DNA of 52,061 nucleotides from an uncultured Pseudacidovorax sp. (lineage in GTDB: Bacteria > Pseudomonadota > Gammaproteobacteria > Burkholderiales > Burkholderiaceae_C), in NCBI RefSeq assembly GCF_913773995.1, contig NZ_CAJYES010000019.1:1-52061 (forward strand). Direction: 5' to 3'. The notes under the pieces are model-generated. The model saw only the letters and a program-made list of their open reading frames with translations. It was not told where the DNA came from and did not search any database. Made by a program: the position numbers and the translations under genes. Each line of letters opens with the position of its first letter. The first letter of the stretch is position 1. Positions 1 through 52,061 of the stretch are shown piece after piece.

Positions 1-479
1 CCCACATCGCGCTGGAGCTCTTCGCCCGGGCATTGAACACGCGCATCACCCACGTGGCCTACCGCGGTGCGGCACCGGCGAAGAACGACGTCATCGCCGG
101 CGTCGTGGACGGCATCTTCGACGGTACCTCGTCCATGCCGCTGGCCCGCGCAGGCCAACTGCGGGCCATCGCCATAGCGGCACCGCAGCGCCACCCGGCC
201 GCGCCCGACGTGCCCACCTTCCGCGAACAGGGCGTGGATCTGCTCTATGCCACCTGGTACGGCATGCTGCTGCCTTCGGGCGTGCCGGACGCGCTGACGC
301 TGAAGATCAACACCGACATCCGGCGCGCGCTCGACGATCCGGGTGTACGCGCCGCGATTGCCGAAACGGGCCTGCAGCTGTCCCCCGGCACGCCGCAGCA
401 GTTCGCCAGCTTCCTGGACGGGGAGTCGCGCAAGCTGCGCGCGCTGGTGGAAAGCGGGGTGCGCATCGACGTGGAGTAG
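1..479 (+). CDS. Bug/TctC-family substrate-binding protein, 3' part only
   Basis: The C-terminal part of a tripartite tricarboxylate receptor (Bug family), a periplasmic solute-binding protein. The reading frame is open from base 3, so the true start lies upstream of the window. The text H-V-A-Y-R-G near residue 20, followed by D-V-I-A-G-V-V-D-G and later the V-P-T-F-R-E-Q-G segment (the 'P-D-V-P-T' block common to Bug proteins), identifies the family. No tctA or tctB membrane gene follows; the next gene is an unrelated MetQ-like lipoprotein. The ligand cannot be predicted from the fragment. Confidence 0.9.
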   Translation, partial: HIALELFARALNTRITHVAYRGAAPAKNDVIAGVVDGIFDGTSSMPLARAGQLRAIAIAAPQRHPAAPDVPTFREQGVDLLYATWYGMLLPSGVPDALTLKINTDIRRALDDPGVRAAIAETGLQLSPGTPQQFASFLDGESRKLRALVESGVRIDVE

Positions 480-595
480 CCGGCAGCCGCCATGCGCGCG
501 GCGGCTATCGACATGCGTTTTGATTCGTTGGTGCCGGGCGCGACGCGAAGCAAAGTGGCGACCCCGTGTTCGCACACTCTGCTTTCCACTGCTTC

Positions 596-1411
596 ATGCC
601 TCTCTTCCTCCGCCGCCGTGCCGCCATCGCCGCGCTCTCGCTCCTCTCCCTCGGCGCCCTCGTGCCTGCCGCCCATGCCCAGGACAAGGCGGCCATCAAG
701 GTCGGCATCTCGATCGGCAACGCCGAGAAGATCTTTGAAGTGGTCAAGAAGGTTGCGGCCCGTGACGGCCTCGACGTGCAGGTGGTGGTGTTCAGCGACT
801 ACCAGCTGCCCAATGCGGCACTGGCCGCCGGCGACCTCGATGCCAACGCCTTCCAGCACCAGCCCTTCCTGGACAACCAGATCAAGTCCCGCGGCTACGA
901 CATCGTGCCCGTCGGCCTGACGATCACCGCGCCGCTGGGCTTCTACTCGCGCAGGATCAAGTCGGTGCAGGAGTTGCCCGAGGGCGCCTCGGTGGGCATC
1001 CAGAACGACCCGTCCAACGGTAACCGCGCGCTGCTGCTGCTGCAGTCCGCCGGCCTGCTCACGCTCAAGCCCGAGGCGGTCAAGAACAACACCGCCACGC
1101 CGCTGGACGTGACCGCCAACCCCAAGAAGCTCAAGCTGGTGCCGCTGGACGCCGCGCAGCTGCCGCGCTCGCTGGACGACCTGACCCTCGCCTCGATCAA
1201 CAACGACTATGCCGAGAAGGCGGGCCTGTCCTTCGTGCGCGACGCGGTCATCAAGGAATCGCCGCAGAGTCCCTACGCCAACCTGATCGCGGTGCGCCGC
1301 GCCGACAAGGACAAGCCCTGGGCGAAGAAGCTGGTCGCGGCCTACCAGTCGGCCGAAGTCAGGCAGTACATCGAGACGACCTTCAAGGGCGCGCTGATCC
1401 CGGCGTTCTGA
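596..1411 (+). CDS. metQ: MetQ/NlpA-family ABC substrate-binding protein
   Basis: A 271-residue periplasmic binding protein of the NlpA/MetQ family (usual length 260-280), which delivers D/L-methionine or a related compound to a MetNI importer. The ATG at 596 gives M-P-L-F-L-R-R-R followed by a hydrophobic stretch ending A-H-A-Q, a normal Sec signal; an upstream in-frame start would add ten non-signal residues. Family blocks are clear: D-Y-x-L-P-N-x-A-L-A near residue 70, then D-A-N-A-F-Q-H-Q-P-F, N-D-P-S-N-G-N-R-A, and S-P-Y-A-N near the C-terminus. There is no lipobox Cys at the cleavage site, so it is probably soluble. No metN or metI lies nearby, so it must borrow a transporter or have another ligand. 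Confidence 0.9.
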   Translation: MPLFLRRRAAIAALSLLSLGALVPAAHAQDKAAIKVGISIGNAEKIFEVVKKVAARDGLDVQVVVFSDYQLPNAALAAGDLDANAFQHQPFLDNQIKSRGYDIVPVGLTITAPLGFYSRRIKSVQELPEGASVGIQNDPSNGNRALLLLQSAGLLTLKPEAVKNNTATPLDVTANPKKLKLVPLDAAQLPRSLDDLTLASINNDYAEKAGLSFVRDAVIKESPQSPYANLIAVRRADKDKPWAKKLVAAYQSAEVRQYIETTFKGALIPAF

Positions 1412-1440
1412 GCGTTGCCGCCAGTCCCTGGGGCGCACCT

Positions 1441-1489
1441 CGAGCCCCTCTCCCCCTCGCGGGAGAGGGCTTGGGGAGAGGGGGGCTCG
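1441..1489. terminator. GC-rich inverted repeat between convergent genes
   Basis: CGAGCCCCTCTCCCC at 1441-1455 pairs with GGGGAGAGG...GCTCG at 1473-1489, with a 2-base bulge and a 17-base loop. It sits between the MetQ-like gene and the convergent hipA-like gene, where a bidirectional terminator is expected. It lacks a T-tract. A second hairpin with CCCCCTC/GAGGGGG arms at 15586-15619 has similar base content, so this may belong to a dispersed intergenic repeat family. Confidence 0.5.
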
Positions 1490-1509
1490 CGCATTGCCAC
1501 CCCGCGTCG

Positions 1510-2751
1510 TCAGCCCCCTCGCGCGAAGGCCCGCCGCTGGCCCCCCAGACGCTCGCCGTCGAGGTACTGAGCCAGCATGTCCCGATCGCGCGGCGAGACG
1601 CCCTGCCCTTCGAAGTGCGCCTGCCAGTCGTTCACTGCGAGGCAGATCTCCTGCACGATGCGCCGCGCCTCCGGCCGCCGCAGGCCGAATGCGCGGCACT
1701 GCGTCAGCGCGTTGTCCAGCGTGGAGGCATGGCCCTCGCTGCCCACCGCCATGGCCTGGACCGACAGACCCGACGCGCTGGGCACCACGTCGAAGGCGGG
1801 CGCCAGGGTCCAGCTGCCATCCTCCTCGCGCAGCAGCGCATGGTTCTTTTCATGGTCGTCGGTGTTGTCCATGAGGATGTTGAACACCATGCGACGGAAC
1901 AGCTGCACCTGCTGGATCGCGATGGCATCGGCGCGACACAGGCGGCGCATCAGCTGTGCGAACTGCGGATAGCCCAGGTCTTCGCTGGCGGCGCGCAACG
2001 CCACATGGGCCGACATCGCATGGCGTCGCCGCCCGCCGGCCTCGCGGTCGAAACGGCGCACCGCCACCGCATGGCCGTCCCGCAGCGGCAGGGCGCGGGT
2101 CGCGGCCGTGTTGATGCCGCACCGTCGGGCCAGCGTCATGGTGGCGTGCTCGATCAGCGGTGTGTCCTCGTCCTCGCCTTCGCCGAACTTGACCAGCCAG
2201 GGTTCGCCATCGATGGCGACGAGCGACTTGGGACGGGCGCCGCCGAGCGACACGCCCGGACGCAGCAGCCTCGCCTCGATCTCGCCCACGGGCTCGTTGG
2301 CCAGGACCTTGCGCACCACCTCGCCCATGCGCTCGAGGTCGCCCAGGTGGGGCATGGGCCCGGTGCGCCAGGGCACGTAGGCGTCGGGCTGGGTGGAAAC
2401 GCCCAGCGCCCCGTAGCGGTCGTCGCCGGCGAACAGCAGCATCTCCAGAATCGACAGTCGCGGCGAGCGCTCGAAACGGCGGATGACGCGCTCGCCCCAG
2501 CGGTCGGGGCGTGCGTCCTCGAGTGCGCCCGCGGCGCCCTCGCCGCCCGGCGGCAGGAAGAACTCGTCGACCAGCGGCAGGTCCTCGCTGAGCGCGAAGC
2601 CGGTGGCCCGCCAATCCGCACCGTAGCGCAGGCCCACCGCACGGCCCGTGTCGGCGAGCACGACGTCGCCCACATGGCGCGGCGCCGCGGGGTCAGCCAG
2701 CATCCAGAGCGAAAGACGGCTCTGCGGCACATAGGCCGCGGCCTCAGCCAT
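1510..2751 (-). CDS. hipA: HipA-family kinase (toxin of a hipBA pair)
   Basis: A 413-residue HipA-like Ser/Thr kinase; HipA toxins phosphorylate translation factors (glutamyl-tRNA synthetase in E. coli) and cause growth arrest. The N-terminal HipA-coupling domain contains A-R-P-D-R-W-G. The kinase part has the glycine-rich S-L-G-G-A-R-P-K-S loop followed by the W-L-V-K-F lysine strand, the catalytic block N-T-D-D-H-E-K-N and the metal-binding A-F-D-V-V-P. All key residues are present, so it looks active. The start chosen is the ATG at 2751, which overlaps the end of the hipB-like gene by 8 bp; an in-frame start at 2784 would add eleven basic residues. Confidence 0.85.
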   Translation of the reverse strand: MAEAAAYVPQSRLSLWMLADPAAPRHVGDVVLADTGRAVGLRYGADWRATGFALSEDLPLVDEFFLPPGGEGAAGALEDARPDRWGERVIRRFERSPRLSILEMLLFAGDDRYGALGVSTQPDAYVPWRTGPMPHLGDLERMGEVVRKVLANEPVGEIEARLLRPGVSLGGARPKSLVAIDGEPWLVKFGEGEDEDTPLIEHATMTLARRCGINTAATRALPLRDGHAVAVRRFDREAGGRRRHAMSAHVALRAASEDLGYPQFAQLMRRLCRADAIAIQQVQLFRRMVFNILMDNTDDHEKNHALLREEDGSWTLAPAFDVVPSASGLSVQAMAVGSEGHASTLDNALTQCRAFGLRRPEARRIVQEICLAVNDWQAHFEGQGVSPRDRDMLAQYLDGERLGGQRRAFARGG

Positions 2752-3067
2752 GGCGTTCCCCACGGGCCTGCGCCGCCTGGACATCGGCCTCCAGCGCGGC
2801 CAGGTCTTCGGCGGGCGAGGCCAGTGCCGCCAGCGCGCCGTGCCGCTGGATCATCCACAGGGCCGTCGCATAGACACCCATGGAGACAGCCGGATCGCCC
2901 GCCTCCATCTTCATGAGCGTGGGCACCGACACGTCGAGCCGGGCGGCCCAGGCCCGCAGGGACTGCTTGCGGCGCTTGCGTGCGACGGCCAGGTCGCGCC
3001 CCAGGCGCGACAGCGCGCCGGCCACCACGCCGGGCAGGGTATCGAGGGCGGCTGCACGCTGAGACAT
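2744..3067 (-). CDS. hipB: HipB-like Xre-family antitoxin/repressor
   Basis: A 107-residue protein with a helix-turn-helix of the Xre/Cro type at about residues 20-75 (R-K-R-R-K-Q-S-L-R-A-W-A-A-R-L-D-V-S-V-P-T-L). HipB-type proteins bind their partner HipA and repress the operon. It is the first gene of the pair and overlaps hipA by 8 bp, indicating translational coupling. Upstream lies a conspicuously AT-rich 50-bp stretch with two palindromes, the likely autoregulatory operators. The C-terminal helix-rich tail (L-A-S-P-A-E-D-L-A-A-L-E) is likely to contact the kinase; that is inference. Confidence 0.85.
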   Translation of the reverse strand: MSQRAAALDTLPGVVAGALSRLGRDLAVARKRRKQSLRAWAARLDVSVPTLMKMEAGDPAVSMGVYATALWMIQRHGALAALASPAEDLAALEADVQAAQARGERHG

Positions 3068-3081
3068 GCAATTATTGTTTC

Positions 3082-3116
3082 ACATATACCTCGATATGTT
3101 CAATTTTAATTGAACA
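3082..3116. promoter_or_regulatory. AT-rich palindromic operator/promoter of the hipBA pair
   Basis: Two inverted repeats stand directly upstream of the hipB-like start: ACATAT...ATATGT (3082-3087 / 3094-3099) and the longer TGTTCAATTTTAATTGAACA (3097-3116; 9-bp arms around TT), sharing a few bases. The region is the most AT-rich in its surroundings. Position and symmetry suggest HipB-like autoregulation. Base content is visible in the sequence; binding is inferred. Confidence 0.6.
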
Positions 3117-3156
3117 GCATCCGCGCCCGACAACGGTCAATGGGTTTTGGCGCCGC

Positions 3157-4488
3157 TCACAGCGCCCGCGTGGCCCGCTCCGGCACGTAGCGGTCCGCCT
3201 GCACGTCGGGCGTCACGCCATGAGTGAACACCTCGTCGGTAATCGGCAGGAAACCCTCGTTCCAGTCCAGCCACTGCTGGCGCAGCCGTGCGAACACCTC
3301 GGGCTGGCGCTCGCGCAGGTTGGCGCGCTCGCGTGGATCGGCCACCACATCGAACAGGAACTCGTTGTCGTTGATCTTGAGGTACTTCCAGTCGCCGTCG
3401 CGCACGGCGCGCTGGGCCTGCGCCTTGTAGCGCCAGTACAGCGTGCGCGGGTGCACGGGCGCCTGCCCTTCGAGCACGGGCAGCAGGTTCTCGCCGTCGC
3501 TCGGATAGTCGGGATGCGGCGCACCGCCGGCGGCGGCCAGCAGGGTCGGCAGCCAGTCGGCGGTGATGGCCACCTGCTCCTGCACCTGCGGCGCGATGCG
3601 GGCCGGCCAGCGCAAGAGCGTGGGCACGCGCAGGCCGCCTTCGAGCAGCTCGGTCTTCTGGCCCACCAGCGGCCAGGTCTTGGAGAAGCGCTCGCCGCCG
3701 TTGTCGCTGGTGAAGACGACGATCGTGTCGCGCGCCTGGCCCGTCTGCGCCAGCGCCGCCAGCACCTGGCCGATGGCGGCGTCCAGCGCCTCGACGATCT
3801 CGCCGTACTTGCGCAGGCTGCCGCCGTCGTAGTGGAACAGGTCGCGCAGCTCGCGCGCGGCCGCCTCGTCGCCCGGTCCTTCCCAGGGCCAGTGCGGGGC
3901 GGTGAAGTGCAGCGACAGGAAGAAGGGCCGCGCCTGGCCGGCCCGGCCGCGCACATAGGCCTCGGCCTCGTCGGCCAGCACCTGGGTGTAGTAGCCCACG
4001 CGCTCGACCGGCACCTCGCCCTCCCACAGGTCGCGCGGCACGGCAGCGCCGACGCCCGGCTTGTGGGTGAAGTAGTCCACTGCGCCGCCCAGGTTGCCGA
4101 AGAAGCGGTCGTAGCCGCTGCGCAGCGGCCCGAAGGCCGGCGGGTGGCCCAGGTGCCACTTGCCGATGAGCGCGGTGTCGTAGCCCTGGTCCTTGAGCAG
4201 CGAGGGCAGCGTGGGATGCTCGGGCGGCAGGCCATGCACATGGCCGCTGCGCGCGATGGGCTCTTCCAGCCCGCCGCGCAGCCGGTACTGGTAGCGCCCC
4301 GTGATCAGCGCGAAGCGCGTCGCCGAGCACACGGCCGAGTTGGCATAGGCCTGGGTGAAGCGCACGCCCTCGCCGGCCAGGGCGTCCAGGTGGGGCGTGG
4401 CGAAGTCGGTGGCGCCATAGACGCCGAGGTCGGCCCAGCCCAGGTCGTCGGCCAGGATGAACAGGATGTTGGGCGCGGCGCGGCTCAT
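3157..4488 (-). CDS. Type I sulfatase (arylsulfatase family), cytoplasmic
   Basis: A 443-residue formylglycine-type sulfatase that hydrolyses a sulfate ester. Metal-binding D-D-L-G at residues 14-17, the modification motif C54-S-A-T-R58 followed by I-T-G-R-Y, G-K-W-H-L-G near 109-114 and S-D-N-G-G near 261-265 are all present. The modified residue is Cys, so a formylglycine-generating or anSME-type enzyme encoded elsewhere is needed. Ala replaces the usual Pro in C-x-P-x-R. There is no signal peptide, so the substrate must be imported first. It is the last gene of the sulfonate operon; its ATG overlaps the upstream stop (ATGA). Confidence 0.9.
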   Translation of the reverse strand: MSRAAPNILFILADDLGWADLGVYGATDFATPHLDALAGEGVRFTQAYANSAVCSATRFALITGRYQYRLRGGLEEPIARSGHVHGLPPEHPTLPSLLKDQGYDTALIGKWHLGHPPAFGPLRSGYDRFFGNLGGAVDYFTHKPGVGAAVPRDLWEGEVPVERVGYYTQVLADEAEAYVRGRAGQARPFFLSLHFTAPHWPWEGPGDEAAARELRDLFHYDGGSLRKYGEIVEALDAAIGQVLAALAQTGQARDTIVVFTSDNGGERFSKTWPLVGQKTELLEGGLRVPTLLRWPARIAPQVQEQVAITADWLPTLLAAAGGAPHPDYPSDGENLLPVLEGQAPVHPRTLYWRYKAQAQRAVRDGDWKYLKINDNEFLFDVVADPRERANLRERQPEVFARLRQQWLDWNEGFLPITDEVFTHGVTPDVQADRYVPERATRAL

Positions 4489-5594
4489 CGGGAGGCGGTC
4501 GTGGCAGCGCGCGCACTGGCCGCGCTGGTGGACGTCCAGAAGCCTTCGAGCTTGAGCTCCTTGAGCGCCTGGTTGACGAAGCGCGCATCGGCCCAGGTCT
4601 TGGGGTCGAAGCTCTGGCGCACGATGCCGGCGGCCTTGGCGCCCTCGATCACGTCGTCGAAGTGGGCCACGTAGCCTTCGTCCAGCAGCGGCGAATAGCG
4701 GGACTTGACGTCGGTGCCCTCGAACTCGCTCGAGAAGAGCTGCACCGGCAGCCCGCTGATGTCGGCGAAGCGCTGGAACAGCGCGTCGCGGGCGATGGCG
4801 CCGCTGCTGGCCGCATGGGCCTGCTGCACCAGCACCTTGACGATGCGGGTCAGCGCCTCGGGATGCTGGGTGGCGAAGGCGTCCGTGGCGATCACGGTCG
4901 AATGGATGGCGTACAGGTCGCCGCGGCCCTTGGTGCTGACCGGGATGTCGGCCGTGCCCGCCAGCTTGAGCAGCTGCAGGTCCGAGCCGCCGAAGGTGGC
5001 GTCGATGTCCTTGCTCACCAGGGCCGCCTTGGAGGTGGGCCAGTCGAGGTTGGTGAAGCGCACGTCCTTCTCGGTCAGGCCCTCGGCCTTGAGCAGCCGG
5101 TCGAAGGGCAGCTGGTAGGCGGTGCCGCGCAGCACGGCCACCCGCTTGCCCTTGAGGTCCTTGAAGCCCTGGATGTTGCTGCCCAGCGCCGTGGCCAGGT
5201 AGCTGTTGGCGCCGCGGCCGGAGGCGGCCACCAGCCGGGTCTTGAGTCCGCTGGCACGGCCGATGACGGCCGCCAGGTCGCCCAGGAAGACCACGTCGAG
5301 CTGGCCCGTGGCGATGCCTTCGTTGATGGCCGGGCCGGCGCCCTTGAAGAACTTCCATTCGACCTGCACGCCGTCCTTGGCGAATTCCGCCTCGATGGCC
5401 TTGGCCGCATAGGCCAGGGACACCGGGCCGGCACCGGCAAAGGACTTGCCCTGGCTGCCCTGCTCGGGCGCGGCCAGGCGGATGACCTTGGGCAGTGCCG
5501 CGTTCTGGGCATGGGCGAAGGACAGCGCCGTGGCGGCGACGGCGAGGGCGCCGGCGGCCACGAGTCGGCGGCGGCGGAGGAAGGCAGTGGTCAT
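4485..5594 (-). CDS. Sulfonate/taurine-type ABC substrate-binding protein
   Basis: A 369-residue periplasmic receptor of the NMT1/SsuA-like superfamily with an N-terminal signal (R-R-R-R-L-V-A-A-G-A-L... ending A-H-A-Q). Diagnostic segments are G-Q-L-D-V-V-F-L-G-D-L-A-A-V near residue 100, L-K-G-K-R-V-A-V-L-R-G-T near 150 and A-L-V-S-K-D-I-D-A-T-F-G-G near 190, which match ligand-cleft motifs of aliphatic sulfonate receptors. It is the second receptor of the operon, between the dioxygenase and the sulfatase, and may broaden the ligand range to sulfate esters. Its stop overlaps the sulfatase start by 4 bp. Confidence 0.88.
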   Translation of the reverse strand: MTTAFLRRRRLVAAGALAVAATALSFAHAQNAALPKVIRLAAPEQGSQGKSFAGAGPVSLAYAAKAIEAEFAKDGVQVEWKFFKGAGPAINEGIATGQLDVVFLGDLAAVIGRASGLKTRLVAASGRGANSYLATALGSNIQGFKDLKGKRVAVLRGTAYQLPFDRLLKAEGLTEKDVRFTNLDWPTSKAALVSKDIDATFGGSDLQLLKLAGTADIPVSTKGRGDLYAIHSTVIATDAFATQHPEALTRIVKVLVQQAHAASSGAIARDALFQRFADISGLPVQLFSSEFEGTDVKSRYSPLLDEGYVAHFDDVIEGAKAAGIVRQSFDPKTWADARFVNQALKELKLEGFWTSTSAASARAATTASR

Positions 5595-5642
5595 GCGGAT
5601 GCGATCTGTGGGAGCGATGAGGAAGGAAGGAGCGGCGGACGC

Positions 5643-6584
5643 TCAGGCGGTGGCCGTGGCCTCGTCGACCACGGCGGCGCGGGTGGTCTGCGTGGTGGGC
5701 GCGCTGCCGAAGGCATTGAAGGTCACGCGCTGCGTCACCCGGCGGTGCGGCCAGTAGTCGGTCAGGGCGTAGTGCTGGGTGCTGCGGTTGTCCCACACGG
5801 CGATGCCGTGGGGCTCCCACTTGTGCTGGTAGACGAACTCGGGCTGCACGATCCATTCGCGCAGGAATTCGAGCAGCCCGCGGCCCTCGCGGAAGTGCAC
5901 GCCATCGATGTGCTGGGTGAAGTTCTCGTTGACGAACAGCACCTTGCGGCCTGATTCGGGATGCATCTGCACCACCGGCCGCGACACCGGCGGGTACTTG
6001 CGCAGCGCATCGGTCAGGCCCTGCAGGCCGGCGTACTTCTCGAGCGCCTGGCGCCAGCCGCTGATCTCCCAGGTGTGGGTGGCCGTCAGGCCTTCGAGGT
6101 AGGCCTGCAGGCCGGGCGACAGGGCGGCGAAGGCCTTGCTCAGGCTGGCCCAGGCGGTATTGCCACCCTGGGCCGGCAGCTCGGTGATCTGGATCACCGT
6201 GCCGTTGGGCGGCTGCGGCAGCCAGGTGAGGTCGCTGTGCCAGATGTTGATCTCGGGCGGACGCTTTTCGTCGAACTCGATCACCTCGACGAAGGGATGG
6301 CCGTCCTTGCGCGGGAAGAAGGCGCCGGGCGCCAGCTCGCCGAAGACCGCGGCCAGTGCCACATGCTGCTCGGGCGTGAGCGGCTGGGCCGGGAAGAACA
6401 GCACCTCGAAGTCCAGCAGCGCCTGCTGCAGCTCGGCGCGCACCTCGGGGCCGATGGGCTGCGTCAGGTCCACGCCCTCGATGCGCGCCGCGAAGTTGGG
6501 CTGCTGCGGCTGCGGCCGAATGTGGCGGTAGCGGCCGGCGATGTCGATGGGCTCGATGCGGACGGGAAATTTCTGGACGGACAT
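5643..6584 (-). CDS. TauD/AtsK-like Fe(II)/2-oxoglutarate dioxygenase
   Basis: A 313-residue member of the TauD/TfdA family, which hydroxylates taurine, alkylsulfonates or alkylsulfates so that sulfite or sulfate is released. The iron-binding H-x-D lies in W-H-S-D-L-T-W (about residue 117) and the distal His in N-R-S-T-Q-H-Y-A-L or P-H-R-R-V-T-Q-R-V, with the Arg of the latter expected to bind 2-oxoglutarate. The ATG at 6584 follows a good AGGAGAGG ribosome site. Proximity to a sulfatase makes an alkylsulfatase role (AtsK) as likely as taurine oxidation; the substrate cannot be decided from sequence alone. Confidence 0.9.
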   Translation of the reverse strand: MSVQKFPVRIEPIDIAGRYRHIRPQPQQPNFAARIEGVDLTQPIGPEVRAELQQALLDFEVLFFPAQPLTPEQHVALAAVFGELAPGAFFPRKDGHPFVEVIEFDEKRPPEINIWHSDLTWLPQPPNGTVIQITELPAQGGNTAWASLSKAFAALSPGLQAYLEGLTATHTWEISGWRQALEKYAGLQGLTDALRKYPPVSRPVVQMHPESGRKVLFVNENFTQHIDGVHFREGRGLLEFLREWIVQPEFVYQHKWEPHGIAVWDNRSTQHYALTDYWPHRRVTQRVTFNAFGSAPTTQTTRAAVVDEATATA

Positions 6585-6614
6585 GGACCTCTCCTGGAGG
6601 GTGAAGGAAATCGA

Positions 6615-7409
6615 TCAGGCAGCCAGGGCCGCGTCGGGCGCGGCCTCGGCCGAGGCGGCGAACTCGGCCAGCACGGCGTCCTTGATCTGCACGAAGGCCA
6701 GGTCCGCGCGACGCCGCGGATGGGCCAGCGGCACCGGCACCACGCGCTGGATGCGCCCGGGCCGCGGCGCCATCACCACCACGCGGTCGCCGAGGAAGAC
6801 GGCCTCTTCCACGTCGTGCGTGACCAGTACGGTGGTGATGCCCTCGGCCTGCCAGATGCGCTGCAGCTCCTGCTGCAGGTGGGCGCGGGTCATGGCGTCG
6901 AGCGCGCCGAAGGGCTCGTCCAGCAGCAGCACCTCGGGCCGGCTGACCAGGGCGCGCGCAATGGCCACGCGCTGCGACATGCCGCCCGACAGCTGGTGCG
7001 GCCAGGCGCGCTCGAAGCCGCGCAGGCCCACCAGGGCGATGTGGTCGGCCACCTGCCGCGCCTTCTGCGATTCGGTGAGCGGGGCGTTGATCAGGCCCAG
7101 CGCCACGTTGTCCTGCACCGTGAGCCAGGGAAAGAGCCGGTGCTCCTGGAACACGATGCCGCGCTCCAGCCCGGTGCCGGCGATGGGCCGGCCGTCCAGC
7201 AGCAGCTCGCCGTCGAAGCCGGCCTCCAGCCCCACGATGAGCCGCAGCAGCGTGGACTTGCCGCAGCCGCTGGTGCCGACGATGCTGACGAATTCGCCGG
7301 GCGCGATGTCCAGCGAGATGTCCTGCAGCACGGGCAGCGGCCGGCCCTCGACCTCGTACTGCTTGGAGAGATGGCGGATGGCCAGCGTGCCGGCATCGGA
7401 ATGGCTCAT
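6615..7409 (-). CDS. ssuB: Sulfonate ABC transporter ATPase
   Basis: A 264-residue ABC ATPase of the nitrate/sulfonate/taurine class. Walker A is G-T-S-G-C-G-K-S-T (about residue 49), the Q-loop is V-F-Q-E-H-R-L-F-P-W, the signature is L-S-G-G-M-S-Q-R-V and Walker B is V-L-L-L-D-E-P-F-G-A-L-D, followed by the switch His in L-V-T-H-D-V-E-E-A. All motifs are intact. It lies just downstream of two permease genes and powers import through them. Confidence 0.95.
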   Translation of the reverse strand: MSHSDAGTLAIRHLSKQYEVEGRPLPVLQDISLDIAPGEFVSIVGTSGCGKSTLLRLIVGLEAGFDGELLLDGRPIAGTGLERGIVFQEHRLFPWLTVQDNVALGLINAPLTESQKARQVADHIALVGLRGFERAWPHQLSGGMSQRVAIARALVSRPEVLLLDEPFGALDAMTRAHLQQELQRIWQAEGITTVLVTHDVEEAVFLGDRVVVMAPRPGRIQRVVPVPLAHPRRRADLAFVQIKDAVLAEFAASAEAAPDAALAA

Positions 7410-7457
7410 GGGGAACCCGGATCGAAGAAGAGGAAAGGGAGCGGGGCCGTCACGCCG

Positions 7458-8279
7458 TCACTGGAAGCGCGCCACGGACTGCCCGCGCCAGGCCAGCAGG
7501 CGCCGCTCGATGCGGGTGGCGATCCAGTTCAGCGCAAAGCCGACCAGCCCGACCACCACCACGCCGAAGAGCACCAGGTCCATCTTGAAATGCTCGCGGC
7601 CGTCGATCATGGTGTTGCCGATGCCCTGGCCCGAGACGAGCAGGTACTCGGCGCCGAGCGTGGCCAGCCACGCATAGATGAGCGCCAGATGGATGCCCGC
7701 GAAGATCGAGGGCGTCGCGCCCGGCAGCACCACCCGCCACAGCAGTTGCCAGCGGGTGAAGCGCAGCACCCGCGCCACCTCCACCAGCTCGCGCGGCACG
7801 CTGCGGATGCCCTCGTAGGTGTTGAGCACCACCGGGAAGAAGGCCGCCAGCGACAGGAAGGCCACCTTGGCCGCATCGCCCAGGCCGAACCACACGGAGA
7901 TCAGCGGAATCCAGGCGAACAGCGAGATCTGCTTGAGCGTGTGGAAGCTGGGGCCCAGCGCCCGCTCGGCCGGCCGCGACAGACCCAGCAGCAGTCCGAA
8001 GACGAGCCCGCCGCTCGCGCCGATGGCGAAGCCGGCCAGGTCGCGCCACAGGCTGGCGCCCAGCGCCACGCGCAGTTCACCGCTGGCGGTGTAGGTGACG
8101 GCGCGCTGCCACACGGCCTGGGGCGACACCAGCAAGGGCGAGTCGATCCAGCGGAACTGCACCGCCGCCCACCAGAGCAGCAGCAGCGCCAGGGGCAGCA
8201 CCCAGCCGCGCAATGCGGCTGGCACGGGATGGCGGTCGGCACGCGCGGTGGCGTCCTGGTTGTTCGACGAGGCACTCAT
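7458..8279 (-). CDS. ssuC: Sulfonate ABC transporter permease
   Basis: A 273-residue inner-membrane permease of the BPD_transp_1 fold with about six membrane segments. The EAA-type coupling loop is visible as the E-V-A-R-V-L-R-F-T-R-W-Q-L-L-W-R-V-V-L-P-G-A-T-P block near residue 165. It starts three bases after the stop of a second, homologous permease and shares long stretches with it, so the two probably form a heterodimeric channel. Family: taurine/aliphatic sulfonate importers (SsuC/TauC). Confidence 0.93.
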   Translation of the reverse strand: MSASSNNQDATARADRHPVPAALRGWVLPLALLLLWWAAVQFRWIDSPLLVSPQAVWQRAVTYTASGELRVALGASLWRDLAGFAIGASGGLVFGLLLGLSRPAERALGPSFHTLKQISLFAWIPLISVWFGLGDAAKVAFLSLAAFFPVVLNTYEGIRSVPRELVEVARVLRFTRWQLLWRVVLPGATPSIFAGIHLALIYAWLATLGAEYLLVSGQGIGNTMIDGREHFKMDLVLFGVVVVGLVGFALNWIATRIERRLLAWRGQSVARFQ

Positions 8280-8282
8280 GGC

Positions 8283-9149
8283 TCAGAACCCCGGGCGACG
8301 CCAGCGTGTGAGGCGGGACTCGACAGCCGCCAGCAGCCGGTCGAGCGCAAAGCCCACCACGCCGACCACCACCACGGCCGCCAACACCACGTCAAGCTGG
8401 AACAGCTGCCGCCCATAGACGATGAGGAAGCCGATGCCCTCGCTCGATGCCAGCAGCTCCACCACGACCAGCGCCAGCCAGGCGTGGGTGAAGCCATAGC
8501 GGATGCCATTCCAGATGGGCGCGAAGGACGCCGGGAACACCACCTTGGACAGCAGCTGCCAGCGGGTGAAGCGCAGCACGCGCGCCACCTCGATGTAGCG
8601 GGTGGGCACGCCCTGGATGCCCTTGAAGGTGTTGAGCGCCACCGGCACCAGCGCGGCCTTGGCGATCAGCAGCACCTTGAGCGTCTCGTCGATGCCCACC
8701 AGCAGCATCAAGAGCGGCAGCCAGCCCAGCACCGGGATCTGGCTGAAGGCCTTGAAGAAGGGGTAGACGTAATCCTTGAAGCGCGGCCACAGGCCCATCG
8801 CCACGCCCAGCGGCAGGCCGATGGCCGTGCCGGCCGCAAAGCCGGCCAGCACGCGGGCCAGGCTCACGCCCAGGTGCGGCCACAGCTCGCCGGTGCGCAC
8901 CAGGTCGACCAGCGTGGTCCAGACCGCGGCCGGGGCCGGCAGCACCTGCGGCGCCACCCAGGCCCGCTCGGCCGCCACCCACCAAAGCAGCAGGACCGCC
9001 AGCGGAAAGGGCCAGCCGGCCAGGCGCCACGCTGAAGCCTTCAGCCGCTGGCGCCAGGCCGAAGGTCCCGGCGCGGCACGCGCCGGCAGGGGAAGGTGCA
9101 GTGCCGGTGTGCTCATCGCGGGCAGAGAGGCAGGCAACTCGCCGCTCAC
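8283..9149 (-). CDS. ssuC: Sulfonate ABC transporter permease (second subunit)
   Basis: A 288-residue BPD_transp_1 permease with about six membrane segments and the coupling loop I-E-V-A-R-V-L-R-F-T-R-W-Q-L-L near residue 180, nearly identical to that of the next gene. The start taken is GTG at 9149, whose GTGA overlap with the upstream receptor stop implies coupling; an ATG at 9116 is the alternative and would leave a 29-bp gap. Neither has a strong ribosome site. Two similar permeases in a row suggest an ancient tandem duplication. Confidence 0.9.
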   Translation of the reverse strand: MSGELPASLPAMSTPALHLPLPARAAPGPSAWRQRLKASAWRLAGWPFPLAVLLLWWVAAERAWVAPQVLPAPAAVWTTLVDLVRTGELWPHLGVSLARVLAGFAAGTAIGLPLGVAMGLWPRFKDYVYPFFKAFSQIPVLGWLPLLMLLVGIDETLKVLLIAKAALVPVALNTFKGIQGVPTRYIEVARVLRFTRWQLLSKVVFPASFAPIWNGIRYGFTHAWLALVVVELLASSEGIGFLIVYGRQLFQLDVVLAAVVVVGVVGFALDRLLAAVESRLTRWRRPGF

Positions 9150-10114
9150 GCCAGGCCCGAGGCTGCGGCCTCCAGCACCTTGATCGGCTTCGGAATGAGC
9201 TTGAGGGCGTAGAAGGTGTCGGCGATCTGCTGCTGCTCGGCCAGGATGGCGCGGGTGATGGGGCCGGTGCCGAACTGCACCCGGGCGAAGGTGGTGTCCA
9301 CCACCGGCTTGGGCAGCCCCCAGATGGCCGCCAGCTCACCCGAGAAGGCATCGCGGTTAGCGGCGCCCCAGCTGTCGATGCGGGAGATCTCTTCGATCAG
9401 CACCTTGGTGATGTCACGGTTCTTCTCGGCATAGGGCAAGGACGAGAAGTAGTAGGCCCGGTTGCCCACCACGCCCGTGGCATCGGCCAGGATGCGGCCG
9501 CCCAGCGTCTTCTCGGCGGCGGCGAGGAAGGGGTCCCAGATCACCCAGGCGTCGATGGAACCCTTCTCGAAGGCCGCCCGCGCATCGGCCGGCGGCAGGA
9601 AGACCGACTGCACGTCGCCGTAGGCCAGGCCATGCTTCTCGAGCAGCTTGACCAGGAAGTAGTGGACGTTGCTGCCCTTGTTGTAGGCCACGCGCTTGCC
9701 CTTGAGGTCCGCCACGCTGCGGATGGGCGAATCCTTGGGCACGAGCACGGCCTCCGAAGCGGGCCGCGGCACCGTGGCCGCCACATAGGCCAGCGGCGCA
9801 CCTGCGGCCTGGGCAAAGATGGGCGGCGCTTCGCCCACGTCGCCGAAGTCGATGGAGCCGACATTCAGCGCCTCCAGTTGCACGGGGCCGGCCGTGAACT
9901 CGGTCCAGCTCACCTTGACGCCCAGCGGCGCGAGCCGCTGCTCCAGCGTGCCGCGGGCCTTGAGCAGGCTCAGGATGCCCTTCTGGTTGCCGATGCGCAG
10001 CTCGCGCGAAGCGGACTGGGCGAAGGCGGGTGCGCCGGCGAAGGCCACGCCGCCCGCAGCGGCAGTGCCCACCTGCAGCAGGCGACGGCGGGAAAGGGGA
10101 AGCGGGAAAGTCAT
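9146..10114 (-). CDS. ssuA: Aliphatic sulfonate-binding protein (SsuA-like)
   Basis: A 322-residue periplasmic receptor, first gene of the minus-strand sulfonate operon. The signal peptide begins P-L-S-R-R-R-L-L-Q-V-G, a twin-arginine-like motif. The mature part starts R-E-L-R-I-G-N-Q-K-G; G-S-I-D-F-G-D-V-G-E-A-P-P near residue 90, K-G-S-N-V-H-Y-F-L near 150 and W-V-I-W-D-P-F-L near 200 are hallmark SsuA segments. Downstream come two permeases and the ATPase. Upstream is a 251-bp region shared with the divergent tauD-like operon. Confidence 0.93.
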   Translation of the reverse strand: MTFPLPLSRRRLLQVGTAAAGGVAFAGAPAFAQSASRELRIGNQKGILSLLKARGTLEQRLAPLGVKVSWTEFTAGPVQLEALNVGSIDFGDVGEAPPIFAQAAGAPLAYVAATVPRPASEAVLVPKDSPIRSVADLKGKRVAYNKGSNVHYFLVKLLEKHGLAYGDVQSVFLPPADARAAFEKGSIDAWVIWDPFLAAAEKTLGGRILADATGVVGNRAYYFSSLPYAEKNRDITKVLIEEISRIDSWGAANRDAFSGELAAIWGLPKPVVDTTFARVQFGTGPITRAILAEQQQIADTFYALKLIPKPIKVLEAAASGLA

Positions 10115-10197
10115 GTCGGAACAGGCGCTCGCAGCAAGGAAGGGATGCGGATTCTTGGGCCGCCTGCCTTGCTTGGGAAACGCGCAGTTCTCAGGTT

Positions 10198-10280
10198 CTT
10201 ATGCGCAAAGCGAGCAACGCAATGCGGGCCCGAAGGCTCGCATCGGACCGACGCCGCTTGTTGCTCGATCTACGCATAAG
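10198..10280. promoter_or_regulatory. 21-nt imperfect inverted arms in the shared sulfonate control region
   Basis: Between the divergent sulfonate operons, 10198-10218 (CTTATGCG, 5 nt, CGAGCAAC) is repeated in inverted orientation at 10260-10280 (GTTGCTCG, 5 nt, CGCATAAG). The arms match at 18 of 21 positions and their inner ends are 41 nt apart. This geometry suits two facing half-sites for a regulator of both operons, such as a CysB/Cbl/SsuR-type LysR protein. Symmetry is seen; the regulator is inferred, and none is encoded nearby. Confidence 0.55.
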
Positions 10281-10306
10281 CAAATTCGTTTTCCGCTTTA
10301 GATGAT

Positions 10307-10324
10307 TCGCTTGTTTGCAAGCGA
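10307..10324. promoter_or_regulatory. Short palindrome upstream of the tauD-like gene
   Basis: TCGCTTG-TTTG-CAAGCGA, 7-bp perfect arms, 42 bp before the ATG at 10366. It follows an AT-richer stretch (10281-10306) that is the best promoter candidate for the plus-strand operon. It could be an operator or a hairpin in the leader. Confidence 0.4.
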
Positions 10325-10365
10325 GAACTCTGTCGTTCCCGCATCGAAGGTGCGTCCCTAGAGTC

Positions 10366-11304
10366 ATGCCCATCGCCACCGCCCGGTGGCCCCGACCCGA
10401 CGCCCTGGCCATGACCGCCCACGCCCTTCTCGACGACGCCCATTCCCTGCTGCAGGACTTCGACATCCGCCCGCTGCCCGGCAGCTTTGCCGCCGAGGTG
10501 GTGGGACTCGACCTCGGCCGGCCGCTGCTCGCCGACGACTTCGACCGCATCCGCCGCGCGCACTTGGCGCACCCCGTGCTCGTGTTCCGCGACCAGCGCA
10601 TCACGCCGGCCCAGCATGTGGCGTTCAGCCGCCGCTTCGGGCCGCTGCAGATCCATGTGCAGAAGAAGTTCCAGCTCGCCGGCCATCCCGAAGTGCTGAT
10701 CGTCTCCAACATCAAGGAGAACGGCGCGCCCATCGGACTGGGCGATGCCGGCCACTTCTGGCACTCGGACCTGTCGTACAAGGAAAAGCCCAGCCTGGGT
10801 TCCCTGTTGCATGCGCAGGTGCTTCCGGCCGAAGGCGGGGACACGCTCTTCGCCGACCAGCATGCCGCCTGGGAGACGCTGCCCGCGCCGCTGAAGGACC
10901 GCGTGGCCGCGCTGCAGGCCGAGCACAGCTATCTGGCCAAGTACGAGGAGCTGCGCGCCCGCAGCCCGTGGCGTCCGGCCCTCACGGCGGCACAACTCGA
11001 CGAGGTCAGGCCCGTGGTGCATCCGGTGGTGCGCACCCACCCCGAGACGGGCCGCAAGGCGCTCTTCGTCAGCGAGCACTTCACCACGCGCATCGTGGAC
11101 CTGCCCGAGGCAGAGAGCCAGGCGTTGCTGGCCGAGCTGTTCGCGCACAGCACGCAGCCCGCGCTGCAGTACTGCCACCAGTGGCAGCCGCACGACCTGG
11201 TGTTCTGGGACAACCGCTCGGTCACGCACCTGGCCGCAGGCACGCCCGACCACCTGCCGCGCAAGCTGTTCCGCACCACCATCGAGGGCGACCAGCCCTT
11301 CTGA
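10366..11304 (+). CDS. tauD: TauD-like taurine/sulfonate dioxygenase
   Basis: A 312-residue Fe(II)/2-oxoglutarate dioxygenase of the TauD/TfdA family. The iron motif is in F-W-H-S-D-L-S-Y, the distal His in N-R-S-V-T-H-L-A-A-G and the 2-oxoglutarate Arg in R-K-L-F-R-T-T-I-E-G near the C-terminus. The start chosen is the ATG at 10366; a second ATG at 10411 (M-T-A-H-A-L-L) is equally possible because neither has a clear ribosome site. It heads a plus-strand operon with two receptors, an ATPase and a permease, so substrate uptake and desulfonation are encoded together. It is only distantly similar to the other dioxygenase in the window. Confidence 0.9.
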   Translation: MPIATARWPRPDALAMTAHALLDDAHSLLQDFDIRPLPGSFAAEVVGLDLGRPLLADDFDRIRRAHLAHPVLVFRDQRITPAQHVAFSRRFGPLQIHVQKKFQLAGHPEVLIVSNIKENGAPIGLGDAGHFWHSDLSYKEKPSLGSLLHAQVLPAEGGDTLFADQHAAWETLPAPLKDRVAALQAEHSYLAKYEELRARSPWRPALTAAQLDEVRPVVHPVVRTHPETGRKALFVSEHFTTRIVDLPEAESQALLAELFAHSTQPALQYCHQWQPHDLVFWDNRSVTHLAAGTPDHLPRKLFRTTIEGDQPF

Positions 11305-11312
11305 TCATCCCA

Positions 11313-11330
11313 GGCGGCCCAGCGGCCGCC
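11313..11330. repeat. Small perfect hairpin between tauD-like gene and receptor
   Basis: GGCGGCC-CAGC-GGCCGCC, 7-bp perfect arms, lying 9 bases after the dioxygenase stop and 90 bases before the receptor start. No T-tract follows, so it is more likely an mRNA-stability or processing hairpin that lets the receptor be expressed at a higher level than a true terminator. Confidence 0.35.
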
Positions 11331-11420
11331 TCCCTCGGGCGACAGGGACGGAAAGACGGCCACAGGTCCGTCATCCGCAGAAGTCCCGCGCCCGTCCGCC
11401 ACATCCTGGAGAGGAAGCCC

Positions 11421-12431
11421 ATGAAACCCATCACCCGCCGCCTGGCCGCGCTGCTCACCGCCGCCGGCCTGGTCACCGCCTCGCTGGCCGCCCATGCCGA
11501 AGGCCAGATCCGCATCGCCCAGCAGTTCGGCATCGTCTACCTGCTGCTGAACGTGGCGCAGGAGCAGAAGCTCATCGAGAAGCACGCGAAGGCCGCGGGC
11601 ATCGACGCCAAGGTCGAGTTCCTGCAGCTGTCGGGCGGCTCGGCCGTCAACGACGCGCTGCTGTCGGGCAGCATCGACATCGCGGGCGCCGGCGTCGGCC
11701 CGCTGTTCACGCTGTGGGACCGCACCAAGGGGCGCCAGAACGTGAAGGGCGTGGCTTCGCTGGGCAACTTTCCCTACTACCTGGTCACCAACAACCCGAA
11801 CGTGAAGTCCATTGCCGACTTCACCGACAAGGACCGCATCGCGCTGCCGGCCGTCGGCGTGTCGGTGCAGTCCCGCGTGCTGCAACTGGCCTCGGCCAAG
11901 CTGTGGGGCGACAAGGACTTCGCGCGGCTCGACAAGATCAGCGTCGCGCTGCCGCATCCGGATGCCGCCGCGGCCATCATCAAGGGCGGCACCGAGATCA
12001 CGGGCCACTTCGGCAACCCGCCCTTCCAGGAGCAGGAACTGGCCGGCAATCCCAATGCCCGGATCGTGCTCAATTCCTATGATGTGCTGGGCGGGCCGTC
12101 GTCGGCCACGGTGCTGTACGCCACCGAGAAATTCCGGGCCGAGAACCCCAAGACCTACAAGGCCTTCGTGGCCGCGCTGGACGAGGCGGCCCAGTTCATC
12201 CGCAGCCAGCCCGAGCAGGCGGCTGACATCTACCTGAAGGTGAGCGGCGCCAAGACCGACCGCGCGCTGCTGCTGAAGATCATCAGGAACCCCGAGGTGC
12301 AGTTCAAGACCGAGCCGCAGAACACGCTGGCGCTGGGCCAGTTCATGCACCGCGTGGGCGCCATCAAGAACCAGCCGCAGTCGGTGAAGGACTATTTCTT
12401 CGACGACGTGCTCGATGCCCAATCCAACTGA
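11421..12431 (+). CDS. ABC substrate-binding protein (sulfonate/taurine type)
   Basis: A 336-residue periplasmic receptor with a Sec signal (M-K-P-I-T-R-R-L... ending A-H-A-E) and a GGAGAGG ribosome site. Key segments are I-R-I-A-Q-Q-F-G-I near residue 30, L-L-S-G-S-I-D-I-A-G-A-G-V-G near 75 and the C-terminal V-K-D-Y-F-F-D-D. It is the intact paralogue of the next gene, which is disrupted. Both belong to the NMT1/TauA-like superfamily; sulfonate is the likeliest ligand because of the neighbouring dioxygenase and ABC genes. Confidence 0.88.
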   Translation: MKPITRRLAALLTAAGLVTASLAAHAEGQIRIAQQFGIVYLLLNVAQEQKLIEKHAKAAGIDAKVEFLQLSGGSAVNDALLSGSIDIAGAGVGPLFTLWDRTKGRQNVKGVASLGNFPYYLVTNNPNVKSIADFTDKDRIALPAVGVSVQSRVLQLASAKLWGDKDFARLDKISVALPHPDAAAAIIKGGTEITGHFGNPPFQEQELAGNPNARIVLNSYDVLGGPSSATVLYATEKFRAENPKTYKAFVAALDEAAQFIRSQPEQAADIYLKVSGAKTDRALLLKIIRNPEVQFKTEPQNTLALGQFMHRVGAIKNQPQSVKDYFFDDVLDAQSN

Positions 12432-13106
12432 CATGACCTCGCTTCATCGAAGGAACCTTCTCAAGGCCGGCGCCGCTGCCGCCCTGGGCATGGGCGCAGT
12501 GGCGGCCCGCGCCGAAGGGCGCATCCGCATCGCGCAGCAGTTCGGCATCGGCTACCTTCTGCTGGACGTGGTGCGCGACCGCAAGCTTATCGAGAAGCAC
12601 GCCAAGGCCCTGGGTGTGCCGGTGGTCGAGGTGGAGTGGTCGTCGATCTCTGGCGCCACGGCCATGAACGAGGCCCTGCTGGCCGGCTCGCTGGACATCG
12701 TCTCGGCCGGCGTGCCGCCCATGCTCACGATGTGGGACCGAACGCGCGGCCGCCAGAACGTCAAGGCCGTTGCCGCGCTGGGCGCGCTGCCCAACTACCT
12801 GCTGAGCAACAACCCGCAGGTGCGCACGCTGAAGGACCTGGGCCCCAGGGACCGCATCGCGGTGCCTGCGGCCGGCGTGGGCTTTCAGTCGCGCGTGCTG
12901 CAGATCGAGGCGGCGCGCGTGTTCGGCCGCGAGAACTTCAAGCGCCTGGACGACATCTCGGTCAGCCTGCCACATCCGGATGCGACGGCGGCGCTGATCA
13001 AGGGCGGCTCGGAGATCAACACGCATTTCTCCAGCGCGCCGTTCTACTACCAGGCCCTGGCCGCCAACCCGGCGGTGCACAAGGTGATCAGCAGCTACGA
13101 CATTTT

Positions 13107-13136
13107 GGGCCTGTTAGCGCTATGCAAGGGGTCGCG
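13107..13136 (+). repeat. Left terminal inverted repeat of the element
   Basis: Thirty bases beginning GGGCCTGTTAGCGC and ending GGGGTCGCG. The reverse complement is found at 13340-13370 with a single-base insertion. Confidence 0.85.
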
Positions 13137-13232
13137 AAGCGCATCACAGCCCGCCCATCAAGGCGCGCGACGCCGTGCGTGTGTTCACACGCACAAGGAG
13201 CGCAACGCCGAGGGGCGGGCTGTGATGCGCTT
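13137..13232. repeat. First hairpin lobe of the element
   Basis: AAGCGCATCACAGCCCGCCC (13137-13156) pairs perfectly over 20 bases with 13213-13232. The loop holds a second perfect hairpin, GTGCGTGTG-TT-CACACGCAC (13175-13194). Confidence 0.85.
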
Positions 13233-13240
13233 CCCTTCGG

Positions 13241-13340
13241 GTTGCGCCGCGAAGGGGCCGTCTGCGGCGTTGCCAGCGCTTGCAAGGCCTCGGCCTTGCT
13301 GCGCGCAGGCGCCTTGCATCCAGCCCCTTTGCGACGCAAC
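13241..13340. repeat. Second hairpin lobe of the element
   Basis: GTTGCGCCGCGAAGGGG (13241-13257) pairs with 13324-13340 at 15 of 17 positions, and the loop again contains a perfect inner hairpin, GCAAGGCC-TC-GGCCTTGC (13282-13299). The two lobes are therefore built alike but differ in sequence. Confidence 0.8.
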
Positions 13341-13370
13341 GCGATCCCCTTGCATAGCGCTAACAGGCCC
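13340..13370 (-). repeat. Right terminal inverted repeat of the element
   Basis: Thirty-one bases beginning CGCGATCCCC and ending GCGCTAACAGGCCC, the inverted copy of 13107-13136. It is followed by TAGGC, where the receptor reading frame resumes. Confidence 0.85.
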
Positions 13371-13781
13371 TAGGCGGGCCGGCGACCTTCAACGTGCTCT
13401 ACACCACGCAGAAGTACCGCGACGAGAACCGCCTGGTCTACAAGGCCTTCTACAACGCGCTGGTGGAGGCCGAGCAGTTCGTCAAGGCCGACAAGGCCGC
13501 CGCGGCGGACATCTTCATCCGCGTGCAGAACTCCCGGCTCGACCCGGCCCTGGTGCGGCGCATCGTCGAGGACCCGGAGAACGACTTCACCGTCTCGCCG
13601 CAGCGCAGCCAGGTCTATGCCGACGAGCTGTTCAAGCTGGGCGTGCTGCGCAACCAGGCCGCCTCGTGGAAGGACTTCTTCTTCGAGGAGGCGTGGAGCC
13701 GGCCGGGCAGTTGATGCTGCTCGCCCTGCCGCTCGCCCCTGTCCGACCGCCCCGCTCCCCCTTTTCCTCTTCGCCTCTGCC

Positions 13782-14678
13782 ATGACCGCCGCTGCCACAG
13801 CCACCCTGCGTGCCGCGCCTGCGCCGGCCCGCGCCGCCGCCCCCCTTCCCCGAAGCCAGCCCGGCCGGCCCGCGGCCGACACCGCCAGCGCCGCCGCCCT
13901 GCTGCAGGTGCAGGGCGTGAGCCTGGAGTACCGCACGCCCGAGCACGTGGTTCGCGCCACCCACCAGGTCAGCTTCGATGTACACCAGGCCGAGCGCTTC
14001 GTGCTGCTGGGCCCTTCGGGCTGCGGCAAGAGCACGCTGCTCAAGGCCATCGCCGGCTTCATCCCGCCCGCCGAGGGCGAGATCCACCTGGACGGCCGAC
14101 GCGTCCAGGGCCCCGGCCCGGACCGCATCGTCGTGTTCCAGGAGTTCGACCAGCTGCCGCCCTGGAAGACGGTCAAACAGAACGTGATGTTCCCGCTGCT
14201 GGCCTCGCGCACGCTGGGCCGGCGCGAAGCCGAGGAGCGCGCCCTGCACTGGCTGGACCGCGTGGGCCTGTCCCGCTTTGCCGACGTGCATCCGCATCAG
14301 CTGTCGGGCGGCATGAAGCAGCGCGTGGCCATCGCCCGTGCCCTGGCCATGCAGCCGCGCGTCCTGCTGATGGACGAGCCCTTCGCCGCGCTGGATGCGC
14401 TCACGCGCCGCCGCATGCAGGAAGAGCTGCTGGCCCTGTGGGAAGAGCTGCGCTTCACCCTGCTCTTCGTCACCCATTCCATCGAGGAGGCGCTGGTGGT
14501 GGGCAGCCGCATCGCGCTGCTGTCGCCGCACCCGGGCCGCATGCGGGCCGAGATCAACAGCCACGGCTTCGACCTGGCCAGCCAGGGCAGCCCCGCGTTC
14601 CAGGCCACGGCCCAGCGCATCCACCACCTGCTGTTCGACGCGCCGCCGCACGGCGTCCACGGAGACCATCCGCAATGA
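13782..14678 (+). CDS. Sulfonate/taurine-type ABC transporter ATPase
   Basis: A 298-residue ABC ATPase. After an Ala/Pro-rich N-terminal extension of about 40 residues come Walker A G-P-S-G-C-G-K-S-T, Q-loop V-F-Q-E-F-D-Q-L-P-P-W, signature L-S-G-G-M-K-Q-R-V and Walker B V-L-L-M-D-E-P-F-A-A-L-D, then switch His in V-T-H-S-I-E-E-A. The extension is unusual for the family. Its ATGA overlaps the permease start, and it follows the two receptor genes, so it belongs to the same operon. Confidence 0.93.
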   Translation: MTAAATATLRAAPAPARAAAPLPRSQPGRPAADTASAAALLQVQGVSLEYRTPEHVVRATHQVSFDVHQAERFVLLGPSGCGKSTLLKAIAGFIPPAEGEIHLDGRRVQGPGPDRIVVFQEFDQLPPWKTVKQNVMFPLLASRTLGRREAEERALHWLDRVGLSRFADVHPHQLSGGMKQRVAIARALAMQPRVLLMDEPFAALDALTRRRMQEELLALWEELRFTLLFVTHSIEEALVVGSRIALLSPHPGRMRAEINSHGFDLASQGSPAFQATAQRIHHLLFDAPPHGVHGDHPQ

Positions 14679-15553
14679 GCGCCCTCCTCCCCCCGCTGCC
14701 GCCCGTGCGGCCCGAGTACGAACACGCGCTCGAACCCTTCACCGCCAGCGCCGTCGAGCGGCCCCTGCCGTGGACCACGCGGCTGTGGCGCCAGGCCTGG
14801 CTGCGCAAGGGCCTGATCCTGCTGGCGCTTGCCCTGATCTGGGAGCTGGTCGCCCGCTGGCAGGACAACGACCTGCTGCTGCCCACGGCCAGCGCCACGG
14901 CGCGCGCGCTCATCCAGGGCCTCGCCAGCGGCGAGCTGGTGGCCAAGACCGCCATCTCGCTGGGCGTGCTGGTGCAGGGCTACGCACTGGGCGTGGGCCT
15001 GGCCTTCCTGCTGACCTCGCTGGCCGTGTCCACCCAGCTGGGCCGCGACCTGCTGAGCACGCTGACCTCGATGTTCAACCCGCTGCCGGCCATCGCCCTG
15101 CTGCCGCTGGCGCTGCTGTGGTTCGGCCTGGGGCAGGGCAGCCTGATCTTCGTGCTGGTGCATTCGGTGCTGTGGCCGCTGGCACTCAACACCTATGCGG
15201 GCTTCCAGGCCGTGCCCGAGACGCTGCGCATGGCGGGCCGCAACTACGGCCTGCGGGGCCTGCGCTATGTGCTGCAGATCCTGGTGCCGGCGGCGCTGCC
15301 GGCGATCCTCTCCGGCCTGAAGATCGGCTGGGCCTTCGCCTGGCGCACGCTGATCGCGGCCGAGCTGGTGTTCGGCGCCAGCTCGGGCAAGGGCGGCCTG
15401 GGCTGGTTCATCTTCCAGAACCGCAACGAGCTCTACACCGACCGCGTGTTCGCCGGTCTGGCGCTGGTGGTCATCATCGGCCTGCTGGTGGAAGGGCTGG
15501 GCTTCGCCACGCTGGAGCGGCTGACGGTGCGCAAGTGGGGCCAGCAGCGGTGA
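14675..15553 (+). CDS. Sulfonate/taurine-type ABC transporter permease
   Basis: A 292-residue permease of the BPD_transp_1 fold with about six membrane segments (first at residues 40-58) and a coupling loop R-M-A-G-R-N-Y-G-L-R-G-L near residue 185. A cytoplasmic N-terminal arm of about 38 residues precedes the first segment. The ATG overlaps the stop of the ATPase gene by 4 bp. It is the last gene of the tauD-like operon, and unlike the minus-strand operon there is only one permease, implying a homodimeric channel. Confidence 0.92.
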   Translation: MSALLPPLPPVRPEYEHALEPFTASAVERPLPWTTRLWRQAWLRKGLILLALALIWELVARWQDNDLLLPTASATARALIQGLASGELVAKTAISLGVLVQGYALGVGLAFLLTSLAVSTQLGRDLLSTLTSMFNPLPAIALLPLALLWFGLGQGSLIFVLVHSVLWPLALNTYAGFQAVPETLRMAGRNYGLRGLRYVLQILVPAALPAILSGLKIGWAFAWRTLIAAELVFGASSGKGGLGWFIFQNRNELYTDRVFAGLALVVIIGLLVEGLGFATLERLTVRKWGQQR

Positions 15554-15560
15554 CATGAAA

Positions 15561-15660
15561 GGCACCCCCATGCCGCTTCGCGGCTCCCCCTCCCTTGCGC
15601 CTTCGGCTTGGAGAGGGGGCACCCGGAGGCCTGGCAAAGCCAGTTCCTCGGGTGCCCTGG
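15561..15660. terminator. Double GC-rich hairpin downstream of the sulfonate operon
   Basis: CCCCCTC (15586-15592) pairs with GAGGGGG (15613-15619), directly followed by GGCACCCG (15618-15625) pairing with CGGGTGCC (15649-15656), with an inner CTGGC/GCCAG stem. The pair of hairpins lies just after the last gene and before the MarR promoter, so termination is likely. The style recalls dispersed intergenic repeats of Burkholderiales. Confidence 0.5.
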
Positions 15661-15762
15661 CGTGGCCTGCTCCGCGGCCATTCGATCATTGGCGTTGCGC
15701 CGTGGACGGCGCATGGACCTGCGCGAAGCGAGCCCAGCCCGCGGTGAAGACCGCCTCATCGA

Positions 15763-15778
15763 CAAGGGTTAACCCTTG
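15763..15778. promoter_or_regulatory. Perfect 16-bp palindrome upstream of the MarR gene
   Basis: CAAGGGTTAACCCTTG is its own reverse complement. It lies 42 bp before the MarR-type start codon at 15820 and just before a second palindrome. A good candidate operator for autoregulation of the efflux operon. Confidence 0.55.
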
Positions 15779-15789
15779 CTTGTCGGCAA

Positions 15790-15809
15790 ATAGATAGCTA
15801 GCTAACTAT
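15790..15809. promoter_or_regulatory. Near-perfect 20-bp palindrome, likely MarR operator
   Basis: ATAGATAGCTAGCTAACTAT, symmetric except for one base pair, ends 10 bp before the MarR-type start codon, overlapping the ribosome-binding region. MarR proteins commonly bind palindromes with a TAGCTA-type core of this length. AT-rich against a GC-rich background. Confidence 0.65.
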
Positions 15810-15819
15810 ATTGGAGAGC

Positions 15820-16311
15820 ATGTCCGATGACGTCCTCTCCCCTTCCGCGGCCGATCCCGCGGAGTTGCGCACCCTCACCTTCTCGCTCAACCTTTTGCAG
15901 CGCGCCTATCGCGCCGCGGCCGACCGGGCGGTGGCGCACCTGGGCATCTCGCAGGCGGCCGGCTGGGCGCTGCTGACCATCGGTCGTCAGGGCGACGGCA
16001 CCCGGCAGGGCGTGATCGCCGACCTGCTGGGCATCGAGGGCCCCACGCTGATCCGCACGCTGGACCAGCTGACCAGTGCCGGCCTGGTCGAGCGGCGTGA
16101 GGACCCGGCAGACCGCCGCGCGCGCACCCTGCACCTGACCGAGGCCGGCAGCGCCATCCTCGCCCGCATCGAGGAAGCCCTGACCGCTCTGCGCACCGAG
16201 CTGTTCCAGGACATCCCGGCCGAGGATGTGCGCGCCTGCCTGCGCGTGTTCGGCACGCTCTGGACCCGCCTGGGCAAGGCCGACCGCGGCGGCGCCGCCA
16301 CGGAAGCCTGA
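15820..16311 (+). CDS. MarR-family transcriptional regulator
   Basis: A 163-residue winged-helix repressor. The recognition region R-Q-G-V-I-A-D-L-L-G-I-E-G-P-T-L-I-R-T-L-D-Q-L and the wing motif R-E-D-P-A-D-R-R-A-R-T-L-H-L-T (the D-x-R-x(3)-L signature) are clear. ATG at 15820 follows TTGGAGAGC; a TTG nine bases upstream is ignored. It heads the efflux operon, one base before the FUSC gene, and probably represses it until an aromatic acid or similar ligand binds. Confidence 0.92.
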   Translation: MSDDVLSPSAADPAELRTLTFSLNLLQRAYRAAADRAVAHLGISQAAGWALLTIGRQGDGTRQGVIADLLGIEGPTLIRTLDQLTSAGLVERREDPADRRARTLHLTEAGSAILARIEEALTALRTELFQDIPAEDVRACLRVFGTLWTRLGKADRGGAATEA

Positions 16312-16312
16312 G

Positions 16313-18478
16313 ATGCAACTGTCCCGCCTGCTGCCGCGCTTCAGCGCGGCCGAGATGATCTTTTCCGCGAAATGCTTCGCGGCCGCGATGCTGGCCATGG
16401 GCGTGGCGAGTTGGGCCGGCATGCCGCGGCCCTTCTGGGCGCTGATGACCACCTACATCGTGGCCAATCCCATGGCGGGCGCGGTGCGGTCCAAGGCCGT
16501 GTTCCGGCTGCTCGGCACGCTGCTGGGCTGCGCCGCCACGCTGCTCATGGTGCCGGCCCTGGTCGACGCGCCCGAACTGCTCACGCTGGCCCTGGCCCTG
16601 TGGGTGGCCCTGTGCCTGTTCGTCTCGCTGCTCGACCGCACGCCGCGCGCCTACCTCTTCATGCTGGCCGGCTATTCGGCGGCGGTGATCGGCTTTCCGG
16701 CCGTGGGCGCGCCCACCGGCCTCTTCGACACGGCCACGGCGCGCGTGCAGGAGATCGGCCTGGGCATCGTCTGCGCAGGGCTGGTGCACAGCCTGGTGTG
16801 GCCGGTGAGTCTGGCCCCCACCCTGGTCGGCATGATGGACCGCACCCTGGCCGACGCCGGTGCCTGGCTGCGCGCCATGATGCAGGCGCCGGCCGCAGAC
16901 GCCGGGCGCCCTGCCGCGCCGGGGCAGCAGGCCGCCCGCCGCAAACTGGCCGCCGACGTCTCCCAGTTGCGGGTGATGGCCACGCATGTGCCCTTCGACA
17001 CCAGCCACCTCCAGTGGACGGCCGAAGCCATTCGCGCGCTGCAGCACGAGGTGGCCGCGCTCACGCCCTTCGCCTCGGCCGTGGACGACCGGCTGCGTGC
17101 CCTGCGCGATGCCGACGGTCGGCTGCCCGCCGACGTCGAGCGCACCGTCGGCACCGTGCTGGCCCGGCTGACCGAAAGCGGCCGCGCGGGGCCGGACCTG
17201 GCGGGCCGCCCGCTGCCGGAGGCGGACGCGGCCCGCCTGCGCGCCGCCGCCCGCTCGCTGGGCGACGCGACATCGACCACCGACGACTGGACCCGCGCGC
17301 TGCGCACCGGCCTGGCCGTGCGACTGGAAGAGCTGATCGACGCCTGGGCCGCCTGCGTGCAGCTGCGCGAGCGCATCGACGCCGGCCTGGCCGGCCGTCC
17401 GCAGCCGCTGGCCGCGCGCAGCGCCCGGACGGCCGCGCCTGCAGCGCGCGACGTGCTGCACCGCGACGTGGGCATGGCCGCCTGGTCGGCGCTGGCGGCC
17501 ATGGTGGCCATCTGCCTGTGCTCGGCCTTCTGGATCCTCACCGGCTGGTCGGGCGGCGCGGCCATGCCCATGATGGCGGCGATCTTCTGCTCCTTCTTCG
17601 CGAGCATGGACGATCCGGTGCCGGGCATCTACGCCTTCCTGAAGGCGCTGCTGATGTCGCTTCCGCTGGGCGCGCTCTATGTGCTGGTGCTGATGCCGCT
17701 GGTGGTGGACCTGCCCACGCTGGCCCTGGTGTGCGCACCGGTCTTCCTGGTGCTGGGCGCCTATCTGGCACGGCCCGCGACCATGCTGCGGGCCATGGGG
17801 CTGCTGCTGTCGGGTGTGATGGGCACGCTCTCGCTGCACGACACCGGACAGGCGGATTTCGCCAGCTTCATCAACAGCAACATCGCCCAGGTGCTGGGCG
17901 GCGCGGCGGCCGGGGTGGTCACGGCGCTGATGCGCTCGGTGAGCGCCGAATGGAGCGCCCGTCGCATCCAGCGCCGCACCTGGCGCGAGCTGGGCCGCCT
18001 GCCGCGCAGCGCCGACGACGCCCAGGCCCGGCTGCATGCCGCGCGGGTGCTCGACCGCATCGGCCTGCTGGCCCCGCGCATCGCCCAGGCCGGCGGCACC
18101 GTGGCCGGCGTGAATGCAGACGACGCGCTGGTGGACCTGCGCATCGGCACCGACCTGCATGCGCTGCAGCGCCATGCCGCACTGCTGCCGGGCCGGCTGG
18201 GGCCGGAGATCCTGGCGCAGGTGGCGCGGCTGTTCCGCGAGCATCCTGCGCAATCCACCACCCAGCAGGCCGCGCAGGCCCAGCCCCAGCTGGCAGAGCG
18301 CATCGACGAGGCACTGCGGGCGCTTCTGCCGGCGGCACCGGCCACGTCGACAGACCCTGCCGATGCCGCCGATGACCGCCGCCGCGTGCTCGCCGCCCTG
18401 GTCGGGCTGCGGCGCAACCTCTTTCCCTCGCGGCCCTGGCGGCTGACCCCCATTGCCACGCAGGAGGCCCTGGCATGA
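16313..18478 (+). CDS. FUSC-family aromatic-acid/fusaric-acid efflux protein
   Basis: A 721-residue inner-membrane protein of the FUSC family (AaeB-like). Two membrane blocks are seen at about residues 20-175 and 390-545, each with several hydrophobic segments, separated and followed by soluble helical regions. R-P-F-W-A-L-M-T-T-Y-I-V-A-N-P and the second-half W-S-G-G-A-A-M-P-M-M-A-A are typical. With the DUF1656, HlyD and outer-membrane genes that follow it forms a tripartite pump. The ligand is likely a hydroxylated aromatic acid, but that is family knowledge only. Confidence 0.9.
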   Translation: MQLSRLLPRFSAAEMIFSAKCFAAAMLAMGVASWAGMPRPFWALMTTYIVANPMAGAVRSKAVFRLLGTLLGCAATLLMVPALVDAPELLTLALALWVALCLFVSLLDRTPRAYLFMLAGYSAAVIGFPAVGAPTGLFDTATARVQEIGLGIVCAGLVHSLVWPVSLAPTLVGMMDRTLADAGAWLRAMMQAPAADAGRPAAPGQQAARRKLAADVSQLRVMATHVPFDTSHLQWTAEAIRALQHEVAALTPFASAVDDRLRALRDADGRLPADVERTVGTVLARLTESGRAGPDLAGRPLPEADAARLRAAARSLGDATSTTDDWTRALRTGLAVRLEELIDAWAACVQLRERIDAGLAGRPQPLAARSARTAAPAARDVLHRDVGMAAWSALAAMVAICLCSAFWILTGWSGGAAMPMMAAIFCSFFASMDDPVPGIYAFLKALLMSLPLGALYVLVLMPLVVDLPTLALVCAPVFLVLGAYLARPATMLRAMGLLLSGVMGTLSLHDTGQADFASFINSNIAQVLGGAAAGVVTALMRSVSAEWSARRIQRRTWRELGRLPRSADDAQARLHAARVLDRIGLLAPRIAQAGGTVAGVNADDALVDLRIGTDLHALQRHAALLPGRLGPEILAQVARLFREHPAQSTTQQAAQAQPQLAERIDEALRALLPAAPATSTDPADAADDRRRVLAALVGLRRNLFPSRPWRLTPIATQEALA

Positions 18479-18690
18479 CCGGCGAAGCGACGTTCTATGG
18501 CGTTTACGTGCCCTGGCTGCTGGTGCTGGCCGTGCTGGCCTGGGGCCTGTGCTGGGCGGCGCGCCGGCTGCTGGGCGGGCTGGGCTTCTACCGCTGGGTG
18601 TGGCATGCCGCCCTGTTCGACACGGCGCTCTACGTGCTGATCCTGTTCTCGCTCACCCGGCTCACCGCTTCGGGAGGATTCTTCTCATGA
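18475..18690 (+). CDS. DUF1656 small membrane protein (AaeX-like)
   Basis: A 71-residue protein with two hydrophobic segments (about residues 10-28 and 45-62). DUF1656 proteins always accompany FUSC/HlyD pumps, as AaeX does in E. coli. The G-E-x-x-F-Y-G-V-Y-V-P start and the H-A-A-L-F-D-T-A-L-Y-V segment are typical. ATGA overlaps occur at both ends. Confidence 0.9.
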   Translation: MTGEATFYGVYVPWLLVLAVLAWGLCWAARRLLGGLGFYRWVWHAALFDTALYVLILFSLTRLTASGGFFS

Positions 18691-19754
18691 CTTCGACAAC
18701 AACGATGACGACGACCCGCGCCCGCGCCTTCGGGGCGCAACTGCTGCGGGTGCTGCTGACCCTGGCCGTTGTGGCCTTGGCGATCTGGGCCGCCCTGCGG
18801 CTGTGGGACCACTACGAACTCGCGCCCTGGACGCGCGACGGCCGCGTGCGGGCCAACGTCGTGCAGGTGGCACCCGATGTCAGCGGGCTGGTGAGTACGG
18901 TGCGCGTGCAGGACAACCAGCCCGTGCACGCGGGCGACGTGCTGTTCGAGATCGACCCGGCCCGCTTCGCGCTCGCGGTGCAGCAGGCCCGTGCGGGCGA
19001 GCAGTCGGTCCAGGTCGGCCTGGCCCAGGCCCGGCGCGAGGACGCCCGCAATGCCAGCCTGTCGGACCTGGTGCCGCGCGAGGCCCGCGAGCAGACGCGC
19101 GCGCGGATGGAAGCCGCCGCCGCCGCCATGGCCCGCGCGGAAGTCGATCTGCACACGGCCGAACTCAACCTGGCGCGCGCGACGGTGCGCGCGCCGGTGG
19201 ACGGCTGGGTCACCAACCTGGACCTGCGCACCGGTGCCTATGCCGCGGCAGGCCGCGGCGCCATGGCCATCGTCGACCGCGGCTCCTTCTACGTCGAAGG
19301 CTATTTCGAAGAGACCAAGCTGGCCCGCATCCACCCCGGCGACGCCGTGCGCGTGACGCCCATGGGCAGCCGGCAGGCCCTGTCGGGCACGGTGCAGAGC
19401 ATCGCCGCCGGCATCGCCGACCGCGACCGCTCGACGGGCGCCAACCTGCTGCCCAGTGTCAATCCGACCTTCAACTGGGTGCGGCTGGCGCAGCGGGTGC
19501 CGGTGCGCGTGCAGCTCGATACGCCGCCGTCAGCCCAGGGCCTGGTGGCGGGGCAGACGGTGCTGGTGGAGGTGGTTGCGCAACGCGATGCGCCCGCCGC
19601 CCAAGGTACCGGCGCAGGCAACCCGAAGCCTTCCGAGGCGCCTCCCGCGGCCAAAGGTGCGAGCGCTACGGCGGCCGAACCGCTGGCAGGCGGCCATGCC
19701 GGGCCGGCGAGCGCCAAGGGCGGCGCCGGCTCCATGCAAGGAGGCCGGGCATGA
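18687..19754 (+). CDS. HlyD/AaeA-type periplasmic adaptor protein
   Basis: A 355-residue membrane-fusion protein: one N-terminal anchor (about residues 17-38), a lipoyl-like half (W-T-R-D-G-R-V-R-A-N-V-V-Q-V-A-P-D-V), a coiled-coil hairpin at about 90-150, then A-T-V-R-A-P-V-D-G-W-V-T and the beta-barrel. It links the FUSC pump to the outer-membrane channel encoded next. The C-terminal 45 residues are an Ala/Gly/Pro-rich tail not usual for AaeA. ATGA overlaps on both sides. Confidence 0.92.
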   Translation: MTSTTTMTTTRARAFGAQLLRVLLTLAVVALAIWAALRLWDHYELAPWTRDGRVRANVVQVAPDVSGLVSTVRVQDNQPVHAGDVLFEIDPARFALAVQQARAGEQSVQVGLAQARREDARNASLSDLVPREAREQTRARMEAAAAAMARAEVDLHTAELNLARATVRAPVDGWVTNLDLRTGAYAAAGRGAMAIVDRGSFYVEGYFEETKLARIHPGDAVRVTPMGSRQALSGTVQSIAAGIADRDRSTGANLLPSVNPTFNWVRLAQRVPVRVQLDTPPSAQGLVAGQTVLVEVVAQRDAPAAQGTGAGNPKPSEAPPAAKGASATAAEPLAGGHAGPASAKGGAGSMQGGRA

Positions 19755-21217
19755 CGCGACCCCATCGCCGCCGCGCTGCCACCTTCGCGCGGCGCACCCC
19801 CGCCCTGTTGGCCGCGCTGCTGCTGGCCGGCTGCGGCAGCCTGGCCGTCGGCCCCGACTACCAGGTGCCGCCCGAGTCCGCGGTGCAGAACCCGGCCGCC
19901 GCCCGGCCCTTTCAGGAAGCGCAGGCACCCGACGCCAGCGTCGCCATCGCCGCCGAGCCGCTGCCACCCCGCTGGTGGCACCTGTTCCACGACCCGACGC
20001 TCGACACGCTGGTACAGGAAGCCCTGGACCACAACACCGACCTGCGCGTGGCGGCCGCCAACCTGGAGCGCCAGCAGGCCGCCCTGGCCCAGGTGCGCGC
20101 CGAGGAAGAGCCGCAGCTGTCGCTGTCCGGCGGGCCCGCCTTCGGCCATGTGTCGGGTCTGTCGGAACTGGCGCCCGAGGTCAGCCCGCCCGACCAGTTC
20201 GCCTACAGCCTTGGCGCCGGCCTGTCGTACCAGGTCGACGTGGTCGGCGAACTGCGACGCGCCGCAGAGGCCGCGCGGGCCGATACCGCCGCCGCTGCTG
20301 CCGCGGTGGACCTCGCCCGCGTGAACGTGGCCGCCGGCACCGCGCGGGCCTATGCCACCGCGTGCGCCACCGGCCAGCAGATCGCGGTGGCCGAGCGCTC
20401 GGTGGCCTTGCAGCAGGAACAGCTGGCCGTGGTGCAGCGGCTGCACGATGCCGGCCGGGCCGGCGCCACCGACCTGGCCCGCTCGCGCTCGCTGCTGGCA
20501 CAGCTGCAGGCCGCGCCGCCGGCGCTGCGTGCACAACGCCAGGCTGCGCTGTACCAACTGGCGGCCTGGCTCGGCCGCACGCCCGGCGCGCTGCCCGCCG
20601 ACGTGCAGCAATGCGCTACCGTGCCGCAGGTGGCCGGTGCCCTGCCGGTGGGCGACGGCGCGGCCTTGCTGCGTCGCCGACCCGACATCCGCCGCAGCGA
20701 GCGGCAACTGGCCGCAGCGACGGCCCGCATCGGCGTGGCCACGGCCCAGCTCTATCCCAAGGTGTCGCTCGGCCTGTCGGCGACCTCGACCGGGCCGGCC
20801 AACGACTTCCTGGGCCGCGACACCTTCGCGTGGAACTTTGGACCGCTGATCCGCTGGAGCCTGCCCAACACCGGCGCCGCGCGGGCGCGCATCGCCAGCG
20901 CGCAAGCCTCCGCCCGCATGGCGCTGGCGAGCTTCGACGGCACGGTGCTTCAGGCGTTGCGGGAAACCGAGACCGCCCTGTCGGCCTACCGGCAGGAGCT
21001 GATTAGCGTGGAAGCGCTCAAACACGCACGCGACGACAGTGCCCAGGTCGCCAGCCAGGCCCAGCGCCTGTATGTGGGCGGGCGCAGCGCCTACCTCGAT
21101 ACGCTCGACGCTCAACGTTCGCTGGCCAGCGCCGAATCCAGCCTGGCCGCGGCGCAGACGCGCGTGGCACAGGAGCAGGTCGCGGTCTTCATGGCACTGG
21201 GCGGCGGCTGGGAGTGA
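19751..21217 (+). CDS. NodT/OprM-type outer-membrane efflux lipoprotein
   Basis: A 488-residue outer-membrane channel. The N-terminus has a lipobox, L-L-L-A-G-C, followed by G-S-L-A-V-G-P-D-Y-Q-V-P, typical for the NodT subfamily. Two repeats of the OEP domain follow, with the R-R-P-D-I-R-R-S-E-R-Q-L-A-A-A motif near residue 316. The last gene of the FUSC operon; its ATG overlaps the adaptor stop. It forms the exit duct of the pump. Confidence 0.92.
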   Translation: MTRPHRRRAATFARRTPALLAALLLAGCGSLAVGPDYQVPPESAVQNPAAARPFQEAQAPDASVAIAAEPLPPRWWHLFHDPTLDTLVQEALDHNTDLRVAAANLERQQAALAQVRAEEEPQLSLSGGPAFGHVSGLSELAPEVSPPDQFAYSLGAGLSYQVDVVGELRRAAEAARADTAAAAAAVDLARVNVAAGTARAYATACATGQQIAVAERSVALQQEQLAVVQRLHDAGRAGATDLARSRSLLAQLQAAPPALRAQRQAALYQLAAWLGRTPGALPADVQQCATVPQVAGALPVGDGAALLRRRPDIRRSERQLAAATARIGVATAQLYPKVSLGLSATSTGPANDFLGRDTFAWNFGPLIRWSLPNTGAARARIASAQASARMALASFDGTVLQALRETETALSAYRQELISVEALKHARDDSAQVASQAQRLYVGGRSAYLDTLDAQRSLASAESSLAAAQTRVAQEQVAVFMALGGGWE

Positions 21218-21233
21218 GGCGCAGCGCGCCGCC

Positions 21234-21587
21234 TCAGCGCGCCGCGGCCATGTCCATGCCCGCACCGGGCGTGGGCGGCGAGCGCATCGATTCGCTGTGG
21301 CCGCCTTCCGCCAGGGCGCTGCGGGCTTCCGACGCGGTCGGCGAGGTGCGCGTGGACCGCGCGACCTTGGCCGGCCCCATCGGGGACGGACGTGGGTCGG
21401 CCGTGAACAAGGGGATGCCCGTCAGTTCGGCAGCGGGAACCTGGGGCGGGTCTCCCGCCTGACCCTGTGCAAACGCGGCCGTGCTAAAGGCCAGTACCAG
21501 CGTCGCCAGCCCTGCTGTGCGCCCTCTCGCCAGCGCGCTGGACACGCGCAGTGGTGAAGCAGATCCGATGAGCTTGCCCAAATGCAT
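21234..21587 (-). CDS. Small exported protein of unknown function
   Basis: A 117-residue protein with a signal peptide (L-A-T-L-V-L-A-F-S-T-A-A-F-A-Q) and a Pro/Ser/Ala-rich mature part of about 75 residues with no recognised domain. The start is strongly supported by an AGGAGG ribosome site seven bases upstream. It converges with the efflux operon. The size and composition resemble DUF4148-like small periplasmic proteins of Burkholderiales, but the match is not secure. Confidence 0.65.
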   Translation of the reverse strand: MHLGKLIGSASPLRVSSALARGRTAGLATLVLAFSTAAFAQGQAGDPPQVPAAELTGIPLFTADPRPSPMGPAKVARSTRTSPTASEARSALAEGGHSESMRSPPTPGAGMDMAAAR

Positions 21588-21815
21588 GGCGACCTCCTGG
21601 TTCGGGGCTGCTTACGGCAGTACGGCCTGTTCCGCAACCATGCATGCACTGTCGAGCGCGTCCGCACAAGCCTGTGTCGGTAGCACCATCGGCGCGCTGT
21701 AGGCCGTGGTGGGACAGCTCATGTCGCCAATCGCGGGGCCGGCGTCGGCCGCCAGGCATTTAGACTCGCAAGATTTCACCCACAACAAGGCGCCCCGGGG
21801 CGTCCACACCTCTCC

Positions 21816-22280
21816 ATGACAGCACGTGCCTCGAGCGTCGAAGCACTGGAAGCCGAAATCGCGCGCCTGACCCAGGAACGTCGTGACCTCGAACGCCAGC
21901 AGCGGCAGTTGCGGGTCGACGAACTCAAGGCCCTGGTCGACGACTTTGCCCAGAAGCTGGGCACCGCCGGGTTCAGCCTGCAGGAGGGCATCGACGCCCT
22001 CCAGGCCCGCGCCCGGCCGGCGCCGCCGCCCGTCGAACAGCCCGTGCGGCATTCGGTCATCAAGCCCGCCCCCTTCGTGACCGCCCCCCGGTCGGAACCC
22101 CGGCCGCCGATGGACGCCGTGCACCTGCGGGCGCAGAGCGTGCTGGGCAGCGACGCCATCGACTGGCTCAAGCGCGCCCATCCGCTGCTGGGCGGCATGA
22201 CGCCGGCCCAGATGGCGGCCACGCCCCGCGGCGAAGAGAAGGTGCTGGCCCTGCTGGCCGCCTACGCACGCGGCGCCTGA
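21816..22280 (+). CDS. H-NS-like coiled coil fused to a DUF2384-like C-terminal domain
   Basis: A 154-residue protein in two parts joined by a Pro/Arg linker. Residues 6-65 form a coiled coil (V-E-A-L-E-A-E-I-A-R-L, then V-D-E-L-K-A-L-V-D-D-F) like the oligomerisation region of Burkholderiales H-NS proteins. Residues 112-152 (D-W-L-K-R-A-H-P-L-L-G-G-M-T-P, then A-T-P-R-G-E-E-K-V-L-A-L-L) match the pattern of the DUF2384/MbcA-ParS antitoxin domain, W-L-x(4)-P-x-L-G-G-x-T-P. The H-NS DNA-binding A/T-hook motif is absent. It stands alone, with no RES-type toxin gene nearby. Confidence 0.75.
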   Translation: MTARASSVEALEAEIARLTQERRDLERQQRQLRVDELKALVDDFAQKLGTAGFSLQEGIDALQARARPAPPPVEQPVRHSVIKPAPFVTAPRSEPRPPMDAVHLRAQSVLGSDAIDWLKRAHPLLGGMTPAQMAATPRGEEKVLALLAAYARGA

Positions 22281-22398
22281 GTTGCACCCTTCGATCTGAA
22301 GAAGACCACGCGTCCCGCCAAGCCGCCACTGCGGCAGGCAGATCTCGATGCGCGCCGCCTCCTACGGCGTCCGGGTGGCTCGCCTTCATCGATGACTT

Positions 22399-23295
22399 CT
22401 AAGGGAGCACCGTAAGAGCGGCGTACTCATCACCCAGGAACTGCAGAAACGCCTGCCCCAGCGTGGAAAGCGGCCGATGCGTGTTGCTCGCGGCCAGGAG
22501 GGGGAAGGCCGGCGCATGCGGCACGGGCACCAGCACGAGCCGGCCGGGTGCAAAGGTGCGGGCCGACAGGTCGTCGACAAAGGCGACGCCGGCGCCACTG
22601 GCAGCCATGGCGCAGGCGGCATGGCCCGAGCGCACCTCGACCGCGCGCCGCGGCACGATGTCGCGCTCGGCCAGCCAGCGCTCGATGACCTGGCTCTGCG
22701 GCGCCTCGGGGCTGTACAGAACCAGCCGCTCGCGCAGGGCCGCGTCGAAATCGAACACCGGCGCTGCCAGCAGGGGATGACCAGGCGCGAGGGCACACAG
22801 CAGGCGCCACTGCCCGATCTCACGCAGGTCGAGCACGGGATGCTCGAGCGGCGCTGACGAAACAGCGAGATCGGCATCCTCTGCGACCAACAGCTTGACG
22901 ATCTCCCGCGTGGGCAGCGCCTCGAAACTGACCTGGGCATCCGGAAAGCGCGCGAGCAGCCGCGCCGTGGCCCTCGGCACGAGCTCCAGTGCCGTGTTGG
23001 CGCTGGAGAGCACCCTCAACGTGGCATGGGTGCCGAAGCGCAGGTGCTGCGCCACGTCCTGCACATGGCGCACGCCGCGATAGACCTTGTCCACCTCGGC
23101 CTGCAGGGCGCGCGCCTCCGGTGTCGCAAAGAGCCGTCCGTTGCGCCGCTCGAAGAGCGCGACGCCCAGCTGCAGTTCCAGGTGCCTGACCATGCGGCTG
23201 ACGCCGGGCTGCGACACGTGCAGCAGGCGCGCGGCGCCGGTGATGGAGCCCGCACTCATCACGGCACGGAAGATTTCGATCTGTCGCAGGTTCAT
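22399..23295 (-). CDS. LysR-family transcriptional regulator
   Basis: A 298-residue LysR regulator with start M-N-L-R-Q-I-E-I-F at 23295. The winged helix is at residues 1-60 (A-G-S-I-T-G-A-A-R-L-L-H-V-S-Q-P-G-V-S) and a periplasmic-binding-type effector domain fills the rest. It diverges from a Bug receptor plus FAD oxidoreductase operon, which it probably controls. A longer frame upstream has no family resemblance and was not used. Confidence 0.92.
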   Translation of the reverse strand: MNLRQIEIFRAVMSAGSITGAARLLHVSQPGVSRMVRHLELQLGVALFERRNGRLFATPEARALQAEVDKVYRGVRHVQDVAQHLRFGTHATLRVLSSANTALELVPRATARLLARFPDAQVSFEALPTREIVKLLVAEDADLAVSSAPLEHPVLDLREIGQWRLLCALAPGHPLLAAPVFDFDAALRERLVLYSPEAPQSQVIERWLAERDIVPRRAVEVRSGHAACAMAASGAGVAFVDDLSARTFAPGRLVLVPVPHAPAFPLLAASNTHRPLSTLGQAFLQFLGDEYAALTVLP

Positions 23296-23446
23296 GGCGA
23301 CGAGCACCGACCGCGCAGGCCAGAACCAGAGGGATTCGCAGGCATGCCCGACCATAACAGCCAGACATACCCCGCCGACACCTTGGTATTGGTCGCCACA
23401 GCCGTCGATTCCTACGATCGCTCCCACGTATTCCAAGGAGACATCC

Positions 23447-24436
23447 ATGCAACACATGCTTCGCCGCCGCTGGCTGGCCGTGGCTGCGGCCACCGCGTTC
23501 GGCACCACCGCACTGATGCCCCTGGCCTGGGCACAAAGCTATCCAGCCAAGCCAATCACGCTGGTGGTTGGCTTCGCACCAGGTGGTTCCGGCGACATCC
23601 TGGCCCGCCTCATGGGCGACGCACTGGGCAAGGCGCTCGGACAGACCGTGGTCGTCGACAACCGGCCCGGCGCAGGCGCCACTATCGCCACCAGCTATGT
23701 GGCCACCGCGCCGGCGGACGGCTACACGCTGCTGTTCGTGACCAGCGGCTTTCCGGGCAGCACGACCCTGTACCCCAAGCTGAACTACGACACCGTCAAG
23801 ACCTTCGCGCCGGTGGCGAAGGTCGGCGCCTCGCCCGTGGTGGTCGTGGTGCCGGCGGCCTCGCCCTTCAAGGACTTCCGCGCCGTACTCGATGCGGCCC
23901 GCAAGTCGCCTGGCAAGCTCAACTACGCCGCGGGCGGCGGCGGTGCCACCACCACCAGCCTGGCGGCCGAGTTCCTCAAGAGCGAGGCCAAGGTCGACAT
24001 GCAGATGATTCCGTACAAGGGCTCCGGCCCGGCCTTGACGGCCCTGCTCTCGGGCGAGGTGGACCTGGGCTTCGACATCCCGTCCAGCGCCCTGCCCCAC
24101 ATCCAGTCCGGCAAGCTGCGGGCCTTGGCCGTGACCACCGCGAAGCGCTCGGCCGTGCTGCCCGAGGTGCCCACGGTGGCAGAGCTGGCGGTGCCCGGCT
24201 TCGAGGTGGCGGGGTGGTTCGGCATCCTGGCCCCCGCCGCGACGCCACCCGCCATCGTGGAGCGCCTGACCCGCGAGGTGAATGCCGCGCTGGCCCAGCC
24301 TGCGGTACAGCAGCGCCTGCAGGCGCTGGGCGTCGAGCCTGGCGGCGGCACCAGCGCCGCTTTCGGCCAACTGATCGCTGCCGAGACCACGCGCTACGGC
24401 GAGGCCATCCGACGCCTGGGACTGAAGGCCGAATGA
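23447..24436 (+). CDS. Bug/TctC-family substrate-binding protein
   Basis: A 329-residue periplasmic receptor: signal peptide ending A-W-A-Q, then Y-P-A-K-P-I-T-L-V-V-G-F-A-P-G-G-S-G-D, the standard Bug ligand loop, D-N-R-P-G-A-G-A near residue 75, P-Y-K-G-S-G-P-A near 185 and E-V-P-T-V-A-E near 240. Ribosome site AAGGAGA. It overlaps the FAD oxidoreductase gene by ATGA, so the receptor and the enzyme probably serve the same compound. No TctAB membrane partners are present. Confidence 0.93.
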   Translation: MQHMLRRRWLAVAAATAFGTTALMPLAWAQSYPAKPITLVVGFAPGGSGDILARLMGDALGKALGQTVVVDNRPGAGATIATSYVATAPADGYTLLFVTSGFPGSTTLYPKLNYDTVKTFAPVAKVGASPVVVVVPAASPFKDFRAVLDAARKSPGKLNYAAGGGGATTTSLAAEFLKSEAKVDMQMIPYKGSGPALTALLSGEVDLGFDIPSSALPHIQSGKLRALAVTTAKRSAVLPEVPTVAELAVPGFEVAGWFGILAPAATPPAIVERLTREVNAALAQPAVQQRLQALGVEPGGGTSAAFGQLIAAETTRYGEAIRRLGLKAE

Positions 24437-26085
24437 CGGGCACTGCGCACAGCGGGAGCGGCCTCGGCCACGAACTGCAGGCCGACCTGGTGGTCGTGGG
24501 CGGCGGGCTGGGCGGCATCGCCGCCACGCTGGCTGCGCTGAGCCAGGGCTTGCGCGTGGTGCTGGTCGAGGAGCTCGACTGGCTCGGCGGCCAGCTGACC
24601 GCACAGGGTGTGCCCTTCGACGAACATCCGTGGATCGAGCATGTCAGCGCCTCGCTCAGCTATGCCCAGCTGCGCCAGGGCATCCGGAATTACTACCGCG
24701 ATCACCTGCCGCTCACACCCGAGGCGCGGCTGCAGTTGCGCCTCAACCCCGGGCAGGGTAACGTCAGCACGCTGTGCCATGAGCCCTGGGTGGCGGTGAA
24801 GGTGATCGATGCGCTGTTGGCCCCCCACGAGGCGGCGGGCCGCCTTGTCGTGCTGCGCGAACACCGCATCGACGCCGCCGAGGTGGACGGCGACACCGTT
24901 CGGGCACTGCACGCCTTCGACCTGCGCGAAGGACGCCCTCGCATGCTGCAGGGTGCGCTGTTCATCGACGCCACGGAAATCGGCGACGTGCTGCCCCTGG
25001 CCGGCGTCGAGCATGTGTTCGGCGCCGAGGCCCGTGCGCAGACCGGCGAGCTCCATGCGCTGGACGAGGCCGATCCCCTCGACCAGCAGGCCATCACCTG
25101 GTGCCTGGCGGCCGACCTGCGGCCGGGCGAGGACCACACGATCGAGCGTCCGCAGGACTACGACCGGCTGCGCACGCTGCAGTTGCCCTGCTGGCCCGGC
25201 CCGCAGCTGAGCTGGACATTGAGCGACTTCGTGACGCACCAACCGCGCGTCCGGCCGCTGTTCGTGGGCCCGACGGATGAGGAAGGGCTCTACGACCTGT
25301 GGCATGCGCGGCGCATCGCCTGGCGCGGGCATTTCGAGCCGGGCGCCTACGCCAGCGACATCACGCTGGCCAACTGGCCACAGATGGATTACTGGGAGCA
25401 GCCCGTGGTCGGCGTGGATGCCGCGGCGCAGCAGCGAGCCCTGCACGGCGCGCGCGAGCTCAGCCTGGCCTTCTTCTACTGGATGCAGACCGAGGCACCC
25501 CGCCACGATGGCGGAGAAGGCTATCCGGAGCTGCGCCTGCGCGGTGACGTGCTCGGCACGAGCGACGGCCTGGCGAAGCAGGCCTACTACCGGGAAGGCC
25601 GCCGCATCGTGGCCGAGTTAACCGTTCTGGAGCAGCACATCGGCGTCCAGGCCCGGCCCGGGCGTGACAGCGCCGAGCATTTCGAGGACAGCGTGGGTCT
25701 GGGCGGCTACCGCATCGACCTGCACCCCAGCACGCGTGGGCGCAACACGGTGGACATCGACGCCTATCCCTTCCAGATTCCCTTGGGCGCGCTGCTGCCG
25801 GTGCGGGTGGGCAACCTGCTGCCGGCCTGCAAGAACATCGGCACGACCCGCGTGACCAACGGCGCCTACCGGGAACATCAGACCGAATGGAGCATCGGCG
25901 AAGCGGCAGGATCGCTGGCGGCCTTCGCGCTGTTGCGCCGAACCTCGCCGCGCGCCGTTCGCCGCACGCCGGCACTGCTGGCGGACTTCCAGCGTCTGTT
26001 GCAGGGCCAGGGCGTGATGCTGGCCTGGCCGCGCTTCGGCGCGCTGACCCCCAAGTTGCGAACGGGCTACCAGGCTGCGCCGTAG
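24433..26085 (+). CDS. FAD-dependent oxidoreductase
   Basis: A 550-residue flavoenzyme with an N-terminal dinucleotide fold V-V-V-G-G-G-L-G-G-I-A-A-T-L and L-V-E-E-L-D-W-L-G-G-Q at about 33-52. The pattern matches the FAD_oxidored (PF12831-type) family, whose members have varied and mostly unknown substrates. C-terminal P-A-C-K-N-I-G-T-T-R-V-T-N-G-A-Y-R is typical. No signal peptide, so cytoplasmic. It shares the operon of a Bug receptor under a divergent LysR gene; the substrate cannot be inferred. Confidence 0.88.
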   Translation: MTGTAHSGSGLGHELQADLVVVGGGLGGIAATLAALSQGLRVVLVEELDWLGGQLTAQGVPFDEHPWIEHVSASLSYAQLRQGIRNYYRDHLPLTPEARLQLRLNPGQGNVSTLCHEPWVAVKVIDALLAPHEAAGRLVVLREHRIDAAEVDGDTVRALHAFDLREGRPRMLQGALFIDATEIGDVLPLAGVEHVFGAEARAQTGELHALDEADPLDQQAITWCLAADLRPGEDHTIERPQDYDRLRTLQLPCWPGPQLSWTLSDFVTHQPRVRPLFVGPTDEEGLYDLWHARRIAWRGHFEPGAYASDITLANWPQMDYWEQPVVGVDAAAQQRALHGARELSLAFFYWMQTEAPRHDGGEGYPELRLRGDVLGTSDGLAKQAYYREGRRIVAELTVLEQHIGVQARPGRDSAEHFEDSVGLGGYRIDLHPSTRGRNTVDIDAYPFQIPLGALLPVRVGNLLPACKNIGTTRVTNGAYREHQTEWSIGEAAGSLAAFALLRRTSPRAVRRTPALLADFQRLLQGQGVMLAWPRFGALTPKLRTGYQAAP

Positions 26086-26271
26086 CCCGCGACCGCAATG
26101 CGCGGCCGAGGCGGGAGCCTCCGGAAAGTCACGCGCGCTGAAAGTCTCGTTGGGTCTCGAACTGCGTCGACGGATGCGCCGCCAGCGCACGCTGACCTCG
26201 TGTGGCCGCAGGCACCCGACATCCGCCCCGTCCAGAGCAGTGAAACGAAATGCGTGAGGAAGACATGGCGC

Positions 26272-27171
26272 CTAGCCATGCGCCAACGCCAGTGAGACGA
26301 CGCACTCCCGAAATCGTCTTGCGGCGGATGTCTCCTTCTCTGCGCGCCAGGCGAGCGCGATGCCGATCTCCACGTCCGCCCCTGGCCCATGCAAGCGCCG
26401 GAACGCCACGGCGCGATTGGCATGACGCGTGGCCACCGAAGGCACCAGCGCGACGCCGAGGCCGCTTTCGACCAGGCTCACCACCGTCTGCACCTGCACA
26501 GCCTCCTGCTGGACCCGCGGCATGAAGCCGGCCCGCTGGCAGGCCTGCAATGCCATGGCATGCAGCCCCGGCACCGCGCTGGCCGAATACAGGACGAAGG
26601 CCTCGTCCTGCAGCGCCGAAAGCGTGAGCCGCGTGCGTCGGGCCAGCGGATGCTGCACGGGCAGCGCGGCCACGAAGCGGTCACGCTCCACCGGCTGGAT
26701 GCGCGCCTTCGTCGCCCGTGCCACCGGAAAGCGCAGCAGGCCTGCATCCACATGGCCCTGCTCCACGTCGTCGAGCAACTGCCGCGTGGTGGATTCGGCC
26801 AACACCAGGTGCACGTCCGGATAGCGGCTGCGGAACACCGGCATCAGTTGCGGCATGAGCGCATAGGTGGCCGAGCCGACGAAGCCGATGCGCAGATCGC
26901 CGGCCTCACCGCGCGCGGCGGCCGCAGCGACACGTCCGAACTGCTCGGCATGAAAGAGCGCGCGCTGCGCGTCCTCCAGCGCCGCCTGACCGGCGGCGGT
27001 GAGCGAGGTGCCCCGTCGGGTGCGCTCGAACAGCTGCACGCCCAGCTGCTCCTCCAGCCGCCGGATCGACGCCGACAGCGGCGGCTGCGACATGTGCAGC
27101 TGCTCGGCCGCGCGGCGGTAGTTGAGGGTGCTGGCCAGCGCCACGAACTGGCGCAGCTGTCGGGGGTCCAT
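26272..27171 (-). CDS. LysR-family transcriptional regulator
   Basis: A 299-residue LysR regulator (M-D-P-R-Q-L-R-Q-F-V-A-L-A; helix-turn-helix L-N-Y-R-R-A-A-E-Q-L-H-M-S-Q-P-P-L-S). The effector domain has L-R-I-G-F-V-G-S-A-T-Y near residue 92, the style of BenM/CatM-type LysR proteins that sense carboxylic acids. It diverges from the CoA-transferase operon with 91 bp between starts, so it likely controls it. Confidence 0.92.
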   Translation of the reverse strand: MDPRQLRQFVALASTLNYRRAAEQLHMSQPPLSASIRRLEEQLGVQLFERTRRGTSLTAAGQAALEDAQRALFHAEQFGRVAAAAARGEAGDLRIGFVGSATYALMPQLMPVFRSRYPDVHLVLAESTTRQLLDDVEQGHVDAGLLRFPVARATKARIQPVERDRFVAALPVQHPLARRTRLTLSALQDEAFVLYSASAVPGLHAMALQACQRAGFMPRVQQEAVQVQTVVSLVESGLGVALVPSVATRHANRAVAFRRLHGPGADVEIGIALAWRAEKETSAARRFRECVVSLALAHG

Positions 27172-27190
27172 TGATACCTCACTGCTATCA
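27172..27190. promoter_or_regulatory. Candidate LysR operator in the CoA-transferase control region
   Basis: TGATA-N9-TATCA, a symmetric 19-bp site directly upstream of the LysR start codon. Size and T/A ends suit the LysR T-N11-A box. An AT-rich stretch (27190-27214) follows and may hold the operon promoter. Confidence 0.5.
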
Positions 27191-27262
27191 CAGGGCTGGA
27201 ATCAGATATTAGACAGCGCCAGCCCTGAGCCGAAGAATCCGCCTCACGACAACGACGGAGAC

Positions 27263-28507
27263 ATGGCGATGACGCCTTTGCAGGGCCTGCGCGTGCTGGA
27301 CCTGTCCACCGTGATCTTCGGACCGTTGGCCAGCCAGGTGCTGGCCGACTATGGCGCCGAGGTGATCAAGGTGGAAGGCCCCGAGGGCGACTCGACCCGA
27401 CACACCGGACCCGGTGTGGAGCCCGGCATGGCCGCCATGTTCCTGGGTGCCAACCGCAGCAAGAAGAGCGTGGTGCTCGATCTGAAGCGGCCCGAGGCCC
27501 GCGATGCGCTGCAGGCGCTGGTGGCCACGGCCGACGTGTTCATGCACAGCATGCGGCCGCAGAAGCTCGCCGCCCTGGGCATCGCACCGGATGAACTGCG
27601 CGCCCGCCATCCACGCCTGGTCTACGCGAGCCTGCTGGGCTTCCTGCCGGGCCCGTATGCGGGCCGACCGGCCTATGACGATGTGATCCAGGGCATGTCG
27701 GGCCTGGCCGACCTGATGTCCCGGCAGGGCGGCGAAATGCGTTACCTGCCCACCATCGCTGCCGACAAGACCTGCGCGCACGTCGCCGCTCATGCCATCC
27801 TGGCTGCGCTGATGCAGCGCGAGCGCACGGGCCAAGGCGCCTTCGTGGAGATCCCCATGTTCGAGTCCATGGTGGGCTTCAACCTGGTGGAGCATCTGTA
27901 CGGTCAGCACTTCGAGCCGCCGCGCGGACCGGCCGGCTACCCACGGGTGCTGGCGCCTTGGCGGCGGCCTTGCCCGACGGCAGACGGCTTCGTGGCCATG
28001 ATGCCCTACACCGACCTGCACTGGCAGCGCTTCTTCGCGGAGGTGGGGGCGCCGCAACTGGCCGGCGACCCGCGCTTCGCCGACATCGCGGCGCGCACCG
28101 CGAACATCGCCCAGCTGCTGGAGCTGGCCTGCGGGTTCACCCCGCGGCACGACACCGCGCACTGGCTCGAGGTGTGCGAGCGCCTGGAGATTCCCGCCGC
28201 GCCGATCGGACGCCTCGACACGCTGCCGGACGATCCGCACCTGGCCCAGACGGGCTTCTTCGAGCAGCTGGAGGACGAGGCCATGGGCACGGTGCGCTTC
28301 CCCGGCGTGCCGGTGCGCTTCGACGGCCAGAGGCCCGGCATTGCCATGCCGCCGCGCCTGGGCGCCCATACCCGCGCGCTGCTGGCGGAGGCGGGATGCA
28401 GCCCTGCGCAGATCGACGCAGTCATGGCATTGATGCCGCGCACCCCTGAGCCGCTCACCCCGACCTCTGGCCCAGCCTCCGTCAGACCCGCCTCCACCAC
28501 GCCATGA
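27263..28507 (+). CDS. Family III (CaiB/BaiF-type) CoA-transferase
   Basis: A 414-residue enzyme that moves CoA from one acid to another (or racemises acyl-CoA in relatives). Landmarks are the N-terminal L-Q-G-L-R-V-L-D-L-S, G-A-E-V-I-K-V-E near residue 33, N-R-S-K-K-S-V-V-L-D near 67, and R-P-A-Y-D-D-V-I-Q-G-M-S-G near 138, whose first Asp matches the catalytic Asp that forms the acyl anhydride. It would activate the acid imported by the neighbouring Bug receptor. Ribosome site GGAG just before ATG; another ATG six bases on is possible. Operon with maoC-like by ATGA overlap. Confidence 0.92.
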   Translation: MAMTPLQGLRVLDLSTVIFGPLASQVLADYGAEVIKVEGPEGDSTRHTGPGVEPGMAAMFLGANRSKKSVVLDLKRPEARDALQALVATADVFMHSMRPQKLAALGIAPDELRARHPRLVYASLLGFLPGPYAGRPAYDDVIQGMSGLADLMSRQGGEMRYLPTIAADKTCAHVAAHAILAALMQRERTGQGAFVEIPMFESMVGFNLVEHLYGQHFEPPRGPAGYPRVLAPWRRPCPTADGFVAMMPYTDLHWQRFFAEVGAPQLAGDPRFADIAARTANIAQLLELACGFTPRHDTAHWLEVCERLEIPAAPIGRLDTLPDDPHLAQTGFFEQLEDEAMGTVRFPGVPVRFDGQRPGIAMPPRLGAHTRALLAEAGCSPAQIDAVMALMPRTPEPLTPTSGPASVRPASTTP

Positions 28508-29001
28508 CCGATCTCGCCGCCACCCCAACCGTCACCGGCATCGACCGCAGCCTGCCCCGCCTCGGCCAGGGCTTCGTCTGGCAGGACCTGCAGGTCGGTC
28601 AGCGCATGCGCACCTTCCGGCGCACGATCACCGAAACCGACCTCGTGCAGTTCATCGGTGTCACCGGCATGCTGGAAGCGATCTTCATCGAGGACGGCTA
28701 CGAGGGCGGCGCCATGCCCGGTCGGCCGGTGCCGGGCGCGCTCACCTACACCCTGATCGAGGGCTTCATCCTGCAGACCATGATCCAGGGCACGGGCCTG
28801 GCCATGCTGGAGCTGCACCAGAAGATCCTGGCGCCCGTGCGGGTGGGCGACACCATCGAGGCCGTGATCGAGGTCACGGCCATCCGCCCCACCTCCCGCC
28901 ATGGCCGCGCAGTGGTCACCTCCCGCATCGACGTGCACAACCAGCAGGGCGCGATGGTGATGACCTACACCGCCACGCGGCTGCTGGCCGGTCGCGACTG
29001 A
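28504..29001 (+). CDS. MaoC-like hotdog-fold protein with changed active site
   Basis: A 165-residue single-hotdog protein of the MaoC dehydratase/hydratase superfamily. The stretch F-I-G-V-T-G-M-L-E-A-I-F (residues 50-61) stands where active hydratases have S/T-G-D-x-N-P-x-H, so the catalytic Asp and His are missing. V-P-G-A-L-T-Y near residue 76 fits the hotdog helix. It may be a thioesterase, a CoA-ester-binding accessory protein, or a hydratase with other catalytic residues. Coupled to the CoA-transferase gene. Confidence 0.8.
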   Translation: MTDLAATPTVTGIDRSLPRLGQGFVWQDLQVGQRMRTFRRTITETDLVQFIGVTGMLEAIFIEDGYEGGAMPGRPVPGALTYTLIEGFILQTMIQGTGLAMLELHQKILAPVRVGDTIEAVIEVTAIRPTSRHGRAVVTSRIDVHNQQGAMVMTYTATRLLAGRD

Positions 29002-29056
29002 TCCCGCGCCAGACGCGAAGCCGCCTTCACTTTCGAACAACGACGGAGACACACCC

Positions 29057-30079
29057 ATGCAAGCCCCCCACAACCGCCGCCCGCCCGGCATCGACCGGCG
29101 ACGCACCGCACTGACCCTGGCCGCCGCCGTTGCCGGCGCCCTCACCGGCCTGCCGGTCCAGGCCCAGCCGGCCGCGCCTGTCGGCTACCCCACCAAGGCC
29201 ATCACGATGGTGGTGCCCTTCCCGCCCGGTGGCCCCACCGACCTGATCGCCCGCGTGCTGGCGCAGAAGCTGTCGGAGCAGATGGGCCAGCCGGTGATGG
29301 TGGACAACAAGCCCGGCGCCAACGGCAACATCGGCTCGGCCTATGTGGCCAAGGCCGCACCCGACGGCTACACGGTGCTCTACAACACCTCGTCCGTCGC
29401 GCTCAGCCCGGCGCTCTACAAGAGCATGCCCTACGACGTGCTGCGCGACCTGGCGCCGGTGGCCCTCACGGCGGTGGTGCCGCTGGCGCTGGTGGTCAAC
29501 CCCGGCGTGCCGGCCAACAACGTGCGCGAGTTCGTGGCCTACGCCAAGGCCAACCCCGGCAAACTGTCTTACGGCTCGGCAGGCAACGGCAACGTGACGC
29601 ACCTGGCGGCCTACCAGTTCGTGCGGGCCCAGGGCATCGAGGCCACGCATGTGCCCTACAAGGGGAGCGCGCCGGCCGACGTGGACCTGGCCGGCGGCCA
29701 GATCCAGTTCATGACCGACACGGTGAACTCGGTCATGGCCTTCGTGCGCGACAAGCGCATGAAGCTGCTGGCCGTGACCACCGCCAAGCGCATGTCGCTC
29801 TTCCCGGACGTGCCCACGCTGGACGAGACGGTCATGCCCGGCTTCGAGGCCGGTGCCTGGCAGGGCCTGATGGTGCCCGCCGCGACGCCGCCGGCCGTCG
29901 TGCAACGGCTGAATGCCGAAATCATGAAAGCGCTGCGCAGCCCCGACGTGCGCGAGCGCCTGGCGCAGCAGGGCACCGAGCCGCTGGGCTCCACGCCCGA
30001 GGAATACGGCACCTACATCCGCAAGGAGCTGGCGCGTTGGGCGGGCGTGGTCAAGGCCACCGGCGTCACGCTGGAGTGA
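29057..30079 (+). CDS. Bug/TctC-family substrate-binding protein
   Basis: A 340-residue receptor with an N-terminal R-R-x-A-L-T-L-A-A-A signal ending A-Q-P, then Y-P-T-K-A-I-T-M-V-V-P-F-P-P-G-G, D-N-K-P-G-A-N-G-N-I-G near residue 80, P-Y-K-G-S-A-P-A near 200 and D-V-P-T-L-D-E-T near 250. It sits inside the CoA-ester operon, so the ligand is likely the acid those enzymes degrade. The leader has ACAACGACGGAGACA, identical to that before the CoA-transferase. Confidence 0.93.
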   Translation: MQAPHNRRPPGIDRRRTALTLAAAVAGALTGLPVQAQPAAPVGYPTKAITMVVPFPPGGPTDLIARVLAQKLSEQMGQPVMVDNKPGANGNIGSAYVAKAAPDGYTVLYNTSSVALSPALYKSMPYDVLRDLAPVALTAVVPLALVVNPGVPANNVREFVAYAKANPGKLSYGSAGNGNVTHLAAYQFVRAQGIEATHVPYKGSAPADVDLAGGQIQFMTDTVNSVMAFVRDKRMKLLAVTTAKRMSLFPDVPTLDETVMPGFEAGAWQGLMVPAATPPAVVQRLNAEIMKALRSPDVRERLAQQGTEPLGSTPEEYGTYIRKELARWAGVVKATGVTLE

Positions 30080-30087
30080 GGCACGGC

Positions 30088-31248
30088 ATGAGCCTGCTCG
30101 ATTCGCTCGCACTCACCGCCATCCCGGCCGAGGACGAGGCCCTGCGTGCCGAGGTGCGCGACTTCCTGGCCGAGGCCGTCGCCGGCCTGCCGCCGCATGT
30201 GCGGGCGCGCTCGTGGGGAGGCTACAGCACCGATCTCAGCCGCGCGTTGGGCCATCGCGGCTGGATCGGCATCACCCTGCCGTCCGAATACGGCGGCGGC
30301 GGACGCACGGCCTTCGCCCGCTACGTGCTGGTGGAGGAGTTCCTGGCCTGCGGCGCGCCCGTGGGCTCTCACTGGATCGCCGACCGCCAGAGCGGGCCGC
30401 TGATCCTCAAGTACGGCACCGAGGCACAGAAGCGCTACTACCTGCCGCGCATCTGCCGCGGCGAGGCCTTCTTCTGCATCGGCATGAGCGAGCCCGGCGC
30501 CGGCTCCGACCTGGCCAGCGTGCGCACCCGCGCCGTAACCAGGGAAGGCGGCGGCTTCGTGCTCAACGGCCAGAAGATCTGGACCACCAACGCTCACCAC
30601 TGCCAGTACATGATCGCGCTGGTGCGCACCTCGGGCGAGGCCACCGACCGTCACCAGGGCCTGTCGCAGGTCATCGTGGACCTGAGCCTGCCAGGTGTGA
30701 CCGTGCGGCCCATCACCGACCTGTCGGGCGACCGGCATTTCTGCGAAGTCTTCTTCGACAACGTCCAGCTGCCGGCCGACGCGCTCATCGGTCGCGAGGG
30801 GCAAGGCTGGGAACAGGTGACGGCCGAACTCGCCTTCGAGCGCAGCGGGCCCGAGCGGCTGTTCTCCAGCATCGTGCTCTTCGACGAATGGCTGGCCTGG
30901 GTGCGCACGCCACAAGGCCGCAGCGACGCCGCGCTGCGCCTGGTCGGACGCATCCTCACGGAGCTGGCGCCGCTGCGTGCCATGTCGGTGGCCGTTCAGG
31001 ACCGGCTGGTGCGCGGCCAGAGCCCCATCGTCGAAGCCGCGCTCGTCAAGGAGTTGGGCACGACGCTGGAGCAGTTCATTCCCGCCGCCATCGCCGACGA
31101 CATCTTCAGTCGCGACGCGGTGGACGTGCCCGCCGAGCTGCTGCGCACGCTGCGCTACGTGACCGAGGTGGCGCCTTCGTATTCGCTGCGTGGCGGCACC
31201 CGCGACATCCTGCGCGGCATGATCGCCCGCGGCCTAGGCCTGCGCTGA
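30088..31248 (+). CDS. Acyl-CoA dehydrogenase, larger subunit type
   Basis: A 386-residue flavoprotein: helical N-terminus with L-P-S-E-Y-G-G-G-G-R near residue 67, the M-S-E-P-G-A-G-S-D-L-A-S FAD/substrate loop near 132, W-T-T-N-A-H near 168, F-E-R-S-G-P-E-R near 249 with the Glu expected to be the base in FadE26-type subunits, and the C-terminal L-R-G-G-T-R-D-I-L-R motif. It precedes a shorter, divergent dehydrogenase, a pattern known from heteromeric alpha2beta2 enzymes. Oxidises an acyl-CoA to an enoyl-CoA. Confidence 0.92.
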   Translation: MSLLDSLALTAIPAEDEALRAEVRDFLAEAVAGLPPHVRARSWGGYSTDLSRALGHRGWIGITLPSEYGGGGRTAFARYVLVEEFLACGAPVGSHWIADRQSGPLILKYGTEAQKRYYLPRICRGEAFFCIGMSEPGAGSDLASVRTRAVTREGGGFVLNGQKIWTTNAHHCQYMIALVRTSGEATDRHQGLSQVIVDLSLPGVTVRPITDLSGDRHFCEVFFDNVQLPADALIGREGQGWEQVTAELAFERSGPERLFSSIVLFDEWLAWVRTPQGRSDAALRLVGRILTELAPLRAMSVAVQDRLVRGQSPIVEAALVKELGTTLEQFIPAAIADDIFSRDAVDVPAELLRTLRYVTEVAPSYSLRGGTRDILRGMIARGLGLR

Positions 31249-31259
31249 GGACAAGACAC

Positions 31260-32288
31260 ATGCAAGACGATCTGTTGACCGACGCGGCCGAGGCACTGCT
31301 GCGCGACCGCTGCACCCCCGAGGCCGTCCGCGCCATCGAGGCGGGCGGCGACGTCAGCGCCCTCTGGCAAGCGATCGAGGATGCCGGCTTTGCCGATGCC
31401 CTCGTGCCCGAGGCGCAGGGCGGCGCCGGACTCTCGCTGCCCGAGGTCTTCGGCCTGTGGACGTCGGCCGGAGCGCATGCGCTGCCGCTGCCCCTGGGCA
31501 CCACCATGCTGGCGCGGGCGCTGCTCGCCAGGGCGGGCCATGCGTCGCCCGCCGGTCCCATCGCCCTGGCCGAGGCCTTGCCCGATGGCGAAGGCGGCCT
31601 GCGCTGTGCGAGCGTGGCGCTGGCCCGCGTGGCCGCCCATGTGCTGGTGCAGGCCGCCGACGGCTGGCACCTACTGCCCGTGCGCACCGCCACGCCGAGC
31701 GACGCGGCCTTCGTCCTCGACGCCGGCCTGCACTGGTCGGGCGGCGCACTGTCCGATGCACCGCGGCTGGCCATCGAAGCGCCGACCGGGATCGACGCCC
31801 GCACGCTGCTCGCCATCCAGGCCGCGGCACATCTGGCCGGCAGCCTGATGACCGTGTTCACCCGCACGCTGGCGCATGCCAACGAGCGCCAGCAGTTCGG
31901 CCGGCCGATCGGCAAGTTCCAGGCAATCCAGCATCAGCTGGCAGTGATGAGCGAGCAGGTCTTTGCCGCGCGCATGGCCGCGCAACTGGGCTGCGCCGCA
32001 CAGGGACCCTGGCCCGACCGGCTGCGCGTGGCCGTCGCCAAGGCCCGCTGCAGCCAGGCCGCGCTGGCCGTGGCCGAGGCCGGCCATGCCATCCATGGCG
32101 CCATCGGCTTCACCGCCGAGTTCGACCTGCAACTGCACACCCGCCGACTCCATGCCTGGCGCCAGTGCGGCGGTGCCGAGTCCTACTGGTGGGACGTGGT
32201 CGGGGCCGCGCTGGTCGACGGCCGCGCGCACACCACGCTGGACTGGCTTCGCACGCTCACCGATCCCACCGTGTCCCAACCCGCCTGA
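31260..32288 (+). CDS. Acyl-CoA dehydrogenase, smaller subunit type
   Basis: A 342-residue acyl-CoA dehydrogenase-like protein, only weakly similar to the gene before it. N-E-R-Q-Q-F-G-R-P-I-G-K-F-Q-A-I-Q-H near residue 205 and H-A-I-H-G-A-I-G-F-T-A-E-F near 280 belong to the family, but the substrate-loop E-P-x-G-S-D motif is absent. This matches the partner subunit (FadE27 type) of heteromeric dehydrogenases, which supplies part of the FAD site. It starts 11 bases after the larger subunit. Confidence 0.88.
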   Translation: MQDDLLTDAAEALLRDRCTPEAVRAIEAGGDVSALWQAIEDAGFADALVPEAQGGAGLSLPEVFGLWTSAGAHALPLPLGTTMLARALLARAGHASPAGPIALAEALPDGEGGLRCASVALARVAAHVLVQAADGWHLLPVRTATPSDAAFVLDAGLHWSGGALSDAPRLAIEAPTGIDARTLLAIQAAAHLAGSLMTVFTRTLAHANERQQFGRPIGKFQAIQHQLAVMSEQVFAARMAAQLGCAAQGPWPDRLRVAVAKARCSQAALAVAEAGHAIHGAIGFTAEFDLQLHTRRLHAWRQCGGAESYWWDVVGAALVDGRAHTTLDWLRTLTDPTVSQPA

Positions 32289-32303
32289 AGGCCCGCTGCC
32301 CCA

Positions 32304-33092
32304 ATGTCCTTCCTCACCCACACCCGCGAAGGCGCCATCGTCATCCTGACCATGGACCAGCCCCAGACCCGCAACGCCCTGACCGGCAACACCGCGGTCG
32401 AAGAGTTCGTCCAGGCGTGCGACGCCATCCGCGCCGACACCAGCGTCAAGGCCGTCATCCTGACCGGCGCCGGCCCGGTGTTCAGCTCGGGCGGCAACGT
32501 CAAGGACATGCAGCGCTTCTTCGACGACGCGCTCACGCCCGACCGCATCCGCGAGGAATACCGCCAGGGCATCCAGCGCATTCCGCGTGCGCTCTACCAC
32601 TTGGACGTGCCGGTCATCTGCGCCATCAACGGGCCGGCCATCGGGGCCGGGCTGGATCTGGCCTGCATGTGCGACATCCGCATCGCCAGCGAGACCGCGA
32701 CGTTCGCGGAGAGCTTCGTGCGCGTGGGCATCGTGCCCGGCGACGGCGGCGCCTGGCTGCTGCCGCGCGCCGTGGGCATGGCCAAGGCATCGGAGATGGC
32801 TTTCACGGGCGAAGCCATCGACGCGCGCGAAGCGCTGGCCTGCGGCCTGGTCAGCCGCGTCGTCGCGCCCGAGGCCTTGCTGGACACCGCACGCGCACTG
32901 GCCCAGCGCATTGCCGCCAACCCCGGTGCCGTGATGCGCATGACCAAGCGGCTGCTGCGTGAAGGACAGCAGGCCTCGCTGGAATCCTTGCTGGAGATGT
33001 CGGCCGGCTACCAGGCCATCGCCCACAAGACGGCGGACCACCGGGAGGCGGTGATGGCGTTCGTCGAGAAGCGGGCGGCGCGGTTCGACTGA
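32304..33092 (+). CDS. Crotonase-superfamily (enoyl-CoA hydratase/isomerase) protein
   Basis: A 262-residue crotonase. The oxyanion-hole loops F-S-S-G-G-N-V-K-D (about 60-68) and I-N-G-P-A-I-G-A-G-L-D-L (about 108-119) are intact. By alignment with rat hydratase, the two catalytic glutamates become D118 and F138, so ordinary water addition is doubtful and an isomerase or hydrolase role is possible. Last gene of the CoA-ester operon, 15 bases after the small dehydrogenase subunit. Confidence 0.88.
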   Translation: MSFLTHTREGAIVILTMDQPQTRNALTGNTAVEEFVQACDAIRADTSVKAVILTGAGPVFSSGGNVKDMQRFFDDALTPDRIREEYRQGIQRIPRALYHLDVPVICAINGPAIGAGLDLACMCDIRIASETATFAESFVRVGIVPGDGGAWLLPRAVGMAKASEMAFTGEAIDAREALACGLVSRVVAPEALLDTARALAQRIAANPGAVMRMTKRLLREGQQASLESLLEMSAGYQAIAHKTADHREAVMAFVEKRAARFD

Positions 33093-33145
33093 GAGAGGGA
33101 GGCGCATCGATCCCTGATCGCGCAGCGCTCGTGCGGCCAGGACGA

Positions 33146-33184
33146 GTGCTCGCCCTGCCCTCCGCCTACGCGCGCGGCGCCTGA
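33146..33184 (+). pseudogene. Possible eroded 3' end of a DUF2384-like gene
   Basis: Thirty-nine bases reading V-L-A-L-P-S-A-Y-A-R-G-A-stop match the last 39 bases of the H-NS/DUF2384-like gene (22242-22280; V-L-A-L-L-A-A-Y-A-R-G-A-stop) at 34 positions. Upstream similarity continues only weakly and would need a frameshift. It overlaps the end of the LysR gene on the other strand. It may be a remnant of a duplicated copy, or chance in GC-rich DNA. Confidence 0.3.
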
Positions 33185-34131
33185 GGCGCACGCGTCGATT
33201 TCTGCGCGCGGGGACTGGCCGCAGCCTGGCCCAACTGACGCAGCAACTCGGCCCGCAGGGCCTCGGCCACGGCCGCGGCGGCCGTTGACAAGGCCCGTTC
33301 CTGCCGCATCACCTGTCCGATGGGCCGCTGCACATCCGGCGCCGTCAGCCGCCGCTGCACCACCGGCCCGCCCAGCGCCACCTGCGCCGCCAGGGCAGGC
33401 AGCACCGACACCCCCAGCCCCGCCGCCACCATCGCATTGATGGTGGCCAGGTGCTCCACCTCGAAACGCGGCGCGAAGCGCTGCCCCAGTGACAGCAGCG
33501 CCGCCTCGGCGTACTGCCGCACGCTGGTGGGTGCCGGCATCGAGATGTGCGGCAGGCCCGCCACCTCGGCCCAGCGCAGGGGCCCGCGCCGCGCGGCCAG
33601 CGCGTGGTCCGCAGGCAGCAGCAGCACCAGCGGATCGCTGGCCAGCGTCTCGTAGGCCAGGTCGGCATAGGCCGGGTTCTCGGCCGTGAGGGCGAAGTCG
33701 ACTTGGCCCGCGCGCACCAGGTCGAAGGAGGCACCCGACAGCGAATCGACCACGCCCAGCTGCACGCCGGGGTGCCGGGCCATGAAGCGCGCGAATACCG
33801 GCGGCACCACCGTCGCCGCCAGCGAGGGCAGCGCCGCGATGCGCACCCGGCCCTCCCGCAGCTCGACCACGTCGCGCACCGCGCTGGCGGCCGTCTCGGC
33901 CTGCGCCCGCAGGATGCGGGCATGCGCCAGCAGGGCCTGGCCGGCGTCGGTGAGCTGCACGCTGCGCGTGTTGCGGGCGAACAGGCGCGCGCCCAGCGTC
34001 TCCTCCAGCCGGCCGATCACGCCCGACACGGCCGACTGCGACAGGTGCACCCGCGCCGCGGCGCGCCGGAAGTTCAGCGTCTCGGCCAGTTCGATGAAGA
34101 CCTGCAGTTCGCGCAGCGAAAGATTGATCAT
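33166..34131 (-). CDS. LysR-family transcriptional regulator
   Basis: A 321-residue LysR regulator (S-L-R-E-L-Q-V-F-I-E-L-A-E-T-L-N-F-R-R-A-A; S-Q-S-A-V-S-G-V-I-G). The effector domain begins V-R-I-A-A-L-P-S-L-A-A. A basic, low-complexity C-terminal tail of about 20 residues (S-P-R-A-Q-K-S-T-R-A-P) may be a read-on extension. It diverges from the 3-hydroxyacyl-CoA dehydrogenase/BKACE/Bug operon with 68 bp between starts and probably controls it. Confidence 0.92.
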   Translation of the reverse strand: MINLSLRELQVFIELAETLNFRRAAARVHLSQSAVSGVIGRLEETLGARLFARNTRSVQLTDAGQALLAHARILRAQAETAASAVRDVVELREGRVRIAALPSLAATVVPPVFARFMARHPGVQLGVVDSLSGASFDLVRAGQVDFALTAENPAYADLAYETLASDPLVLLLPADHALAARRGPLRWAEVAGLPHISMPAPTSVRQYAEAALLSLGQRFAPRFEVEHLATINAMVAAGLGVSVLPALAAQVALGGPVVQRRLTAPDVQRPIGQVMRQERALSTAAAAVAEALRAELLRQLGQAAASPRAQKSTRAPQAPRA

Positions 34132-34136
34132 GATCG

Positions 34137-34174
34137 CCGATCAGTCTATCGGGCAATAGCGTTGGACCGATCAG
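34137..34174. promoter_or_regulatory. Repeated CCGATCAG and inner palindrome, likely LysR-binding region
   Basis: CCGATCAG occurs at 34137-34144 and again at 34167-34174, 30 bp (about three helical turns) apart, and CTAT-N6-ATAG (34146-34159) lies between them. All are inside the 68-bp divergent control region, an arrangement suiting a LysR tetramer with recognition and activation sites. Confidence 0.5.
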
Positions 34175-34199
34175 TGCCGGCTTCCTAGACTGCGGCGCC

Positions 34200-35186
34200 A
34201 TGACGACCCCTTTTCTTCCCCGCGCCCCAGGCGCCGCCGTGATCGGCGGCGGCACCATGGGCGCCGACGTCGCGGTGGTGCTCAGCCGCGGCGGCCTGCC
34301 CGTCACCCTGGTGGAGCGCGATGCCGCCAAGGCCGCCGGCCTGCCGGCCTACATCGGCGCCCAGCTCGAAGCCGCCGGCTGCGCCGCGCATGCCGGGCCG
34401 ATCACCGTCGTGCAGCAGCTGGAGGCCGTGGCCTGGGCCGGCATCGGGCTGGTGGTGGAATGCATCGTCGAGCAGTTGGCGCCCAAGCAGCAGCTCTTCG
34501 CGCGGCTGGTCGAGCTGGCGCCTCCCTCGGCCCTGCTGACCAGCAACAGCTCGGGCCTGCCCATCAGCCGCATCGCCGACGGCCTGCCCACGCAGGAGCG
34601 CATGTTCGGTTTGCACTTCTTCATGCCCGCGCACCTGGTGCCGCTGGTGGAGGTGGTGATGGGCCCGCACAGCGACGCCGACGCCGCCCAGGCGCTGATG
34701 CAGACGATGCGCCGCTGCGCCAGCGTGCCGGTGCTGGTGCGCAAGGACCGGCCGGGCTTCCTGGCCAACCGGCTGCAGCATGCGCTGGCACGCGAGGCCT
34801 TCGCGCTGCTGGACGCCGGTGTCGCCAGTGCCGTGGACATCGACGCCGCGGTGCGTTTCGGCTTCGGCTTCCGCTTTCTGGCGGCCGGGCCGATCCTGCA
34901 GCGCGACCATGCCGGGCTGGACGTGCACTGCGCCGCCGCCGCCACCATCTATCCCAGCCTGTGCAACGACGCGGAACCCGCGCGGGTGCTCCAGCAGCAG
35001 GTGCAGGCGGGCCGCGTCGGCATGAAGGCCGGTGCCGGCTTCAGCGACTGGCCTGAGGCCGAGCGTGCGGCCGAACGCGCGCGCTACGACCGCCTGCTGC
35101 GGGCCGAACTGCGGCTGCTGGCCGACGAACTGCCGCCGCTGCCGGGTGCTGTCGAAACCCCTTCTACCGACCGGAACGCCACATGA
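34200..35186 (+). CDS. 3-hydroxyacyl-CoA dehydrogenase-family NAD enzyme
   Basis: A 328-residue member of the family that includes L-carnitine dehydrogenase, L-gulonate dehydrogenase and 3-hydroxybutyryl-CoA dehydrogenase. NAD-binding A-V-I-G-G-G-T-M-G-A-D near residue 13, the V-V-E-C-I-V-E-Q segment near 83 and G-L-H-F-F-M-P-A-H-L-V-P-L-V-E near 138 with the catalytic His are present. Coupling (ATGA) with a BKACE gene parallels carnitine pathways, where 3-dehydrocarnitine is the product, but other 3-hydroxy acids are possible. Confidence 0.88.
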   Translation: MTTPFLPRAPGAAVIGGGTMGADVAVVLSRGGLPVTLVERDAAKAAGLPAYIGAQLEAAGCAAHAGPITVVQQLEAVAWAGIGLVVECIVEQLAPKQQLFARLVELAPPSALLTSNSSGLPISRIADGLPTQERMFGLHFFMPAHLVPLVEVVMGPHSDADAAQALMQTMRRCASVPVLVRKDRPGFLANRLQHALAREAFALLDAGVASAVDIDAAVRFGFGFRFLAAGPILQRDHAGLDVHCAAAATIYPSLCNDAEPARVLQQQVQAGRVGMKAGAGFSDWPEAERAAERARYDRLLRAELRLLADELPPLPGAVETPSTDRNAT

Positions 35187-36007
35187 CCGCCGATCCCCTC
35201 ATCCTCACCGTGGCGCCCAACGGCGCCTACAAGCAGCACAGCGACCATCCCGCCGTGCCGCTGACGCCCCAGGCGCTGGCCGACACGGCCCGCCGCTGCC
35301 TGGACGCCGGCGCAGCCATGCTCCACCTGCACATCCGCGATGCCGAAGGCCGCCACAGCCTGGATGCCGAGGGCTACCGCGAAGCCCTGCGAGTGGTACG
35401 CCAAGTCGTGGGCGATGCGATGGTGCTGCAGGTCACCAGCGAGGCGGCGCGCGTCTACCAGGCGCCGCAGCAGATCGCCATGGTGCGCGAGCTGCAGCCC
35501 GAGGCCGTCTCCATCGGCCTGCGCGAGGTGGATGTGCCCGCCGTGGGCGAGGCGGGCCTGGCCGCCTTCTTCGGCGAGCTGGCCGCGCGCGGCACCATGG
35601 TGCAGGTGATCCTCTACGACGCGGCCGACGTGGCACGCTGGCAGGCGCTGCGCGCGGCGGGCACCATCCCCGATGCGCCCTGGTTCCTGCTCTTCGTGCT
35701 GGGTCGCTACAGCGCCGGGCAGACCTCCGATCCACGCGACCTGCTGCCCTTCCTGGCCGCCCATGGCGACGGCCCCGAGCCCTGGGCGGTGTGCGCCTTC
35801 GGCCCCACCGAGCAGGCCTGCGTCACCGCCGCGGCGGCCTTCGGCGGCCATGCGCGCGTGGGCTTCGAGAACAACCTTCGGCTGCGCGACGGCAGCCTCG
35901 CTCCCGACAACACGGCCCTCGTGGCGCAGGCGGCCGAGGCCGCCGCCACGCTGGGCCGGCCGCTGGCCACGGCAGCGCAGATCCGCGAGCGCTTCCGGCC
36001 ACGCTGA
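35183..36007 (+). CDS. BKACE (DUF849) beta-keto acid cleavage enzyme
   Basis: A 274-residue Zn-dependent enzyme that condenses a 3-keto acid with acetyl-CoA to give acetoacetate and a new CoA ester (Kce family). Zn ligands H48 and H50 (L-H-L-H-I-R-D) and E229 are present, as is R225. The usual G-x-E-D-N reads G-F-E-N-N, so the Asp next to the Zn-binding Glu is Asn. N-terminal V-A-P-N-G-A-Y fits a known subfamily. It would cleave the keto product of the preceding dehydrogenase. Confidence 0.88.
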   Translation: MTADPLILTVAPNGAYKQHSDHPAVPLTPQALADTARRCLDAGAAMLHLHIRDAEGRHSLDAEGYREALRVVRQVVGDAMVLQVTSEAARVYQAPQQIAMVRELQPEAVSIGLREVDVPAVGEAGLAAFFGELAARGTMVQVILYDAADVARWQALRAAGTIPDAPWFLLFVLGRYSAGQTSDPRDLLPFLAAHGDGPEPWAVCAFGPTEQACVTAAAAFGGHARVGFENNLRLRDGSLAPDNTALVAQAAEAAATLGRPLATAAQIRERFRPR

Positions 36008-36046
36008 CCCCGCCCCCCTCAACCACGACAACCGGAGACAAACCCC

Positions 36047-37024
36047 ATGATCGATCGCCGCCAATGGCTGGCGGGCGCGGCCGCCGGCCTGCTCGCCCCT
36101 TCCTTCGCCCTCGCCCAGTCCGATGCCGCCAAGGGCCCCGTGCGCATCGTGGTGCCCTATCCGCCCGGCGGCCCCACCGACCTGATGGCGCGGCTGCTGC
36201 AACCGCAGCTGCAGCGCCGGCTGGGCACCACCGTCATCGTCGACAACCGCGGCGGCGCCGGTGGCAACCTGGGCAGCGCCTACGTCGCGCGGCAGGCGCC
36301 GGCCGACGGCCTGACGCTGCTGCTCGCGGCAAGCGGGCCGATGGCCGTCAATGCGGCGCTGTACAAGTCCATGCCCTTCAATGCGCAGGAGGACTTGCTG
36401 CCGGTGGTGCAGCTGTCGGCCTTCCCGCTGGTGCTGGAGGTGTATCCCTCGGTCAAGGCCCGCACGCTGAAGGAATTCATCGCCTATGCGGGCAGCCAGA
36501 AGGCGCCGCTGAACTTCGCCTCGGCCGGCAGCGGCACGCCACAGCACTTGGCGGGCGAGCTGTTCGCGCGGGAGGCCAAGGTGCCGCTCACGCACGTGCC
36601 CTACCGCGGTGCCGGCCCGGCCCTCAACGACGTGCTGGGCGGGCAGGTGCCGCTGATGTTCGACATACTGGCCAGCTCGCTGCAGCACCTGCAGGCGGGC
36701 AAGCTGATGCCCATCGCCGTCACGTCGGCCACGCGCAGCCCCGCGCTGCCGCAGGTGCCCACCATGGCCGAGGCCGGTCTGCCCGGCTTCGAGGTGACGG
36801 CCTGGCACGGCATCGCGGTGCGCAGCGGCACGCCCGCGGCCACCGTGCAGCGGCTCAATGCCACTTTCCTGGACATCTTTGCCGACCCGGCCTTCAGCAA
36901 GTCCTGGGAGGCATTGGGCACGCCCGTGGTGGCCGGCACGCCCGAGGCCTTCGGCCAGCTGATCCGCAGCGAGACGGCGCGGCTGGGGCGCATCGTGCGG
37001 GAGACGGGGGCGACGGCGGATTGA
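36047..37024 (+). CDS. Bug/TctC-family substrate-binding protein
   Basis: A 325-residue receptor with a short signal (R-R-Q-W-L-A-G-A-A-A-G-L ending A-L-A-Q), V-R-I-V-V-P-Y-P-P-G-G-P-T-D near residue 34, D-N-R-G-G-A-G-G-N-L-G near 66, P-Y-R-G-A-G-P-A near 185 and Q-V-P-T-M-A-E near 240. Its leader ends CCGGAGACAAACCCC before ATG. Third gene of the dehydrogenase/BKACE operon, so it probably binds the acid those enzymes act on. Confidence 0.93.
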   Translation: MIDRRQWLAGAAAGLLAPSFALAQSDAAKGPVRIVVPYPPGGPTDLMARLLQPQLQRRLGTTVIVDNRGGAGGNLGSAYVARQAPADGLTLLLAASGPMAVNAALYKSMPFNAQEDLLPVVQLSAFPLVLEVYPSVKARTLKEFIAYAGSQKAPLNFASAGSGTPQHLAGELFAREAKVPLTHVPYRGAGPALNDVLGGQVPLMFDILASSLQHLQAGKLMPIAVTSATRSPALPQVPTMAEAGLPGFEVTAWHGIAVRSGTPAATVQRLNATFLDIFADPAFSKSWEALGTPVVAGTPEAFGQLIRSETARLGRIVRETGATAD

Positions 37025-37503
37025 GGCGGCGCTTCGACGGGCCGAAATGGGGACGGAACGGTCCGGGCGTTCTGATCTTTGCCGCCCATGCCACCGCGGA
37101 TGGTCTGTCGTTCACGGCGTCGGTCGACGCGATGGAGCTGCGGCGTCACTGAATGGCCGTGACCGGCCGCTATTGAAACCCCCGGCTGGGCTGCATCCAC
37201 CACGGCACGACCGCTATACCAAGGTATAGCCCCTCCATCCTTCCAGCCTTTGCCGCAAGCCCTTCGCACGATGGCCTTTGCGGCGCGCGGCTGCGACCAT
37301 TTCCAGGTCGGCGCGTCGTAGCGACTGCCAGTGGGCCGACCCATCGCGGTGGGTCCCGGCCACACCGCCGTGCCGATGCGCGGGGTCCCTTGCGGCCCTT
37401 CGGCCGATGCCCATTCACCCCCGACCCGTGCGGTCGCCCCCGGCCCACAGTCGGGTGGCTGCTGCGCCATGGTCCCCGTTTTCGCCACGCCCGGAAGACG
37501 CCC
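37025..37503. other. 479-bp region without a supported gene
   Basis: The stretch separates the BKACE operon from the metal-efflux operon. In plus frame, 37025-37152 reads as an open tail (R-R-R-F-D-G-P-K-W-G-R-N, then L-S-F-T-A-S-V-D-A-M-E-L) without a start codon, possibly a relic of a small DUF1488-like gene; support is weak. A clear 18-bp palindrome lies at 37213-37230. Other frames are shadows without family features. The efflux promoter must lie here. Confidence 0.5.
37213..37230. promoter_or_regulatory. 18-bp palindrome upstream of the metal-efflux operon
   Basis: GCTATACC-AA-GGTATAGC, perfect 8-bp arms around AA, AT-rich compared with its surroundings, 273 bp before the adaptor start. 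Possible operator of a metal-responsive repressor or activator; no regulator gene lies within the operon. Confidence 0.5.
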
Positions 37504-38652
37504 ATGAAGCCGATCCCCGCCCTTGTCCTGACCTCCACCCTCGCCGTGGTGCTGGCTGGCTGCAACGCCGGCCATTCCGCACCGACGGCCGGTGCAGTCG
37601 CGGCCTCATCCGCGCCGGCTGCACCGTCCGACACCAGCCTGCAGCACAACGACACCGTCATCCGCGTGCCCGAAGGCGCGCCCCTGCGCCAGGCCCTCGT
37701 GGTGGCCGCGGTCGCACCACAGCCCTTCGCGCCCACGCTCGAAGCCCCCGGCACCATCGAGGCCGCACCCGAGCGGCTGGTGAAGATCGTGCCGCCGCTG
37801 GCCGGCCGCATCGTGCGGCTGCACCACCAGCTGGGCGATGCGGTGAAGGCAGGCGATCCGCTGGTCACGCTGGATTCGCCCGACCTGGGCGCCGCCTATC
37901 GGGACGACGCCAAGGCCCAGGCCGCCCTGCTGCAGGCACGCCAGGATTTCGAGCGCCAGCAGACGTTGAACCAGGCCGACATCGCCGCCGCCAAGGACCT
38001 GCAGGCCGCCCGCCAGACACTCACTGCCGCCGAGAGCGATGCCCGCGCCGCGCGCGAGCGCCTGGCGCAATTGGGCGCGCCCGTGGATGCCGCATCGCGC
38101 CGCGAGTACGTGCTGCGCGCCCCCATCGCCGGCCGCGTGGTCGACATGAGCGGCGCCCTGGGCGGCTACTGGAACGACACCACGGCCTCGCTGATGACGG
38201 TGGCCGACCTGTCCACCGTCTGGCTGACGGCCAGCGTGCCCGAGAAGGACATTGCCGCCCTGTCGGTGGGCCAGCCGGTCCACATCGCGCTCGATGCCTA
38301 TCCCGGCCGCAGCTTCGAGGGCAAGGCCCGCTACATCGGCGACATGGTGGATACCGACACCCGCACCGTGCGCGTGCGCGTGGCCATCGACAACCGTGAG
38401 CGGCTGTTCAAGCCCGGCATGTATGCGCACGCCACGCTGGAAGGGCCCGCGCAGCCGGCGCTGCTGATCCCGGCGACCGCCGTGCTGCAGAGCGGGCTGG
38501 CCACGCGCGTCTTCGTCGAGCAGGCCCCCTTCCAGTACGAATCGCGTCTGGTGGTGCTGGGCCGCTCGTCCGACGACAAGGTGGAAGTCATTTCGGGCCT
38601 GAAGGCCGGGGAGCGCATCGTGGTGCAGGGCGGAGTGCTGCTCAATGATTGA
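37504..38652 (+). CDS. czcB: CzcB-like RND periplasmic adaptor (lipoprotein)
   Basis: A 382-residue membrane-fusion protein. The N-terminus has a lipobox, V-V-L-A-G-C. A lipoyl-like half (I-V-P-P-L-A-G-R-I-V-R-L-H-H), a coiled-coil hairpin at about 140-195 and the Y-V-L-R-A-P-I-A-G-R-V-V return strand are seen, then the beta-barrel (V-W-L-T-A-S-V-P-E-K-D). This matches heavy-metal (HME) adaptors. The His/Met-rich metal-chaperone extension of CusB is absent. Overlaps the pump gene by 8 bp. Confidence 0.9.
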   Translation: MKPIPALVLTSTLAVVLAGCNAGHSAPTAGAVAASSAPAAPSDTSLQHNDTVIRVPEGAPLRQALVVAAVAPQPFAPTLEAPGTIEAAPERLVKIVPPLAGRIVRLHHQLGDAVKAGDPLVTLDSPDLGAAYRDDAKAQAALLQARQDFERQQTLNQADIAAAKDLQAARQTLTAAESDARAARERLAQLGAPVDAASRREYVLRAPIAGRVVDMSGALGGYWNDTTASLMTVADLSTVWLTASVPEKDIAALSVGQPVHIALDAYPGRSFEGKARYIGDMVDTDTRTVRVRVAIDNRERLFKPGMYAHATLEGPAQPALLIPATAVLQSGLATRVFVEQAPFQYESRLVVLGRSSDDKVEVISGLKAGERIVVQGGVLLND

Positions 38653-41600
38653 GAAGCTCGTCACCCTCGCCTTCCAGCGGCGCGGCATCGCCTGGCTGCT
38701 GTTCGTCTTCGTCGCGCTGTACGGCTACTGGAGCTGGAAGCAGCTCCCCATCGAGGCCTATCCGGACATCGCGGACGTCAGCTCGCAGATCGTCACGCAG
38801 GTGCCCGGCCTGGGCGCCGAAGAGGTGGAGCAGCAGATCACCGTGCCGCTGGAGCGCGCGCTGCTCGGCACGCCGGGCATGCACGTGCTTCGCTCGCGCA
38901 GCCTGTTCGCGTTGTCGCTGATCACCGTCGTCTTCGAGGACGGCACCGACGGCTACTTCGCCCGCCAGCGGCTGCAGGAGCGCATCAACGCGGTCACGCT
39001 GCCCTACGGCGCATCGCCGGGCCTGGACGCCTACACCTCGCCCACCGGCGAGATCTACCGCTACACGCTCGAATCGAAGACGCGCAGCCTGCGCGAGCTG
39101 TCGGAGCTGCAGTTCTGGACCGTGATCCCGCGACTGAAGAAAGCCACCGACGTAGTGGACGTGGCCAACTTCGGCGGCCTCACGACCCAGTTCATGCTGG
39201 AGCTGGAGCCCGACAGACTGCAGCAGTACGACCTGTCGCTGCAGGACGTGAAGGACGCGCTCAACAACAACAACGCCACCGGCGGCGGCAGCATCGTCGA
39301 CCGTGGCGAGCAGAGCTACGTGGTGCGCGGCGTGGGCCTGCTGCGTTCGCTGGACGACATGGGCAACGTGGTGGTCAAGACCAAGGCCGGCGTGCCCGTG
39401 CTGGTCAAGGACCTGGGCCGGCTGGCCTACGGCAATGTCGAGCGTCGCGGCGTGCTGGGCAAGGACGCCAACCCCGACACCATCGAAGGCATCGTGCTGC
39501 TGCTGAAGGACCGCAACCCCTCCACGGCCCTGGCCTCGGTGCACGAAGCGGTGCAGGATCTTAACGAGCACCTGCTGCCCAAGGACGTGAAGGTGGTGCC
39601 CTACCTGGACCGCACCTCGCTGATCGAGGCCACGCTGCACACGGTCTCGTCCACGCTGATGGAGGGCATGGTGCTGGTGGCGGTGGTGCTGCTGCTCTTC
39701 CTGGGCAGTCCGCGCGCGGCGGCCATCGTGGCGCTGACGATTCCGCTGGCGCTGCTGATCGCCTTCATCTTCATGCACCAGTTCCACATCCCGGCCAACC
39801 TGCTGTCGCTGGGCGCCATCGACTTCGGCATCCTGGTGGATGGCGCGGTGGTGCTGGTGGAGAACATCCTGCGCCGCCGCGAGGAGGCCGAGGGCCGGCC
39901 GCTTTCGGCCAGCGATGCCATCGAGGCCACGCTGCAGGTGGCGCGGCCGATCTTCTTCGGCATGGTGGTGATCGTGTGCGCCTACCTGCCGCTCTTCGCC
40001 TTCCAGCGCATCGAGTACAAGCTCTTCTCGCCCATGGCCTATGCGGTGGGCGCGGCGCTGGCGGGCGCGCTGCTGGTGGCCCTCACGCTGATTCCGGGGC
40101 TGGCCTGGCTGGCGCTGCGCAAGCCGCGTCGCATCGTGCACAACCCGGTGCTCGGATGGCTGGCGGTGCGCTATGGGCGCTTCCTGGCCCACACGGTGGG
40201 CCGCGCGCACGGCGTGCTCGCGGCCTGCGGCCTGGCGCTGGTGGCGCTGGTCGGCGTGTTCGTCACCACCGGCCACGACTTCCTGCCCTACCTGGACGAA
40301 GGCTCCCTGTGGCTGCAGGTGCAGATGCCGCCGGGCATCACGCTGGCCAGGGCCTCGGCCATGGCCGACGAGCTGCGCAAGGCCACGCTGGCCTTCCCCG
40401 AGGTGTCGTACGTGGTCACGCAGACCGGCCGCAACGACGACGGCACCGACTACTGGACGCCTTCGCACATCGAGGCCAGCGTGGGGCTGCATCCGTACAG
40501 CGAATGGACATCGGGCCTCACCAAGCAGGCGCTGATCGACCGCATGGCCCAGCGCTTCGCGCAGATGCCGGGCTACACCGTGGGCTTCATGCAGCCCATG
40601 ATCGACGGCGTTCAGGACAAGCTCTCGGGCGCCCACGGCGACCTCACCGTCAAGGTCTTCGGCGAAGACCTGGCGCAGATCCGCACGGTGGCCAATCGCG
40701 TGGCGCAGACGCTGCGTCACGTGCCCGGCGCCGCCGATGTGGCGGTGGACGTGGAGCCGCCGCTGCCCAACCTCAAGATCGAACTGGACCGCGCCGCCGC
40801 GGCGCGCCATGGCATCAACGCCGCCGCCGTGGCCGACCTGATCGCCACCGGCGTCGGCGGCACGCCCATCGGCCGGCTCTACGTGGGCGAGAAGAGCTAC
40901 GACATGACGGTGCGCTTTCCGGAAAAGGCGCGCGCCAGCGTCGACGCCATCGGCAACCTCACGCTGAAGTCGTCCACCGGCGAGCGTGTGCCACTCTCCG
41001 CTGTGGCCAAGGTCAGCACCGTGGCCGGCGAGAGCGTCATCGTGCGCGAGATGGCCGAGCGCAACATCATCGTGCGGCTGAACGTGCGCGGCCGCGACCT
41101 GGCCGGCTTCCTGAAGGACGCACAGGCCGCCGTCGCGCACGATGTGACGCCCGCCGACAAGCATGTGCAGCTGCGCTGGGGCGGCCAGTTCGAGAACCTG
41201 GAGCGCGCCCAGGCGCGCCTGGCGCTGATCCTGCCGATGACGCTGGGCCTGATGTTCCTGCTGCTCTTCGGTGCCTTCGGCAACCTGCGCCAGCCGCTGC
41301 TGGTGCTGGCCGCGGTGCCGCTGGCCATGCTGGGCGGGCTGGCCGCGCTGCACCTGCGGGGCATGACGCTCAACGTGTCGAGCGCCGTGGGCTTCATCGC
41401 GCTCTTCGGCGTGGCCGTGCTCAACGGCGTGCTGATGCTGTCGCAGATCAACCGCCTGCGCACCGAAGAAGGCCGGCCACTTCGAGAGGCGGTGATGGAG
41501 GGCGCGCGCAGCCGCATGCGCCCGGTGCTCACCACCGCCACCGTGGCCGCCCTGGGCCTCACGCCGGCCATGCTCGCCACCGGCCTGGGCAGCGACGTGC

Positions 41601-41761
41601 AGCGGCCCCTGGCCACCGTGGTAGTGGGCGGGCTGGTCAGCGCCACGGTCCTGACGCTGGCGCTGCTGCCGGCGCTGTATCACCTGATCGAGGCGCGGCT
41701 GGACAGGCGCCGAGTTGCACCCGCTGCAAACGACATGCAGACGCAGGAGGCCCAGCCGTGA
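38645..41761 (+). CDS. czcA: Heavy-metal RND efflux pump (CzcA-like)
   Basis: A 1038-residue HME-RND pump with twelve expected membrane helices. The proton-relay signature in membrane segment 4 reads I-D-F-G-I-L-V-D-G-A-V-V-L-V-E-N, placing D393, D399 and E406 at the spacing of CzcA D402, D408 and E415. CusA-type Cu/Ag pumps have a different segment (M-V-D-A-A-I-V), so divalent cations such as Zn, Co, Cd or Ni are the likelier substrates. Assembles with the adaptor before it and the outer-membrane protein after it. Confidence 0.92.
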   Translation: MIEKLVTLAFQRRGIAWLLFVFVALYGYWSWKQLPIEAYPDIADVSSQIVTQVPGLGAEEVEQQITVPLERALLGTPGMHVLRSRSLFALSLITVVFEDGTDGYFARQRLQERINAVTLPYGASPGLDAYTSPTGEIYRYTLESKTRSLRELSELQFWTVIPRLKKATDVVDVANFGGLTTQFMLELEPDRLQQYDLSLQDVKDALNNNNATGGGSIVDRGEQSYVVRGVGLLRSLDDMGNVVVKTKAGVPVLVKDLGRLAYGNVERRGVLGKDANPDTIEGIVLLLKDRNPSTALASVHEAVQDLNEHLLPKDVKVVPYLDRTSLIEATLHTVSSTLMEGMVLVAVVLLLFLGSPRAAAIVALTIPLALLIAFIFMHQFHIPANLLSLGAIDFGILVDGAVVLVENILRRREEAEGRPLSASDAIEATLQVARPIFFGMVVIVCAYLPLFAFQRIEYKLFSPMAYAVGAALAGALLVALTLIPGLAWLALRKPRRIVHNPVLGWLAVRYGRFLAHTVGRAHGVLAACGLALVALVGVFVTTGHDFLPYLDEGSLWLQVQMPPGITLARASAMADELRKATLAFPEVSYVVTQTGRNDDGTDYWTPSHIEASVGLHPYSEWTSGLTKQALIDRMAQRFAQMPGYTVGFMQPMIDGVQDKLSGAHGDLTVKVFGEDLAQIRTVANRVAQTLRHVPGAADVAVDVEPPLPNLKIELDRAAAARHGINAAAVADLIATGVGGTPIGRLYVGEKSYDMTVRFPEKARASVDAIGNLTLKSSTGERVPLSAVAKVSTVAGESVIVREMAERNIIVRLNVRGRDLAGFLKDAQAAVAHDVTPADKHVQLRWGGQFENLERAQARLALILPMTLGLMFLLLFGAFGNLRQPLLVLAAVPLAMLGGLAALHLRGMTLNVSSAVGFIALFGVAVLNGVLMLSQINRLRTEEGRPLREAVMEGARSRMRPVLTTATVAALGLTPAMLATGLGSDVQRPLATVVVGGLVSATVLTLALLPALYHLIEARLDRRRVAPAANDMQTQEAQP

Positions 41762-43236
41762 TCGCCCGACCCCATCCTCTTCTTGCGATGCCCGTGCTCG
41801 CGCTGGTGGGCCTGCTGCAAGGCTGCGCCGTCGGCCCGGACTTCCACACGCCGGCCGCCCCCGCCACGCCCTCCGTGGCCGCGGCGCCGCTGCCCGCGCG
41901 CACGGCCGAGGCCGACGGTCCGGCCGGCGGGGCCCAGCGCTTCGCGCTCGGCCAGGGTGTGGTCTCCCAATGGTGGAAGGCCTTCGGCTCCTCCGAGCTC
42001 GATGCGCTGGTCGACGCCGCCCTGGCCGCCAGCCCCGACCTGCAGGCCGCCGAGGCCGCGCTGCGCAATGCGCAGGAGACGGCGCTGGCCCAGCGCGGTG
42101 CCTTCTGGCCCTCGGTGGACGCGAGCTATTCGCCCACGCGCCAGAAGACCTCGGCCGCGCTCTCCAGCCCGCTGGCCGATGGCGACATCACCCGCTACAC
42201 GCTGCACACGGCGCAGCTGAGCATCGGCTATGCGCCCGACGTCTTCGGCGGCACGCGACGCGCGGTCGAGGCGCAGGACGCGCAGGTGGACGTGCAGCGC
42301 TGGCAGCGCGAAGCCGTCGGCACCACGCTGGTCACCAACGTGGTGAACACGGCGATCCAGGAGGCCGCCCTGCGCGCGCAGATCGACGCCACGCAGCAGC
42401 TGGTCGACCTGGCCACCCGCCTGCTCGAGGGCGCCCGGCGCCAGCATGCGGCGGGCCAGATCGGCGGTGCGGACATCGCCGCCCAGGAAAGCGCCCTGGC
42501 CCAGGTGCAGGCCACACTGCCGCCGCTGCAGAAGCAGCTGGCCGCGCAGCGCAGCCGGCTGGCCGTGCTCACCGGGCGGCTGCCCGGCGACCCGCTGCCG
42601 GCGCAGTTCGCGCTGAGCGCGCTGCACTTGCCGGCCGAACTGCCGGTGAGCCTGCCATCCCAACTGGTGCAACAGCGCCCCGACATCCGCGCCGCCGAGG
42701 CCCAGCTGCATGCGGCCGCCGCCCAGGTGGGCGTGGCCACGGCGGCGCGCCTGCCCAACCTCACGCTCACGGCCACATTGGGCAGCTCGGCGCTGGGGGT
42801 GTCGCAGCTGCTGCGCAGCGGCGGCTTCTGGTCGGTGGGCGGCACGCTGCTGCAGCCGGTCTTCCATGGCGGCGCGCTGCTGCACCAGCAGCGCGCCGCG
42901 CAGGCCGCCTACGAGCAGGCCGAGGCGCAGTACCGCAGCACCGTGCTGACCGCCTTCCAGAACACGGCCGACACGCTGCAGGCCATCGTCAGCGATGCGG
43001 ACACGCTGCGCGCCACCGCCGCCGCCGAGGCCGCCGCCCGGCGCAGCCTGACGGCCGTGCAGCGCCAGCGCGAGGCCGGTGCTGCGGCGCAGTCCGACCT
43101 GATCCTGGCCCAGCAGACCCTGCAGCAGGCCGCGCTCGCCACCGCACAGGCCCGCGCGGCACGGCTGGCTGACAGCGTGGCGCTTTACCAGGCCCTGGGC
43201 GGCTGGTGGCAGGTGGCCGACAGCTCAGGGCACTAG
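41758..43236 (+). CDS. NodT/OprM-type outer-membrane channel of the metal pump
   Basis: A 492-residue outer-membrane lipoprotein channel, start GTG at 41758 with an excellent AGGAGG ribosome site and a GTGA overlap with the pump stop. Lipobox L-L-Q-G-C-A-V-G-P-D-F near residue 20; two OEP repeats, with Q-Q-R-P-D-I-R-A-A-E-A-Q-L near 303. It is NodT-like and not CzcC-like, suggesting a recruited channel. Completes the tripartite pump. Confidence 0.92.
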   Translation: MIARPHPLLAMPVLALVGLLQGCAVGPDFHTPAAPATPSVAAAPLPARTAEADGPAGGAQRFALGQGVVSQWWKAFGSSELDALVDAALAASPDLQAAEAALRNAQETALAQRGAFWPSVDASYSPTRQKTSAALSSPLADGDITRYTLHTAQLSIGYAPDVFGGTRRAVEAQDAQVDVQRWQREAVGTTLVTNVVNTAIQEAALRAQIDATQQLVDLATRLLEGARRQHAAGQIGGADIAAQESALAQVQATLPPLQKQLAAQRSRLAVLTGRLPGDPLPAQFALSALHLPAELPVSLPSQLVQQRPDIRAAEAQLHAAAAQVGVATAARLPNLTLTATLGSSALGVSQLLRSGGFWSVGGTLLQPVFHGGALLHQQRAAQAAYEQAEAQYRSTVLTAFQNTADTLQAIVSDADTLRATAAAEAAARRSLTAVQRQREAGAAAQSDLILAQQTLQQAALATAQARAARLADSVALYQALGGWWQVADSSGH

Positions 43237-43311
43237 GCCGATCGGGCCACGGCGTGGCTGCACCCCCTGCCCCGCGCCCGGCCCGGTGAGACGCCCTCAC
43301 GATCCGGAGAC

Positions 43312-43890
43312 ATGACCATGACCTCTTCACACTGGCGCGGGCTCGCCCTGCTCATCCTGCCAGGTGCCCTGCTCGGCCTGGCCGGCTGCGCCGCCCTGCC
43401 CGGCCGCGAAGCACAGGCCGGCGGCGCCTACTGCTTCCTCAACCCGCTGGCCCACGGCCGGCACGGCCCCTGCCTCGACGGCCCGCTGCCCGATGCCGAC
43501 ACGGCGCAGGATGCCTGGCACTTCGCCCCCGACCCGCGGGCCCTGACCGTCTATGTGGTGCGCCAGAACTGGAGCGACGGCCCCCACCGTCTGGCGGTAT
43601 GGATGGACGGCCGGCCGCTGGCCGACACCCTGCCCTCGACCACGCTGCGCCTTCGCATGCCACCGGGTGCGCATGCGTTCACGCTGCAGGCAGAGGGTCA
43701 CCCGCCGCACGCCATCTCCCTGGACGGGCTTGCGGGCGAGGTGCATCACCTGCACATCGCCACCGTGGCCGGGCTCTGGCACACGGACTATGACTGGGAA
43801 CTCGAGCCCGACGCCGTGCTGCAGGCCCGGGCACGCCGCACACGGCTGGTGGCCGATCTGCGGCTTGACGCGGCGCGACCGACGAAATGA
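43312..43890 (+). CDS. Small lipoprotein (DUF2846-like)
   Basis: A 192-residue protein with a lipobox, L-L-G-L-A-G-C, near residue 26. The mature part shows V-Y-V-V-R-Q-N-W and V-W-M-D-G-R-P-L-A-D-T-L, then P-P-G-A-H-A-F-T-L, the layout of DUF2846 lipoproteins (a small beta-sandwich). GGAGAC ribosome site. Its stop overlaps the porin start (ATGA), so the two are translated together. Function unknown; it may help the porin or envelope. Confidence 0.75.
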   Translation: MTMTSSHWRGLALLILPGALLGLAGCAALPGREAQAGGAYCFLNPLAHGRHGPCLDGPLPDADTAQDAWHFAPDPRALTVYVVRQNWSDGPHRLAVWMDGRPLADTLPSTTLRLRMPPGAHAFTLQAEGHPPHAISLDGLAGEVHHLHIATVAGLWHTDYDWELEPDAVLQARARRTRLVADLRLDAARPTK

Positions 43891-45284
43891 AGTCATCGAT
43901 CGCCCAGGCACGAAGTGCCGCCCTTCTTCGAATGCACGGCCACGGCGGGCCGCACCGCACGCCTGCCCTCGCGATCGCCATGGCCCTGCTGCTGGCCGGC
44001 GCCGCGCGGGCCCAGTCGTCAGGCACCGAAGCCGCCGCGCCTTCGCAGGATTGGGGCACGGCTTTCCAGTCCACCTATGTCTGGCAGGACAAGTCCGCCT
44101 TCCCCGCCGCCTACTCCGGCCCCAACAGCCTGGGCACCGAGCGGGCGCTGAGCTATTCCTTCACCGTCACGGCCATGGTCGGCATGCGGCCCTGGCAGGG
44201 CGGCGAGCTGTACTTCAATGCCGAAGGTGCCCAGGGCGTGCCGCTGTCGGGCCTCACGGGCCTGGGCGGCTTCACCAATGGCGAGATGGCCCGCTCCGCC
44301 ACACCCAACCTGGGCCTGTACCGCGCCCGCCTCTTCCTGCGCCAGACCTGGGGCGAGGGTGGCGGGGAGGAGGTTCAGGCCCCCGGCCTCACCCAGCTCG
44401 CCGGCACCGCCGACCGGCGCCGCTGGGTGCTGACCGCCGGCAACCTGTCGGTGCTGGACCTGTTCGACGGCAATGCCTACAGCCACGATCCGCGCACGCA
44501 GTTCCTCAACTGGTCCTTCATGACCTACGGCGCCTATGACTATGCGGCGGACGGGCGCGGCTATTCCTGGGGCGCCGTGCTCGAGCGCCACCACGACGAC
44601 TGGGCCCTGCGCGCCGGACGCTTCATCCAGCCCTACGAGCCCAACGGCCAGCCGCTGGATCCGCGCTTCTTGCGCCACTACGGCGACCAGGTCGAGCTGG
44701 AGCATGCGCTCCAGCTGGGCGGCCAGCCCGGCAAGCTGCGGCTGCTGGTCTTCCGCAACCGGGCACGCATGGCCAGCTTCCAGGACGCCCTGGACCTGGC
44801 GCAGGCCACGGGCGACGCCCCCAGCCTCGACGCCGTGCGTGGCCCCGACCGCAGCAAGCACGGCATCGGCCTGGGGCTGGAGCAGGCCGTGGGCGACGAC
44901 CTGGGCGTGTTCGCACGATGGAGCCGCGCCGACGGCGGCACCGAAACCTACGCCTTCACCGAGATCGACCGCTCGCTCTCGGCCGGCGCGTTGCTGCGCG
45001 GCAGCGCCTGGGGCCGCGGGCAGGACACCGTGGGCGTGGCCGTGGCGGCCAATGGCCTCTCTCGCGCGCGACGCGACTACCTGTCCGCTGGCGGCATCGG
45101 CACCTTCCTGGGCGATGCCGCCCTGCGCTACGGCACGGAGACGGTGGCGGAGGTGTTCTACGCCATTCAGTTGGCCAAGGCGCTGTGGGTGACGCTGGAC
45201 TGGCAGCACATCCGCCATCCCGGCTACAACGCCGACCGCGGGCCGGTGCATGTGGGCTCGGTGCGGCTGCACACGGAGTTCTGA
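43887..45284 (+). CDS. OprB-like carbohydrate-selective porin
   Basis: A 465-residue outer-membrane beta-barrel. After a signal (A-L-L-L-A-G-A-A-R-A-Q) comes W-G-T-A-F-Q-S-T-Y-V-W-Q-D-K-S near residue 56, followed by S-F-T-V-T-A-M-V-G, N-L-S-V-L-D-L-F-D-G-N near 190 and a C-terminal V-R-L-H-T-E-F ending in Phe, the barrel-assembly signal. Members import sugars or related solutes. Coupled with the lipoprotein; 76 bp after the metal-efflux channel, so perhaps the tail of that transcript. Confidence 0.85.
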   Translation: MKSSIAQARSAALLRMHGHGGPHRTPALAIAMALLLAGAARAQSSGTEAAAPSQDWGTAFQSTYVWQDKSAFPAAYSGPNSLGTERALSYSFTVTAMVGMRPWQGGELYFNAEGAQGVPLSGLTGLGGFTNGEMARSATPNLGLYRARLFLRQTWGEGGGEEVQAPGLTQLAGTADRRRWVLTAGNLSVLDLFDGNAYSHDPRTQFLNWSFMTYGAYDYAADGRGYSWGAVLERHHDDWALRAGRFIQPYEPNGQPLDPRFLRHYGDQVELEHALQLGGQPGKLRLLVFRNRARMASFQDALDLAQATGDAPSLDAVRGPDRSKHGIGLGLEQAVGDDLGVFARWSRADGGTETYAFTEIDRSLSAGALLRGSAWGRGQDTVGVAVAANGLSRARRDYLSAGGIGTFLGDAALRYGTETVAEVFYAIQLAKALWVTLDWQHIRHPGYNADRGPVHVGSVRLHTEF

Positions 45285-45337
45285 TCGAAGTCCGGCGCGA
45301 GCCGGCCCCGCTGTTCAAGCGTAGTCGCCACGACAGC

Positions 45338-47611
45338 CTAACGAGCCGCCATGACAGCAACAAAGCACACCTGGCCGTCGCGGTACTCGTACTGGATGTC
45401 GCCGCCGTGTTCAAGCGCGATGGCCTGGGCGATGTGCAGACCCAGGCCGAGCCCGCCCTTGTTGCGTGCATTGGGCTGCGCAGCGCGCTTGAACGCACTG
45501 AACAGATCGGCCAGCAGTTCCGGCGCGATCGGCGGCGCCTTGTTCAGCACCTCGAAGCGCACCTGCTCGCCTTCGCCCAGCAAGCGTACGGTCACCGGCT
45601 CGCCCGCGAGCCCATGGTGCCGCGCGTTGCTCAGCAGGTTGCCGAAGAGCTGGGACATGCGGTCGGGGTCGGCCTCGACATGCAGCTCGGGCGGGATGTC
45701 CTTGAGCAGCCGCACGCCCGGGTAGGCGACGATGGTCTCGTCGAGCAGGTCCTCGAGGATGCGCGACAGGTCGACGGGCACCCGCCGGATCTGCAGGCCC
45801 AGCTGAGCCTGCAGGCGCGACGCGTCCAGCACCTGGGCAATCAGCCGCGCCATCCGGGTACTGGAGGACTGGATGCGCTGACCCAGCTTCGCATTGGGGG
45901 CGCCCGACGCTTCCGCCCCGCGCTCCAGCACCCGCGCGGCCATGGCAATGGACTGCAGGGGATCGCGAAGATCATGGCCCAGCATGGCGAGAAGCTGAGT
46001 GCGTGCGCGATGCATCTCGGCCAGGCGGTTGGAATGCGCACGTACCAGCTCTTCCAGCAATTGACGGGCCAAGCCCTGCTCGAACTCGGTCCACGGCGCG
46101 CTGGTACCGCGCACTTCCTGCTTCCACAGGTCGAAGGAGCCGCGCGGGGTCAGGCGCGGACCGTTCGGGCCGGTGGCGTACTCCTTCTCGGGCTTGCCGC
46201 CCCAGTTGATGGTTTCGATCTGCTCCTTGCGCAGCACCAGCACCCAGCCGTTCTGCAGGGCATCGAAGCGCAGCCCCAGCAGTCCGCACCAGGGGCCCGT
46301 GACCGGGACCGGGGGCGGCAGCACATGCTTCATGGCCTGGGTGACGATGAGGTCGCGCTCGGAGAACTGGGCGTTCTGCAGGCTCTGCACCAGGCCGGCG
46401 GCGATCTCATGATGAAGCTCGCCGTGCACCACGAGCTTGCCCTCTTGCGCCAGCACGACCGCCTGGGCGTCGAATGCACGCGCGATCGGCTCGACCAGCG
46501 GGGCCAGCGCCGCCAACAGTTCGTCGCCATGCAGAACAGCCTGGGTCACCTGGGCGCGCAACTGGGCGCCCATCTCGGCCGCGCGTGCGCGTTGGCGGGC
46601 CAGCAGGCTCTGGACATTGGCGGCAAGCACCTGCGCAAGAACGTCGCACGCCATCCGGATGGCATAGGGCACCAGCCGGGGCTGCTGGTGGTGGCAGGCG
46701 ATCATGCCCCAGAGTTCGCCCTCGACCACGATGGAGATGCTCATCGATGCCCGCACGCCCATGTTGCGCAGGTATTCGATGTGGATGGGCGAAACGCTGC
46801 GCAGCACGCAATGGCTCATATCGAGGTCGCCTGCCCTGTTGGCCCAGCGCTCGACGGGTATGGCGGGCGCGTCGACGTCCGCGATGAGGCGCAGCGTGTT
46901 CACGAGGTAGAGCCGCCGGGCCTGGGCCGGGATGTCGCTGGCGGGATAGCGGCGGCCCGCGAAGGGCTCCAGCGTCTCCTGCCGGTCCTCGGCCACGACT
47001 TCGCCGCTGCCGTCCGGCAGGAAGCGATAGGCCATCACGCGGTCGAAGCCGGCGAGCTCGCGCACCGCGGTGGCCGCCATCTGCAGCAGGGCGTCGATGT
47101 CCGGCTGTCGCTTCAGGCGATCGATGGTGCGGTGCGCCTTGAGCGCATAGCCGAGGACCTGCTCATCCGCCGCATTACGGGCCTCCAGCTCGAGCACGAC
47201 AAGGTCACCGCTGCGGTGGACGAGCAGGTCCGCCGTGCGACCGTCCCAGTGCATTTCATGTTGCAACGAGAACTGGGGGTCCGCATCGTGGAGGGCGTCA
47301 TCGAGGGCCTTGCCGAGGGCCGGGAAGGCGGCGGCCCAGTCGGCGGCCGGCGCCTTTCCGGTCAGAGGCAGGCCGGCACCGATGAACTGCCTGGCGTTGG
47401 CGCTGCAATGGACAAGGCGCCGGGCCGAATCGAAGGCGAGCAACGCACCGTGCGACTGGATGGAGCCGGGAATGTGGATCGGCTCGCGATCACAGTTCTC
47501 CAGGGTAACTGCGACAGAAGACAAGGCCTGCTCGACGGGTTTTGTTGCACGGGGCGGAAACCAGCAATTATCACGTTGCGTGTCAGACCGCAACGTTGCT
47601 GGACACGTCAT
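45338..47611 (-). CDS. bphP: Bacteriophytochrome histidine kinase
   Basis: A 757-residue red/far-red photoreceptor kinase: PAS (about 35-140), GAF (150-320), PHY (325-505), then HisKA/HATPase. Biliverdin would attach at C40 in L-E-N-C-D-R-E-P-I-H-I-P-G. P-A-S-D-I-P (223-228) and H277 line the pocket. The PHY tongue has W-G-G-K-P and P-R-G-S-F. The H-box reads L-G-H-D-L-R-D-P-L-Q-S and the ATP lid G-L-G-L-G-L-H-I. All key residues are present. No response regulator or haem oxygenase (bphO) is adjacent; it diverges from an unrelated two-component pair. Confidence 0.95.
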   Translation of the reverse strand: MTCPATLRSDTQRDNCWFPPRATKPVEQALSSVAVTLENCDREPIHIPGSIQSHGALLAFDSARRLVHCSANARQFIGAGLPLTGKAPAADWAAAFPALGKALDDALHDADPQFSLQHEMHWDGRTADLLVHRSGDLVVLELEARNAADEQVLGYALKAHRTIDRLKRQPDIDALLQMAATAVRELAGFDRVMAYRFLPDGSGEVVAEDRQETLEPFAGRRYPASDIPAQARRLYLVNTLRLIADVDAPAIPVERWANRAGDLDMSHCVLRSVSPIHIEYLRNMGVRASMSISIVVEGELWGMIACHHQQPRLVPYAIRMACDVLAQVLAANVQSLLARQRARAAEMGAQLRAQVTQAVLHGDELLAALAPLVEPIARAFDAQAVVLAQEGKLVVHGELHHEIAAGLVQSLQNAQFSERDLIVTQAMKHVLPPPVPVTGPWCGLLGLRFDALQNGWVLVLRKEQIETINWGGKPEKEYATGPNGPRLTPRGSFDLWKQEVRGTSAPWTEFEQGLARQLLEELVRAHSNRLAEMHRARTQLLAMLGHDLRDPLQSIAMAARVLERGAEASGAPNAKLGQRIQSSSTRMARLIAQVLDASRLQAQLGLQIRRVPVDLSRILEDLLDETIVAYPGVRLLKDIPPELHVEADPDRMSQLFGNLLSNARHHGLAGEPVTVRLLGEGEQVRFEVLNKAPPIAPELLADLFSAFKRAAQPNARNKGGLGLGLHIAQAIALEHGGDIQYEYRDGQVCFVAVMAAR

Positions 47612-47757
47612 TTCACAGACGAGCGAGGTCGAGAAACGCGCGCATCACGAACCCGCCCGCGCATCGGGCGCCGGGCGCCAGCGCGGTGTCGTGGTTCGAA
47701 GGCGCCACGGTGCCTCGCGCACAATGCAGCCTGGCGCATGCCACTCCACGGAGATGC

Positions 47758-48843
47758 ATGCCTGTCTCCGCTGCGCCCCACGCCATGCTGCTTTCGGTCA
47801 GAACCCGATCCGTCCTCCGCGCTGCCCTGGTGGCCACCGCGATGGTGGCCATCTTCGTGGCCGACACGCTGACCAACTACGAGGTGGCGGCTGCGGTGCT
47901 CTATGCCGTGGTGGTGTTGTCGGCCGAGCGGACGCTCAAGCCGCCGGCCCTGCGCGCACTGGGCCTCGCCTGCATCGCAATGACCGTTCTGAGCTTCGTG
48001 CTCACGCCGCGCGGCCACTACCACGCGGGCCTGATCAACATGGGCCTGAGCACCGCCGCCATCGCCATGGTCACCTGGCTGGTGCTGCGCATGCAGCGCG
48101 CCCGCGCCGCCGCGCAGGCCGCCCAGGCACGGCTCGAGCGCATCGCCCGCGCGCAGAACCTGTCCGGCCTGACCACCTCCATCGCCCACGAGGTGAACCA
48201 GCCGCTGGCCGCCATCGTGACCAGCGGCCACGCCGGCCAGCGCTGGCTGGCGCAGGATCCGCCGCAGATCGACAAGGCGCGCCAGGCCCTGCAGCGCATG
48301 CTGGGCGACGCCGAGCGCGCCGGCAGCATCATCGCGCGCGTGCGCAGCCTCACCCGCGGCGAACCGCCCCAGGCCAGCCGCTTCGACCTGAACGCGAGCG
48401 TGCGCGAGATCGTGGCGCTGTCGCAGGCCCGGCTGGAGGACGAGGACATCGACCTGCAACTGCAGCTGCCGGCAGACCTGCCCGCCGTCTGGGCCGATCC
48501 GGTACAGGTGCAGCAGGTGATCGGCAACCTGCTGCTCAACGCCCTGGACGCCATGCCCGCGGCACGCGAGGCGCGCCGCGAGGTGCACATCGGCACCGCG
48601 CGTGAGGGCGACACCCTGGTCTTCACCATCCGCGACTCGGGCGTCGGCCTCGCGCCCGAGGTGCAGGCGCACCTGTTCGATGCCTTCTGGACCACCAAGC
48701 CGCAGGGCATCGGCATCGGCCTGAGCATCAGCCGCACCATCGTCGAGGCCAACGGCGGCCGCATCTGGGCCGAGCCCGGCGCGGGGCTGGGGGCGGTGTT
48801 CCGGTTCAGCCTGCCCATGGCCTCCCAGGAGAAGCATTCTTGA
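47758..48843 (+). CDS. Membrane-bound sensor histidine kinase
   Basis: A 361-residue kinase with four hydrophobic segments within residues 15-108 and no large sensor domain. H-box S-I-A-H-E-V-N-Q-P-L-A-A-I near residue 143, N box N-L-L-L-N-A-L-D-A-M, G boxes D-S-G-V-G-L and G-I-G-I-G-L-S-I-S-R. The H-box style (H-E-V-N-Q-P-L) is that of FixL-like kinases that pair with FixJ-like regulators, as here. ATG at 47758 follows CGGAGATGC. Overlaps the regulator gene (TTGA). Confidence 0.92.
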   Translation: MPVSAAPHAMLLSVRTRSVLRAALVATAMVAIFVADTLTNYEVAAAVLYAVVVLSAERTLKPPALRALGLACIAMTVLSFVLTPRGHYHAGLINMGLSTAAIAMVTWLVLRMQRARAAAQAAQARLERIARAQNLSGLTTSIAHEVNQPLAAIVTSGHAGQRWLAQDPPQIDKARQALQRMLGDAERAGSIIARVRSLTRGEPPQASRFDLNASVREIVALSQARLEDEDIDLQLQLPADLPAVWADPVQVQQVIGNLLLNALDAMPAAREARREVHIGTAREGDTLVFTIRDSGVGLAPEVQAHLFDAFWTTKPQGIGIGLSISRTIVEANGGRIWAEPGAGLGAVFRFSLPMASQEKHS

Positions 48844-49475
48844 CCTGCCCGACTACGCCGGCCACCGCCGACCCCATCGTCTACGTCGTCGACGACGACC
48901 CGTCCGTGCGGGCCGCGCTGGAAGACCTGCTCGCCTCCGTGGGACTGCGCGCGCAATGCTTCGGCGCCACGCGCGACTTCCTGGCCCATCCGCGCGACAA
49001 CGCGCCGGGCTGCCTGGTGCTGGATGTGCGCATGCCGGGCCAGAGCGGCCTGGACTTCCACCGCCAGCTGGGCGCGCTCGGCATCCCGCTGCCGGTGGTC
49101 TTCATCACCGGCCATGGCGACATGGCCATGGCGGTGGGCGCCATGAAGGCCGGCGCCATCGAGTTCCTGGCCAAGCCCTTCCGCGACCAGGACCTGCTCG
49201 ACGCCATCCAGAACGGCATCGCCCGCGACCGTCAGCGGCTGGCGCAGGAGGCCGCCGGCGCCGAGCTGCGCGCGCGCTGGGCCACGCTCACGCCGGGCGA
49301 GCAGGAGGTCGTGCGCCTGGTGGTACAGGGCCAGCTCAACAAGCAGATCGCCTGGCAGCTGCAGCTGAGCGAGGTGACGGTGAAGGTGCGCCGCGGCCAG
49401 GCCATGCGCAAGATGCAGGCGTCCTCTCTGCCGGAGCTGGTGCGCATGGTGGACCGGCTGGGCGACGCGGCGTGA
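48840..49475 (+). CDS. FixJ-type response regulator
   Basis: A 211-residue regulator with a receiver domain (V-D-D-D-P; phosphoryl Asp in L-V-L-D-V-R-M-P-G; K in A-K-P-F) and a LuxR-type helix-turn-helix (L-T-P-G-E-Q-E-V-V-R-L-V-V-Q-G near residue 150). The start is TTG at 48840, justified by AGGAG ten bases upstream and by the 4-bp overlap with the kinase. Partner of the kinase. Confidence 0.93.
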   Translation: MTCPTTPATADPIVYVVDDDPSVRAALEDLLASVGLRAQCFGATRDFLAHPRDNAPGCLVLDVRMPGQSGLDFHRQLGALGIPLPVVFITGHGDMAMAVGAMKAGAIEFLAKPFRDQDLLDAIQNGIARDRQRLAQEAAGAELRARWATLTPGEQEVVRLVVQGQLNKQIAWQLQLSEVTVKVRRGQAMRKMQASSLPELVRMVDRLGDAA

Positions 49476-49511
49476 ACGCCCCGTCCGTGCCGCTGCCGCG
49501 GGTGGAGCCGT

Positions 49512-49703
49512 TCAGCCCAGGGGCGGCAACAGGTTGAGCAGCAGCACCATCACCAGGCCCACCACGGCGACGATGGACTGCACCACCGAGATGGTCCTGG
49601 TGGCCTCGCCCATGCTCATGCCGAAGGATTCCTTGACCAGCCAGAAGCCCGCATGGTTGGCATAGTTGAAGAACGGCGAGCCGCAGCCGATGGCCAGCGC
49701 CAC
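49512..49703 (-). pseudogene. C-terminal remnant of a GntP-family gluconate permease
   Basis: Sixty-three residues match the extreme C-terminus of GntP/GntT H+ symporters (A-I-G-C-G-S-P-F-F-N-Y-A-N-H-A-G-F-W-L-V-K, then M-S-M-G-E-A-T-R-T). A full gene would be about 440-460 residues. A stop codon lies two codons before the GTG at 49703 and no earlier part of the gene is found, so this is a deletion relic. Confidence 0.85.
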
Positions 49704-49778
49704 CCGTCAAAGCGCCGCATGCTGTCGGGCATGCTGGAAGCCCAGTGAGCCAGGACCGGGCCCTGCCTGGTGGGACGC

Positions 49779-51071
49779 TCAGAACGTGTGCCGCAGCCCG
49801 ATGTCGTAGCCGGCAGCGCTGCGCGGCGCGAGCCCGAAAGTGCCCGCGCCGGTCGAGGCGTAGTTGGCGGTGCCGCCTGCGATCGCGCCCATGATGGCCG
49901 GGTTGTTCTGCCCGTCCTTGATCCGGATGCGAGCGACGGTGGCGTACAGCGCGGTGCGCTTGGACAGGTTGTACTCGTAGCCCAGGGCCAGCTTGGCCAC
50001 CGAGGCGTCGCGGGCGGGCGAGAAGGGCGTGGCGGCCGCGCCCAGGTCGTTGTCGAACTTCACCCACGAGTAGGCCGCCTTGATCAGGCCGACCCCGACC
50101 GGCACGGTCACGCCCAGAAGGCCGCCGAGATACTTGTCCTTCTCGGGCGTGGTCACCAGGCCCAGACCCGCCGCCGGCCGCGTGGTGCGGCTCACGTCCT
50201 GGATCTGCGACAGCTCCCCCATCAGCCGGAAGCTGCCGAAGTCGTAGCTGGCACCCAGGTTGAGCGTGCGGATGTGCTCCTTGAAGCGCGCGCCGGTCGG
50301 AAGATTCTGGGCGTTGAGCGTGGTGGCGTCGGCCGCGGTGCTGTCGGCATAGGCCAGCGCCACGTCCAGCGGGCCGCTGGCATAGCCCAGCCGCCCCCCC
50401 ACCTGGCGGCCCTTGCTGCTGGGCGTGCCCGGGAGGTTGTCCTGACCGGCGTTTTCGTGGAAGGCGTACTGCAGCTGGCCATAGAAGCCGCCCAGCTTCG
50501 GCAGGAAATAGCCGATGCTGTTGTTGGTGCGCATGTAGTTGTCGCTGGCCGAGACGGCCGAGCCGGGCCCCTTGGCCGTCTGCAGGTTGCTGCCCACCGA
50601 AGAGACCACGTTGGTGCCCACGCCCAGCGTGCTGAAGGGGCTGAACAGGGCATCGTTCCACCAGGTCGGCGTGTAGTCGCGGCCCAGCCGGAGCTCGCCG
50701 AAGGGCCCGGACAGGCTCACGGTGGAGCGCCGGTTGAAGGCCAGGTTGCCGCCCACCGCGCCCAGGCCGGTGTCGTTGTTCAGGCCCGCCTCCAGCCAGA
50801 AGCTGGCCGCCAGGCCGCCGCCCAGGTCCTCCGTGCCCCGAAAGCCCAGCCGGCTCGGCGTGGTGGCGCTGTTGGCCAGGGCCGTCTGGCTGCGGTGCTG
50901 GGTCAGCTGCGGCACCACCAGGGCCGTGGTGTTGTTGTAGAAGCTGCTCTTGCTGCTGTAGTGGCTCACCGATGCGTCGAGCGCGCCGAACACGGTCACG
51001 CTGGACTGCGCATGGGCGCCGGCCGCGCAGCCGGCGGCGGCCAGCACCAGCAGGCGATGGGGGGTCTTCAT
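49779..51071 (-). CDS. Gram-negative general porin (Burkholderiales type)
   Basis: A 430-residue outer-membrane porin. The signal M-K-T-P-H-R-L-L-V-L-A-A-A ends A-H-A-Q, followed by S-S-V-T-V-F-G-A-L-D-A-S. R-L-G-F-R-G-T-E-D-L-G-G-G-L near residue 72 and G-E-L-R-L-G-R-D-Y-T-P near 125 are the usual OmpC/Omp32 style markers; the end ...G-L-R-H-T-F has terminal Phe. GAGGAGAC ribosome site. Follows the Bug gene closely, and the two may be co-transcribed. Confidence 0.93.
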   Translation of the reverse strand: MKTPHRLLVLAAAGCAAGAHAQSSVTVFGALDASVSHYSSKSSFYNNTTALVVPQLTQHRSQTALANSATTPSRLGFRGTEDLGGGLAASFWLEAGLNNDTGLGAVGGNLAFNRRSTVSLSGPFGELRLGRDYTPTWWNDALFSPFSTLGVGTNVVSSVGSNLQTAKGPGSAVSASDNYMRTNNSIGYFLPKLGGFYGQLQYAFHENAGQDNLPGTPSSKGRQVGGRLGYASGPLDVALAYADSTAADATTLNAQNLPTGARFKEHIRTLNLGASYDFGSFRLMGELSQIQDVSRTTRPAAGLGLVTTPEKDKYLGGLLGVTVPVGVGLIKAAYSWVKFDNDLGAAATPFSPARDASVAKLALGYEYNLSKRTALYATVARIRIKDGQNNPAIMGAIAGGTANYASTGAGTFGLAPRSAAGYDIGLRHTF

Positions 51072-51109
51072 GGATTTCGTCTCCTCGTTGTTGTGGATGG
51101 GGGAAGGAA

Positions 51110-52061
51110 TCACTCGGGGCGGAAGCCCGCACCCTTGAGCAGCTCGGCGCTCTGGGTCACATAGCCGGCGATGTAGCGGCGGAAGGCCTCCGGCTCCAGG
51201 GGTGCCGGATCGACGCCCAGATTGGCGAGCGCGCCCTGCTTGCCCAGCTCGGCGACGGCCTGCGCGATGGCGGCCGACAGCAGCTTCACCCGCTCGGGCG
51301 GCGTGTCCTTGGGCGCCCAGACGCCGTACCACGAGGCATAGCTGAACTGGGGCATGCCGCTTTCCTGCGCCGTGGGCACGTCGGGCATCAGCGGACTGCG
51401 CGCGGTGGAGGTGATGACGATGGGCTTGACCTTGCCCGACTTGGCCAGCGGCAGCAGCGAGATCATCGAATCCAGCAGCATCTGGATGTGGCCACCGGCC
51501 ACGTCGACCAGCGCCGGCTGGGTGCCCTTGTAGGCCACGTAGGTGAGCTTGAGCTTGGCCTGCTGGGCCAGCAGCAGGGTGGCCAGATGGCTGGGCGCGC
51601 CCGCGCCCGGGATGCCTGTCGACCATTTTTCGGGCTCCTTGCGGATCGCCGCGGTCAGGTCCTGCAGCTTCTGTGGCGCGAGCGTGGGCGCGATGACCAG
51701 CATGAGCGGCGCCTCACCCACGCGCGCGACCGGCGCGAAGTCGGTCTGCGGGTCGTAGGGCGCATTGCTGAGGACCTCGCGCGCCAGCACATGGGTCGCG
51801 GCCGAGAACAGCAGGGTGTAGCCATCGGCCGGGGCGGTCTGCACGAACCGCCCGCCCAGCACGCCACTGGCACCGGGCTTGTTCTCGACGATCACCGACA
51901 CGCCCAGTTGGTGCCCCAGCTGCGTGGCGAGCACGCGCGCCGTCTGGTCCACACCGCCCCCGGCCGCGAAGGGCACGACGATGCGCATCATCTTGTCGGG
52001 GAACTTGCCGTTCTGGGCCCATGCCGGCAGCACGGTCAGAGCGGCGGCGGCGGCCGCGAGG
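51110..52061 (-). CDS. Bug/TctC-family substrate-binding protein, 5' end missing
   Basis: About 317 residues of a Bug receptor, truncated by the window edge inside the signal peptide (L-A-A-A-A-A-A-L-T-V-L-P-A-W-A-Q). M-R-I-V-V-P-F-A-A-G-G-G-V-D-Q, V-E-N-K-P-G-A-S-G-V-L-G, Y-K-G-T-Q-P-A and D-V-P-T-A-Q-E mark the family. The GTG/ATG within the signal at 52033 is not the true start. Upstream of a porin on the same strand. Confidence 0.92.
   Translation of the reverse strand, partial: LAAAAAALTVLPAWAQNGKFPDKMMRIVVPFAAGGGVDQTARVLATQLGHQLGVSVIVENKPGASGVLGGRFVQTAPADGYTLLFSAATHVLAREVLSNAPYDPQTDFAPVARVGEAPLMLVIAPTLAPQKLQDLTAAIRKEPEKWSTGIPGAGAPSHLATLLLAQQAKLKLTYVAYKGTQPALVDVAGGHIQMLLDSMISLLPLAKSGKVKPIVITSTARSPLMPDVPTAQESGMPQFSYASWYGVWAPKDTPPERVKLLSAAIAQAVAELGKQGALANLGVDPAPLEPEAFRRYIAGYVTQSAELLKGAGFRPE

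Follow-up and report, generated by a model that had tools for sequence, protein, structure and literature searches.

The interrupted gene and its insertion site

The window analysed here is a 52,061-nt stretch of DNA from an uncultured Pseudacidovorax sp. By eye, its region 7458-14675 holds an ABC transporter gene cluster with tandem substrate-binding paralogues, one of which is broken by a 264-bp element. The 5′ part of the interrupted gene lies at 12415-13106 and the 3′ part at 13371-13714, both on the + strand. Neither the 5′ half nor the stretch 13394-13711 matched a Pfam family when searched alone, and the two parts were assigned by comparison with orthologues; the neighbouring paralogue (11454-12428) matches the NMT1-like families PF13379 and PF09084. 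Judged from sequence, the interrupted gene probably encodes a periplasmic ABC-transporter substrate-binding protein. The initial annotation had proposed a comparison with empty sites, and none of the seven closest orthologues from the genus, which are 85-95% identical, is interrupted at the insertion point. Relative to these empty orthologues the insertion amounts to +265 bp, which shifts the reading frame and leaves the 3′ part out of frame.

Anatomy and fold of the element

The whole element (GGGCCTGTTAGCGCTA) occupies 13107-13370, is assigned to neither strand, and is a two-headed palindrome with ends that we term type 1. Inverted repeats, folding, further copies and empty sites all support it, and the coordinates given initially for an insert with inverted-repeat ends fit the inverted repeat exactly. 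Its terminal inverted repeats are the left outer arm at 13107-13136 (+) and the right outer arm, found by the inverted-repeat search, at 13340-13370 (−). The arms are complementary at 25 of 25 positions over 13107-13131 and 13346-13370, as had been noted from the sequence, and at 97% over 30 nt; they form helix 1 of the conserved structure described below. To the right, TA at 13371-13372 (+) represents the target duplication; the left-hand counterpart at 13105-13106 is TT.

Between the arms lie two lobes, each a long stem with an apical hairpin, in agreement with the initial description. Lobe 1 (13136-13233) was recovered by the inverted-repeat search, by folding and by the family alignment; its arms, 13136-13159 and 13210-13233, are 96% complementary. 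Lobe 2 (13241-13340) is missing from the list of ungapped repeats and appears in the folds and the family alignment as a long stem with small mismatches. At the four-way junction between the lobes, a mini-hairpin CC-TTC-GG (13234-13240) corresponds to alignment columns 140-146, which are paired in 47-48 of 48 sequences.

The lobes were initially described as differing in sequence. This holds for their arms, but when lobe 1 is read on the other strand both lobes carry the same apical motif in opposite orientation. In order, the motif consists of GGCGTTGC, a short variable stretch, CTYG, an apical hairpin, GGCG and GCGCCTTG. We refer to this conserved 61-nt hairpin as the head. Head 1 lies at 13155-13215 (−) and head 2, 105 bp away, at 13260-13320 (+); a covariance model of the head, R1, matches them with E values of 3.8e-14 and 1.9e-10, both sequences being themselves among those used to train it.

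Folded as single-stranded DNA, the 264 bp reached −124.9 kcal/mol against −69.2 ± 3.6 kcal/mol for 200 dinucleotide shuffles (z = −15.4), and none of the shuffles folded as well. Folding as RNA gave z = −15.2 against shuffles. This comparison and the pairing seen throughout the family rule out a chance palindrome.

Copies and distribution

Within the genus, matches were found in 10 of 15 genomes, and eight of the 15 carry 16 full-length copies. These copies occupy 14 distinct sites, because genomes G006 and G007 share sites. Across the GTDB family some match is present in 107 of 399 genomes, and in 56 of 141 genera, many being weak or incomplete; full-length related copies in other Burkholderiales genera measure 263-267 bp. 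The copy search in Burkholderiales suggested at the outset thus returned a dispersed repeat. One Variovorax paradoxus plasmid record also matches, and it bears no annotation at the matching place. An assembly artefact, or a sequence confined to this locus, is ruled out since different genomes carry the element with different flanks.

Sixty copies were taken for the family alignment. Fifty-three match the query over its full length and are called type-1 copies, with identities to a reference copy as low as ~66%; seven were left out as partial matches to one query, and some of these, for example L017, are full-length elements with diverged ends. The element was said to have no transposase, and none is present: 264 bp is too short to hold such a gene, and the 1-nt length changes among the 263-267-bp copies break any reading frame. 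At one locus (L107; G202:C1:2026216-2027384) a type-1 element and an element of a second end class, type 2, abut at ~499-766 and 767-1035; the pair shares TA(A) between the elements, as if one had inserted at the flank of the other.

Terminal repeats, target duplications and partner insertion sequences

Of the 53 type-1 copies, 35 are flanked by TA both left and right (39 have it on the left, 43 on the right), and the remaining 18 lack TA on at least one side. The copy in the window belongs to the latter, its left TA having been lost (TT) and its right TA kept. Type-2 ends begin with GAAC(C/G)TGTTYACGATCT or a close variant, and the same TNA triplet stands on both sides of 10 of 15 type-2 copies, or of 9 of 14 sites when the G006/G007 twin is counted once.

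The initial annotation had advised looking for a full-length transposon with the same ends. A search with the end sequences found, in the congener G014, 0.8-kb elements with type-1 ends adjoining TA. They encode an IS5-family transposase in two frames (PF13340, PF01609; NCBIfam NF033580), and their GGGCCTGTTAACACTA ends differ from those of the window copy at 2 of 16 bases (14/16 same). G014 also holds a different two-frame insertion sequence with type-2 ends, flanked by TTA or TGA and likewise matching PF13340/PF01609. Since these two insertion sequences match the two end classes in both ends and target, each class follows its own insertion sequence. IS427 and IS1031 are subgroups of the IS5 family.

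The G014 insertion sequence with matching ends has no core of this kind, which excludes the element as part of a same-ended insertion sequence and bears out the first impression that it is not an IS fragment. An integron attC site, considered on account of the GTTA/TAAC ends, was rejected because the ends match an insertion sequence instead. Dispersed copies, empty sites and TA duplication in the family support the suggestion of a non-autonomous MITE-like family, and the match of ends and TA flank to an IS5-family insertion sequence makes a MITE mobilised in trans the best reading.

An L058-like transposase was absent from the host draft genome at E ≤ 1e-20 and present in only one of the 15 genus genomes, which weakens the claim that the window copy can move now; the contigs of a draft may end inside repeats. 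Two contigs of G008 end just inside an apparent type-1-like insertion sequence, L066 by its sequence and L067 by length and end position only.

Helpers for further end classes were sought as inverted end pairs 600-2500 bp apart, with 18 end patterns and 347 loci. Type 2 returned its two known insertion-sequence copies, no helper for the other classes was found in the 347 loci, and 13 of the 18 patterns had no pair at IS-like spacing. Four patterns gave seven pairs. Six of these (L327, L285, L303, L217, L331 and L010) enclose host genes, as judged by eye, and no transposases; the seventh, L011, repeats the L010 site in a genome that is nearly identical. At L327, in genome G965, an element at 8114-8382 and a further end at 9580 flank a gene resembling a hydrolase by eye, and the two may possibly form a composite unit. 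In G428, from another family of the order, loci L124, L126, L128 and L129 carry type-2, IS5-like end pairs 141 bp apart with no head core, which probably represent a different MITE.

A conserved two-lobed structure

The 48 elements of alignment A1 share a common plan in which an outer stem, lobe 1, a two-pair mini-hairpin and lobe 2 are joined at a four-way junction. For A1, a crude redundancy filter cut 89 entries to 49, and L013 was removed because its ends failed; residual redundancy includes L095/L115 at 98% and four pairs at 90.5-91.3%. Mean column identity among the aligned copies is 66%. Over 97 pairs and 48 sequences, 93.9% of cells are standard-paired, compared with 69.5% after shuffling of partners and 37-43% in slid controls, over which the structure is favoured, having been derived from the same alignment. 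Changes on both sides occur in 80 pairs (shuffled, 64.6) and 1070 cells (shuffled, 318). The structured element suspected from the single copy is therefore conserved, with compensatory change, across the family.

The strong fold, this covariation and the conserved unpaired motifs are what a structured non-coding RNA gene or a cis-regulatory RNA on a mobile element, with selection acting on the transcript, would also display. Helices kept as RNA tolerate G-U on the transcribed strand and do not tolerate A-C. Several column pairs are often G-U on the + strand (31/258, 54/122, 85/90, 173/228, 174/227, 177/224 and 193/206) and could be read as an RNA signal. The stem mismatches point the other way: A-C was as common as G-T, whereas G-U would be expected to predominate in an RNA transcribed from a single strand. 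Among 3916 pairs in the outer stems of 178 elements there are 32 G-T and 38 A-C mismatches, and the lobe stems of 77 elements, after three elements without a recognised junction were set aside, contain 45 G-T and 50 A-C. The two lobes lean oppositely, with 28 G-T and 22 A-C in lobe 1 and 17 G-T and 28 A-C in lobe 2. Moreover, the heads face in opposite directions, so that each strand carries one sense and one antisense head, and no Rfam family was matched at its gathering score in 10 loci, the matches in the window lying far below it. We accordingly consider an RNA element improbable. From the near-equal mismatch counts the palindrome seems to be kept in DNA rather than as RNA, which retains the first half of the earlier suggestion of a structured DNA/RNA element and disfavours the second. 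The mismatches look like mostly strand-neutral decay after insertion.

Reach of the 61-nt head

Model R1 was trained on heads from the two lobes of a varied set of copies, including those of the window. Elsewhere in the host genome it gave three matches with E values of 2.6e-5 or better and a weak one (0.004). The three better matches, L159, L160 and L161 (C11:14263, C158:617 and C226:165810), are one-headed palindromes of 161-168 bp with ends unlike those of the window element; two of the three are similar to each other.

At E ≤ 1e-4, about a quarter of the class genomes sampled (75 of 321) contain heads detected by R1. Many of these heads occur in inverted pairs ~105 bp apart, as in the window. 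Where the motifs match, their spacing is rigid, at 35-37 and about 53-57. A three-motif pattern search of named genomes returned at least 119 stretches, 80 of them listed by name; the genera among the matches listed include Variovorax, Acidovorax, Azoarcus, Pseudomonas, Stutzerimonas, Thioalkalivibrio, Halothiobacillus, Microbulbifer and Salinisphaera. The two-headed core, with other ends, is thus present outside Burkholderiales. From the at least 119 stretches, in which 15 matches lay at a contig edge, 107 elements were examined; among the matches listed, 87 were kept, which had 17 or more of 20 terminal bases paired and measured 255-290 bp, and 20 were dropped. An earlier subset (80 examined, 73 elements, 61 kept) had given a mismatch count that is superseded by the full set.

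When the terminal bases of the 178 elements were clustered crudely, 36 clusters resulted, of which 21 had more than one member. A handful of the small clusters are type-1 variants; we speak of about thirty kinds of terminal repeat. Matches in metagenome-assembled genomes (MAGs) named Kofleriaceae, Myxococcota and Rhodospirillales have weak ends (12-14/20) and may be due to chance; those in MAGs named Desulfuromonadales and Verrucomicrobia have ends pairing at 18-20 of 20 positions and may reflect MAG contamination.

One end class can accompany different numbers of lobes. The stretches read in G965, a genome of the class, comprise nine two-lobe elements of 267-269 bp, three one-lobe elements of 163-195 bp and two of 57-61 bp with no lobe. 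Solitary single-head hairpins were seen at L139, L144, L145, L149 and L153. In L149 and L144 the head tops a long stem that ends in a short run of T, and these could be two-way terminators.

Origin and maintenance of the element

We regard it as highly probable that the element is one member of an old and extensive superfamily of MITE-type, non-autonomous DNA transposons, with IS5-type ends and a conserved folded core, that is moved in trans. Dispersed copies, the empty site, ends and target duplications matching in two end classes, the conserved structure, the modularity and the diversity of ends are observed directly; from them we infer mobilisation in trans, folding in the cell and a benefit of the core. 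The outer arms would imitate the ends of an IS5-type insertion sequence, here one with GGGCCTGTTAACACTA ends and a TA target, whose DDE transposase would cut and paste the element in trans. The core, with its two inverted 61-nt bulged hairpin heads around a four-way junction, could extrude as a two-lobed cruciform from single-stranded or supercoiled DNA. As it would persist through exchange of the ends, different versions would be moved by different insertion sequences. The palindrome appears to be maintained in the DNA itself, presumably through selection for its folded form, through template-switch repair between the arms, or through both. The window copy would have inserted into the probable ABC-transporter substrate-binding gene and caused its frameshift.

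The main rival accepts the IS5-type MITE and takes its core as a passive leftover, whose palindromes have no function and owe their persistence to template-switch correction and recent transposition. Arm pairing can indeed survive through the mechanics of mutation alone, MITEs need only their ends, the core-free type-2 end pairs of G428 show the same ends 141 bp apart, and the mismatch spectrum resembles neutral decay. Passive filler should, however, drift or vanish. Head motifs that are recognisable across the class and across end classes, rigid spacing between the motifs and retention of the same head in both lobes count against it and are not easily explained by template switching, and we find a functionless core rather doubtful.

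A bolder form of the preferred reading is that the superfamily constitutes a distinct kind of mobile element, a transposase-independent, self-conserving two-headed DNA structure that has repeatedly adopted the ends of available insertion sequences. Its heads, single-stranded or in cruciform shape, would act as signals to some host or replication factor by which transposition, or the chance of capturing new ends, is increased. We offer this tentatively, as a serious possibility that falls short of an even chance.

Two inverted hairpins with conserved bulges also resemble the plan of REPINs, and the element might be a giant relative of these, its lobe hairpins being recognised by a Y1-type (RAYT) transposase and its IS5-like ends being secondary. 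Solitary heads exist, and the GGCG/CGCC of the head with its TT bulge is similar by eye to an E. coli REP in the portion of PMC2817692 consulted. The REP definition of a 20-40 bp palindrome tagged with GTAG or CGTC does not extend to a 61-nt head in whose alignment (A2) no invariant tag, GTAG-type or other, is evident by inspection, and the ends with their TNA or TA duplications match DDE insertion sequences. A Y1-driven element is the most improbable of the explanations considered.

Comparison with known systems

MITEs are a known kind of element, and the present one shares their features: it is short and without a transposase, has inverted ends, a family target duplication, dispersed copies and empty sites, and has a same-ended autonomous partner in G014. 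A single structured core across genera with about thirty end classes is apparently undescribed. In the part of the literature covered, which included few subscription papers, no description of a shared core with many ends was found, and the end and head strings occurred in no paper. The 61-nt head model thus detects, in about a quarter of the sampled genomes of the class, a repeat not found in Rfam or the literature searched. The portion of the review PMC10969869 consulted cites the Polaromonas JS666 genome paper for a MITE, and that paper possibly contains an earlier description of the element.

The IS5-family insertion sequences (PF13340/PF01609, NF033580) are like the element in their terminal 15-17 bp and in target duplication (TA; TNA), for two end classes. 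They differ in that the insertion sequence has a transposase and no folded core, whereas the element has the core and no transposase gene.

REP and REPIN sequences with their RAYT transposases likewise form inverted hairpins in solitary and dimeric forms, according to the sections of PMC2817692 and PMC3733652 consulted. The element is much larger, with its 61-nt head and lobes of about 100 bp, and has DDE-type ends and target duplications. PMC3733652, as far as consulted, suggests that a wide range of transposases may move CGTC repeats; REP dimers and these CGTC repeats moved by many transposases are the nearest published ideas.

Bacterial MITEs such as ERIC and Correia are short, lack a transposase, have inverted ends, are dispersed and can fold, and MITEs are usually viewed as decayed copies of one insertion sequence that die with it. 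QMITE, treated in the review PMC10969869, is a further example. What sets the element apart from such MITEs is a single core architecture, with compensatory change, that recurs in many genera and in about thirty crudely defined clusters of terminal repeats. One core combined with about thirty kinds of ends would mean that DNA folding is under selection in bacterial transposons and that such elements have a way of switching from one transposase to another, and the two-headed element makes it testable whether cruciform DNA aids transposition.
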